Both the position numbers and the translations under genes were made by a program. Positions 1 to 64,000 of a stretch of DNA of 64,000 nucleotides are shown here, in pieces (position 1 is the first letter of the stretch; every line of letters begins with the position of its first letter). Below the pieces are notes generated by a model. The model had not been told where the DNA came from and did not search any database. It saw nothing but the letters and a program-made list of their open reading frames with translations. Source of the DNA: Citrus sinensis (lineage: Eukaryota > Streptophyta > Magnoliopsida > Sapindales > Rutaceae); contig NC_068558.1 of the NCBI RefSeq assembly GCF_022201045.2, positions 45,969,001 through 46,033,000 of the forward strand. The letters run 5' to 3'.

Positions 1-1548
1 CATGATTAAGTTAAAAAAATTAAAAAACTCCACGACATGTCGTGTTAAAAATGATATTTCAAATGATATGTAATACACTTTCACCATGGTAAACATCGTA
101 TGCCATGTCAAATTTTCTACCCATTAAATTTTTTTAATTAAAAATTACAATTTATTTTTTAAAATCACACTACATTCAAATTGTATTTAAAAAAATATAG
201 CAAAACATTTTAATTTGTATATAGATGTCACTCTTTTGAAAAATAGGAAACATTGATAGAATTTCATATAATTCATGCAAATTTCTCATTTATTAACAAT
301 GTTATGCTTGTTCATTTTAGACATCTAATTTGTATCTAAAGTGATGTATCACATAAATTATTTATTATCATGATAAATAATTTTATTATTTATTATTAAC
401 ATATTGTTTTTACAATCTAATAATAAATCACTTATAAGATATCACATCATTTAGAATATAATCTACATAATTATAGAGTGTATTTGAGATTAAGGTTGGG
501 CAGCTGTAATTTAAAAAGTACAACACCAAAATATTTGGTAAACACTAACTGCTGTAACTTATAGTCTATATTAATATAATTTTTTACTTATATAATAAAA
601 AAATTATTATATTTTTAATAATTTTATCAAAATTATTATTTAAAATTTATATTTACTACATATTATTAACTTTTATTTAATAGTTACAATTTTTTTTTCA
701 CAACCATTGTAATTTAAAAACTACAATACCTAAATCCCAAACGAAATTGTACTATTATTATACTGCAGATCCCAACAGTGTAGTAGTCAAGTTTTCATCA
801 TTCGCATGCTATACAAACTTCATCCCCCGATTCATGCATACGAGATACGAGCATATCCCAAGACACCAAAAGCGAGAACCACAAATCAAGTGTAAAGAAC
901 ACTCGTTTTATTCGATGGATCACGCTTACGATCAACTGAGGATCATAGTTTTATTAGACTACCCATCTAGCAATACAATATTCCTCCATCAAATATAATT
1001 CATATCTGTTCGCATCGACTGCAATAATCAAAGACAGATGGCAAAAGATAGGGAAGAAAAACAATTAAAACAGAAACCATTTAAGGTCCCGTACTAAGAG
1101 ACTTTGGCAGGAAGGACCCCAGTACATAAGCCTAATCATATTCATAAGAGTTTCATATACAGATACATCCTATAACTGCGGGAACATTCCCAACAGTCTG
1201 CACATCATAACCACACAGGAAAAATGAAATCTGATGTGCAGCAGCACTAAATGGCACTGTCCCAAGGTTAAATGGTTTATCTCAAACTGCAATAGTTAAG
1301 TTCTATTCCTTGAAAACTTCAAATAGTTTCCAACTTCCAAAGTTGTGCAGTATTATCACTTCAAAGATGCAATCAATCACCAGACTACTTAAAGCAGTCC
1401 CAAGGTGTCAGTAGGCAGATCATTCATCCAGACATACACGACATTGTGTCCAAAGAATCTCATGCAACTGAAAGCATTACAGGCTCAAGAAAATGTTAAC
1501 CCACCAACTGATTAGGAAAGGCTCATCACCAACTCTAATTTCCAATAT
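1..1548. other. AT-rich spacer and VPS51 3' end
   Basis: The first ~1000 bases are very AT-rich and I see no gene in them. A small transposon relic at 478-744 is listed separately. From about 1000 to 1548 the base composition is more balanced and probably represents the 3' untranslated region of the minus-strand VPS51 gene, whose stop codon is at 1549-1551. The short open frames here look like chance. Confidence 0.5.
478..744. mobile_element. MITE relic, copy 1 of a small family
   Basis: A 267-base AT-rich segment begins with a GTRTTTGRGATT-type end and finishes with the rough inverted copy AAATCCCAAACG. Its inside aligns along its length with 28121-28388, sharing the stretches TTGGTAAACACTAACTGC-like, ATTTTTAATAATTTTAT and AACTTTTATTTAATAGTTA. 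Two copies of equal size with matching ends and no coding capacity indicate a non-autonomous DNA transposon. The superfamily is not certain because no clean target-site duplication is visible. Confidence 0.5.
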
Positions 1549-4500
1549 TTACGGAGATACTGCATTTAGGTCCCTTGTTTTTGCCAATTTTGCTTGTATG
1601 AGTTTGTCCAAGATGGGAGGCTCCAAAGGAATTGGGTCAAGACAACGTTCGGCAGCAGCAACTATCACCTGCAGATCAACAGATTAAGTCCATGTGTCAT
1701 AAAATTTTCCTCTTCTCACCTTCCTGGAGTGTCGGTATGAACTTCAGTAAATAAATAGCAATCGAAAAAGAGGTGATGCCAAAGGACAAGTTGCAGGAAA
1801 TAAATTTTGTTAAATGGAGTGACAAATTTTTCCTATCACCTCATCAAGCAAAAAGTCAATGGCAGCTTCATCTTCAACGGTTTCCTTTAAGGGAGTTCTA
1901 AGGTACTGGACATCCAACTGAATTTGCTGAAATCCACTTCGGTTATAAGTCTGGAGTCGGACAAATTCTTGGAAACTTTTAAGGCTAAGTTTTACTATAG
2001 TTGTTATAACTGACTCCTGCAATTTATAAACAAATGTAGTTTATCCAGCATCAATAAAGATACTTTTTTCACCATCATTTTGAATATTAGCAGTCTCATA
2101 CCTGTGTATATTCAACTTTGGTAAAAATTTCGACCTTTTGCTTGAACAATTTAGCTAGATGAGTTTCCAAAAGCTGGCTCCTGGCCTTTTGGGTGGTTGA
2201 CCGACTCAATTTATCCTCTCGTAATGGATTACTGCGAGAGGAGGTGGTGCTGCCATTACTATCAGTCCGACGATGCCTACGCTGGAGCCCCTGTGGTAGA
2301 ATTTGCTTTACCTCATCTGCTATTGCTCTCAACTGAAGCATGAAAATACCGGAGGAGTATAAGTTTCTCTTTTTTTATTTCAATCACTGAATAAATACTT
2401 ACATGTACATGTTTTTCATTCAATGAATAAATACTTACATGCACTTGTTTAGAACTTCTAAGGCATATAGAACTCTAATATTTGAATTAGTTAAGACTGG
2501 CATCCAAACAGATACTCTCAATTTTCAATTTTTTTTTTTTGATGAGTCAATTTTCAATTTTGAATCAACAGACAAGAACCCAAAATTTCAGTGGAAATGA
2601 GGATGATGCACCCACCTCTTGAAGAAATAAATCAACAAACATGTGGACTTCTCTTGGCTCCTTGTGCTGAAGAAAATTTGAAAGTATTAGGAAAGTTGAA
2701 TGCCATACTATCTCTCACCAGATGCTCTCTAAATGCTCAGAATATAGTTATATGCACTGACCTTGACCCAATTAGGCGTTGTCAATCTTTTCCTCAGGAG
2801 AATTGATATCTTCTGATTTCTCATGTTTATGTACTGAAAAAATTATGTATCCATAATCAGATGTTTGACAAAGTTCTCAAGTTATAAAAAAAAAAAAATT
2901 CAAATGAAACTTAGAACGTGACAGACAGCATATGATATTAAACTCATACATGATGCAGAAGTTTTTCACCAGAAGACCGAAAAATCCGACAAATTTCCCC
3001 TGGGACAAAGGCAGGCCCATTTTCATAGCCTCTAACACCACCACCAGAGAAGGAAGCAGCTATCTCCTGACAAATAAAACATGAAAACAAGTTATTGAGA
3101 AGACAGAAAGATTAACTATGTTATTCTATCCTTTCAGAAAAGAAATAGCACAAAACCAAAAGGTGGTTCCTTGCCTCGGTAATTCGTGGGATGGCAGTTT
3201 GCTCAATGAAGACAGATAGTTGGGCCAGTACCAAAACAAGCCCAACAAGAACTTTGTCACCCTGCGTTCCCTCCAAACCTTGAACTGGACTAGATGAGTT
3301 ATTTCTTCCCGAAAGCAATAGGAATCGGTTGTCAAGTGCCCTGAAGAACTCTTGAAATCCTTCTTGAACCCAATCAATAATCAAGTCTTTTAGTTTAACT
3401 AGTACCCCAATCTTGTCATCAAGAAGTTGGCGGAATTCCTGGAATATGGAATGAGAAATGGAAGATGTAAACTGGCCATTTTGAAACTGCAATAGATGAG
3501 CACTGACAAGTTCATCCAACATATGACAAACAAAAAGCACAGATAGAGGAGGAAGAATAAAAGAGCCAAAGGATTGTTTCTCAGGAATGCAGTATGTATA
3601 GACATGCAAGTCCATGATTTTTGCATGCATAAAAAAGCACAGTTCTCATGGCATTTTAAATATTACCAACAAGACATCCATGCTGCCTTGAAGTACAGCT
3701 TTTTTGCTGGCCTCCAGGGCAACCTGCAAGGGGCATTCTTCCATTCCCTCCTTTTGTCCAACATAAACTTTTGTAAGGGCATCTGCCAGTTTCAACAGAA
3801 TTTAACTCAGAATACTACACTTTCAATCAGATTAACTTTAAGTTGTTGGATAAAACTATCCATTCAAATTTGTAAGAGCATGTCATCGAGCGATTTTTCA
3901 TTCAAAGCTAATATCATTTCCCATCACGGATAGTACCAGAAGTGAAAGCATTAAAGTGAACTTGTTTTCTGGTGATCTGACAGGACACAATCTTCCAGGT
4001 TTGGCAGAAGAAGCACGGACTAGATCACTAAAAGGTATGGGGCAATAAAGGAAATCTAAACTCTTCAAAGTACAAGTTCGTATCTCTTTCCAAAGGGATT
4101 AATAAATAAATAATAAGGTACTAAAAACATAAATAAAATTTTCTATTCATAGTTATTTTGAATCTTTCCCAATAGTTAAAACTAAGATGGCAGAGTAACC
4201 TGATATATCATGTAGAAGAAGAGAAAATTGGCTGGCAACATAATGTTTGACAGTAATCTGGGCAGCCTGAAACCACACAGGATTAATCAGTATAACAAAC
4301 TTCATCCTCATCAAGAAAACAATTTAATAATAACAATCCGAAGGAAAACCTCCAGGGAAAACTCTGAGAGAACAGCTTCATGTAACACTTCATCCATCAG
4401 CAAAACATCTTTCCAAATCATTCCTGCATATTTAGTGAAGCATTTCAAACAACCAAATTCAAGAAGGAAAAAAGGAAGTTTAAATTTAACAAGACTAAAT

Positions 4501-7500
4501 ATAAACTACGGTAAAACTTGATTTTACAAGGTCATGAAGAAATTAACAGCATTCCACGAATGATATACAGAATAAGTGATGTCAAGTACAAGCACCTTTT
4601 CAGGAAGGCCTTGTAGCCAACTTGAATAATAAGAAAAATTCAGGTACCTTTTGGAAAAAGTAAAATTCAGACAGCAAATTCAAGAAGAATAGACGTGGTG
4701 CAGGACAAAATAAAATTACTTACGAAGAACACCCAATAAATCAGCTGAGCTTATTCGTTTCTTTCCATACTGCTCAGCAGTTTCAAAGTTCCTAAAAGAA
4801 TAAACAATAAACTACATTTAACAGCCGTCATGATCCTTAAGTTTAATAAAAAAAAATAAAAAAATCGGCATTGCCTCACTTGGTAACCAAATCTTGCACA
4901 AGTCTAATTAGCTGCTTCTCTGCGTCGGGAAATATTACTCGATAAGCTTGAACAGCCTCCACAAATTCTCGAACAGAAGCCTGAGTTGAGAAAATCAAAA
5001 GACATATATCAAATTGGGAACCAACTCAATTGGCTCAGACAGCCTATACGTACCCAAAATCTGAATCATAAAGGTGCTATTTAGTTTGAGTTACCTCATG
5101 AATTGTAGAAGGAACTAACTCGGTAGTTTTTTCTTGTTTAGAAGGATCATTTGACTTCAATAAACAATTGCTTAAATCTTCGTCCTTAAGCTGAAGGTCC
5201 CCAAGAGATTGTTCCAACTTTTCAAGCAGTTTTGCCTTCAAGCTGTCCACCTATCAAAACATGAATGAGCGGTTATGTGAAATATGCAGCAGATAAGGAC
5301 ATTTCAAATGAAATAATGAAAATCTGAAAGTTGGACGTGTTTGAATAAATAAATTCAATGGCAACAGCATTTGTTTGTCATAAATGCTGCAAAAGTACAG
5401 ACTCCGGGACATCAAAGATTCCCAAACATAGTGTTTCAATTCAAAGGACGAAGCAGGAAGAGAATGTTTTCTTCCTGATGAAACAAATTCTCTTGTATGT
5501 TATCACATACCACAATAGTTAATTACTTTTCCCCATTTAGAAGTATAGACTATTAAATTAACGGAAAAATAAACCCAAATCGAAGTACGAACCGGAAAAT
5601 CCAACTGCTTAAGAAGAACTGCAGCCTCAGCTCTTGCATGTGTAGATTCTGAATCTGAGAACAGCTTCCCCTGAAAAGTAAAAGTTCACAAGACACAAGT
5701 TTTCATCCCAACTAAAACAGGATAAAAGGTCTTTTCAGTTCTTCAGATTAAACTGCATTTTTACTTCCTGCGTTATATGAATAATATGCATGCTTCAGGT
5801 AAGCAAAGATTTTCCTACAATGACTCCTGGTTTTGCAAACTAAAAAGTAACACATCTAAGGCCATAAATCAATACATGCCTGTCTGCAGTTATGTGCAGG
5901 TACTATGGATAACTCACAATGGGCGCAAGGTGTTATCCACATATTTTCAAGAAAGCTCCATTAACATAACAAATAGCTTGCTAAGACATTTTCAAATATG
6001 TTGGACAAAATTAGCTTACATAGTATAGTTACTTAATGAGCCGGTACTCTTCTTAGTAAAGTGATCAAAGTCCCCTGGCTTACTGCCAACCCCATTTACT
6101 AGGCATTCAGGCTTACTTTGAGAAAAGATGTAATGGCAACCATAAATTCTGACACATTTCATCCCTAAGATTCAATCCAAAATATAAGAATGTTGCAAGT
6201 GAAAGTTAGGAAGATCTATCCACCGATCCTATACTTTCAGCTTTGATTTGGTCTTAAGCAAAATCAGCCAGCTTAACTCAGTACACTTAACAAAGAAGAA
6301 AATACCTGCAAGTTCTTTATTACAATGGCAATTGCTTCTTCAGATGCTCGCTTACAATCCTGGAATGAAGAATCCCCATATGCCTAGCGAGAAGAATATA
6401 ACAGAAGGTCAAAGCTTCAGAAACAGATGTCAAAGCTTCAGAAACAGATGAACATAGAAATATAAAAATCATGCCCGGAAACAAAAAGCAAAGCAAAAAA
6501 TTGGCAAAGAGATAGACTGAACAATGGAATAAAACAGTCAGAATTGACCTTAAAAATTGGCAATGCTCCAGTGTAGAACCTGACTGCATCAGCATAGGCT
6601 TCTGATTCGGTACATTTTCCAAGTCTAGCAGGTAAATCATAAATGAACTGCTCTTTATCACAGAAGAATATATCTGTTAAATGCCTTAAATCGTAGATTG
6701 CCAAACCAAGACATACATAAAGCATAAAATTGGTAACTCAAACTGCTGATTATGAATTTAAAAGAAAATTTTATTACATGTCCAGCTGCTACTATTAACC
6801 GCAAATCTTTTAAACTGCTCTCAGCACAAGCTTGAGCAGCCTGACTAACTTTGTGGATCGTTAAGGAAGCCAGCTATATCAGGCTATTCTACTGACTTAG
6901 TACCACTGCTGCAACATGCAAGTTTATAATTTATATTTGTCCTTGTTGATCAACCTCATAACCAAGTTAAGAGGATTGAAAAAGCCCAAAAGTGATGGAT
7001 TCAAATCCTATTTCTCTCACAGACATGCACATACGTACAAGCACACATTTGCAGACACTGAGACAAAGCCAATAGAATGTTTGATAGTTATTTAATACCT
7101 GAACTTTCCGCAGAAGGTTGCGCTTGCAATGTAATTTCTCTATATGTTCTCTCTTTTCAGAAAGAGAAGTGTTGACCCCGTCACTTCTAGATTGCACTGA
7201 CTTTATCTGTAAGATTGGTGAAGAGAATGCATACCTTATCATCCTTTTTATTTTCTTCATTTTATCTTTTTAGTTTATCAATAAACCATGATTCAAAGAA
7301 CAGATTTAACGTGGTAGTATAAGATCTTTTGCATACCTTCTCAAGGAGTTGTTCCATATTCGCTTCCATGCCCACAATATTACTATTCATCCTGTTACAA
7401 GGGCATACATTAATATTTCGTAAAAGAGGGTAGACAACAGAACCACAACATTAAACAGCATGTTACTGGTATCTGCTGTCTAAAAGCCTGGCTCAATAAA

Positions 7501-8604
7501 AAATATAAAGCTGATGAACTGTAAAAATACCGAATTATCACCCATGTATACTGTAACTTGAGCCATCACATACTCAAAGATCAAAGAACCGAGAAAACTA
7601 CCTTTTGATTGTGTCAGTGGCGCTGATAAACTTGCTGTAATTTTCATAGACTAACATCTGCAAGTCAGTATCAAGATTTTTTATCTCAGCAGCCATTTCA
7701 ACATGCCTCTGCAGAAGCCCTTCCAAACTCGACTTTTGTACCTATTCCATTTCAAGACACATATCAAGGATCAAAACTTTCTGATATTCAACTTTTTTCC
7801 AACAAGAGAACAGTTAGACTGAACTTAATATTACCACCACATTCGTATTTCAGAATAAACTTGTCTACTCAAATCCATCTAGTTGGATGAATCTGAACAT
7901 TTATACATGTTATTCCTAAAATATCCACATATATTTCCAAATTTTAGACCAAATCATTTCCCTCTCACAACCCTCAATCACATGATTATCTCCTCTTTTA
8001 ACCTAATGAAGGCATAATTCGCTTGATCACAAGCTCATCTCTGCTTCTACCACACGCAAGCATTCTTTTAAGAAGAATAAGATAAACTAGCATATAAACC
8101 AACCATTTTCCAACATAGATTTCCCAGTCAGTGCACCAGTTAGTCACTCCCTAAAACCTTTTTAATAATAAAAAAAACACTGCATACAGTTATCATTGAA
8201 ATCAGATTCAGTATGACTAATCAATTTTCATCTCAAAGTTCAGCCTACTGACACATTCAAAATTCACGACTTATGTTTAGCATCAATGCCCCGGCTATAT
8301 TAACCAGTAATAAACCATAGATCCTTTCGGTTGAAATTTAAACCTCACAACAAACACGCAATTAATATATGTATCGTCATTATCGGATCCGTGTAGATAG
8401 TACAGAGTGCAAAATCAGAAGGCCGTGGCGTACCAGGAGATTCATGTATTGATCAGCATCGAATGAATTGGTGTCGATTGCATCTAACGGTACGTATTTC
8501 CCAGAAGATTCATTGGGCATGGAAGGATCGGGAGCGTAGAAGCTCGACAGCAGATCTCTCATTCTCTTTGCTTTGTCATCCAACGGAACGTCGTCCACGG
8601 CCAT
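1549..8604 (-). CDS. VPS51: Vacuolar protein sorting-associated protein 51 (VPS51)
   Basis: This is the GARP/EARP tethering-complex subunit that helps endosome-derived vesicles dock at the trans-Golgi. I could place 20 exons: 8604-8434, 7741-7602, 7391-7337, 7205-7099, 6647-6549, 6383-6306, 5670-5593, 5250-5094, 4980-4880, 4791-4724, 4423-4350, 4266-4200, 3782-3667, 3438-3175, 3066-2950, 2833-2762, 2666-2616, 2332-2102, 2016-1840 and 1668-1549. They sum to 2343 bases in one frame, giving 780 residues, the length I recall for the Arabidopsis protein (At4g02030, UNHINGED). The start MAVDDVPLDDKAKRMRDLLS and the C-terminal IDFLLDEVIVAAAERCLD are diagnostic. The N-terminal third holds the Vps51 domain and coiled coil. 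The intron after exon 14 has a GC donor (GAG|GCAAGG at 3174-3173). The end differs slightly from Arabidopsis (AKTRDLNAVSP). Exon edges are inferred from homology and splice signals. Confidence 0.95.
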
Positions 8605-11600
8605 TTTCTCCACAGAGTTTCCACTATATTATCACTAACTAAACTACTTACTCTAAAAATCAAATTTCTATGGGATCGAACAAAACCAAAATCAATTGGC
8701 TGAATTCACTTGGTAGAAGAAGTTGAAAAGCGAAAACCAGACGCAGAACTGATTGGAAGGAAACAATAAAAAATAAAAAATGAAGACAACGAAGATCAAT
8801 ACGACGTCGCTAGCCGGTTACCAAAGTTGAAACGACGACGTTATAGCTTAGCTTATTGTTTATTTAATTTTCATCATTCCTTGTTGTAAATATTGATTTA
8901 AGTCAATCCCTATCTTATATGTAATGTAAAATTCATCCTCTCAAATAAACAGTATGTAAAAGTGTATAAGATAAGAGATCCTTGATTTAATGATTTTGTC
9001 CGACATATTTGGACTTAATTACTGATACCGAGTAAAAATTTGATTGCTATAGACGTGTTTAATAAAAAAATATATAATTATGAAATAAAAATAAATAACA
9101 TACGATAAATATAATTTTTAAATAAAAATAATTAACATATATTAATTTTTTTATTATATAAGTAATAGATCAATTCAATTTAATTTTTTAATTATAATAA
9201 GTAGTATCAATTAAATATTTTAATAATATAATTTACTAAACAAGCCTAAGATTAACATAATTATATAACCTTATAAGCAGTATAAAATGCTTGACATACA
9301 CAATTCAATAATTCAAGCATTATACATCATGACATTAACGTTGGCTATATTAACATCCTATTATTGCATGATGATAAAATTGACAAGCTTATTCGAATTC
9401 CAACCCATTAGTCGAATTCATTCAACAAACAAAGTCCAGTCACAAACTTAGTGTAGGTGACAAATCTTCCCACCTGACAGCTGCTGTGACAACAAAGCAT
9501 CATGAAATGTTGACGCGTCGACATAATTAATATCTTCTGTGAAATGAGGATGGTGTTGTAAACCAAATTATGGGTGCAAACGCCAAATACTGTCAATAAA
9601 CAAAAGCTAAAGAGACGTGGCCCAGATGTAAATTCTTAGTCACTTAGGCCGGGTTTAAAAAGCCCATGACCAGGTCGCATTTTTTATCTATAAAAAAAAA
9701 ATTATATTTTTAATATTATTTTATTTTTTTGTGATTTTATAATTTTTAAATTTATTTCAATGAAATTAGAAATAAAAAATAAACTTTAAATGTTTAAAAC
9801 TTTACATATATGTAATAGATGGCTAAATAAATATAATTATTTAAAATAATATATATTTTATAATTTTTTTTAATAAAATTCGAATTTCAAGCCAAATCCG
9901 AGACTTATCGAGTGATGTCTATGACTGATCTGACTTCATCCCTGGGTCTGGTATGGGTCAAAATTAGGCAAGTATTTGTGACACCCCTAAAAGAGAGTCA
10001 ATTGAAAATAAATAAGCTAATTATAAGGTAAGTTGTGCAGAGTTTCTATTAATGGATTTGTCTTTACGTTTCAATCCTTCATGTATTATAAAAAATAAGA
10101 TTTAAATTATAAAATGGAAGGTCATCTATTTATAATAAACTAATGCCTCTCAGTTTATGTCTAAGAGGCATTATATTATTTGTTACTACAATTCAATCGG
10201 AGAGTTATATGTGTAACATGCCATTAATTTAGTTGTGTGCAACATACAGTCAATTTCGTTAAGTGCAATTTGCAGCACACCCTTTGAATTGATGGGTGTG
10301 TTTCACACATGCCGGATAGACAATCCATAATAGATGAACATTAAATCAAGACGATCAAGCCTCTGTGCAAAGCAGATTGTGTTAGAAGTCAAGCAGAACT
10401 ACGAGGCAAATATCATTAGAGCAAAGAATCGTTCATTGCTCGTCAACAATACAAGCTTCCAAGCTTCGAGAGCAACTTCATCAAGTATCTTCGAACAACA
10501 CTCTCAGCTTTATTCAATCTCTAATGGAGCCTTTTTGTAATTTCATTTTAATGGAAAAATAATTTGATAGTTATACTATATATATGATATAATATATATG
10601 CATTTGCAGCCAATCGGATTATTTTTCTTCTTAGAGTGATACTCGTGTCTAATTTATTTATATCCCCCTGCATCTTAATTTGTTGGATATATGTATGTAT
10701 GTACATAATTTTTTTTTCATCAACATGTACCATTTTTTATAATGTTTTACAACACATTTGATTAAAACTGACAATGTTTTAACTCATTATTTATAATTTC
10801 TGCTTATTATCAAAATCGTTATAATCCTTTCTAACACAACAAATTAAAAGCAAAATTTTGTAGCATGCTCGTATAACTCTATAGTTTAATAGTGTTATAA
10901 TATATAGTTATTTGCTAAGCACAACATCGTATGTTCGAAACATGTCAAAAGAAGAAATAAATCAATGAATAAAGCGAAACTCCTTCTTTGATTTCCTATA
11001 GAATAGATGATCATTTGCGTAAGTTTCGGTGGGCTAGTCCGCAAGATAGTTTCATTAAACCGTGTAAATCCCGCCATCAAAAAAAGGAAGAGTGTGAATC
11101 CCACACATTGCTTGGCGATACTGATGAGCCCACAACACTTGCCCAGCAGGCCAGCAGGATAATTAGACTATATTATAATCGCCTGCCACTAATATAATTT
11201 GATCGATAACTTTGTTAGTCGTTGGTACTTGCCCAATTAACGAAAAGCCGTGCTGCCCGCGCATCACCTAATTATTTTATATATATAGAGAGAGAGGGAA
11301 GATTGCAATTTCCTAACTAATAATTATTTTATTCACCTTACATACATTTCTCACATGCACAAAAACAAGAATGCTATATAAATTTATTATGTTTTTTAAT
11401 ATCATTTAAAATATAAAAATCTTTTAGTTCTCTTAAAATAATAAATGGGTTCCTTAAGAAATTCAGATCATCTAATTTTTTTACAGACGCTAATTAGTAA
11501 TTTATGAAAATAAAAATAATAAACGAATACACCTAAATTGTATATGACTTAATGTATGTTGTCATAAATTTCTTAAATGACCAAAAAAAGAAAAATCTGT

Positions 11601-11915
11601 TTCCTTGGTTGGCAGGATTTATATGCCGGACGGATAACCTGTTTTCATTTTTCCATATTAATCAGTTCCGTAATTAAGTTTCCTTTGTAACGCCTCTAGA
11701 AGCCGAGTACAGGAAATCAGGAATCGCCATGGAATATTCTAAAAAAAGGGAAAGTGCTCTTGAAGGTGCCTCAAAAACTTTAGCGCACAGCTGGCGTCAC
11801 TCAACACGCCAGCCATTCCACCGGCACCAACCCCCTGTGAAAATAGCATTAAAAAAACATTAAAATGCCACAATTTTTTAATTTTCTTCGACCAATAGTA
11901 ACCCATCTACTCCGC
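8605..11915. other. Intergenic region between VPS51 and bZIP53
   Basis: The first ~180 bases are the likely VPS51 leader and promoter. The rest is AT-rich with no gene I can support. It contains a possible small transposon relic around 9049-9247, whose ends AGACGTGTTTAAT and ATTTACTAAACAAGCCT are roughly inverted. It also contains a short perfect inverted repeat at 10141-10173. Short open frames here lack codon structure. Confidence 0.5.
10141..10173. repeat. Short perfect hairpin
   Basis: TAATGCCTCT at 10141-10150 is exactly inverted as AGAGGCATTA at 10164-10173, with a 13-base loop. It may be the remains of a tiny foldback element. No poly-U tract or adjacent gene end suggests a function. 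Confidence 0.45.
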
Positions 11916-11921
11916 TATAAA
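11916..11921 (+). promoter_or_regulatory. TATA box of bZIP53
   Basis: TATAAA in the context GCTATAAAAGCCCC lies about 530 bases before the bZIP53 start codon. A CCAAT motif lies about 20 bases upstream of it. This implies transcription starting near 11945-11955 and a leader of ~500 bases, which fits the long uORF-bearing leaders of group S1 bZIP genes. Confidence 0.6.
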
Positions 11922-12173
11922 AGCCCCACTACATGGCTTCATTAACCTTCTTTCGCCTCGCTCAAGGATTAGCTCGCTTTGACAATAGATCGTCTTTTGC
12001 GTTTCGTCTTTGTTTCGTTCTTGCTAAGCAACAGCTAAGTTATCTTTTTCTCTCTTTCTTTTCCTTTTATCCTCGCTCCTAAATAGTCCTTGAATCTTTA
12101 GATCTGATCCAAATCCAGGTTTTTTTCTTTGGTTTTTTACTTTCAATCGCTGCCTTCTGTTGGATCTGGACTT

Positions 12174-12225
12174 ATGCGAAGTTAGGGTTCTGAAAACAAC
12201 ACCAATGATTCTAGATTTTCTATGA
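12174..12225 (+). other. Two short upstream ORFs before the SC-uORF
   Basis: A three-codon ORF (MRS, 12174-12185) and a six-codon ORF (MILDFL, 12205-12225) precede the sucrose-control uORF. The second ends in a TGA at 12223-12225 that overlaps the start codon of the conserved uORF as ATGA. Overlapping upstream ORFs are a known trait of bZIP11-type leaders. Here they may set how many ribosomes reach the conserved peptide start. Confidence 0.6.
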
Positions 12226-12308
12226 GTTATTCCGTCCTTATGAAGAGAATTAGAATTCTTCACTCTTTCTCGGTTGTATTTCTCTACTGGTTCTACGTGT
12301 TTTCATGA
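12222..12308 (+). CDS. Sucrose-control peptide uORF of the S1 bZIP
   Basis: This 28-residue upstream ORF lies 141 bases before the main start. Its C-terminal part reads HSFSVVFLYWFYVFS followed by TGA, which is the core of the sucrose-control (SC) peptide conserved in bZIP1, 2, 11, 44 and 53 leaders. In that family the nascent peptide stalls ribosomes when sucrose is high and lowers translation of the main ORF. The main ORF is in another frame. An internal methionine at codon 7 could also start it. The match is seen directly in the sequence, while repression by sucrose here is inferred from the family. Confidence 0.93.
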   Translation: MSYSVLMKRIRILHSFSVVFLYWFYVFS

Positions 12309-12449
12309 ATTAGAAATCTCAATTCTCTCGTTTGATCACGCTTTCTAGTATCCAATTATTTTAATCCATTTTCTTGTTTGCAACCCTCGATTTCTTAATT
12401 GTAAGTAGTTAAATTTATTAAACTAGAAAAAAAAAAACAAAACAAATTT

Positions 12450-12887
12450 ATGGCTTCAATTCAAAGACAAGGAAGTTCCGGCTCCGATAGCGACCCGCGA
12501 TATGCGAACGTTGACGAGCGGAAAAGGAAGAGGATGATATCGAACCGTGAATCGGCCAGGAGGTCAAGGATGAAGAAACAGAAGCAGATGGAGGATTTGG
12601 TCAATGAAATCAACCATTTGGAAAGCGCCAATGCCATGCTTAAGCAAAACATTGATTCATCTGTCCAACGCTATGTTGAAATGGAGTCCGCCAACAACAT
12701 TCTGAGGGTTCAAGCTATGGAGCTGACTGATCGTTTGCGCTCCTTGAACTCTGTCCTCCAGATATGGGCTGAGATCAGTGGCATTAACGTGGAGATTCCT
12801 GAGATTCCAGACCCTCTTATGAAACCTTGGCAGCTTCCCTGTCCAATGCAGCCACTCGTGGCTTCTGCCGATATGTTGCAGGATTAG
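12450..12887 (+). CDS. bZIP53: Group S1 bZIP transcription factor, bZIP53-like
   Basis: This intronless 145-residue protein carries a basic region [17 protein letters not shown] with the N-x7-R signature (N32, R40), followed by a long leucine/methionine zipper. Its C-terminal [19 protein letters not shown] and final SADML agree with Arabidopsis bZIP53 (At3g62420) rather than bZIP11 or bZIP44. S1 factors heterodimerise with group C bZIPs and bind ACGT/ACTCAT elements. bZIP53 controls seed-maturation and amino-acid (proline, asparagine) genes in energy starvation. The leader holds the SC-uORF. Its neighbour CP12 is also the neighbour in Arabidopsis (At3g62410). Confidence 0.95.
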
Positions 12888-15005
12888 GATGGGTTTTCCA
12901 CCTTGTCGATGCTTGAAGGAAGTTGGTCTTTCTGGTTGTCTGTTCTAGGATTTGTTATGTTTTATTTTCGTTGAATTGTTAAGTTAGATGAACGCTGGTA
13001 TGTGTGTTCTTTCCAAAGAGGAGTGCCATTTTGCGGACACCTGTTATCTGTTTATATTTATGGTTTACTTATTCTGTGTTGAATGGGATGTGCTTTTTAG
13101 ATTGAACATTTTGCTATCAAGTATTTTTGTTTGCAGTGTGCTTGATATGAGGAGTGAATTGAATGTTTGTTAGGGCCTGGATAAATAGTTCATCTGCTAC
13201 ATATCTTGTATTTCAATACCTAGGACTAGGAGTAGGGGACGTTCACAGCTATTTATCCATTAGCATACTGTATCAAGCACTGCTTGGTTCTCACTTCCTT
13301 TTCCCTATTGTAACTTGCTCTAGAATGGAGATGATTAGATTGCTTTGGTTATTTCGCTTGACTGATGAATGTCAGTTTCCATGAAGTACTAATTATGGTT
13401 TGATTATTAGAACACTAAGCAGCTATGCCTTTTACACTGAGTTTTTGAACGATTCAAGCAGTTCTGCATTGCTTTCCACTTTTGATCTGCTGTTGAATTT
13501 GATTATGAAATATTAAATGTTCAGAGTTGTTGCCGTTGAATGTTTTTGCATCCCTAGCTTGTTATCATTCACAGCACAGATAATTAATAATCTCCTTTGC
13601 CTGAGACTCTTAAATTATTTCATCTTTTCTTCATCCAGTTGCTGAATGAACAAAGTGAGGCATGCAAACCGATAATGGCTCATTACTTCTTTTAATGCGT
13701 GAAATCTATTAAAATCATTTCTTCGCATTATATACTAAGCTTGATCTACAAATATATTATGGGCTCGACCATATGACCCCTCTTCTGCTGAATTAGTGTT
13801 TGTAAAAGGAGATTTACTTGGCTTGTATTAACATGATTTTTCCTGAATGGTTGGTTTGGGCTCAAAATTCACTACTGCCCGATTTTCACCTGGTAAATTT
13901 ATTATGAATGAGCCTTTTTTTCCCCCTTCCACTTGTTAGTTGCGTTGTTGATGGATATAACAATGAAGATGCTGATTGCGTTGGTGATGGTTATAAAATG
14001 AAGATGCTGAAGAGATATTATTATGTATTTGGATGTTCCAGTGAGATGAAACGTTGAACAGACACAAGAAAACACGTTCCTAGCCTCCTAGGCTGACATA
14101 ATATAATTTTTAAACAATTTTGCAGAGCGGCTTGGTGGGTCATAGAATTTTTCGATGCCAGCGTATAACCATGTGGAATTTAATACTACCGGGTGATACC
14201 GTTTTCAATTTTGTCTGCAAGATGCGTGACTGGCAGTCCAACTGATGACAGCAGTCAGCCGTAGCCGGTAAACGGGCTGTTTTAGATAAAGAGCAATCTG
14301 TTTGTGAAAATTTCAAAGCCTGCGCCTTCAAAACAAGCTGTAGACGGGTTAATTAGTTTTCCACAACCACTAAATTAATTATTTGAGTAGCGATTAATTA
14401 CAAATATAAAGAAATTATTTTTCAGTTGTCGTAGTAACGTAAGAGCACCCGGTTTTTTCGGCTTTTTAAATCTGGTTAATTGAGGACTGATAAAATGACA
14501 AATCTTTTCCAGTTTACAAATATTTTATACAATTCTGAATGAGTGTGTTTGACGAGCTTTTCGATGGACGAGTTGGAACCGCCACTGTAAACAACCAACA
14601 GAAAGCCCAATGCTTGTTAAAGACTGACTGGCCCATACCGTTTAAATAGGTTGGACATTGGACATGCATGCAAGGATAGTCCACGGATAAGAATTAAGAT
14701 ACCAACATCTTTCGTTCACCAGCGAAGAAGATAAGATTTTTCTCATAAAGGGGGAGCATAAGATTAAAATTTATAAATGTTTCATCATCATATAAACAAG
14801 TTACTACAAACATAACATAAAAGATGCGATTGAAACATAACCGCTAAAAATCAGAGGAACTATTTATCATTCAAGTCTCCATATGGTATTGTAGTATATG
14901 AATATCAAGGTGACCAAAACATCACGATCCCATCACATAACAACATCCAAGGACTTAAAAAGGAGAAAAAAAAAACATAATTAAAAGAGCATAACGACGA
15001 TGTTA
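12888..15005. other. Spacer between convergent bZIP53 and CP12
   Basis: This begins with the bZIP53 3' untranslated region and ends with that of CP12, since the two genes converge. The middle holds no gene I can support. Open frames at 12988-13384 show no recognisable protein. Confidence 0.45.
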
Positions 15006-15398
15006 TCAATCTTCATAAGTGCGGCACTCATCGGTCTCTGGGTTGTCCTTACAGTAAGCCTCCAAAGGATCGGAATCCTTCTTCCTCTCTCTAGCATGGC
15101 TGGCCGCGGCACTCAGCTCCTCCACCTCGTCCCATGCAGCAGCACACTCGCCACTAGCAGGGTCCCCCTCGCACGCCTCCTCTGCACTCTTGATGCTTTG
15201 CTCCACCTTCTCTGAGATTCTATCGGGAGCAGCTCTCAGGGGTTGCATGTGCATGCGCCCTGTTCTAAACTGAGCGGGCCTTTTCCTTGATGGGTTGTTG
15301 AGCCACAGAGACCTGCTGGGTTGAACCTTTGACTTCGGGTCTGTGATTTTGGCAAAGACGCTGGGAGTTGAGAGATTGACACCGGCTATTGTTGCCAT
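15006..15398 (-). CDS. CP12: Calvin cycle protein CP12, chloroplast precursor
   Basis: CP12 is a small disordered redox linker that binds GAPDH and phosphoribulokinase into an inactive complex in the dark and releases them in the light. The 130-residue precursor starts MATIAGVNL with a Ser/Arg-rich transit peptide to about residue 55. The mature part has both disulphide pairs, C76/C85 and C116/C125, the conserved AAAWDEVEELSAAASHAR and the C-terminal YCKDNPETDECRTYED that docks on GAPDH. The frame stays open upstream, but MATIAG is the family's start and lies ~85 bases below a TATA motif. There is no intron. Both Arabidopsis CP12-1 (next to CGEP) and CP12-2 (next to bZIP53) have the neighbours seen here. 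Confidence 0.96.
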   Translation of the reverse strand: MATIAGVNLSTPSVFAKITDPKSKVQPSRSLWLNNPSRKRPAQFRTGRMHMQPLRAAPDRISEKVEQSIKSAEEACEGDPASGECAAAWDEVEELSAAASHARERKKDSDPLEAYCKDNPETDECRTYED

Positions 15399-15481
15399 TC
15401 TCGCCTCTTGCTCTTCTTCTATTTTGTTGTTTTGGCTTTGGTAATACGGTCTATTCGGAAATGATACCGTGATGACAGCAG

Positions 15482-15488
15482 ATTTATA
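15482..15488 (-). promoter_or_regulatory. TATA box of CP12
   Basis: On the minus strand this reads TATAAAT, about 85 bases above the CP12 start codon. It predicts a leader of roughly 50-60 bases and argues against use of the more upstream in-frame ATG at 15584. Confidence 0.5.
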
Positions 15489-16552
15489 CAATTGAAGCCC
15501 ATAACGCTTCGTGAACACATATTTCTTATCATATGACGGCCAATTGTAGACTGGCACGTAAGACTGGCTTGCAGATATTTTCAAAGAATATCAAACTTTC
15601 GTGTTGCTACTGTTTAACCATGCCTTTCGAGGGGGAAAAATAGTAAGAAATAAAAAGGGCGAAAAAAAGATTATTACATTTTTAGTTTTTGAAGATAAAA
15701 CATGGCAAATTATAAAGCTAGATACCTACGCTATTTTTAATTATCGGGGTAAATAAAGAGCGTGGGAAATATCAAAAAAGGGCAAAGGCCAGACACTTGA
15801 AGGGGCTGTTTGATCAATTCAATTCTATAGCCCGTAGTAGAAATACATGACACTACCAGAGTAGTATTAGTGGGCGGTGGTTACAATTTCTCTCAACCAA
15901 AGAGCCTTTGGATATAAATAAATAAATCAATAAATGAAAAAAAAAAAAAATCTTTGATTTTTATAGAAGAAGTGAAAGGGAAGTTCTTCTGAAAAATGAA
16001 GTTACAGCTATTTGGCATTAGCCTGTTTCTCTCTCAACACATGCCTGGTGTTCTCGGTATCACCGCGCTACTTCAGTACTTCTACATTCATGGGCTAGTT
16101 GGGTGGCATAATTTATGTTTCGTAGTGATCATTTTACATGTTATTTGTTAATAGATTCAGAAAGATTTTCTCATCTGGAAAAAAAAAAAGATAGAGAAAG
16201 ATTTTGACATTAAAATATATATATATATACAAAGTCAACTAACGCAACACATGATAGATTGAGTAATGTTTTCACATAAAAAATAAAGTTAATTAATACG
16301 TAATATGTTAAAAATGATTATTAACACATTATTTAAAATACAAATTTATATATCAACTATGTACATATAGCATTACTCATCACTTTCAAAGAATATATCC
16401 GCAGCAATCATGATTAAATATGATATTGTTTAAGATGGGAGAATTTAATTTTCGCAATCATACATGGTACACACATAATGAAGTTATAAATAAGTGTTAT
16501 TACAATCCGTTGTAAATTTGTTAAAATTACTGTGGGATCAGAGCTGGATTTA

Positions 16553-17088
16553 ATGCATGTTTGGCATGGTTTATTTGATAACAATAAGTACTTATTTAAT
16601 TTTAAAACATCTTCTTAGAATTTTTATTTTTATTTGGTTATATTTTGAGCAAAGTTTTTGTGGATTAAATAAGTTATTTTGCCTATACTACCAAAAACTT
16701 AAAATTTCAGTTTTTAGAAAGAGAGGTTTAAGATTTTTTTTTAAAAACTAAATTATCTAATATACTCCATTTTTTACTTCCCAACGTTAAAACATTTCTT
16801 TTGCGAAGAAAGATTAGTTGCGCGCTGTCGAGCACATTATTATGCTCGACGAGTCTCAAAACACTTGATGATTGCCTGAACTATTATTAAACATCAACTG
16901 ATGATCAAGTGATACATGGCCCTCAAACATATTATTATGTGCGACAATCTCTTCTTTTTATATCATAACTTTAAAAACTTGTTTATTAAAATAAATTTAC
17001 AATTTTGAATAAGATCTTACATCAACCTCCAAAGAACTACAATATTTTTAGTAAAGTTATATTTGAACAGTTGTGCTAAATGGAGCCT
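16553..17088. mobile_element. Possible Tourist-like MITE
   Basis: The left end, GCATGTTTGGCATGGTT after TTAAT, and the inverted right end, GGCTCCATTTAGCACAAC before TTA, are similar in the style of PIF/Harbinger Tourist elements. The ends are diverged and the limits are approximate. No coding capacity is visible. Confidence 0.35.
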
Positions 17089-17496
17089 TAGAATATAACA
17101 ATTCTCTTAGTGGAGAAGAGAGTAATAAATTTTTTAGTTATTGTTCATTCTCTGTCAATTAATTTATGAGATAATAAAGATTTTAATATAAATTAAAAAA
17201 AGTATTAAAAGTCAAAGATTCTAATGTTAAATAATTAATTATTTTAGAAAAATGAAAAGGTAAAAAAATTAATTTTTTTCCTTGTACAGACTAAAAATGA
17301 ATTAATTAATGTTTAGAAAATATGAGTTGGTATAAAAAAAATAAATCTTAATTGTAGAATAATTATTAATTTGAAAAATGCCTAAAAATAGAATTTTCTA
17401 TAATACGTCACTTAAAAAAATAACTAAAAAATAAATTGTTATTAAAATATGGGCTTTGTACTCTAAGCAAATACCTACATTTAAAGCCATCTTTAA

Positions 17497-18387
17497 GGTA
17501 GCGTTTACATTTTAGATTAGAGTGAGAATCCTGAAGAGTAGGAATCTTAAAATTAAGAGTGTGGAATGAGAGTGAGAGTAATTGTTTACTTACACTGAAA
17601 TGAGAGTATGAAATTGTCTTGGATTAGGAGTAAATAATTTTAAATTACAGTTTTACCCTTATTTAAAGAATTGTAATTTTTAATTACAAAATTAATAAAA
17701 AATATATATTTGAAAAATAAAATATTTATTTTATTATATTTATAAATTAATAATAATTAATAATATTCTTAATTATGTAAATCATAATTTTTTATTAATT
17801 TTAATTTGAATTATGTAAATAAAAAATTATTAATAATAGCAACACAAATGAAACATTATCATTGATAATATAGTACAAAATTAATATTTTCTTAAAATAA
17901 AATATTTATTATTATTAATTAAATAAATAATAATATTATATTTTCAAATAAAGATAGAATATAGTAATATTATTAATTCTCTATGAGTATAATAATATTA
18001 TTTTTAAGTAATTTTAACTTAGAATCAATGTAAATTCTTATTTTTAACTAAATATAATAATATTATATTTAAATATGTTTAATATTATTATTTTAATAAA
18101 TTTAATTTATAAAATAACTTACTGATATTATTTAAATAAATATAATATTATTTATTTTATTTAATTAAATTTAATAAAATAAGTATGTTTATTATTATTA
18201 TTTTTAATAAATGTAATTTATAATATAATATAATAATATTATTTATTTTATTTTATTAAATATTATTTATTTTATTTTAAATATAAGGGTAAAAATAAAA
18301 GAAGGAGAGTGGATTCTCACTCCTACCTCCCCATAGAGTGAGAGAAATCTACATTCTTCACTCCCACTCCAAAATGTAAACATTACA
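17497..18387. mobile_element. PIF/Harbinger (Tourist-like) MITE, 891 bases
   Basis: The left end GGTAGCGTTTACATTTT and the inverted right end TGTAATGTTTACATTTT match closely. The insertion is flanked by TAA at 17494-17496 and 18388-18390, the three-base target duplication used by this superfamily. Similarity of the two ends extends inward through GAGTGAGAATC-like motifs. The middle is almost pure A/T with no open frame, so it is non-autonomous. Confidence 0.75.
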
Positions 18388-18875
18388 TAAGTGGAGTCTC
18401 GTAATTTTTCTTATTAATTCAAAGAATACCATACTTAATTATAGAACTTTACTAAAAAAAAAAAGAGCATAATTACTCTCATTTGACATTTGTAACAGTT
18501 TACACAACAAAACACGAAGAAACTTACAAATTAAGTCCTAAACTGTCGCCATATTTTCTCAAATTGTAATGGCTGTGTTTCGTTGAATGTAAGAAAATCC
18601 TAATTTATGGCAAAGAGCCGGGATATAGGAAAGACTAATCACTAATGTCTACAGTGGCCCAACCGAATCAACAAGAAGAAACCGAACACGTAAAATTATG
18701 ACGACATTGTGACGTTCCGACCTGCATGCTCACTGAACACACCATGTACTTGCCCGCACCAAATAATTATCTTTTTGCCGCTAAGATTCTTTTCGGTTAC
18801 CGCAACGACGCATGATTGGTCCGGAGAAAGTAGGCTAAAAAAAGAAAACGGACAAGGGGAAAAAAGGATGAATCA

Positions 18876-21800
18876 ATGAACCAAATGGTGCGCGGTCTTC
18901 ACAAAGTCTGTCACCGAGGCGTTTCGCTTCTCACGCCATCATCTCTCTCCCCACCGATCTTTCTCTGTCTAAAACTGGGCCGTGTCCCTGGCCACCTGAG
19001 AACTCACTCCATCAAAACCACAACCGCCATGACAGCCTCCAGGCTGCACCACTTGGTGCCTATACACTCAGTTTCTTCCAAAAATGACGGCACTAACGGC
19101 TCTTTATCTTCTTCAAATGCTGTTGCCACCGAAGACGAAGGTACTATTGACAGAATTTGTATTACTGATTGTTTCTTTTCATATTTGCTTCCGAGTGGAG
19201 TATCGTTTAATAAAACCAATTAGTATGGCGCTATCCGTTCAAATACTTTTGTATTTTGTAAATCGCGGATACTATTTTGTTTTGTAAACTTAAGTCATTT
19301 ATTTGCTGGAATATTTTACAATTTAAATGCTTCTTGATAGAATCTTATCGCTATGGATTGAAATGAAATTATATTTTTATAAATTTTTTATGTTTAAATT
19401 GTTTTCATGATATTTGTGAGGCAAAAAACTGCTGTGTTATCCAATTACTACCTTGCTAGTTGATGTTATGATATCAAATCATTTGACGCAGACAACTTAG
19501 AAGGCAGATATCGCCTTCCTCCTCCTGAGATTAGAGAAATTGTGGATGCTCCACCCCTTCCGGCACTGTCATTTTCACCACAAAGGGATAAAATACTGTT
19601 TCTCAAGCGAAGAGCTTTGCCACCATTGGAGGAACTGGCTAGGCCAGAGGAAAAGCTAGCTGGTCTTCGTATTGATGGCAAATGCAATACTAGGAGTCGG
19701 ATGTCATTCTACACTGGCATTGGGATACATCAATTATTTCCCGATGGTAAACTAGGGCAGGAAATAGAGATACAAGGCTTCCCTGATGGTGCCAAGCTCA
19801 ATTTTGTCACCTGGTCACAAGATGGGAAGCATCTAGCCTTTAGTATCCGAATTGATGCGGAGGATAGTAGTAGCAGTAAGCTTAGAGTTTGGGTAGCTGA
19901 TGTGGACACTGGAAAAGCTAGACCACTGTTTCAGTCACCTGATATCTATCTAAATGCAATTTTTGATAATTTCGTTTGGGTAAACAACTCTACTTTGTTA
20001 GTTTGCACCATCCCTTTATTACGAGGAGACCCACCAAAGAAACCTTTGGTTCCCTTAGGCCCGAAGATGCAATCTAATGAAAAAAGAGATATTATTCAAG
20101 TTAGAACCTTCCAGGATTTGCTAAAGGATGAGTACGATGAAGATTTGTTTGACTACTATGCCACCACACAGCTTGTTTTGGTTTCTTTGGATGGGACAGT
20201 AAAAGAAATTGGGCCTCCAGCTGTATATACGTCACTGGACCCATCCCCAGATGAGAAGTACATTTTGATTAGCTCAATTCACAGGCCTTATTCTTTTATA
20301 GTACCTTGTGGAAGATTTCCGAGACAGGTAGGAGTGTGGACAACTGATGGAATATTTGTCAGAGAACTTTGTGATTTGCCCCTTGCTGAGGACATTCCCA
20401 TTGCATTCAATAGCGTCCGAAAAGGAATGCGATCAATCAATTGGAGATCAGATAAGCCGTCAACACTATACTGGTATGTATCTCAATTCAATGTGTGGAT
20501 AAATGTGCATGAATATTAGTGACTGCTGATTATGAATTGTGAAAAATCTTAGCTAACTATCAGATTCTACTGGGGTTTCTAGGGCAGAGACACAGGATGG
20601 AGGTGATGCAAAAGTAGAAGTTACTCCACGTGATATAATTTACACACAGCAAGCAGAGCCTGTACAAGGTGAAGGACCAGAGATCTTACACAAACTCGAT
20701 CTTCGCTATGGGTATGAATGTGGGCTTTGTGTTTAGACAAAGTTTTTCTGCATAATTATCTCCTGATAGATATTTAGAGAAAAATGGATCCACTGAAAAC
20801 ATCATTGAGCTTCCTTTCATGATATTCATGGTGTGGTGTGTGTGTGTGTGCGTATTCTGAGGACTTTTCAAACCTCAGAATTTCCCAGTTAAGTATGGAA
20901 TACCAGAGATCAGGTCAACACTAGCCAAATTGGACGAGGTTCCCATTCTTGTGAACTCAATCATAACTTTGTTGTGTGCATTTAAATTGCTCTGTATAAT
21001 CTTTAAACTTGCTTTGCCAATCTACCTAAGTTTTAACCCAGGAATTTGTTTTGATATATGTGATCTTGGCGTTATCCCAGAGGGATTTCTTGGTGTGATG
21101 ACTCGCTGGCACTAGTTTATGAATCTTGGTATAAAACAAGGCGAACAAGAACCTGGGTAATATCTCCTGGATCTAAAGATGTGGCTCCACGCATACTGTT
21201 TGATCGGTCATCAGAAGACGTATATTCTGATCCTGGGTCACCCATGATGAGAAGAACATCCACTGGGACTTATGTGATAGCAAAGATTAAAAAGGAAAAT
21301 GATGAAGGCACTTACATTTTACTTAATGGAAATGGCGCTACGCCAGAAGGGAACATCCCCTTTCTTGATTTGTTTGACATGTAAGCTCTTTAAATCTCTG
21401 ACTCTCCCTTCTTGTATTGTGTTACCCCCTGCCATAGTTATCTAAACCAAATTCCATCAGAAATACAGGAAGCAAAGAACGAATATGGGAGAGTGACAAG
21501 GAAAAATACTACGAGACAACTGTTGCTTTAATGTCTGACCAGACTGAAGGAGACTTGTATCTTAATCAGTTGAAAATACTGACTTCAAAAGAGTCAAAAA
21601 CTGAAAATACCCAGTATTACATCCAGAGCTGGCCAGATAAGAAATCTTGCCAGATTACCGATTTTCCTCACCCATATCCTCAGTTGGCATCATTGCAGAA
21701 AGAGCTGATCAAGTACCAGAGAAAAGATGGGGTTCAACTTAGTGCAACATTATATCTACCCCCAGGCTATGATCCATCAAAAGATGGCCCTCTTCCATGT

Positions 21801-23484
21801 CTGTTCTGGTCTTACCCTGGAGAATTTAAAAGCAAAGATGCTGCTGGACAAGTTCGTGGTTCTCCTAATGAATTTCCGCGCATAGGTTCAACATCAGTCC
21901 TTCTTTGGCTGGCTAGAGGGTACTGCCTTTGGTTTTCTGTTGTATCCATTCTATGTTTTCCTACTACACAAATTTTTGATACTTATATATGGAGAAGCTA
22001 GATCAAGTTGTAATTAAATTCTCATCCTGCAGGTTTGCCATCTTAGGTGGTCCGACAACTCCTATTATTGGCGAAGGTGATGAGGAGGCAAATGATAGGT
22101 ATCATATACTGCATATTTGAATAGGGTCTAGCTGTCATTCATATGGATAATTTAATTGTTTGTAGCATCTAATGTTTCCCATTATTTAACTGGGAAAAAG
22201 AAGGGGTACCTTGATAGATGGTTCTTCGGTTGGAAGTAAATATGCATAATTCATGTCAAATTACTGCCTTCCCCCATTGGGATATTCTGTGGAATGCTGT
22301 ATACAAAATTTTATATTAGTGTTCTATGCACTATTTAACCAATTAATTGATTAGGTTTGTGGAGCAATTGGTTGCATGCGCAGAGGCTGCTGTTGAGGAA
22401 GTTGTTCGACGTGGAGTAAGCCTTTTGACCTTTTGTATGGATCCTACATCCATACCGCTGTGGTGTTGACTAAAATATTTTTACAGATAACTTTTCTGGT
22501 GCTGTGCTTGTTCAGGTGGCTCATCCAAGCAAAATTGCTGTTGGAGGACATTCCTATGGAGCATTCATGACTGCTAACCTGCTCGCACATGCCCCCCATC
22601 TTTTCTGTTGTGGAATTGCTCGTTCTGGAGCTTACAACAGAACACTTACACCTTTTGGTTTTCAGGTAAAGGCATAACCATCTTCCCTTTCCATCTTTAA
22701 CAAAAGACCCTTTTAGTTTCTCCTTGGTTCTGTTTCATCTTCCTTTTCCATCTTTAACAAAAGACCCTTTCCATTTCTCCTTAGTTCTGTTTCTTACTTT
22801 GATGTAAATATGATTTCCTCCATGTTAACTGGTGTAGAATGAGGACAGAACTCTTTGGGAGGCTACCAGTACTTATGTAGAGATGAGTCCTTTCATGTCC
22901 GCAAATAAACTTAAGAAGCCAATCTTGCTTGTCCACGGAGAAGAAGACAATAACTCGGGAACGTTAACCATGCAGGTCATTTGAAAGCTTCTTCTATCTT
23001 GTTTTTCACCAGCTACAAGAGCCCATCAGCTAATTAAAAATCTCAATATTTTCAGCAGGAGTAATCTCATTTATCTCAATATTTGGCTTTGTTTGTTTGA
23101 CTTTGAGCAAGTGTAATAAATTTATAGCTGGCTTTTTGTTGCTTACTTTTGCATTTACACATGATGCAGTCGGATCGATTTTTCAATGCTCTGAAAGGTC
23201 ATGGTGCTCTTTGTCGCCTAGTCATTCTTCCCTTTGAGAGTCATGGCTACGCTGCACGTGAGAGCATCATGCATGTTCTTTGGGAAACTGACAGATGGCT
23301 GCAGAAATATTGTGTGTCAAACACTGCTGATCGTAGTACAGACCTCAAGGTGAGTAAAGATGATGAAAGCAAAGGTGCTCCACATTTACAAAACAAAACA
23401 GTTGCTGCTAGTGGAGGCGGAGGCACAGAAGCAGATTTTGAGCATGATGGATGTCATTTGGCTCCGAGGTCATCCTTATGGTAA
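18876..23484 (+). CDS. CGEP: Chloroplast glutamyl endopeptidase (CGEP, S9 family)
   Basis: CGEP is a stromal serine peptidase of the prolyl-oligopeptidase clan that cleaves after Glu. I place ten exons: 18876-19140, 19492-20473, 20583-20711, 21081-21380, 21461-21919, 22033-22098, 22355-22415, 22516-22665, 22838-22975 and 23170-23484. They join in one frame to 954 residues (Arabidopsis At2g47390: about 960). A Ser/Arg-rich transit peptide precedes PPPEIREIVDAPPLPALSFS. A beta-propeller fills residues ~90-600 and the alpha/beta-hydrolase part follows. The catalytic triad is S767 (GGHSYGAF), D841 (HGEEDNN) and H875 (ESHGY). The start could instead be the ATG at 18885 (MVRGLHKVCHR). Intron 8 contains a ~57-base tandem duplication (22687-22795). 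A broken copy of exons 8-10 lies at 29680-30890. Confidence 0.95.
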
Positions 23485-26473
23485 TTTATTTATTTTCCAG
23501 TATAAAAATAGAGTATTATAATATAAAAGGTTTTCCTATCCTTGGTCCATGAGCTACTTTTGATGCCCTCATTCCTGTGACAATGACTCTCTCCACAACC
23601 CCCACCCCCCCCCAAAAAAAATTATTTTATTTTTATTTTACTGTCTTGCTTTTAAGTGGTTTCGAAATGTCTGGCACAATATTCTTGGTTAACTAGCATA
23701 AGTGTCAGAAGTATTGAAATGTTTTTTAAGGTATGGATATGATTGTGGCTAGTCAGTTATTTGTATTAAGCTATTGTGTAGATTGAATTGGCTGATGCTT
23801 GCGGCGGACTACCTACAATTGGAGCAGCAACCCATGGATGCCACAGAATGGGCACGACCAATGGATACCAGGCTGAGCAGTGCAGATTGCTCGCTCTGAA
23901 ACTTCTGCATCGTCAATTTAAACCTTTTAGAAGCACAATAAAATGTAATGAAAAGACCATTTGTTATACCTGAATCATGAAACCCCACTGATCAGATGAG
24001 TAGCAGCAAGATTACCTGACAACACTAATTAAGCGCTCTTTCTTGGTTCACCTCCTTTTCAAATACTTAATAACACTGATTATTCTGACAGAGGATCGAA
24101 AGGTTGTGTATATAGTATAATGGCTATAAATTAATACTTATAAATTAATTACTTCTATTATATAATAATTTCTTGCGATCCTGATTTGGGTAGGCTAAAT
24201 TAATAGTTTCGATAAATTAATGAGATAACACTTTTTTTTCTGAAAATTCTCATAATAATAGATAAATATCTACCGTTCACTTAATGTTGGGTATTTTATT
24301 ATTATTTTTTTATGTAGCTTTCCACCTAAAATTTATAAAATGTATTGCTTTTTTACTTTTTTGTTAACATCGTTAGAAGATTGAACAGAATATTGATAAA
24401 ATTATTATTTTGCCCTTGAATGTTTTAAAAAAATAACTTATTGGTTGTTGTTTTTAGATACTCTTGGAACGTGTTGTATTTTGGATAATAGCAAGAAATT
24501 GTAAATTCTAAGTTCCCCATAAGTGATTTTATGTTGTTATTTTTTATTGATGGGAACAAAGTATAATATTGAAAGTTTCTCACAATTGGTTTCATGATTA
24601 TTTTGAACGTATTTTGGATATCTATAATTGTTTTTATTAATGATTTATTATTGTTATTGAAGAGATGTATTCACGATAGAATATATGAGCACCAGGTTCT
24701 GATTTTTGTTGTGAATGAGTTACAAATTAATTAGGGTGCTTATTTCGGTGATTTTTTATCTTCAAATTAATAATTTTGGTAAATTTATATAGCTAGTTTT
24801 GTAGCCGTTATTGGTTCCAACAACTACAAAAAGAATTTTATTTTGTCATTTCTTTTTATGTTCAAGGGCAAAATAATTATTATTTCAGTGTTATGTAAAA
24901 TCCTCTATGGTGTTAATGGAAAAAAGTAAAAATGATACACTTTGTAAACTTTAGGTAGATAGCTGATAATAATAATTTAAAAAATATATTATTATTATTA
25001 TAAAAATAAAAATAAAAATAAAAATTTTAAATTAAAGTTTCGGAGTTTTTTTAATAAAGAGTGAAACAATAGTGGTCAATGAATGTTTTTGCATTAATAA
25101 TTTGTTAAAATAAAAAATATAATTGACTATAATATTTTATTAAATAAAATAGTACTTTATTAATACTTGTTTTTTCTTGAAAACTTTATTGATACTTGTT
25201 TTTTCTTGAAATTTATATATATATTGGATCTTATCTCTAATTTTTTTTTTTATTGCATTTACAAGTTCTTGAGTTGAATTCTATAATTTACCATAAAAAA
25301 TTATGAAGTGGGTGCTTTCATGTGCGTAACATGCTGCATCATCTTTAAATTGATAAAATACAATAAATTTTTAGTTGATTAATTGTATGTTTATTGAACG
25401 GTAAATACACTTTATAAATTAATAACTTATTAATTTATCTATTAATTAATAAATTTTATATAATTCCAAATAATATTAATTTATGGAAGTTATACTCTAC
25501 TTAAATTTGTTTCTGACAATCAGTATTCAGTGGTAGTGAACTTAAATATTGTTGGCCGCTTTATTTGCATAAAGAAAATAGAACGAGCAATAGAAACCAC
25601 AGGCGTGCTTTTACTCGTATTATATAGAAAGCATAGTCGTGCTTTTACCCGTCTTTAAGTACGTTAAGCTGTATTAAAAAAAAGTACGTTAATCTCGCCC
25701 AGTGTCATTTGGCTGTGGCCATACCTAGCTTAGTACATCAGGAGCGATTACTATGGATGAAATAATAATAAACTCTCAGAAATGGCTATGGCTAGCTTTT
25801 CGGTAACAGAAGCGATTATTATAGATGAAATCGTGATTAACTCTTAAAAAATACAGCTGGTTAGCAGATTGATTACAGAACACTGAACTCTTTCGATGTA
25901 CGCCATTGTCTGTGCCATCTGAAAATCCCATAATTCAAAAAACTATTCACTTATCTCGAACACGATACTCTCCACCAAAAGCAAAAGGAAAATTATTGAG
26001 CATGATTGTATTCTCAACATTTCTCTCAAGAGCATCATAACAATGGCCTAACTATCAGGATATTTCCTGAGCTGTCTATAACATTCAAATTGCCTGCCTG
26101 TGCCTTCACCGCTAAACCCATAGAGCAAGAGACTACAAAGTGAACAACTAACTCAATGGAGTTAAGCTTGTTGCACTCAAAAGAATGTATTTCTTGTTCC
26201 AGACGTGCAAATTTGTCATTCACAAACATAACAGGTGACAAACTAAGAACATCTCAAATAAAGTAAACAAGACAGATAATGCTTGATGAAGAGAACCAAG
26301 AATCTTTACAATTTCATAACCAACAATCAGTCAAGTCTCAGAAAAGAAAATTTATTTGTTGAAAACCCAAACTATGGAAGATCATGTGAGATCTAGGCGC
26401 CAAATAAGGAGAATCCAAATTATCAGAGTACCATTGAAGCCATCCACATCATCACCGTGATAACGTAAACACT
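23485..26473. other. CGEP 3' end and spacer to COX5C
   Basis: The CGEP 3' untranslated region probably runs to ~23970. The spacer beyond is AT-rich and contains a long-inverted-repeat element at 24290-24985, listed separately. Sequence near 26298-26600, around and below the COX5C end, has diverged copies at 31520-31590 and 38474-38672. No other gene is seen. Confidence 0.5.
24290..24985. mobile_element. Long terminal-inverted-repeat MITE, Mutator-like
   Basis: About 110 bases at 24317-24423 are repeated in inverted, diverged form at about 24850-24965. Shared segments include ATTATTTTGCCCTTGAA, TTTTTACTTTTTT and CCACCTAAAATTTA/CTACCTAAAGTTTA. Long inverted repeats around an AT-rich filler suggest a non-autonomous Mutator-like or foldback element. 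The outer limits are approximate because both flanks are ATT-repeat rich, and I could not define a target duplication. Confidence 0.55.
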
Positions 26474-26665
26474 TTATTCTTCTACAACAACGCTAACTTC
26501 ACCTTTCTCTAGCAAGTCATAAAATACCCTTGACTTTCTTTGATTATTCCACTGATTCATCTTCCAAAGACCACCAGCAGCCAGCCCCAGTGTAATTCCT
26601 AAACATATCTCCTTGACAACGCTTGGACCTTTCAAGGTGGCATGAGCAATCTTGTGGCCAGCCAT
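26474..26665 (-). CDS. COX5C: Cytochrome c oxidase subunit 5C
   Basis: COX5C is a small inner-membrane subunit of mitochondrial complex IV. The 63-residue protein starts MAGHKIAHATLKGPSVVKEI, has one membrane segment (ICLGITLGLAAGGLW) and ends RVFYDLLEKGEVSVVVEE, matching the plant family over its full length. The coding part is one exon. The leader is split by an intron of ~1.1 kb at 26692-27816, as in Arabidopsis COX5C genes. Its position beside CGEP matches At2g47380/At2g47390 and At3g62400. Confidence 0.96.
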   Translation of the reverse strand: MAGHKIAHATLKGPSVVKEICLGITLGLAAGGLWKMNQWNNQRKSRVFYDLLEKGEVSVVVEE

Positions 26666-27880
26666 TTCACTTCTAGTTAAATGCTATAAACCTACATTCA
26701 AGAAACACAGGATTTTCCCCTGTTAGTAGGAAAAGAGAAATCCCAAGAAACTTTATATGTGAATCATAGTAAGATATAGAAAGACAAGATGGCAACAACT
26801 ACATATGAGAACCCATCAACTACTAAAAAGTTACAACCACTGCCTGCTTGTACCATGCTCATGGCTTGTCACATATTTGAAGCAAAACTCCTACACAAAT
26901 ACTGAAATGATATTGCTCGAGCCCGTCTGCCGAAGCATTCTGGAACTTAGCTCAACTTCACTTAACTAGATCCCTATGTTTAGAAACCATATGGCTCCCT
27001 AGAAACTATATGGCTCCCAATATAACTATGTTTAGCATCACTTTCTGTATAATAACCAAAGCTGAGGATTAGAAAGCCTATTAATTACATCATTTCTTAA
27101 CAAACTTTTCCTTTAACTCAGACCAAGCTTTTCATTACAATCATTCATAATATCATCAACAATGTAAAACACCATTTTAGTATTTGATGCCAACATCTGT
27201 TTTTCACATGCTTCACAATCCGCAAATAAATAAATACATTCTATATTACTTTATTGCCATGTCACAGCAAAGAACGTCTATACATCAAAGTCATTTTCTG
27301 GGTAAATGAAATCCAACCGGACCAAAGTTCAATGACATGATTATAAAAGTAATTAAAAAGCAAAAACAACTGTACCAACCAAAATTTCAAAGAGTATACA
27401 ACCTAATCAAACAAATGCCTCGTGAGAATTATCAGGCTCTTGAAAAGTCTTGATAATCCTGCTTTTTCTGTTATTTCATAAAATAAATAGTAAAAGCAAA
27501 CAGACGATAGGATATGATATGATTGTTTGACAAAAAAAGGCTCTTTTTAACTAAATCGAAATAATCCTGAATAAAGAAATCATTATTTAAATAAAAATAT
27601 TATAATAACTATGGTCTACGCTAGGAAAACTAGAGATGATCACAGATCTCAGCCATATTACGAACGATACGACGACGCTTCAATCATATATACACACACG
27701 AGTAAATCGAAATAACAGTTAACAGATATAAAGAGCCAGATCTTATGAGAGAGATTAAACGAATATAAGATGATGAAACAACTGGATGAAGAAAGAGAGA
27801 TGGAAGGGGGGTTTACCCGGGCGGAGACGAGACCGATTAAGCGAATAGCACGAGTCAGATTGAGCACAATAACAGAAGTG
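26666..27880 (-). promoter_or_regulatory. COX5C leader with first intron
   Basis: The minus strand shows a donor CCCGG|GTAAAC (exon end 27817) and an acceptor ATGTAG|GTTTA (exon start 26691), giving a 1125-base intron that ends 26 bases before the ATG. Arabidopsis COX5C leader introns are known to carry much of the gene's expression activity. The first exon (27817 to about 27880) is GC-richer and noncoding. Its exact start is not determined. Transcript data would settle it. Confidence 0.65.
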
Positions 27881-28120
27881 AGGACCTCATTGCCTATTGG
27901 GTTTTATGTCTTCTGATACATCAAATTCCTATTTTGCCCCTGTTTGCGTGGCGTTACTAATGTAATTTCGGCCAAGACAATTTTCGAAGTGGAGTGTTTG
28001 TTTGGTGACATTACAGCGTTCTGCACCGAGGTTGGAATAGCATAACCGCAGCTTATAGGTTTGTGTTGGTAACAAATGTTTTGCGCCCCAATGTCCATAT
28101 TTTTAATGACAAATTTATGT
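27881..28120. other. COX5C promoter region
   Basis: The sequence upstream of the COX5C first exon contains no clear TATA box. It is bounded by a transposon relic at 28121. Nothing else is recognised. Confidence 0.35.
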
Positions 28121-28388
28121 GTACCTTTGGATTGATTGAGGTTGAATAGTTATAGTTTAAAAGTTACAGTATTAAAGTGTTTAGTAAACATTAGCTACTG
28201 CAGCTAAGAAGTTAAATTGATATGATTTTTCACTTGTATAATGAAAATTCTATTATATCTTTAATAATTTTATTAAATTATTATTTAAAATTTACATGTA
28301 TTATATATTAGTAACTTTTGTTTCATAGTTATAGTTTTTTCTCCATAACAACTGTAGCTTTTAACAACTTAATCCCAAACACATCCTA
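28121..28388. mobile_element. MITE relic, copy 2 of the 478-744 family
   Basis: This 268-base segment aligns with 478-744 in the same orientation. Its right end AATCCCAAACACATCC is the rough inverse of its left end ACCTTTGGATTGATTGAGG. Internal shared text includes TTTAATAATTTTATTAAATT and AACTTTTGTTTCATAGTTA. It has no coding capacity. Confidence 0.5.
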
Positions 28389-28604
28389 TATCAAACTGAG
28401 AATATGTAATATGCAATTCAACGTGATTAAATAAAATATTATTGTAAACTATTATTTAATTTTTATAGATTTAGATTGAGATTTGATTCTGTCGTGTGCA
28501 TTATTAAAATTAATTTTCTCTAAATATTTAAAAATATATACGGTCCATTGAGTACTCAGATATATGTCATCATATAAATGATTTATTAGGATTGTAAATA
28601 TTAA

Positions 28605-29661
28605 GGTCATGTTTGCTTGGGGGGATAGAGGAGTGGGGAGAGGAGAAAATTTTGATTTCTTTTCTACTTTCCACTGTTTGGTTGGACCAAGTTTAATAGA
28701 ATTGAATTTCCGTCAAAATTCAATTTCCATCAAATTGAAGAATTTGTATTTCTTATCAATGAGTAAGGATTTTAAATTCCTCATCTATTGGAACACAAAA
28801 ACTCTAATATTCCTCTAAATAAAATTAATTTTAAATAAATTAAAGTGCAAATAATTTATATTTTTTTTCTTAAATTAATAGGATAAACTTATTTGAAAAA
28901 AGAAAAAACAGTAAAGTGAATCGCCAGACAGTCATTGGAGACTTGCCGAAGTTTTACTGAAGACGCGCTTCACCATCAAAACCGATACCAATGGGATCCT
29001 CATGAGCCGATTTACAACTCTATAGAAGTTAGAAATGCTAATATACATTGTTATTTATCTCAAATCTTATTTAAATGTTTGGGAAAATTTTTAACTCTCA
29101 TATTTCCAATCATATAGTGTATTTTCTGCAAAATTAACACTTTCAACGAGTAAATTGTCCATTTATAATCATTATTATGTATTCAACGCGATATCAACGG
29201 TGGTCAATGGCGGCGGCAGCGGTCAACCGCTGTCCATGACTTGATGCTGTAATTAAAAAATAAAAAATAAATTTCTCTATTTAACTAGGTAACTTCATTA
29301 CGTTAATATATTATTGTTTCAATAATCATAAATATTTAGAAACTAAATCGAACATATAACTAGTTATGCGATGCTACTTATTTTGATTATAAAATAATAA
29401 TGAATGAATTAAAAAATATAATATAAAATTAAATATTTTGTCATTAATTTATCTCTAGATTAAATTAATTCATAGTTTAATTAATTAATTTATTTATTAA
29501 CATTAAAGATAATGGGTATATTTATCCAAAGAAAAAATATGTAATTTTGTTCTTTTCAAATTTAATGTGAAACCAAATAATAACAATTAATTTTTACACA
29601 CTTCTCTTTTTTTTTCGCTTCTCCACTCCTCTCCTACTCTTTCTTAAAACCAAACACCACC
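28605..29661. mobile_element. PIF/Harbinger (Tourist-like) MITE, 1057 bases
   Basis: The left end GGTCATGTTTGCTTGGGG and the inverted right end GGTGGTGTTTGGTTTTAA share the Tourist pattern. Similarity extends inward through AGAGGAGTGGGGAGAGGAG versus AGAGGAGTGGAGAAG. TAA at 28602-28604 and 29662-29664 is the target duplication. The interior is AT-rich and noncoding. Homology of the dead CGEP copy begins within ~20 bases of its right edge. Confidence 0.72.
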
Positions 29662-29679
29662 TAATAGATTGTCATAGGA

Positions 29680-30890
29680 ATTTGGTTTGGTCCTGAGTAT
29701 AGTTTTTTAATAGAACATTTCTGATGCTGCGCCTGTTCAGGTGGGCTCATCCAAGCAAAATTGCTGTTGGGAGGACATTCCTATGGAGCATTCATGACTG
29801 ATAACCAACTAGCACATGCTCCCTATCTTTTCTGTTGTGGAATTGCTCGTTCTGGAGCTTACAACAGAACACTTACACCTTTTGGTTTTCAGGTAGCAAC
29901 ATAATCATAGTTACCAAAATACTCTTCCATTTCTCCTTTGTTTTGTTTCCTACTTTGATGCATATATGACTATCTCAGAACGAGTTCAGAACTCTGTGGG
30001 AGGCTACCAGTAATTATGTAGAGATGAGCCCTTTCATGTCTGCAAATAAAATTCAGAAGCCGATCTTGCTTATCCATGAAGAATATGATGATAAATTTGG
30101 ACTAGTTCCCATGCGGGTCATTTGAAAGCTTCATCTTCCTCTTCTTTTGTGAAACTAACTCTATGCACCAATTAATAATCCAATATCTTCAGTAGAACTA
30201 ATCTCGCTATCTCATTATTTGACATTAATTATTTTGACTTTGAAAAACATTTTTAATGATTTTGTAGCCGATTCATTATCTTGTGGCATATTTTTGCATT
30301 TGCACATTGAGTAGTCAGAATGATTCTTCGATGTTCTAAAAGGATATGTGCTCTTTGTGGCCTAGTCATTCTTCCCTTTGAGAATCATATCTATGCTGCA
30401 CGTGAGTATGTCATGCATGTTAACTGGGAGACTGACAGATGGCTTCAGAAATATTGTCTCAAACACTTCTGACGGTAAGTGCATGCATTGAGCCGTGTAA
30501 AGATGATGTAAGCAAAGGTGCCACAGATTCTGGAAACGAAACAGTTGGTGCCAGTGGAGAAGGTAGCCCACAGCTTGTGGATTTTTTACACGAAGGATTT
30601 CATTAGATGTAGAGATCATCAATATGTCCAACTAGAGTACTAGAATAAAAGGTTTCTTCTCCGACCAATGGTTCATGATCCTTTTTTTATAATAACTTTA
30701 TATGATAATGCCCACAAAAGTATTTTTAATTTATTTGGTTTTCACAACATGCTGCACAATATCTCCTGAGTAACTGGCATAATCACGAATTTAGAAAATT
30801 TCCTAGGTTCTAGTTCTACTTCTCGCTATTTGGTTATTTATATTGATCTATTTTGTAGACTGAATTTGCTATGCTCGTCTGCTGCAAATT
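29680..30890 (+). pseudogene. Broken copy of the 3' third of CGEP
   Basis: This segment follows CGEP from the end of intron 7 through exons 8, 9, 10 and the 3' untranslated region (source 22460-23830), introns included, so it arose by DNA duplication and not by retroposition. It keeps the nucleophile text CATTCCTATGGAGCATTC and much of exon 8. It is not functional: extra G bases early in the exon-8 match shift the frame, the catalytic-His context reads NHIY instead of SHGY, further small indels follow in exon 10, and the first 750 codons are absent. Divergence appears to be of the order of 10-20 percent by eye. Confidence 0.85.
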
Positions 30891-31646
30891 GAAGTTGAAA
30901 CTTGTGACGTATCTGAGGGCTGGAAACTCTGGTAAATCAATTTTGCTGAAGTAGCATTGCAAGTGACATCCATTTCCTAGCTGAGAGCCAAAACTCAGTT
31001 AACTGGCTGTTAAAACAGAATTAGTTAAAAGGTTTAGATTGGTTTCTTGTCTCAGAAGAATCAGATCTTTAGATTTGTATTGAGAGCTTAGATTGAGAGT
31101 CGCGGGAGAGATAGCTTCTCTGTAACGTTATCTTTAGGGCAGTAACCAATACTACTGTCAGTATCTCTATTGTTGAGTGAAATTCACTTGTGAATGTCAG
31201 CACTCTCTGCTTTTCCTGCAATGTGTTCTTAATGCTTAAACTGTTAGATCATTGCTTAGCTTATCAAGTGTTATCATATGCATACACGAAGAACCGCTGA
31301 TAGCAGGTTTCCAAGTAATGCTCTGCCTGAAGATCAGTACGAGGACTCGTTTGCAACATGTATACCAAATGAAGGCACGCTCTAACGTAAGAAATCAGAG
31401 GGTGGTTATTGTGTATCCTCAAATTTATTTCGGACAATCGATGGTGGGTAACAACATCTCAATCTCGAGCAAAGCAACAATAAGAAAAGACATAAAAGCA
31501 GAGTATAAATTTGAGGATTGAAAACCAAGAATCTTTACTAGTTTGAAAATGAACAATCAGCTCCAAATCTCAGCACAACAAATCTATTTGTATTCTCGTC
31601 TTTGATTTAAGAGCAAAATGAAAAGTATCCAAGATGAGTGTGTCTG
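30891..31646. other. Spacer with a COX5C-downstream duplicate (31520-31590)
   Basis: Bases 31520-31590 match 26298-26370, which lie just downstream of COX5C, sharing AACCAAGAATCTTTAC and AACAATCAG and ending near AATCTATTTG/AATTTATTTG. This continues the duplicated block begun by the broken CGEP copy. The rest has no gene I recognise. Confidence 0.55.
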
Positions 31647-31833
31647 CAGGGGCGGATCTCAGGAGGAAATTTAAGGGGGGTCAAATTTAAACTTATAAAT
31701 TTAAGGGGGGGCCAAACTTAATTGTACAGGGATCAGTGTGTAAATTATTCATATTTTATTCAAAAATCTCAAAATATTTTAAAACCCAGGGGGGGCCATG
31801 GCACGCTTTAGTCTTACATGGCGTCCGCCCCTG
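31647..31833. mobile_element. hAT-type MITE with perfect 8-base target duplication
   Basis: The element starts CAGGGGCGGAT and ends GTCCGCCCCTG, a ten-base terminal inverted repeat typical of hAT elements. It is flanked by TGTGTCTG at 31639-31646 and the identical TGTGTCTG at 31834-31841. At 187 bases it cannot encode a transposase. The unmutated flanking repeats suggest a fairly recent insertion. Confidence 0.9.
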
Positions 31834-31972
31834 TGTGTCTGTATGATGTATGTATCATGACCTAGCTAGGTATCTGTCAGACTCATGATAGTATCAGTTA
31901 GGCCTTTGTAATTTATTTTTATATTATTATCTCTGAATTTAGCATTTCTGAATAAAATAAACTAACTTCCTC

Positions 31973-31978
31973 TATAAA
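31973..31978 (+). promoter_or_regulatory. TATA box of propeller gene A
   Basis: TATAAA in CCTCTATAAACAGTGG lies 107 bases before the start codon of the gene at 32085. Confidence 0.5.
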
Positions 31979-32084
31979 CAGTGGCCAATGCCATGGCAAA
32001 AAACAAAGTACTGAAACGGCCAAAACACCCTCCTTGCGTTCTCCTTCTCCTCTTCCTCTCACAATCACCAAGTAATAAATAATA

Positions 32085-33837
32085 ATGGCCTTGTCGCTCT
32101 GCTTCACTAAAACACTCCTCTTCTTCTTCATAATCTCGGCCATTCCGATTGCTTATATCATCTCTATCGAGCTAGCTATAGCCATGGCCAAGCCGGCCAC
32201 CCATGTGTATCAATACCACAGCCCCAGCTTCTTGTGTGAGACCGCCAAGTGGGACGACGTAGGCCGTCGATTTCTCGTCTCCTTTTTAGATGGAGGAGTT
32301 GGTCAGGTCTTGGTGCCCGACGAATATTCACCAGGGACTGTTCTAGAAGAAGTCAAACTGGTCAAAGAGGATGACGTGGTCGGCAATGCTACCATGGGGA
32401 TCGCCGTTGACCGGCCTCGGAATCGGCTCCTTGTGGCGTTTACCGATGTTTTAGGAAATAAATACAGTGCGCTTGCCGCTTATGATTTGTCTACTTGGAA
32501 GCGTTTGTTTCTCACCCAGCTCAGTGGCAAAAGTAAGTGTAGAAAATGAAAATGAAAATGAAAATCATTACTCCTTTGTTTGTTACTGCAAATCATGAGC
32601 TTTCAGAAGTTGACTTTCTAAGTATGGAGCCACTGTTCGAAAAGTGATTAACAAATCCGTCCAATTACATAATACATACGTACGTACACCACGGTAATTG
32701 TAATCAACTTCAGCGATGGATAATATTGGATGTCTTGTTATGACTTCTTTCTCTATGAACAGGGCCGGTCCACCATTTCATTGAAGAATATTCTAGTTGA
32801 AGTTAATAAGTTAACTATGTTCATGTGAAATCTGTTTTACAGCCATAAAATGATAAGATAGCGCTGGCTGTCCCAACACTTGAAGAAGTGCATGCTGGCT
32901 CATAAAAATTTGCTCCGCCTTTTTTAAGTGAATATTGATTTCAAAAATATTCTGATTGATCTTAAGCCTAAAATTTATTGATTTACAACAAAAGTATCCT
33001 GCGAACATGGCCACGTATATTATTAGTTTATGTGATCGTTTAGTTTAATTAGTGATTGAAATTTGTGTTTTTTAGTTTTCCAACTTATTTCTCATTTTAA
33101 TGAAAAATGAGAGATATCTTATTATTATTAGAATGGACTTGTTATACATACACATATAGTGATAACTAATAATGGTGTAATTAATCAGGTCATGAACAAC
33201 AACACCTTGTTACATGCATTGTAGCATTAATTTGGTATTTGATAAATCGACATTGCATATATATATATGTGGTGCAGGTGAGGAGAAATCTACGGCGGAT
33301 GATATAGCGGTTGATGCAGAAGGTAATGCATACGTCACCGATGTCGTATCCAGTAAAATTTGGAAGGTAGGGGTGGAGGGTCAGTTGTTATCGATCATTA
33401 GAAGCCCACTGTTTACTGCAAAAGAGTGGTACAAAAACGTGTTTGGCCTAAACGGCATTGTATACCATCCGGATGGGTTCTTGATAGTCATTCACATGTG
33501 CAGTGGCAATTTGTTCAAGATTGACATTCGCAAAGAAGAGGAAGAAGTTAAGTTAATCGAGCTAAGAGGAGGCAGCTCATTGTCACTTGGAGATGGTCTT
33601 GCGCTGCTGTCTCCAACTAAGCTTGTGGTAGCAGGAAATCCTTATCCTTCAGCTCGATTGGTGGAGAGCTCCGATGGATGGGAAACGGCTTCGGTCGTGG
33701 CCAAATTTAATGGGCCTACTCATCGGGTGGCCACAGCTGCTACTGTGAAAGATGGTAGGGTGTACCTGAGTCATTTGCTTGGCCTGGGATTCCCCAACAC
33801 CAAGAAGAAACATCTTCTCGTCGAGGCTGTTTTCTAA
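32085..33837 (+). CDS. SMP-30/phosphotriesterase-like propeller protein, copy A
   Basis: Two exons (32085-32532 and 33278-33837) join as K-S-E-E to give 335 residues. The N-terminus has a hydrophobic signal anchor (TLLFFFIISAIPIAYIIS). The rest reads as a six-bladed beta-propeller with motifs ADDIAVDAEGNAYVTDV, GLNGIVYHPDGFLIV and KLVVAGNP. It belongs to the plant group annotated as calcium-dependent phosphotriesterase superfamily (At2g47370 is the Arabidopsis neighbour of COX5C). Substrate and activity are unknown. It is one of three tandem copies (with 35004-36077, broken, and 36838-38029) and is about three quarters identical to copy C by eye. Confidence 0.88.
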
Positions 33838-35003
33838 AACTTGGAAACACAGCTGAGCTCCTCAACTCAACTATGTCGTTAATTATGACGCTATGTTGCT
33901 TTACCCTTTGAAGGAGAAGAATTCTTTTGGATTTTGTATTATTGATTGTTCCACTGAACATAGTTAACTTATTTGGTGATGATGTACTACACAGTGTTCT
34001 AAGTTTCAGATTTTTTTTTAAAACTGTTTTCTTCTTTGCATGGAGAAGTTTATTAGTGTTAATTGTGATTGTTTGGTTTTAGTTATTGTTATTATTTTTT
34101 TTAGCAAACCTCAACGCCAGGAGTGAAATTTATTAAATCAAATACTCTTGAGTGATATAAGTTGTAGTCATTATTATTTTAAGCCACTTACAATTTTACA
34201 TAATTTTGTGTTGATGAATATAAACATGTTTCAATCAAATAAGTGAAATTGAATTTGAGATTGAATTGAGGTCATAAGGTTGAGTTTTGACAGCACTCTA
34301 AACATTTTTTTTCTCACAAATGTGAGCAGAAATAAATATCTTCTTAAATATCAGTGAAAGTTTTTCTTTCACAAATTGAATAAGAATAAATATCTTCTTA
34401 AGTATTATGAAAGTAGATTGCCAAATCTTAGTAGATTTCTTATTAAAATGTAGTAACCAATAAGATAAAAAAAGAAGTTGAAAAAAGGGTTATTAAGTAC
34501 TACTTATATTACTCACGAATTTGGGTTCAAATGATTTTTTTTAATTATTAGGATCGGTAATTATTGAATAAAAATAATATTTAATTCAGTATATTATTAT
34601 AAATAGATAATTAACATAAAATGATGAAAAATTGAGGACAGATCATTTCAATTATGAAGGTTGCATGTTAAATTAGGATCAAGATTGTCTTCTGATCTGA
34701 TCATGTTATGAGCAAATCAATTAATTATTAATTAATTGTTAATAAATAAAAAAAATAAAAAAAGTTAAAATTTTCCCATACACTAATATTAAAAAATACA
34801 TGATAGAAAATCTTTAAAAGATCAGTATAACTCACGTTAGGAGAGGATAATGTTTCGTTAAATTATTAATTTTTTTTTTAAATCCCATATATAATTGCTG
34901 AATAGCATGGAGGAGTCAACGCCTGCCGGTTGGAGTAACAGCTAATCCCTTTCCTCAGTGTTACCCGCGAGCTTCTCACTCTCACTTCTTCTTTTGGCTA
35001 ATA
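33838..35003. other. Spacer between propeller copies A and B
   Basis: This is AT-rich and without a gene. A ~35-base near-direct repeat with AATAAATATCTTCTTAA lies at 34328-34402. Nothing else is recognised. Confidence 0.4.
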
Positions 35004-36077
35004 ATGGCTCTCAGTTTGCCCCATAAAAACAATCCTGTTATTTTCCTTCGTCTCAGCCATTCCCTTTGCCTGCATCATTTCTCTCCTGCCACCCGCGTGT
35101 ACTACTACGGCAGTTCCGGCTTTTTCCGTGAATGCGCCAGGGGGGATGACTCCAACCGTCGATTCATTGTCTCCTTTGCAGAGGGAGGAATTGGTCTGGT
35201 CTCAGTACCCGAACCTGATGAATGATGATTACTCACCGGGAACTGTTCTAGATGAAGTCACGCTAGTCAAAGACGTCGACTTGGCTGGTAATTCCTCGGT
35301 CAGTATCTTCATTGACTGGCTTAGGAATCGGTTCCCTGTGGCTGTCACCGGCGCTTGCAGCTTATGATCTTCAACGTGGACACTTTTGTGTCTCACCCAA
35401 CAAAAGGGCCCAACTGAATCTTTAAATTGAAATAAACAGATAATATACACATTTTATTGTTGTTGTGGTGTTTCTTTTCACTTAAAATTTGTTAGTTCAG
35501 CTGGTGGCAAACTGACGGGATTCCTTTGCGGATGACGTAGCAGTTGATTCAAAGAGGTAATGCCTCTGTTACTGATGTATTGGGCAATAAAATTACGAAG
35601 GTAGGGGTTGATAGTAATTGGTAAGTTACCAAGAGACCATTAGAAGCCCGCTCTTTGATCCAAAAGAATGGTACAAACGCAGGACTGGGTAGCGGAATTG
35701 TTTATCATCCAGATGGGTTCTTGATTGTCGTTCACCATTCAAGTGGCAGTTTGTTTAAGATTAAGGTTAAAATTGACACAGGCAGCAAGAGAGATGAAGA
35801 AATTAAGTTAATTAAGGTAGTTGGAGGCCCATTAACGTTTGGAGAGAGACTGGGGATACTGTCTCCAAGAAAGCTTGTGGTAGCAGGGATTCCTACTGCT
35901 AGATTGTTGAAGAGCTCTGATGGCTGGGAAACTGCTTCTGTCATCGGCAAATTAAGCGCGCCTGCTCATCGGCTGCCGACGGCGGTAGCTGTGAAAGATG
36001 AAAGAGTGTATATTAACTAAATATATGGCCTGGGATATCCCAAGATGATGCATGCCCTCGTCGAGGCCATTTTCTAA
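35004..36077 (+). pseudogene. Broken propeller gene, copy B
   Basis: It starts with MALSLPHKNNPVIFL and shows the family text YYYGSSGFFRECARGDDSNRRFIVSF, so it is collinear with copies A and C. It is not functional: the signal anchor is shortened, a small insertion around 35215 shifts the frame and leads to a stop, the exon-1/intron junction region has decayed, the second-exon part (35506-36077) is frameshifted near its start, and an in-frame TAA follows VYIN shortly before the normal end (ALVEAIF). The long open stretch at 35655-36020 is the remnant of the second exon. Confidence 0.85.
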
Positions 36078-36634
36078 TTTTGGGGCCTCTAAGGGTTTAA
36101 TTTGTGTTGTACTGGATAAATGGTGTTCTCATTTCTCAATTTTAATTCCTTATCTCATTATTTGCAAACATAGCAACACAATATGGAGAAACGAAAAAAT
36201 AAAACAATTTAACTACAGATAAAAAAAAAGTACATTATAAGATAACAATTTGTTTTTGTTTGTTGTGTTGTTTTACCTAAATTTTGTACTATTTTCAGTA
36301 CACATATATAATTATTCAAAATTAAACAAAAGTGTGATCCACAATTTATAAAAGTTTCAAAAGCAACGATAGTCCAAATTGGAGCACAATAAATTTATTC
36401 ACAAGAGCCAAATCAACAAAGCATAGTAATTTAAATAAAATTATAAAAAAATAGAAATCATATAAAGTAACTCAATAATGGAGAAAGGGACAAAACGAAC
36501 ATCCAAACAAACAATATAAAGAGCCAATAATATGTCATTTAGTTATTTAATTTAGGGGGATCCTTATTACTATGTCACTTATTTATTTAATTTATGATTC
36601 CAAATACCCAGATGCCATTCGTTTGTTTCGTCTG

Positions 36635-36640
36635 TATAAA
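36635..36640 (+). promoter_or_regulatory. TATA box of propeller gene C
   Basis: TATAAA in GTCTGTATAAAATTTT lies 198 bases before the start codon at 36838. Confidence 0.4.
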
Positions 36641-36837
36641 ATTTTTCCCTGTTAAGTCACAAGTCACAACGCCCTATCTACACAGCAACAACACCCACGG
36701 GATACCGGCTTACCAAACACTAACTCCCCATCTAACATTGCGACCAAACCAAAGGAAGCGGCTATTGTCAAAAGCCGAAGCCCAACCTCTCTCTGATTTG
36801 TTTATGTTGTGTCTCTCACCCTCACAAAGACAAAGCA

Positions 36838-38029
36838 ATGGCGCTCTCACTTTGCTCCGCCAAATCGCTACTGTTCTTCTTCGTAATCTCAGCCATTCCC
36901 GTCGCCTACATAATCTCTCAAGAGAGAGCCAATCCTGCCACCCACGTGTACCACTACCACAGTTCCAGCTTCTTTCGCGAGTGCGCCAAGTGGGATGACT
37001 CCGGCCGTCGATTCATCGTCTCCTTTTTAGACGGAGGAATCGGTCAGGTCGCTGTACCCGATGATTACCCACCCGGGACTGTTCTAGAAGAGGTCACGCT
37101 GGTCAAAGACCTCGAATTGACTGGCAATGGGTCGCTTGGCCTCGTCCTTGACCATCCTAGGAATCGTCTCCTCGTGGTCGCTGCAGACGTGTTTGGAAAT
37201 AAATACAGCGCGGTGGCCGCTTACGATTTGTCCACGTGGAACCGTCTATTCCTTACCCAACTCAGTGGTCCAAGTAATTAATAATTATAGTATTTCAATT
37301 TTAATTTCAAACATCCTCATTTATTTATCTATCCTTGCAATAATAAATATGCTCATAATCTTATGGATGCGACATTGCGATTTGCGAATTTCCAGCAGAC
37401 ACAGATCCAGTTCACATATTTTCTTTTGAAAAATCGAACACTTCAAAATCTTAGATGTTGTTGCAGGTGATGGGAAATCATGTGCAGACGATGTAACAGT
37501 TGATGCAGAAGGTAATGCATATGTTACCGATGTTACAGGCAGTAAAATTTGGAAGGTAGGGGTGAAGGGTGAGTTCCTATCCATCATTAGTAGCCCTCTC
37601 TTTACTCCCAAAGAGTGGTACAAGAACTTAGTTGGATTAAACGGAATCGTATACCATCCAGATGGGTTCTTGATAGTTATTCACACCTTCAGTGGCAATT
37701 TGTTTAAGATTGATATTGTCGACGGCGTCGGCGAGGGTGAGGAGATTAAGCTAATTAGGGTAGCTGGCGGTCCCTTGTCATTTGGAGATGGTCTAGAGCT
37801 CTTGTCTCCGACTAAGCTTGTAGTTGCAGGGAACCCTTCTGCCAGATTGGTGGAGAGTTCTGATGGGTGGGAGACAGCCGCCGTAGTCGCCAAATTTAGC
37901 GGGCCTGTTCACCGCTTGGCCACAGCTGCAACTGTAAAAGATGGTAGGGTGTATCTTAACCACATGCTTGGCTTTGGATACCCCAAGAAGAAGCATGCCC
38001 TAGTTGAGGCAGTGTTTTCTAATAATTGA
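36838..38029 (+). CDS. SMP-30/phosphotriesterase-like propeller protein, copy C
   Basis: Two exons (36838-37273 and 37467-38029) join in frame at P-S-D-G for 332 residues. The intron position is the same as in copy A, but the intron is 193 bases here against 745 there. An N-terminal signal anchor (LLFFFVISAIPVAYIIS) precedes the propeller motifs CADDVTVDAEGNAYVTDV, GLNGIVYHPDGFLIVIH and SPTKLVVAGNPSARLVESS. It ends HALVEAVFSNN. A secretory or membrane-anchored place in the cell is likely from the anchor. Enzymatic role is unknown. Confidence 0.88.
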
Positions 38030-38473
38030 TTGATAATATAGAAGATATAAGCTCCTCTATCTCTACGATTCATCTACGACAGATGGTCATGCTATTCCGT
38101 TTTGTAGCTTTGACTTCGACGGTGTCCATTGCTTTTGTATTGTATCAATTAAAAGCAAAACGAAACAAGACGCTGTTGCGTTTTCAAGTACTTGTGTTAT
38201 GAATGCGAAGAGAGTAAGAAGACAGTATAAGCCGAGGTGCTACAGATAGAGCATAAGCAGAGGTGCTACAGGATGAATATAAAGTGGGCCAATTGAGTAG
38301 AGATAGTAATAGGGCAGCAAGTAGTATTTCTCTCAACACCAAGGTCGTCTTTGTTGTAATTTATTTCAGTACTCAAAACATTAGAAGTTCACCCAATCCA
38401 TTGTTCAAGAATTAATCAAAATTCCTTTGTTATCATTCTGCCTAATTATATTTTCCTGTAAGACATTTAACCG

Positions 38474-38672
38474 ATTGAAATGCCAGAGTACTGCTAAATC
38501 CATCCGCCTCATCGCAATGAAAATCATGAAAATATTATTATTCTTCCGAAACCACACTAATCTGATCTTTCTCTGGCAAGGTCACAAGATGCCTTTACTT
38601 TGCTCATTCCAATGTCGCAACTTCCAAACACGACCAGCGGCCCAACAACAATTGTAACCGACAGCAATCGGT
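38474..38672 (-). pseudogene. Broken fragment of COX5C
   Basis: On the minus strand this matches the 3' half of COX5C and its 3' flank (26395-26600). One frame reads LAAGRVWKLRHWNEQSKG, against LAAGGLWKMNQWNNQRKS in the live gene. After a one-base shift another frame reads LPEKDQISVVSEE and a TAA at 38538-38540, against LLEKGEVSVVVEE. The first ~25 codons are missing. It resembles other plants' COX5C (HWNEQ) at some sites where the live copy differs, so the duplication may be old. Confidence 0.8.
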
Positions 38673-38895
38673 TTTTCCAACCGGTTGCTTAGGTTTAGTT
38701 TTATTTTTATTTTGATTGAATTAGAATAAACAAATTTATAAATTATATAATTTATTAAAAATAGATATAATAAAAAACTTGATACAAATATTATTCACTG
38801 TGAATATTATAAAAAAATAAAATAAGATGAATATCCACAAAAAAGATAAATGTTTAATTCATGTTTTATAATTTCTATATCATTTGTAACTCTTA

Positions 38896-39619
38896 GGCTA
38901 CGTTTGGAAGTCGGGATTGGATTAGATTAGTTTTTAGGATTAAATTAGATTAGATTATATTGGATTAGGTTGGATTAGATATAGTACTATCTTTTGTTTG
39001 GTATAATATTAGACAGGACTATACTAATTTAATTTAATAAAGTTAATAAGTATTTAAATAATATAATATTTTAAAATTATATTGATAATTATTGACCTTA
39101 ATACTTAATATTCAATATTGGTATAAAAAGATAGTTGATTATTTTTATGTTTAATATTCAGTTCTAGTTTAAATAAATTAATGAATAAAATTTTGATATT
39201 CTAAATAAAATAAAATTATTGATTCAAAATTATAAAATTAACTTCTACGTTTAATTTTTATTAAAATATTAAATTAAATGAAAAATAAAATAGTGATAAA
39301 GAGGACACAAATTTTTCATTTAATTTTATCCCACCTAAACCCATATAAATATAAGGAATTTTAAGATAATGAAAGGAGGGCTTCAGTTAATGCGTATGTC
39401 CGTAGGCGGCTGTACACTTGAAGTAAGAGGTTTTGAGAGAATAAATCTATCACTATCATAGAAAGGAGGATGCCCGACTAATAATCCCAATTGTTTTGGA
39501 CTATATTTTAGTCTATCCTATTGGTCCATGACAACCAAACATACCTTAGGATTAGATTATTTTGTTAATTCCAAAATCTAATCCAATCCCACAATTTATC
39601 CAAGCTCCCAAACATGACC
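38896..39619. mobile_element. PIF/Harbinger (Tourist-like) MITE, 724 bases
   Basis: The left end GGCTACGTTTGGAAGTCGGG and the inverted right end GGTCATGTTTGGGAGCTTGG match in the Tourist style, and both continue into GGGATTGGATTAGATT. The target duplication TTA is present at 38893-38895 and 39620-39622. The inside is AT-rich with no open frame. Confidence 0.8.
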
Positions 39620-41334
39620 TTAAAGTTTAATATATTTTGCTCCATGTTCCATGTTTCCTTTAGAAACCTCAGTTTTTGAATTGGAAAAAAAAAAAAAAAT
39701 CTATTGGAGCAAAAGAATATATTGATTTCTCTTAAAAAAAGATTTGGTGGTTATCAACAGTCTTTGTAAGTCATAAACACTACCGCTTTAACAACGGGTT
39801 TCTAACCTGATATCCTAACCGTCAGATGGTTACAACGGCTGCTGCTATTTGGATCAAATCCAACTTAGCAGCGGCCCTTTACATTATCACAGGAAGCAAA
39901 AGGAAGAAACAACTTCACTTGCAGCCGGAGGAAAGAAATATGCAATCCGTTGGACTGCGAAGGAGGTTATATAAGTAAAAGTAAGAGCTCTCTGTTTACT
40001 ATCTTGAGCCTCTATTGCCTACTACTTTTTATAGTTACTAACGGTTTGTTTTCTCGTAGGACTGGGAAAGGAATCAGAATTTGGAATAGGAGTGATGGAT
40101 GATGTTTGGAGAATAGAAATCAAATATGCGAGTCTTATATATTTTTGCTATTAAAGAAAGAGAATTTAATTTTCATGACCTCTTTATTTTATCCAATTAA
40201 AATTTCATAATCTTTAAATTGCCCTCAATTAAGTTTTGTCACTTTTGTCGCTTTTATATTTTGATCCCTACAAAATTTTTATAATATTTACAAATAGGTC
40301 ATTTATTATTTATTATTATTAGTTGTAATAATACTAATGCTAATAATAATAATTATCATCATCATTCATTATTATTATTGTTATTTATTAATGTCATTAT
40401 TATTGTATTAATAATAATAATATTATTAAAATTTATTAATTTTACTATTATTATTATTTTGAATAATAATTATAATCACAACTACAACAACAACAACAAT
40501 AATAATAATAATAATTAAGGTCATTTTAGTAACTTATAATAATATGTTTCTATTCCAAGATAGAATAAACACATAAATGGTAATACATTTCATATCCCAT
40601 TCTAATTCCTACAAATAAAATAAATAATTTATTCTAATTCCTATTCGCTATTCTAATTTCAGTTTATTCTAATTACTGATTAACAAATGCACTATAAATT
40701 TTTTTTTCCCATAAGCAAAAATGATAAAAGAAGGATATTATCATTATGTCAATGAATAATTTTTTAATACATGATTTTTTTATTATAACTTTTATATTTT
40801 TATTTTTTATTTAATAGAAATTATAATAAAAAATTTTGACCTAAATTATAATAAAAGCCTATTCTACTCTTAAATTATATAAGTTTAATTTAATCCTTTA
40901 AATTAAAAAAAATAAATGGATTATAACAAAGATAATAATATTTTTATTAATTTAATATTTTATATATTTAAGATAATTAATTGATAAAAGGATAATATCC
41001 TAAAAGAACGAAAAGAAAGTAAAAAAAACTAGAGCGACACTACTAGCATTACCTTGCCGTCTATTCTATTATGTTGGTTTTTTTTTTTTTTTTTCAAAAT
41101 GAGGAAAAAATTTGCCACAATTTGAGGCCACTTTCCTCTCCCCTGAAGAGTCTAAAACCATCCACATCAAGTCTTCTCCGCTGAGTGTGGTTGCCACTTC
41201 ATTTTGTTAAAGTTTATTCATTTCTTTATATGCATGGCTACTTAACACCATCGAAACACAACTGTCTTTTGACTTTTAATTGAGGCAATTAGTGTCTCTT
41301 AAATCTAAGTGAGAAAGCAAGGAAGCATTGATTG
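39620..41334. other. Spacer and TBL6 promoter
   Basis: No gene is seen. The segment 40040-40692 looks like another diverged MITE: left GGTTTGTTTTCTCGTAGG and inverted right GCATTTGTTAATCAGTAA are alike, and inside lie ATT/AAT microsatellites (40303-40515). The last ~200 bases are the probable TBL6 promoter and leader. They include a 17-codon uORF at 41230-41283 that I do not recognise as conserved. Confidence 0.45.
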
Positions 41335-43687
41335 ATGGAGAGACAGAGGAGTTTCTCTCTGAAATCCACGAGATTTGTTGTGTTTTCTTTCACAATCACT
41401 TCTTCTATCATCTTTTTAACATTCTTTTCTTTCCGGGTCATCAAATTCACTCCTTTCATTAACCAAGAAACCCATTTTCAGTTGAGCAAACCCGCCGTCA
41501 ATGTAAGTCTGAAACCCTTAACTGTCCAGACCTTGACTGGTTCAAGAAGAAATTTCACGGCACCAAATGCGAAAAACTTAATCTTGATTGATACACCTGT
41601 AAATAAACTTGATAAAACTTCTGGGTTCAGTAACTTGTCAGTTTCTGGGGACATTCAGAAAGAGAAAAACGACACTCAAGCGCCCAAAGATGAAGCAAGC
41701 AAAGGTGACGGTCTAAATGTTACTAGCTTAAGTAGAGGTGAAGAGAGTGTACCGGCACCTTCATTAATTGAAGTTCAAAGCAATGAGAGGCTTCAAGAAA
41801 AGAAGATTGGAGCAGCTTCAGTTGAGAAAATTGAACTTCCCAGTGATCAACAGATCAAAAAGGAGAATGTTAGAGCAGCTTCAGTCCAAAAAGTTGAAAG
41901 GGCAAGTAATAAGAGAATTGAAGAGAAGAAGACAAGAGACTGTGACATTACCAACGGGAGGTGGGCATACGATGAAAGCTATCCTTTATACACAAATACT
42001 ACCTGTCCTTTTATTGATGAGGGTTTCAATTGTATGAGCAATGGGAGACTAGATAAACACTACATTAAGTGGAAATGGCAACCACACGATTGTGACATAC
42101 CGAGGTATTTATTATATTTTTTATTTACGCTTGATTTTGCGTACTTAATTGGAATTGCAATATTTAGTGGTGAATGTTTAATGACGTAGTCAATCTGAAT
42201 TTTTTGAGACTCTTTTTAGTTTAGGAATAGAAGCATGAAATGGAACTTTGATTATTTGAGTTCTATGGGCGATTCAATTATAGGTTCAATGCAACCAAAA
42301 TGCTGGAATTGATCCGAGGTAAAAGGCTGGTTTTTGTGGGCGATTCAATTAATAGAAATCAATGGGAATCGATGCTGTGCATGTTATTCGGAGCTGTTAG
42401 AGATCCAAGGAAGGTCTATGAGACCCATGGACGAAGAATCACAAAAGAGAAGGGAAATTATTGTTTCAAATTTGTGGTATAATGCAAAGATGGGATGTTT
42501 ACTTACTTTTTGGGATTGAGACCTGCTTATACTTGAAATATATAAATTTGGTCTTAATTATGCAGGATTATAAATGTACAGTTGAATATTATGTCAGCCA
42601 TTTCTTAGTTCATGAGGGCAAGGCAAGGGTAGGGCAGAAGCGGGTGCAGACATTAAGAATTGATTCTATTGATCATGGATCATCAAGATGGAGAGGAGCT
42701 GATATCTTGATTTTCAACACTGCTCATTGGTGGTCTCACTACAAAACAAAAGCTGGGTTAGTTCCTTTTAATGTGAAAAGCTTTAAACCCTAGCCATTGT
42801 GTGATAGATGTTGCATTGGTTCAATTTTTTTCTCCTAAGCTATGAAGTTCAGTTTAGATCTTGGGTCTTAAGAAAGCATGTCAAGTTGTCCTTTTGCTTA
42901 ATTCTGTAGACATGGTCATACTCCAAGTCAAGGGATTGACTGAATATAGTGTTTAGCATAAGCTGAATAATAGAACAATCACAGGATCATTTGAGTACAG
43001 AAAACAATTTCCGTTCCTTCTTAATAAGCAAATGATGTAATGTGTGTATACACGCTTATTAAAAGTAATGATGTAATGAGCGTATACACGTATATTAAAA
43101 ACTCTCCATGGTTATTCATACCTCTGCTGACATGTTACAGGATTAACTATTACCAGGAAGGAGATCAAGTGCTTCCCCGACTTGATGTCTTCACAGCTTT
43201 TAAAAGAGCGCTGATGACTTGGGCTTCATGGGTTGATAAACGCATCAATCCAAGGAAAACCCAAATTTTCTTTCGAAATTCAGCGCCTTCCCATTTCAGG
43301 TTTTCCTTTACGATGCCAAAACTATGATATTTCTGATCTCATAATATCAGTTTCTGAGTTGTATATGACTTATTTCACAGGGGAGGTCAATGGAATGCTG
43401 GTGGCCACTGTGCAGAAGCTACCCAACCCCTTAATGAAATCTCAGGTTTCAGCTACCCAGAGAAGAATGTCATCATAGAAGATGTGATAAAGCAGATGAG
43501 AACTCCTGTGACACTCTTGAATATAACTAGTTTGTCAGAGTATAGGATAGATGGTCATCCATCCACATATGGAAGAAATAAACGCTACTCTTCAAACATT
43601 CAAGACTGCAGCCATTGGTGTCTTCCTGGTGTTCCTGATACTTGGAACGAACTTTTATATTTCCAGTTGCAATCTAAAAAAGAATAA
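41335..43687 (+). CDS. TBL6: TRICHOME BIREFRINGENCE-LIKE protein, TBL6-like
   Basis: TBL proteins are Golgi type II membrane enzymes that O-acetylate cell-wall polysaccharides. Five exons (41335-42104, 42284-42476, 42566-42756, 43141-43299 and 43381-43687) give 539 residues. An N-terminal anchor (FSFTITSSIIFLTFFSF) and a long variable stem precede the cysteine-rich TBL domain, which starts at CDITNGRWAYDESYPLY. The GDS esterase motif is at ~275-277 (RLVFVGDSINRNQWES). The DxxH motif is D513-H516 (QDCSHWCLPGVPDTWNELL). The stem has near-repeats of the type KKENVRAASVQKVE. TBL6 (At3g62390) is next to COX5C-2 in Arabidopsis, supporting this name. The substrate is not known. The start is ATG 41335. 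Confidence 0.92.
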
Positions 43688-44503
43688 CTCTGACATGTTT
43701 GAATATTCTGCCTGTTGATTTTCTTGGCAGATTGTAAAATGTAATTTGTACTGGTTTATTGCAAATGTTTTGATTGATATTTATTTTCTTGGACCGAAGA
43801 AGACTTGAAAACGTGGAAATGTTTACTCCCGTACAGATTCTTGCAATACGAAGTTCTGAAACCAAATGGCCTTGTAGCTTTGGAGGGTTTAATAGATCAC
43901 TTTAATTTTGAATATTTCGACCGCGTCAACAAAACATCACATTTTTGTTCCCTTTTTCATGACAAAAAAACATTACTTACTAGACTCAACGATAATTCAC
44001 CGCTAAAATGGCGATGTATATGAACTTATGAGCTCAACAAATGTTTCTTGAATACTGTTGGAAAACAACAAATCTTTAAGGCATATGCAGGGAAGCCACA
44101 GGTCTCGGCCTGATAATATAAATCAGAATTGCAGCATTCTCCCTAAAATAAATGGATCAACCGTAATTATGCTACACGCCACTCACAACGATATTGCCCA
44201 ACTTTATTCGTCGCCTACCCAGTTGTAGAGGCTTGCCAGAAAAATTTTTAGCTTATTGTCAAACTATATCGTCAAACTATATTGTCAAACTATAATAATG
44301 TTTCGACCTTATTGCCCAATCTTTATCTTATAATTGCTAGAGCTTCAAAACCTCTGAGGGCACACTCGGGCACATATATACAGAGATAAATGATGCTGAC
44401 ATATACATGCTTCCTTTCCTTTAATAGGTTATATGGACAAAAACACTGCTGATATTGTTGGAAAATGACCCAGATGTATTTGAAAAACCATGTAGTCTGT
44501 ACG
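43688..44503. other. Spacer between convergent TBL6 and SWINGER
   Basis: This contains the 3' untranslated regions of both genes. A short tandem motif GTCAAACTATAT occurs three times at 44258-44295. No gene is seen. Confidence 0.4.
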
Positions 44504-47500
44504 TCAATGAGATTGATGTTTCTTAGCTCTGCCTTGAGACACTGATGAATCTTCTCTCTTGGAACCCTCAGGTTTCCGAGCCCATGCTGGTGCTTGGTCT
44601 GGTCCGTAACGGTAGTCATAAAAAAGCTCCTCACTAGCTTCAATGTGCTCCTTGGCAAATATTCCCACCCGATGATCTCCAGCTACCAGCATTACCTGCA
44701 CAAGCCAACACATTAGCTTAAACAAATGAGAATTGAGTCAAAGGAAACTAGCAAAATGCTTATACCTTGGCAAAACAGTTAGGATTTGAAGAGTGGTTTG
44801 CAAATTTCAGCTTGTCTCCTTTGCGATAAGCATCAAGGACATACTGCAAAGAAGAGGTGGAAGCTTTAAGAGACCATACAGTGCAATGTTAAGAGATGCT
44901 GGTGATTATGAAGATAGTAAACAGAAAGCATTGAATTTATTTATGAGATCATCACTGTGGAAGTGAAAACATTATCATGCTAAAGTACATCACAATATAT
45001 TATATATTCTTCAGCTCATAGTCCATTTTGTATGCACCAGATGTCACTTGCCTGATCATTCAAGTCGAATAGAAAAGACGAATTTGCACGATCATAAATT
45101 TTCCCACGCTTGTCTGCTTCTCGGTGGGAAATCAATTCCCCAGTATATTCTCCAAGATAATCATTCTTGCTGACAGAATTCTGAAATCACATCATCAAGT
45201 TCAGTACCGGCACTAACAAGTAATTGCAGAGAAACATGAGACGATTTGTTACCCTACCTTTAAAAAGGCTCCCCATCCAGCAACATCAGACTTTGCCAAG
45301 AGTATCTGAAAAGGAGGATAAAAGGAAGTATGATACAACTTATTAATTAAAAATGTTTTCAACTTTCGACAGCTTTTGAGAGTTGAAACATTCTGAATTA
45401 CTCACCCTCTGTTGCTGCCTTAGAAGCAGCCTCATGTTACCACATTGACCATCTCCTCGTTTGGGTGGCTCACCCAATGAACCATCCCCACAACTGCATT
45501 AAAGTATAAAATAAACCAGAGATGCTGAGATTGCAATGAAAAAATAATAACTTACCCAGACAGAAGTATCGACTAAACTGTAATATTTTACAATCTCCAA
45601 AACAGTTCAAATTGGAAATAGAACCACTTCAGGTCTTGAATAATTCTAGTGACCTGAGTGCTCAAAATACTGTAACATAAAAGAAAGAAGAAATGAATTT
45701 CAGGAAAGTCTTTTGTTCCCCCATAGAACTCTTGAAAGGTAGTAAGCCAGTGCCCATCAGAAAGATAAATGCAAGATATCTAAATTTCTAGAAACCTCTA
45801 TATTGTTTTCAAAATTGTTTCTATTACAGGTCACCATTTCTATTTCAAGAGTAGAGCCCAAAAAAACCTTGTAGCAGGACTAAATAATCGTTTCAGCAGT
45901 CTGAGAGTCCACTCAAACTTGGGTATCAACTACAACTAAGAGCTGGAAAATACAATTATATTACTATAAACAATGTAAACATTTATAATAACCTTCAAAA
46001 CATCTGAAATGTGTAGTTAATGGATGATGAAAGCTAATCTAAGATGGAAATGGAAGCATAAAGTACTTATAAGCAAACCAAATTTAACTTGCCCAACGAA
46101 ATCGTAAACCCACCTAGATAGGTATAAGATATTAGCATATAAAGCTCCTTACCTCACCCAGCAATTCCGGCAAACATCTGGGTCACATTCACGTCCAGCA
46201 GCAAAGCATGGACATTGCCTGCTTCGACATTGACTCTTTGCACAGTGGCATCCCCTGAACCGGTTTTTGCAACTCTTCGAGCACCTTAAGAAGGAATAGC
46301 TATTGCATGAACAAAATCTTACAAAAATAATTATCTTTGATCTACCAAATTATATAAGTTGGAATTCAGGAAATGATCCACAAGTGGAGTTGAATTGTAA
46401 TCATAAGAGATGTGTAAATTTATGTAATTGTAATAAAAACAGTTATGTAAAGTTATACTTGCAATTAAATAAAACAAGGACAAGGGTTTATTGACCACAG
46501 AATCAGCCTTAATCCAACTTAAGCTCCATTTGGAAGCACTGCCAAGCAGCAGCCCAGCTGTAAAAAAGGAGGAATCGATCCCTATTTTCCTCTTGGCATC
46601 ACTCCCAAGCGGAGCTATAGTCCATTCTAGAACCTCTATTCCACCCGGATGATCTTTACTCAGAAGTCATAAGAAGCATGATAGATCCTAGCCCTATCTC
46701 TATTGAAGAGGATGGAGAAAAATCACCCATGGATTCCCTAAGACCTCCCTCAATACCTATTAAATAACAATTCGACCTACCCGCAGTATTTTTCACAGCA
46801 TGTTCCATTATGCAGACAAGGGCACTGCTTTCCACACATAGACTGGCACCCACATGGGGTATACTGCTTACAAGATTGATTTTTACCATCTGCAATTCTT
46901 TTCCAAATTGATGGATGGCCAGCGGACTTCCAAGAATATTTAAGTTTCCGTGCTCTTCCTCTTCTACGAAGCAACCGTGGTCTTGCAGGCATCTCTTGCT
47001 CCTTAAACAACAATAAGATGAAAAGAATAGTACTAGATTCACTTCGAGGCTTTGTCCGAGATAAAAATAATATTCAACTAGTTTTCCTTAAAACAGTAAA
47101 AACAATATAAAACTATAAATTTACATACTGCATAATCTGTATCAACTTTCACAGTTTCTTCCAAAAAGGAGCTTGGTGCAACAGATTTATGGGGCATTGA
47201 AGAACTACTGTCACGCATGTAAGTAGAAACTTCCATGCAAGTCTTCAGACCAGAAAGTAAATTTCTGGCTATAAGGCAACTGCAGAGGATTAAGCACAAA
47301 GTGAAAAAAGAAAGATATAGTCTTTGAAGCAGAAACAGAAGGAAGAAAAGCAACAACAAACGTCAAAATTTATCAAGTCCAACACATGCATTTGAAAAGA
47401 AAAAGCAGAAACTGTCAGTTTTGCAACTAAGTTGAATGGAGAATGCCAATGAACATATAAACTATATGGATCCTTGTTCTATATCTTCAGAATCTTTATG

Positions 47501-50500
47501 CATATCATACTTATAGACTGAGTAAAAGTTCAGATGCAAAGGAATCCCATAGACCTGTTTCTCCCAAATATCTCCACTCCTTTCAAGTATAGTTCTTTCT
47601 CAATAGGTTTCCACTCAGAGCTGCACAAGACTCCTTCAGGCAGTTCTCCTTTGGAAAATGACTGCTTCATCTCAGGCTCTTTATTGACATCTTTGGCTCC
47701 ATCCATTATATTGTGCTCAATATTATTATGGGAAACAACTTCAGCACTAACAGATTTCTTTATTGTATTTTTGGAGGTCATTTGAAGTTCATTGTCATTG
47801 ATTGCACCAACATGGTGCCCACTTTTGGTGTCTGGACGTGGTATACCATCACTTGATGCTGTAAGTACATCCAAAGGCAACAGTTTCTTTTGTTTCTTAT
47901 TTAAAGATTCCTCAATTTCATCGAAAACTTTTACTGAGTCATTTAGCTCTAAAGCTTTGCGCTTTCCCAAACTTTGCATTGAAGTATCTGTATTTTCATT
48001 ACCAATAGCAACTTCTGAGCTGTCCACAGCTTCTGATGTAACAGGTAACACCCTTTTGGAATTGCATCTTTCACCTGCCATGATGTCACTATGAGCACCT
48101 GGCACTTCAGCATTGCAGTGCAGTAAAGTCCCTTCTGTATTTGTTATTATACTAGAGATATTACCAGCTGACCCCTCTACTGTATCCTGAACAGCTCTTG
48201 ACTGCAAAGCATTCATATGGAAATCGGACTTCAGAACTTTTCCATGCAATTAGAATCAAAATGATGAATCATATATTTCGATAACCATAAACAAAAAGAG
48301 GATTATACAACCTTCTAGCAAATCCTGAGAGTATAAACAAGCACAATCCCATCTCAAAACAAGAAGATGCTATTTGTACATACTCACTTACACACATGCT
48401 ATTTGAACATACTTACACACACACACACACACACACACACGCAGAGAGAGAGAGAGAGAGAGAGAATGCCTGAAGGTAACAATGATTGCTGCAAGGTTTC
48501 CTATCATCTTCATATTCAGACCAATAAGGTTGCTTCTCACTCTGTGAGGTAGAAGAACTTGATCATATAAATTAACAAAATGTAACCCGATTAAGTTGTA
48601 GAAAGATGAAAAATGTGTCGGCTTACGGGATTAATCAAAGTTTGGGAACATCCATGCAGACGGCAGTCAAATAACTGTTCATAGATACAGTTAGAAAAGC
48701 AAAGTTGTTCAATCAATTCAAATGGTTGAATCAATTACTATCATACCAAGCAACGGCGACAAAAGAGGTTATCAAAAGAATCCAAAGCAGCACTTAGGCT
48801 CTTCTCCAGAGCAATCCCCCTTTCATGTCCGGCATCCTCAAATTCCTTCAAGTTTTTTCCATCATATTTCTCCTTTAGTGTGCTGTATCTATCCTGCAAA
48901 CCAAACAGATTACATTCCCAGAAATATAAAAGATGTTTCAACAACATCAATAGAATAGTAAATGAATACAGATGATATTTCATATAAAATAACGCCAAGC
49001 ATACTCCAAACATCAAGATCAAACAGAAAATACCTGTACTTCCGAGGTGGCTATTCCAATGAACTGGCTCACAGCATTTATTACTTCCTCACCTAGCCCA
49101 TGCTCCTCAAATACCGTCCTGCCAACATTAGTAGAACTGGTAATTATTCATGGTGAAGCATAATAAATAATCAAGTAGGATCTTTCATGATCAGAATGCT
49201 TCTTTCGCTTTGGAAAACTTCAAACAGCAGGGCCATATATAAGTTCAGAAAGCAATAAGCGAAGTGCTATAGTAACTTCAAAAGGATCAGTCTTCAGTTT
49301 GAATAGAAACTGACAGCAGGTTTTTTCCTTCAGAAATTTCTGACAGTCATTTTCACAGTATGATCTCTCCACTAATGGATTTTTTATTTTTACCAACAAT
49401 TGTTGCTTCTTCACTCTTGGTGATATTCATTTGGCACCATATATTATACAGGCTAAGAAAATAATAAGATGCAAATCATATTCAACCTTTAAATAGCATC
49501 ATAAAACCTGAATTTGAATCAAAGAATAATAAGATGCAAATTATATTCAACCTTTAAATACCATCATAAAACCCGAATTCCAATCAAAGTCAACCTTTAA
49601 ATAGGAAAATCCAACACTAATGTACTTATCAGCAGGGTCACCAAAAAATTGTATGGCATTTCTGAAGAGACACTAATTTTGCAGTTCTTGCATCTTCTTT
49701 TCACATACCATAGAATACGATCTTCACCATCAGAGAATTCATGTTTCTCCTCCTCAGGTTCTATAATGTCTTCCTCACTGTCACTGCAGACTAGTGCTTC
49801 GCTTCCATGTTGATCATAATATATACGTCTTCTCCCAACCACTGACTGGTCTTCAGCCATTCTCTGATTTCTGTACTGTGTAAGGCATATTTGAGATAAG
49901 AAGAGCAACGATAAAATCGAAACATTAAAAGACAGTTAATAAAGTAAAGTACAAAATGATTCATGTTTTGCATTTTATGAATATATAAACCTATGTTTCT
50001 ACATTAAACAATGCTCCACAAGAAAAAACCAGCTCACCATTTTACTGGGTGATCAAGCAAACAAGCAGTACAGATGCAAAGACCTACCGAAACTCATGGC
50101 ATTTTATTACATTTCAAAAACCCACATAGACAAAAACACATCCTCCACAACCCCTCCCTCCAATTCCCTCTCTATCCTATGGTTCATAAATAATTCAACC
50201 AGGCAGATTGGATGAAATAAATTTCAATAATTATAATCAGAATAAGTAAGAGCAAAGAAACATATTTTTCAGCTTTCATCTTCATGGAATTAATGACTAA
50301 CGACTAATGTCATCAGTACCAATCAACATTCATGAAGTGAATTTTGAAAGACGCATTGAGGTTGTCAAATTTACCGTAAACTTTACTAATACTTTATTTC
50401 ACCATGGGAAAACCAAAGCACAACTGATACAAATTATTGTACGGTGAAGTGGAGAGAAGATATATGGAAAATTTATCATACTTTTCCAAGAAGATCCAAG

Positions 50501-51674
50501 TGGTATACGGCGGTATCTTCTGAACATGTGAAAGCTTGCTACTTGTTGAGAGCACAACCTCATGACTGTTGACATAGTCTCTATCTCCCAGTCCTTGAGG
50601 AAATCCACTGTATTTGCAGAGAGGCATGTTACCAAATCCATTATCCATCGCAAATATAACACTCTTTCTTGATGTTGTAGACAAAAGCTGAGAAATATCA
50701 TTTTCAATTTTCTTTCTATTCTTCTCAATTTTATCCTGTACATGATACATACAGAAGTTACTAGCATATTAATTAGCATCTAAAGCGTGCTCATTCCACA
50801 TTCCAATTGATTTTTTTTTTCATTTTTCACAAATGAATTTAACTTAAAATCACTTCAGGAACATCATCTACAACTAAAAGCCAACATAAAAGACAGAAAT
50901 ATAATAAACATATGGTATTTTCTTCAAAATGATATTTATTGGCGAACAATATTAGGAAAGAGAAAATAGAATGATCTATGTGAAATTGTTGCAGCAATGA
51001 AGAAATTCATCTAAGCAAAACACAAGCTCTATAAACCAAGAGTGACTTTAATCTAAAATTACATGAAAAAAGTTACCAAGTGTCAGCAGCGAAAAGAGAA
51101 AATTTTAAAGAACCTTAAAGTAAATGCACAAGTGACTTACTTTTACTGAAACAACTCTCTCCGCTTGAACTTGCTTCTTGAGCTGATTTAGCTTATATGT
51201 CAAATTTCCAAGACCATCATTAGACTGCTCGCTATAGGACTTCTGCCAATTCACAAAACAAGCCTATCAAAAATCTAAAAGATTGATCGAATTATAGTAT
51301 ATTTTTTATAATCAAGAATTTTGACGTCGTCTCTAGAATTTTTTCTTCAAGTTTATGGTCTGTTTGGTTGATTAGATGTCTTAGGAAATGAAAAAGTTAA
51401 CATGAAATTTTATTTTAAGTACAGTTTCCCAGCGGCTAATCGTAGCTGGTCTCCAATATCAATTCTTTAATAACTACAGATAAATAATTGTAAACAATTC
51501 AGTAGAATCAAGTAAAAGTCCTTAATTATCGTGATAATATTTCGATTCCGATGATCAGTACTCATAATTTAATTCACAAAATAACCAAAATAGATAAGTA
51601 ATTAAAAAATTAAGATCTGAAAAAGAGAATCTAACTCTGGATTTAGAGGAGGAGTCGCTTGCTCTGGACACCAT
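44504..51674 (-). CDS. SWN: Histone H3K27 methyltransferase SWINGER (EZA1)
   Basis: SWINGER is the catalytic E(z) subunit of Polycomb repressive complex 2. Seventeen exons fit one frame: 51674-51636, 51242-51141, 50735-50482, 49870-49709, 49118-49034, 48893-48747, 48674-48627, 48541-48470, 48201-47555, 47279-47129, 47001-46781, 46284-46153, 45493-45406, 45305-45258, 45180-45052, 44843-44766 and 44695-44504. They give 864 residues, against ~856 in Arabidopsis SWN. Diagnostic parts are [26 protein letters not shown], the SANT-like [12 protein letters not shown], the CXC cysteine region (~600-700: [15 protein letters not shown]), and the SET domain (~720-840) with [10 protein letters not shown] and [14 protein letters not shown]. 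The tail KKHQSH favours SWN over CURLY LEAF. Introns 8 and 15 appear to have GC donors. All boundaries are inferred from homology. Confidence 0.95.
48415..48465. repeat. Compound (AC)n-(AG)n microsatellite
   Basis: About 13 AC units (48415-48440) are followed by GC and about 11 AG units to 48464. It lies in SWINGER intron 8 and starts only five bases into that intron on the coding (minus) strand, so it directly abuts the donor site. Confidence 0.9.
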
Positions 51675-52814
51675 TCTTGGCTATGCTCTGCAACTCGAAT
51701 GCGAAAACGAGTGACAAACGTAAAAAACGCATTCCACAACAGGTTGACACGTATGAAGTGTCAGTGACGTGGCCTGACATATTTCGGGAATTATTGACTG
51801 GACGGCCACGGACGCGTCAAAAAAATATCAGTACTCTTGGGCTAGAATACTAGTGGACTTTGTGCAACTTTCCGGTCCATTGCCTTTAGAGATGCCCAAA
51901 ATATAGCTCTCCAATCTGATTAAAGAATAAACCTTGCCTTGGCATCATCTTTTTGGGCGGGCCCGGGGAGGGGGGGGGGGGGGGGGTTGGGGGGGGCCAA
52001 ATACTCTCAAATATTATGTGAGGCTTGATATTGTTAATATCATTTTCCTTTCCCAACCACCCCACTATTAAATACCCCCACTCAGTTTTTAATATTCCCC
52101 CTTTACCCTCAATTAAAATAACAAAATATTAAATGAAAAATATTAAATCAATTTTCACCAATTCCCTAATTGGACAACATCACGATCTCCAACCGATTGG
52201 ATCAACAGCAGTACAGCAGATATCGATGTCACCAAATAGACAGCAGCTTGCTGTTGTCGAGTCGCATGCTAGTTGTCACATAGCGTCGCATGCAGATTGT
52301 CACAACTGCTTAACCTACGCCGTTTGTCAACCTCTCCTCTTCTCGTCGCTCAAGCACCGTTTGTTAATGTCGTACGTCACCTATCGTCGCATTAAACTGG
52401 TATCATTATTCACTAATGAAAAAAGTAATAAAATGTTATGTTTTATATTAAACAGTTTAATATAATGAAGCATTACCCTTCAATAATTCTTATAATTGTT
52501 GGTATTTTGATGTAATTAGAATAGTAAAAACATAATAACCCTTAATTTCAAGTGCTTTCGAACGTGACTCTAAATACGGAAACTCCTCTTCTTCACAGGG
52601 AAAAAGGACGAGGAGTGTTTTTGTGTATCTGTTTTTTTACACGGAAATTACGAGGAGAACAACGACATTAATCCTGACCTTTCCAAAAACCGAAATATGC
52701 AGTTTATTCATTCAAATAATCTACGTACGTACAATAAACAAAACAGAAAGACGCTTTTTTTTTTTTCTTTTTTGTAATTTTTGGAACAATATTCAACTGA
52801 CTATCACCTAAATT
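51675..52814. other. SWINGER promoter and spacer to GRAS gene
   Basis: The SWINGER leader probably extends to about 51850. A G-rich tract at 51965-51996 includes 17 consecutive G (51970-51986). The remaining DNA to the end of the GRAS gene shows no gene. Open frames at 51659-51853 and 52133-52465 have no recognisable product. Confidence 0.45.
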
Positions 52815-54635
52815 TTATCGAAACTTGTAATTTAGAAATGGTCTTCCTCTTTCTCTAGAGAACTTCCAAACTGAGAGCGAATGAATTGGTGTTCCCTTCC
52901 ACCCAACGATTAGGCTCTTCCCATTCTTGTCAAGTGTGCAAGAACTCCCACAAGCAAGCTGTTTAAGAACCAAATTAGCCTGGTACAAACTTTGGTCACT
53001 CAATCCAATTTCCACCATTCTAAATCTTGAAAAGAATGCTCTCCAGACGTCCATCTTCACATTTCTTACAGTTCTCTCAGTTCCCTCCATAGCTACAACG
53101 TTGCAGATTCCACTGTTAAATATGGCTTCCATCGCCGTTCTTGTCTCCGTATTCTTTTCCAAGCAAATCTCCAGAGCATCAAAATATGCACTATAGAAGA
53201 ACAAGGTTTCAATGAAACGATTGACAAATGATGGTGAATTGTGATTTGCTTCGACTTCAATGACCACCATGAGAGATGGATTTAGCTTTTTGATCACTCC
53301 CAATAGATTCTCCAAGCAACTAGGACATGAGATCATTTTCCTCAACATCAATGGACAGTAGACAATCAATGATTCGTCATTCCTAATCTCGAAAAGTTGT
53401 TCCTTGATCTCTAGAAAATTCGTTACACAAACAACACTGAATTGAAAAGGCAAGTTCAAGGACTCAGCAAAGCTTGCCAAGCTCTTACCGGTCACTTCTA
53501 CTTCTTCTTTATTCCCAAACGCAACAGCAGTTAATTTAAGAAGCTGAATGGGGCGTTGCTCGCGCTCTGCAAGAGCCTGCATTAAGGATGTCCATTGAAC
53601 TCCACACCTGATTTCAAAATCGAGTATATGTATCTTACTTGCATTTCCAACATTTTCTATCATGGCTTGGGCTCCTGTCAAGTACACGACCTGATGAAAT
53701 GGAAGACGCTGGTAGCATATAAGGAATACAGGATTGATTCCCAATCCGTGATCAATTAAAGTCATTCCATTTCCAATTCCACCCAATTCCTCCTTTGCTG
53801 TGAAGTTTCCAGTTTCTCTATCAATTCTCTCTCGAAGAGCTGCCGCAAAATTGAAAACAATTCTTTGGACAGGATTTGCTCTCGCTGCTGCAGTCCATTC
53901 ACAACGCGAGAGCAATCTGCTTGCGCGTTCAAATTGCTGGTACCCCACCTTCTCTGCTGCGGCTAGAAGAAGGTGGACTAATTCAACATCTCTTGTTTCT
54001 TCTTCAGACAGGCCCGGCAGCCCGTAGCCAAAAGGATGCATGACCATGGAAAGGTCATCATAACTCTGATCGAAGAAGTGTACATACCTTGCTCCGGCGA
54101 CCCTCAAGATATCTTCCGTTGACAGTTTCTTGCTGCCTCCCGCATTGCTTTCATTTCTCGTGTAGCTGCCGGACAGGTTTCCCTTCAATTTCTTGAACCC
54201 ACCCGCATAATTACTTAGGAGTTCAAGAGATGATAATGCAAATGGTTCCTTGACAGGTTTGATTTCTTGGTCATGACTGGTTTGTACGTCTTTGAGTTTT
54301 GGCATCTCTGGGGAATGAGATGTTTGGAAAACAAAATTGGCATGCAATTCGTTCAATAACAAATCATTTGATTTGTTTTGTTGCAGCAAGTGACGTTGTT
54401 CCTCGAGCAAAGTGGGTACTTTCTTGGCTGAATTCTCTTCTTGATAGGCGCCGAGTTGAGAACAAAGAGGAGGGCTAATCTCTCCCAACCCGTCCATCGA
54501 AAACATCTGGTTCTGCTTCTGGTTTTGTTCAATACCGGCTTCGTCTTTATGATAATCTTCAAGAATATCACTATAACGGCCTTGGATTTCACTGAAATCA
54601 AATGATGATGTGGAAGAGAACAAAATATTTGCCAT
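52815..54635 (-). CDS. GRAS-domain transcriptional regulator (DELLA-related clade)
   Basis: An intronless 606-residue protein with a C-terminal GRAS domain from ~215 to the end. Leucine-heptad I contains VELVHLLLAAAEKVGYQQFERASRL, the VHIID motif appears as IHILDFE, and the SAW motif as VGWKGTPIHSLSVWKF. The N-terminal third is polar and variable and has no DELLA or VHYNP motif, so gibberellin control through GID1 is not expected even though such proteins are often called DELLA- or RGL-like. LSTEDILRVAGARYVHF before the domain is a feature of this clade. The role is not known to me. Confidence 0.9.
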   Translation of the reverse strand: MANILFSSTSSFDFSEIQGRYSDILEDYHKDEAGIEQNQKQNQMFSMDGLGEISPPLCSQLGAYQEENSAKKVPTLLEEQRHLLQQNKSNDLLLNELHANFVFQTSHSPEMPKLKDVQTSHDQEIKPVKEPFALSSLELLSNYAGGFKKLKGNLSGSYTRNESNAGGSKKLSTEDILRVAGARYVHFFDQSYDDLSMVMHPFGYGLPGLSEEETRDVELVHLLLAAAEKVGYQQFERASRLLSRCEWTAAARANPVQRIVFNFAAALRERIDRETGNFTAKEELGGIGNGMTLIDHGLGINPVFLICYQRLPFHQVVYLTGAQAMIENVGNASKIHILDFEIRCGVQWTSLMQALAEREQRPIQLLKLTAVAFGNKEEVEVTGKSLASFAESLNLPFQFSVVCVTNFLEIKEQLFEIRNDESLIVYCPLMLRKMISCPSCLENLLGVIKKLNPSLMVVIEVEANHNSPSFVNRFIETLFFYSAYFDALEICLEKNTETRTAMEAIFNSGICNVVAMEGTERTVRNVKMDVWRAFFSRFRMVEIGLSDQSLYQANLVLKQLACGSSCTLDKNGKSLIVGWKGTPIHSLSVWKFSRERGRPFLNYKFR

Positions 54636-56726
54636 ATTAGGTGGGAAGTGATCGGCGAATTTACGCTTAAACAGAGTTAATATGATTAGCTAGTTCAATA
54701 TCGACGCAAAGATTTGGATCCTTGGGACATTGCTTTTATCATATATCAAATTGAAAATAAAGAATTGATACGGCTAGGATGGCAACTCTGATGGTGACAT
54801 TTGGATTCATTTTTTTAAGGCAGCCGGGGAAACTAATCGATGTTCCCAACATATGAAGTGCAAAAGCGCTTTGAGTTGAATAAAGATTTGGAGTTAACAA
54901 AACTGTGCCACGACTCGTATAGATGCTCGCAAACAAAAGAAAGGTTCCAGATAAAGGATGACAAAAAATGTTTAAGAAACTGGTATTTTATACATACATA
55001 CATACATACATATTTAAAATACAAAAAATATAGACTTCAAGCACATAGAAAATTGTATTTTTTTTATCTGTTAGTATTTTAAAATCTGCAATTTTTTTTT
55101 CTGGCATTCTCATTTTATTAAAGTAAGGATGTTTTTACTAGAAAATTATGTTAATTGTCAGCTATAAGTAAAGGAGAAGATGTGGATCTGAAAAAATCTT
55201 GATCCGTGCATTAAAAAATGCAAATCCAGATTTTCAAACTTAGACTCTGTGTGGATCCAAATCTGGATCCGGATCCAAATCTGGATCCGGATGCAAATGC
55301 ATCCAAAAATTCGAATATCTGGATCCACATTATTTTTAATTAAATATTTATTAAATTAAAATTATATGAAAAAATATATAAGTTAAATGAAAAAAATAAT
55401 AGAATTAATTAAAAAATATAGAAGTTAAATTAAATTAACAAATATATCAGGATCCGCATTATGTTATGTAGATTTGTGGTGTTTTTATAATTTTATTTGT
55501 GGATTTGTGGTGGTGCTAGATTTGGATTTATGTTATTCTTGATGTTTGATTGATGTCGTGACATTTTTATTTGTGAATTTATTGTATAATATTCTAGGTA
55601 TTGAATTGTTGATTGTTGAATTATGATTTGATTTTATTTGATATTATTAGGTAAATTGTTGAATTTTAAATTATTAAATTTTAATTTATGCAAATCCAGA
55701 TATCTAGGATATCTACCCGCAATCTGTGTGGATATTACCCGCATTTGGATCCACGAAAAATATATGCGGATCCGGATCTAAAAATGAGTGTTATAAAGAT
55801 TTTAGAGGTGTGTCAACAGCTCCACTCATTTAATAATTCAAACTTCACCAAGGGTCGCATTCTCTAAATTGAATTTTAGCCATGGTACATTATTCTAAGT
55901 AGTTATAACTGAAAGGATTCAATTGTTGTGGGCCGTGTGCCCTTGTGCCTTTTAGTTATGGATTGTATGTAACATACATCAACCTAAAAGTTGTATTAGA
56001 TAAGTTAAATATGATTTTAGTGTCAAATACTTTTTAGTTATTGGGTACAACTCTTGGGTTCTTATAAGTTCCAATTTTATATAATTTATTCATAATCTAG
56101 TACTTGTTGTATTATCCTTTAAATTTATTTTTAACAATTTGTGATTTTCTAATAATTTAGCGTTTGTTTTTTTAATATATTTCTTTTTTTATTTTCTTCT
56201 ACAATTTTCGGCACTAGTTGTGATCCCAAGTGCCTGCATCAGCACCTACGGCGAAGAAGAAGCACAGTCATGTGAAGCTACAACTCGGCCAAGAATTTTA
56301 CATGAGTTGGAGAAGTCGCAAGAGAATCTATAATTCGTTGATTTCAAGGCTCTATCACTCTCATGAAATGCTATATGTGATGGTACAGAACTGAAATTTA
56401 TAGCATTCATTTTTCTTTATGCTCTTTTATTTTTCTTCTCTCTTTGTTATCACATTCCTTTCTCCAGATAATTGATTAACTAGTTGCATTTATTCTTTAC
56501 CATATCCCCGGTAAACATGCCCTATCATTTACTAAAAAGGAACAATTAAAGAATTTCTTGCTTTTATTTATTATTGTCCTTAACGGCTCTATGATTGGTT
56601 TATGTATAGAGAGAGATTAATCATAGAATATCAATGAATATAACATGTGGTATACAACAATTAAGCAAGGAATACAATATTGACAATTTGTCATTAACCA
56701 GCAGCAGCACAATAATTTTTTTTTTA

Positions 56727-56757
<31 letters not shown>

Positions 56758-56789
56758 AAATTTGAATAAGAAAAAATAAATTCATGTAC
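54636..56789. other. Spacer with a GGATCC-rich repeat relic
   Basis: The segment 55180-55800 begins and ends with runs of GGATC/CCGGATC units (for example ATCTGGATCCGGATCC twice at 55250-55300, and GCGGATCCGGATC near 55765) around an AT-rich middle. This suggests a diverged non-autonomous transposon, but no target duplication is clear. The leader of the GRAS gene lies just above 54635. Near 56730 is an (AG)n tract. No gene is seen. Confidence 0.4.
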
Positions 56790-57656
56790 TCAGACCTTGT
56801 CGTCGTCGTCATTATCATCCTCACAAGAATCGCCGGCATTGTTCATTCTTACCCTGGTACAAAGAAAAATCATGGCGAGCCATAACGATGCTTTAACAAC
56901 CCTAACCATGCCAGTTGTGACAGTAAGGTAATACAGCCACCAGCCAACGAAATCAGCAACTCCCACACTCATAAGCATCTCTTTTCTAGCTTCAGGGACA
57001 ACCACCAGTGACTCAACCTCATCTCTCAACCTCCACCACCACAACCCACCAAGGCTCATGGCTATAGCCACCCTGTCCACCCACCTCTCCTCCCTCATCG
57101 AGACCCCCACCCCGAAACACGCGTCGTCGACGACGGGCTTCACCGCCGTTCTGAACCAAAGAAGCATTGTCTCATGCAAACCTAAGAAGAATATTACTCT
57201 GCTTATTAAGCTTTTCTCAATGCCAAAGCTTGCTCCGTCAACGCCGGCCGCGATGCTTCCTTCGATCCCCAAGCCAACGCAGACTTGTAACGTGCAGAGT
57301 AATATCCATGCAGTGTATAAACGGGGTTGATAGCTTTTACCCGGCGACTCGCTTAGAATGGTGAGTTTTCCTGTCAAGGAATGTATAAGAGTGGCTATGC
57401 TTACTGTTGAAACAAGAATGTACAGCAGGGCTGGATTGGTGTTTAAGAATAGGGAAAACAAAATTGATGAAGATAATAATGGTTCCGCAGGGTAAGAGAT
57501 GACAGTCAACAGATACTGAGCGCATGAGATTCTTGCTAAGAGAAGAAATGAGAGGGGAAGCAAGAGATTCAGGAGATTGATTGTGAGAATGTAGAAGGGT
57601 TCCATCAAGTGCTCCTTTGCCTTTAGTTGCCAATTCTCCCAGCTGCTGCTGCCCAT
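56790..57656 (-). CDS. Plant multi-pass membrane protein of unknown role
   Basis: A single exon codes for 288 residues starting MGSSSWENWQLKAKEHL and ending in an acidic tail (EDDNDDDDKV). About seven hydrophobic segments are visible, including ILTINLLNLLLPLSFLLLA, SSILFSLFLNTNPALLYIL, VSTVSIATLIHSL and FVGWWLYYLTVTTGMV. I do not recognise a named family. The start is the first ATG after a 5' poly-A-rich leader, and the codon pattern with several charged loops supports a real gene. A relative may sit near At2g47360, but I am not certain. Confidence 0.75.
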   Translation of the reverse strand: MGSSSWENWQLKAKEHLMEPFYILTINLLNLLLPLSFLLLARISCAQYLLTVISYPAEPLLSSSILFSLFLNTNPALLYILVSTVSIATLIHSLTGKLTILSESPGKSYQPRLYTAWILLCTLQVCVGLGIEGSIAAGVDGASFGIEKSLISRVIFFLGLHETMLLWFRTAVKPVVDDACFGVGVSMREERWVDRVAIAMSLGGLWWWRLRDEVESLVVVPEARKEMLMSVGVADFVGWWLYYLTVTTGMVRVVKASLWLAMIFLCTRVRMNNAGDSCEDDNDDDDKV

Positions 57657-60600
57657 TTTTTTTTTTTTTCACGAAAATTCTTTATAAAAAAAAATGTTTG
57701 CATTAATTGGAAGAAACATAACATGAGGTCTAAATATGTGACTTGAATTATTAGTTACGGGAAAAGGGAATATTAGAGTGGTTGTTGTCACGTCCATTGT
57801 TTAAGTTAGTTGACACTACGGGCATGGTCTGATTCCATGCCTTGCTCATGGATTTTTATTATTATTTATGGGAAATATATATATATTAATGCCCACATGC
57901 ATTAACGCACCTACTTATAAATCATATTATTGAGTTTCAAATGCCGCGATTACTACTAGAAAAAGCTTGTCGATTAACATTTACCATTGATGGTTTATGT
58001 GTTCTCTAAGTCAACTACTTGTTGCACCTTATTTTAGTGATTAATAATAATACTTACCACCTAACGCCTTACCTCTTCTACTACAATTTTTTTTTTCCTA
58101 TTTTAATAGCGGCACAATATCCTTTTCTTAGAACAATCGTGTCATGATAAATTGCAATCATTTGACCCCGATCACTTTGATGAAATTGCTTTCCATGACA
58201 TCCGACCAAACAATAATTATCCAATCGTATTCGTTTCTTGAAATGTTGGATCACGGCTGCATAGTTTTGTAATTTAGAAACGCATTGAATATGGCCCCAC
58301 TTGTGGAGATGATTGGTTGGTAATCAGATCAAAGGTCGCTGATCAGGCTACAAGTCAATACAGTAAATCAGTAACTTGCCTGTTATATCTAAACCATTGA
58401 CTTGGATTGGATAAACGGTGAGAGATCAATAGAAAATTAAACTGCATTGCGAAATTTTTTATGCAAAAACAAGATAGGAGAATTATTATTGTATCAATGG
58501 TAGGATGGTAAAATTACCGCAAACTTACTCAAATCTATCCGCAAAAATTTATTTGTTACTAGTAATTTTACCAGTTGTAAATGAGTTTGGTAATTTAAAT
58601 TTAAGCTCATTACTGGTTGCTAATGAGTTTGATATTGAAAAAAAAAAAATTCGGTAGATATCTATATGGGTATCAATTGACCCACATTTTTTTAATTATT
58701 TATGTTTTGAATTTTAATCATAAAATTGTATTTAAAAAAATTAGACATAAGTAAGCTAAAATTATTACCCATGACATAATCTTCCTAACACACACATACA
58801 CAGACAAAATAACATTTTAATAAGTAAAAATTTTATAATTTTAAAATTTGATACTACCAATATTTTATTTTAATTTGATTAATTTTGCTTTAATGACTTG
58901 AACCTAAAAATTGCTTACTAAAGTTGGGTTTTTATTTCTTTAACTCATTTTTTATAATAGTTGTCCAAAATTTACTTATTAATGTTATTGTCAATACTTG
59001 TATATTAATTAAAAGATGGAACAAGGCATTGATTTTACCGATGATGATTTGCCTATAATAGAAACATTTTGTACTAGATTGATAGATTTTGTGTTTTGTT
59101 TTATGTTGAAACTTTAATTTCTCATTACATTGATAGAATTTAGAATTGAGTGTTTTATATGGATTTTTAAGCTACTGTATAAATTTATTTTTTGAATTAT
59201 AAAATTAAAATTTTTATGTATTATTAAAAGTATTTTTTTAATATTTGTAAGGTTAAATACGGGAACACATTAAAAATTTACTCCAAATTACGGGTGGATT
59301 TGATAATTGTTAAAAACCGCAACAAGTTATGAACGAGTATAATAATTTAAAACTTTTAGAGGTGCGAATGATACCCAATTCCATCCTTACTCAATAGAAC
59401 AGCAGTAGTTTTCAATGCATGAGATTGTGAGAGGCTGAGAGCCACCAAGAGCTGGGTGTTGGACTATGTCATTGCAACAAACAAAATGTTCATTGTTGAT
59501 GATTTTGCTTTCAAGCGAACCAATGGTCAATTGGTCATGATAATCCTGATGCATATATAAATTAATTTGACTTGTGTATCCAGGGCTGCGAAGATCAAGT
59601 TTTATTATTTTCGTCGTTTTAATTTTTTTTTTAAGAAAAAAAAACAAAGTTAAACACTGATAATTTACTTCAATTACAAATAATATATCAGTATCTCCAT
59701 TTTTTTTTAAATGGTGGTTCAATTATGATATCATATAGATGATACATAAGTATAAAATGATGTGTTGATCTATGACAATTGTTTTAGTATATTCTAGTCC
59801 TATTTTCTCCTCTTGAAATTTAGGAAAAGAAAAGAAAAGAAAAATCTTATGCAAAAGAAATAACATAGAATTAGGCTAGGCCTTGCCTGGGCCTCGGGCA
59901 ATTGTATTATAAAACAAAAGAATTGGCCCAGTCCAACCCAACGGTCAATGCCCGTGGCGTCGGCTGTCCATCACCACCCTTCAAAAAGGTCGCAAAGACT
60001 GAAAGACACGTGGACTACTTGAGCATACAGACAAAAATTGATGAGCACAGGATCTTTGGATCAACGAATTATTATCTCTATGAAAAATTCAATAATAACT
60101 GGAATTGGAGATTTAAGGTAACAAAATGTATTTGCTAACATAACATGACACATTCATCCCACCTACTCCCGGTAAAAGCAATTACACTGTACCGTTTTTC
60201 TGTTTGTAGCTTCCCAAATTCAAAATCAAACGGCACAACATTTGGTTTTAACCGAAGTTATTCAATTCAACAATGCCGCCCACGTGGCAAAATCAAAATG
60301 TGTAAATGAAACGAACATATTGTGTACATGGCCCACAAAGCCAATCAACTGGTGCACGAGAAAGGAAGAACTCCGCACCATTTTTTTATCATCATCGTGA
60401 AATCTCTTTCACACATTTATATTTGCAACTGTGCGGATGGATTATTTTAATGCATGGTGGTGGGGTGAAGTGTGGGTGGGAGCTAGCCGAATGGTGCTGA
60501 TATGTAAATGTAGTTGTTGTTCGTAGCTGCTTTTTATTTAATGAGTGAAAAGAAAAGGAAAGAAAGCAACTTGATGGTGTTTTTTCTTCCCCCCATCCAT

Positions 60601-60718
60601 TTTCTTTTAACTTCTCTCTCTTAATCAATAAGAGTCCTCATCTTGATCAATTTTTTTCCCCCTTACGGAGTGACATCTCAGAAGTAGCAGCAGACTAGCA
60701 GCAAAAGCAAGAACAGTT
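57657..60718. other. Spacer and WRKY promoter
   Basis: No gene is seen. The portion 58480-59395 has weakly inverted ends (GGTAGGATGG and CCATCCTTACTC) around AT-rich DNA and may be an old DNA transposon. I could not define its edges. The last ~550 bases are the WRKY promoter and leader. They include pyrimidine-rich CTCTCTCTTAATC close to the gene. Confidence 0.4.
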
Positions 60719-61914
60719 ATGGATGATTCTCTCTCTCCAAAATTGGACACACAGTCAGAGGTTTCTGAGCCCCAAGCAGAAACTCATCAGGCTTCTTCTA
60801 AAAGAAGGTGGGTTGTTGGCTACTCTTTTGGTTGTGTTCTTGTCTTTTCCCGTTAATTTCATCAGATTAAAGAAGGCAATTAAGTTGAAAGCTATTTTTC
60901 TTGAGCATTAATGATTTTGAGTCCCTATATCCATGTAGCTAAGCTAAGGTAAGAGATTTTGTTGTGGGCTCTTATAGGAAGGTGACTGAGAAGACTGTTG
61001 TTAAAGTGAAGATTGGAGAAAATCCTGGGAAGCTAAAGAACGAAGGGCCACCTTCTGATTTTTGGTCTTGGAGGAAATATGGACAAAAGCCCATCAAAGG
61101 ATCTCCCTATCCCAGGTTTCAACTTCTTTTTTCTTATTAAAAACAAAAAAGAAAAACAAATTTCTCCATGATGTGGATAATTTCACACCTTTCTGCTGCT
61201 CTTCTCTCCCAATTCTCTAAAATCAAAGATGTGTTTCGGGGGTCAAATTGGATTTTCATTACCCATTTGGTGCCACATCAAGATGTTTTGAAGTGGATTT
61301 TGCCACTTAATTGCAGGGGCTACTACAGGTGCAGCACATCAAAAGGTTGTTCAGCCAAGAAACAAGTAGAGAGATGCAGAACAGATGCTTCAATGCTCAT
61401 CATCACCTACACCTCTAGCCATAACCATCCATGTCCTGATCTGCACACAATTAATCTGACAAAACAATCAAAAGAAACACCCCAAAATCATCAACCCACT
61501 GGCACTGAGTTTCAGGACCACCACCCCACGTCTGCTCCTACACAAGAACAGCAGCTGCCACAAGAAGAAGAGAAACAAAATGAACCACCCATAATCACCA
61601 CCCCCACTGCTGAAGATTCAAATGAAGATCATTTCCATTACTTACAATCACCCATAAGGTGTCCTCAAGATATCATAATTAGCCAAGAAGACCCCTTTAC
61701 AGGGAATCTAGAGAAACCCAATGAAACACTGAATCTTCTCTTGGATGAAGAACCGGTCTCTTATCAAAATCTCATGGCTTTTTCAACACCAAAATCAGAA
61801 GAAAATGACTTCTTTGATGAGCTTGGAGAACTGCCCAGTACGTCGTCAGTTTTCACTAGCTTCATGAGAAGCAATGATCTTTTCGATGAAAGGATTCCTG
61901 TTGTCCCTTCTTGA
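60719..61914 (+). CDS. WRKY transcription factor, group IIe-like
   Basis: Three exons (60719-60807, 60978-61115 and 61317-61914) give 274 residues. The single WRKY domain has WRKYGQK at 61-67 in the context [20 protein letters not shown] and a C-x5-C-x23-H-x-H zinc finger (CSTSKGC ... HNH). The second intron falls at the conserved PR|GYYR site. The domain resembles WRKY65/WRKY69-type group IIe proteins. The C-terminal half is Pro/Gln/Glu-rich with acidic ends typical of an activation region. It should bind W-boxes. Its target process is unknown. Confidence 0.92.
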
Positions 61915-63702
61915 TCCTTGTGTTTTTAGTGTTTGCTGCCTTAGAAAATGTAACCAAAATGTTCATATATTTATGACTATGACATCCCCACTACTTGTAG
62001 TTTTGCTCGGCATCTTCTGTTCTTTTTTTTTTTTTTTCCCAACAAAATAAGAAAGTTACATCAGTGGCAGTGGGGTTAATGGATAGATATCATTTTTTTT
62101 TTGGGGAGATCGAGATTAAATGCTTTTGGTAGATGATAAAAGAAACACACAATCACACATTTTGGAGATGGTAGTTTCTTAGATAGATTTCTCTCTCGCA
62201 TCAAAGATGGCACGAGTTTCACAAGTGAGTGCTCTAAGATATTCTTTATCAAACATTAATATATTGGGAATTTGTGATCTTTTTGCCCTACTTAGTGGGT
62301 TTTTTCAAATTCTCCTTTGAATGATTAATATTTGCTGTAGGGTAGTCTCATCTGCTCGGCCAGTCAGGGTTCCCTCTCTCTTTTTTTATTTCTTTTCCTG
62401 TTATGGTCGAGAAAAATGGGCTAAAATTCCAAAATCAGCATTCTGAAAGATTAGTATATTTCTGCCCTTTTATGTGCATGGGCGATTACGGTATCCTGTA
62501 CGATATGCCAAAAGAACAAGAATCCTTTTATTAAGGGGAATATTGGCATGAGATGAGAATCCTTCCAAAAGTATCCAAATTTATCCTATATGATATCCAG
62601 CATACAACGTAAGCACACACATCACTAAATTTTAATTTCCGTTCGTTTGGTAAATGGGATGAGGATGATCGGTAAGCAAACAAAATTTCATAATTGTTCG
62701 CAAAAGTTAGTCATTCGCTAAACAATATTGGGTTACTTGGGGTCTTTATCAAAATATAGCAATGTTTAGACTTCAGCTCATTTATGGGGTCTTTACCATT
62801 TGGGAGCTGCTACCTTACAATCAATGTAAGGTAGAGCTCTCACTTTACCACAGCTCAATTTGTGAGAGGCTGTAGCTTACATTGATTGTAAGGTAGCCAA
62901 ATCCCATTTTTGGAAACACCTTATTACCTACGTCATACGTGTTCCTTTATAGGTTCATCCATATCCCCATATCATTTATTGGTTAAATTCAATTCCTGCC
63001 AAAACTTCTCGGAAAAGCCGATCAACCGTAGGTAATAAATTCAATTACTGTGCGCCCCCCCCCCGGCCCACAAAATATCCATCTGTTCAATAATAGCTTC
63101 TGCATCACTTGTTGAAGAGTCTTATATGCAACGTATACAATCCGCAACACCGAACATCAGTTTGAATTGAATGTAATTGAAGAGGTCTCAAAATAAGTAT
63201 TTAATTTCAAAAACGCTTAATTAACAGATTGCTTGACATGTTTGTAATTTAGTTTAGGAACGGCTCACTCTCTTGAAGGCCGCAGAGCAACTGATTTTTC
63301 CAAAGGCCATAAAAGCGATGTTCATACTATATTAAGCTATAAATGGGTTGAATTTTAACTCTATTTAGAACAGTCTCTTTCCAAAACACTAGCAACAGCT
63401 AAATGTGCTGAAAATTGTAGCCACTCAAATTGTAAGCAAGGTCAAAAGGATAACATTGAGCACAAGACAATCAACTAATAATCAATGTGTTCATAAGAAA
63501 CAAGAGTAGCAACAATTTGATATATTTCTAAAGTTTTATTTCAGCTTAAAGTCAAAAACTGACAGCAAAACTCATCTTTCTTCAGTTCTGTATTATACAT
63601 GTCAATGTTTCAACAATCAAATGAACTGAAAGGCAATAACAATAAGTATAATTTAACTCTACAAATTACCACTTCATTAATTGCAATGATCACATGGGTA
63701 GG
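61915..63702. other. Spacer between convergent WRKY and CLPP5
   Basis: The WRKY 3' untranslated region is followed by AT-rich spacer with a foldback element at 62797-62905 and a run of ten C at 63055-63064. The last ~160 bases are the likely CLPP5 3' untranslated region. No other gene is seen. Confidence 0.45.
62797..62905. mobile_element. Small foldback MITE
   Basis: CTACCTTACAATCAATGTAA plus G (62810-62830) is perfectly inverted at 62876-62896. Inner arms GTAGAGCTCTCAC and GTGAGAGGCTGTAG also pair, leaving a small loop. Outer bases ATTTGGGAGCTG and CCAAATCCC extend the symmetry imperfectly. Such ~100-base near-palindromes are usual for plant foldback MITEs. A small-RNA hairpin is a less likely alternative. 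Confidence 0.65.
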
Positions 63703-63924
63703 TCACACACTGGACTTGTCATTACCATCTGCCGCAGCGGGCAGCGGCTGGAGTGCTTTAAGAGGATTCATGATAACACCGTCAATAAGCCCATAATCTT
63801 TGGCTTCTTTTGGGCTCATAAAATAATCACGGTCAGTATCCTGGTTGATCTTCTCAAGACTTTGACCAGTGTGGTAGGCAAGATACCCATTCAGGTTTGC
63901 CTTGTGATGCAGCATTTCATTAGC
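63703..63924 (-). CDS. CLPP5: ATP-dependent Clp protease proteolytic subunit 5, last exon (partial)
   Basis: CLPP5 is a catalytic subunit of the plastid Clp protease core. Only the last exon lies in the window. It starts after the acceptor TCTCAG at 63926-63925 and reads [20 protein letters not shown], then [20 protein letters not shown] and [16 protein letters not shown], almost identical to Arabidopsis CLPP5 (At1g02560). It ends [12 protein letters not shown] at a TGA. D in DTDRD belongs to the catalytic triad region. The Ser and His residues are in exons beyond the right edge, so the gene is cut by the window and not broken. Confidence 0.93.
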
Positions 63925-64000
63925 CTGAGATTCATGTAAACTAGTTACATTCACATCAGGGTAAAACAAGCAAATTGAAGTTACATTTGAATCAATTTCA

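Follow-up and report, generated by a model that had tools for sequence, protein, structure and literature searches.

The window considered here, that is, the whole 64-kb stretch of DNA that was analysed, contains on its forward strand an uninterrupted open reading frame (ORF) for a bZIP53-type protein of 145 residues, preceded by several small upstream frames (uORFs), one of which carries the residues of the sucrose-control (SC) peptide (Table 1). That the main ORF encodes a bZIP domain is a direct observation, with Pfam matches to PF00170 (bZIP_1, 8e-12) and PF07716 (bZIP_2, 3.6e-10). Among solved structures (E up to 0.01), three chains were matched, ATF-4 and two CREB entries, all of them non-plant. 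No relatives of the main ORF were confirmed in a single scan of viral contigs or in one of prokaryotic genome contigs, which gave 4 and 32 pattern-matching stretches, respectively.

Table 1. Positions of the features discussed in the text, numbered from the first nucleotide of the window.
Feature	Position	Strand	Details
TATA box candidate TATAAA	11916-11921	+	No other TATA[AT]A match in 11500-12450
Minimal uORF (MRS, stop)	12174-12185	+	ATG enumeration
6-codon uORF (MILDFL, stop)	12205-12225	+	TGA overlaps the ATG of the SC uORF (ATGA, 12222-12225)
SC uORF	12222-12308	+	28 codons plus TGA, MSYSVLMKRIRILHSFSVVFLYWFYVFS and stop; frame listing; four SIRT residues spaced as in PMC4960570
Second in-frame ATG of the SC uORF	12240-12242	+	Would yield a 22-residue form; ATG enumeration
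C-terminal stretch SFSVVFLYWFYVFS, presumed stalling sequence	12264-12305	+	Stop TGA at 12306-12308; four-residue pattern plus stop present nowhere else in the six window frames
2-codon uORF (MN, stop)	12305-12313	+	ATG overlaps the stop of the SC uORF (ATGA, 12305-12308)
Main ORF, bZIP53 type	12450-12887	+	145 amino acids, uninterrupted; Pfam bZIP_1 and bZIP_2
CP12-domain ORF, stop-to-stop	15006-15590	-	Pfam CP12 1.6e-26, residues 124-192
PMR5N ORF	41332-42189		Pfam 7e-24
GRAS protein ORF	52815-54689		Pfam 4.9e-82
WRKY domain ORF	61141-61914		Pfam 3.2e-13

Assignment within group S1 was made by pairwise identity to five Arabidopsis S1 proteins. AtbZIP53 was the best of these five references, with 64% identity over 144 aligned positions, against 44, 41, 37 and 36% for bZIP44, bZIP2, bZIP11 and bZIP1, respectively, over 111-144 positions. 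The next downstream ORF of at least 110 codons in the stop-to-stop list lies on the opposite strand to the bZIP ORF and encodes a CP12 domain. In Arabidopsis, CP12-2 is At3g62410 (PMC5447874) and bZIP53 is At3g62420 (PMC2075485). Since these locus numbers are consecutive, the CP12 neighbour is consistent with the Arabidopsis CP12-2/bZIP53 pair, adjacency being read from the numbers. The pairwise identities and this neighbour together support the identification of the main ORF as a probable orthologue of bZIP53.

Elsewhere in the window the gene content is ordinary. Four of the ten other ORFs scanned gave Pfam matches (CP12, PMR5N, GRAS and WRKY), and the last three ORFs form a normal plant gene neighbourhood. 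Three tandem look-alike ORF regions were noticed by eye at 32079-38029 (about 32079-33837, 35005-36020 and 36736-38029); judged in the same way, they are perhaps tandem paralogues, and the middle one (35005-36020) appears more degraded. The ORF at 37430-38026, the sole one scanned among these look-alikes, had no Pfam match. Across the whole window, Rfam at gathering thresholds returned no match, and ARAGORN found neither tRNA nor tmRNA.

Upstream of the bZIP ORF, the TATA box candidate suggests a transcription start near 11945-11950 and hence a leader some 500 nt long, in agreement with a review in which the leaders of S1 bZIP genes are described as unusually long (PMC8795868). An ATG at 11933, upstream of this putative start, opens a 49-codon frame that extends to 12082 and would represent a further uORF if transcription starts earlier. 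No purine occupies position -3 of the upstream ATGs at 12174, 12205, 12222, 12240 and 12305, nor of the main ATG, and because of this, initiation at both ATGs of the SC uORF may be leaky. An RNA-structure switch was also considered and is not supported, as the predicted folding of 12160-12470 is no more stable than that of shuffled sequences (52 of 100 shuffles at least as good; z 0.16).

The SC uORF ends 141 nt before the start of the bZIP ORF. A 28-codon uORF had been claimed for this place in the initial annotation, and its coordinates, strand and length were confirmed on re-reading, as were the C-terminal letters HSFSVVFLYWFYVFS. The four essential SC residues and the spacing of the stop codon are present and, like the frame itself, can be read directly from the DNA. 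In AtbZIP11, Ser29, Ser31, Leu35 and Tyr39 are thought to be essential for sucrose-induced translational repression (PMC4960570). These correspond to S15, S17, L21 and Y25 of the SC uORF, with an offset of 14 throughout. The same paper describes the position of the termination codon as invariable among angiosperm SC uORFs (PMC4960570). Here the stop comes three residues after Tyr25, which is the angiosperm arrangement. The AtbZIP11 SC uORF has 42 residues and likewise ends three residues past Tyr39. Repression is nevertheless seen with gymnosperm uORFs in which the two serines are missing and the stop lies elsewhere (PMC4960570), so that the four residues plus stop do not mark function in every case.

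Searches with the uORF peptide itself gave little. It had no Pfam match at E 0.001, and its letter strings found no match in literature text, the published alignments standing in figures. Comparison with solved structures (E up to 10) returned nothing but an antibody fragment (one chain, E 0.36), which was taken as chance. A separate observation concerns an imperfect direct repeat of 23 nt, 12247-12269 versus 12307-12329, in which 18 of 23 positions are identical and the spacing of 60 nt is in-frame. The second copy, whose first base falls in the uORF stop codon, gives by visual reading IRNLNSLV and a stop versus IRILHSFSV in the uORF. This level of matching was reached in 2 of 300 simulated downstream stretches, a weak, after-the-fact signal, and the repeat is possibly the trace of an internal duplication.

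Sucrose repression by such uORFs has been documented in several plants, and the family role that had been claimed for this frame, an SC peptide repressing the main ORF under high sucrose, agrees with that literature. The five Arabidopsis S1 genes, including bZIP53, belong to homology group 1 of conserved uORFs (PMC2075485; PMC3426882), and according to the review cited above, sucrose downregulates the translation of all five (PMC8795868). Purifying selection on peptide frames has been reported for uORF homology groups in general (PMC2075485). In two independent assays in bombarded Arabidopsis leaves, the activity of a barley bZIP53 uORF-reporter fusion fell as sucrose rose (PMC12148973). Repression of the tobacco tbz17 gene by sucrose was lost when the SC start codon was changed and the second Met codon was converted into a stop (PMC3310857), and edits in the strawberry SC uORF raised both reporter translation and fruit sugar (PMC7470447). 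By homology with these genes, sugar regulation would be expected of the citrus bZIP53 gene as well.

As to mechanism, ribosomes reportedly stall at the stop codon of the SC uORF, to judge by the title of a 2017 study by Yamashita. A stall at this point would place codon 28 in the P site, which is the end of the codon range, 25-28, in which the initial annotation had proposed to look for it. As a sign of such stalling, degradome ends at -16 from the stop have been described (PMC9305500). The frame is very probably the SC uORF, of homology group 1, of a plant bZIP53 orthologue, whose nascent peptide would stall ribosomes at the uORF stop under high sucrose and thereby repress bZIP53. By analogy with the family, the frame would be transcribed and translated, and sucrose dependence, stalling and repression may be predicted on the same ground. 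Scanning ribosomes would translate the 28-codon SC frame or, starting at the second ATG, its 22-codon form. Under high sucrose, the nascent C-terminus SFSVVFLYWFYVFS, to which a stalling role is attributed from the family, would arrest ribosomes terminating at the UGA (12306), so that few would get as far as the main ATG (12450) and the yield of bZIP53 would be low. Under low sucrose, ribosomes would skip the uORF or translate it to its end, and bZIP53 would be produced, driving low-energy metabolism.

The SC uORF begins and ends in a stop-start overlap (ATGA), which allows an extension of this scheme, by which translation of the uORF and escape from it would depend on termination-reinitiation besides leaky scanning. 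This dependence seems unlikely. If true, it would connect the sucrose switch with the control of reinitiation, for instance by TOR-eIF3h, which has been reported to promote reinitiation on uORF-containing mRNAs, including that of bZIP11 (PMC11062462).

It might also be argued that repression of the main ORF by the uORF is purely passive, a matter of trapping scanning ribosomes, and that sucrose is not sensed in this species. The leader ATGs lacking a purine at -3 fit such a role, and the four further upstream ATGs that follow the putative transcription start (12174, 12205, 12240 and 12305) would lower translation of the main ORF without any peptide effect. However, a passive uORF needs no exact peptide, whereas here the four SIRT residues and the position of the stop are kept, and the related tobacco and barley leaders do respond to sucrose (PMC3310857; PMC12148973). 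A purely passive role is thus considered very unlikely.

Another alternative places the SC frame outside the mature mRNA, through a downstream transcription start or splicing, which would render it inactive in this gene. The transcription start is a putative position predicted from the TATA box candidate, and in Arabidopsis the bZIP53 uORF was located not more than 2 kb upstream of the locus annotated for the main ORF (table footnote in PMC2075485). Against this, transcription directed by the TATA box at 11916 would begin some 275 nt ahead of the SC uORF, and an intact peptide frame would be unexpected if it were not translated. Exclusion of the frame from the mRNA is regarded as highly improbable.

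Resemblance by chance was assessed with first-order Markov simulations. Across all six reading frames, the window contains a single S-x-S-x3-L-x3-Y-x3-stop match, which starts at 12264; this pattern averaged 0.3 occurrences per window in 60 simulated windows of equal size, none of which contained the longer pattern SFSxxFLYWFY. Among 20,000 simulated versions of the putative leader (11948-12449), only three had the four-residue pattern at the end of a frame opened by an ATG, a count that can only be raised by the fact that positions open to any residue could also match stops. Short ATG frames are indeed common around the SC uORF (18 of at least 20 amino acids on both strands between 11500 and 13800), but with these simulations, and with an SC-like frame sitting upstream of just the type of gene known to carry the SC peptide, the idea of a chance open frame has a negligible probability and is effectively refuted already.

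The SC uORF is best described as a clean, ordinary copy of a published switch, usual for angiosperm bZIP53 genes and belonging to a family that is already known and catalogued as homology group 1. It adds no new principle. Its value lies in marking out a bZIP53 gene whose translation is probably controlled by sucrose, which is useful for annotation and also for leader editing of the kind that altered the sugar content of strawberry (PMC7470447).

The presence of an SC uORF is not automatic across the S1 family, since a survey detected S1 uORFs in only part of the genes: 5 of 10 in Populus tomentosa, 3 of 7 in tomato and 2 of 5 in maize, and none in apple or potato (PMC11120861). On the other hand, a review of S1 uORFs includes apple among the species covered (PMC8795868), at variance with the survey. 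The same review gives the length of the SC peptide as 28 residues, which is also the length found here.

Among known systems, the orthologous main ORF and the conserved uORF are shared with the bZIP53 genes of Arabidopsis and barley, a likeness seen at the level of the gene. A second Met codon within the SC uORF is found here as in tobacco tbz17 (PMC3310857), and two start codons are likewise present in the SC uORF of strawberry FvebZIPs1.1 (PMC7470447). The strawberry uORF has a conserved Arg pair (PMC7470447), whereas the basic cluster found here, K8-R9-I10-R11, contains no adjacent RR. With the SC uORF of AtbZIP11 (uORF2, homology group 1), the frame has in common the positions and spacing of the Ser, Ser, Leu and Tyr residues, the S1 bZIP downstream and the long leader. 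The two differ in length, as the AtbZIP11 numbering up to Tyr39 implies a frame of more than 28 codons, and in order, the SC uORF being the second small leader frame in AtbZIP11 but the third here if transcription starts near 11948.
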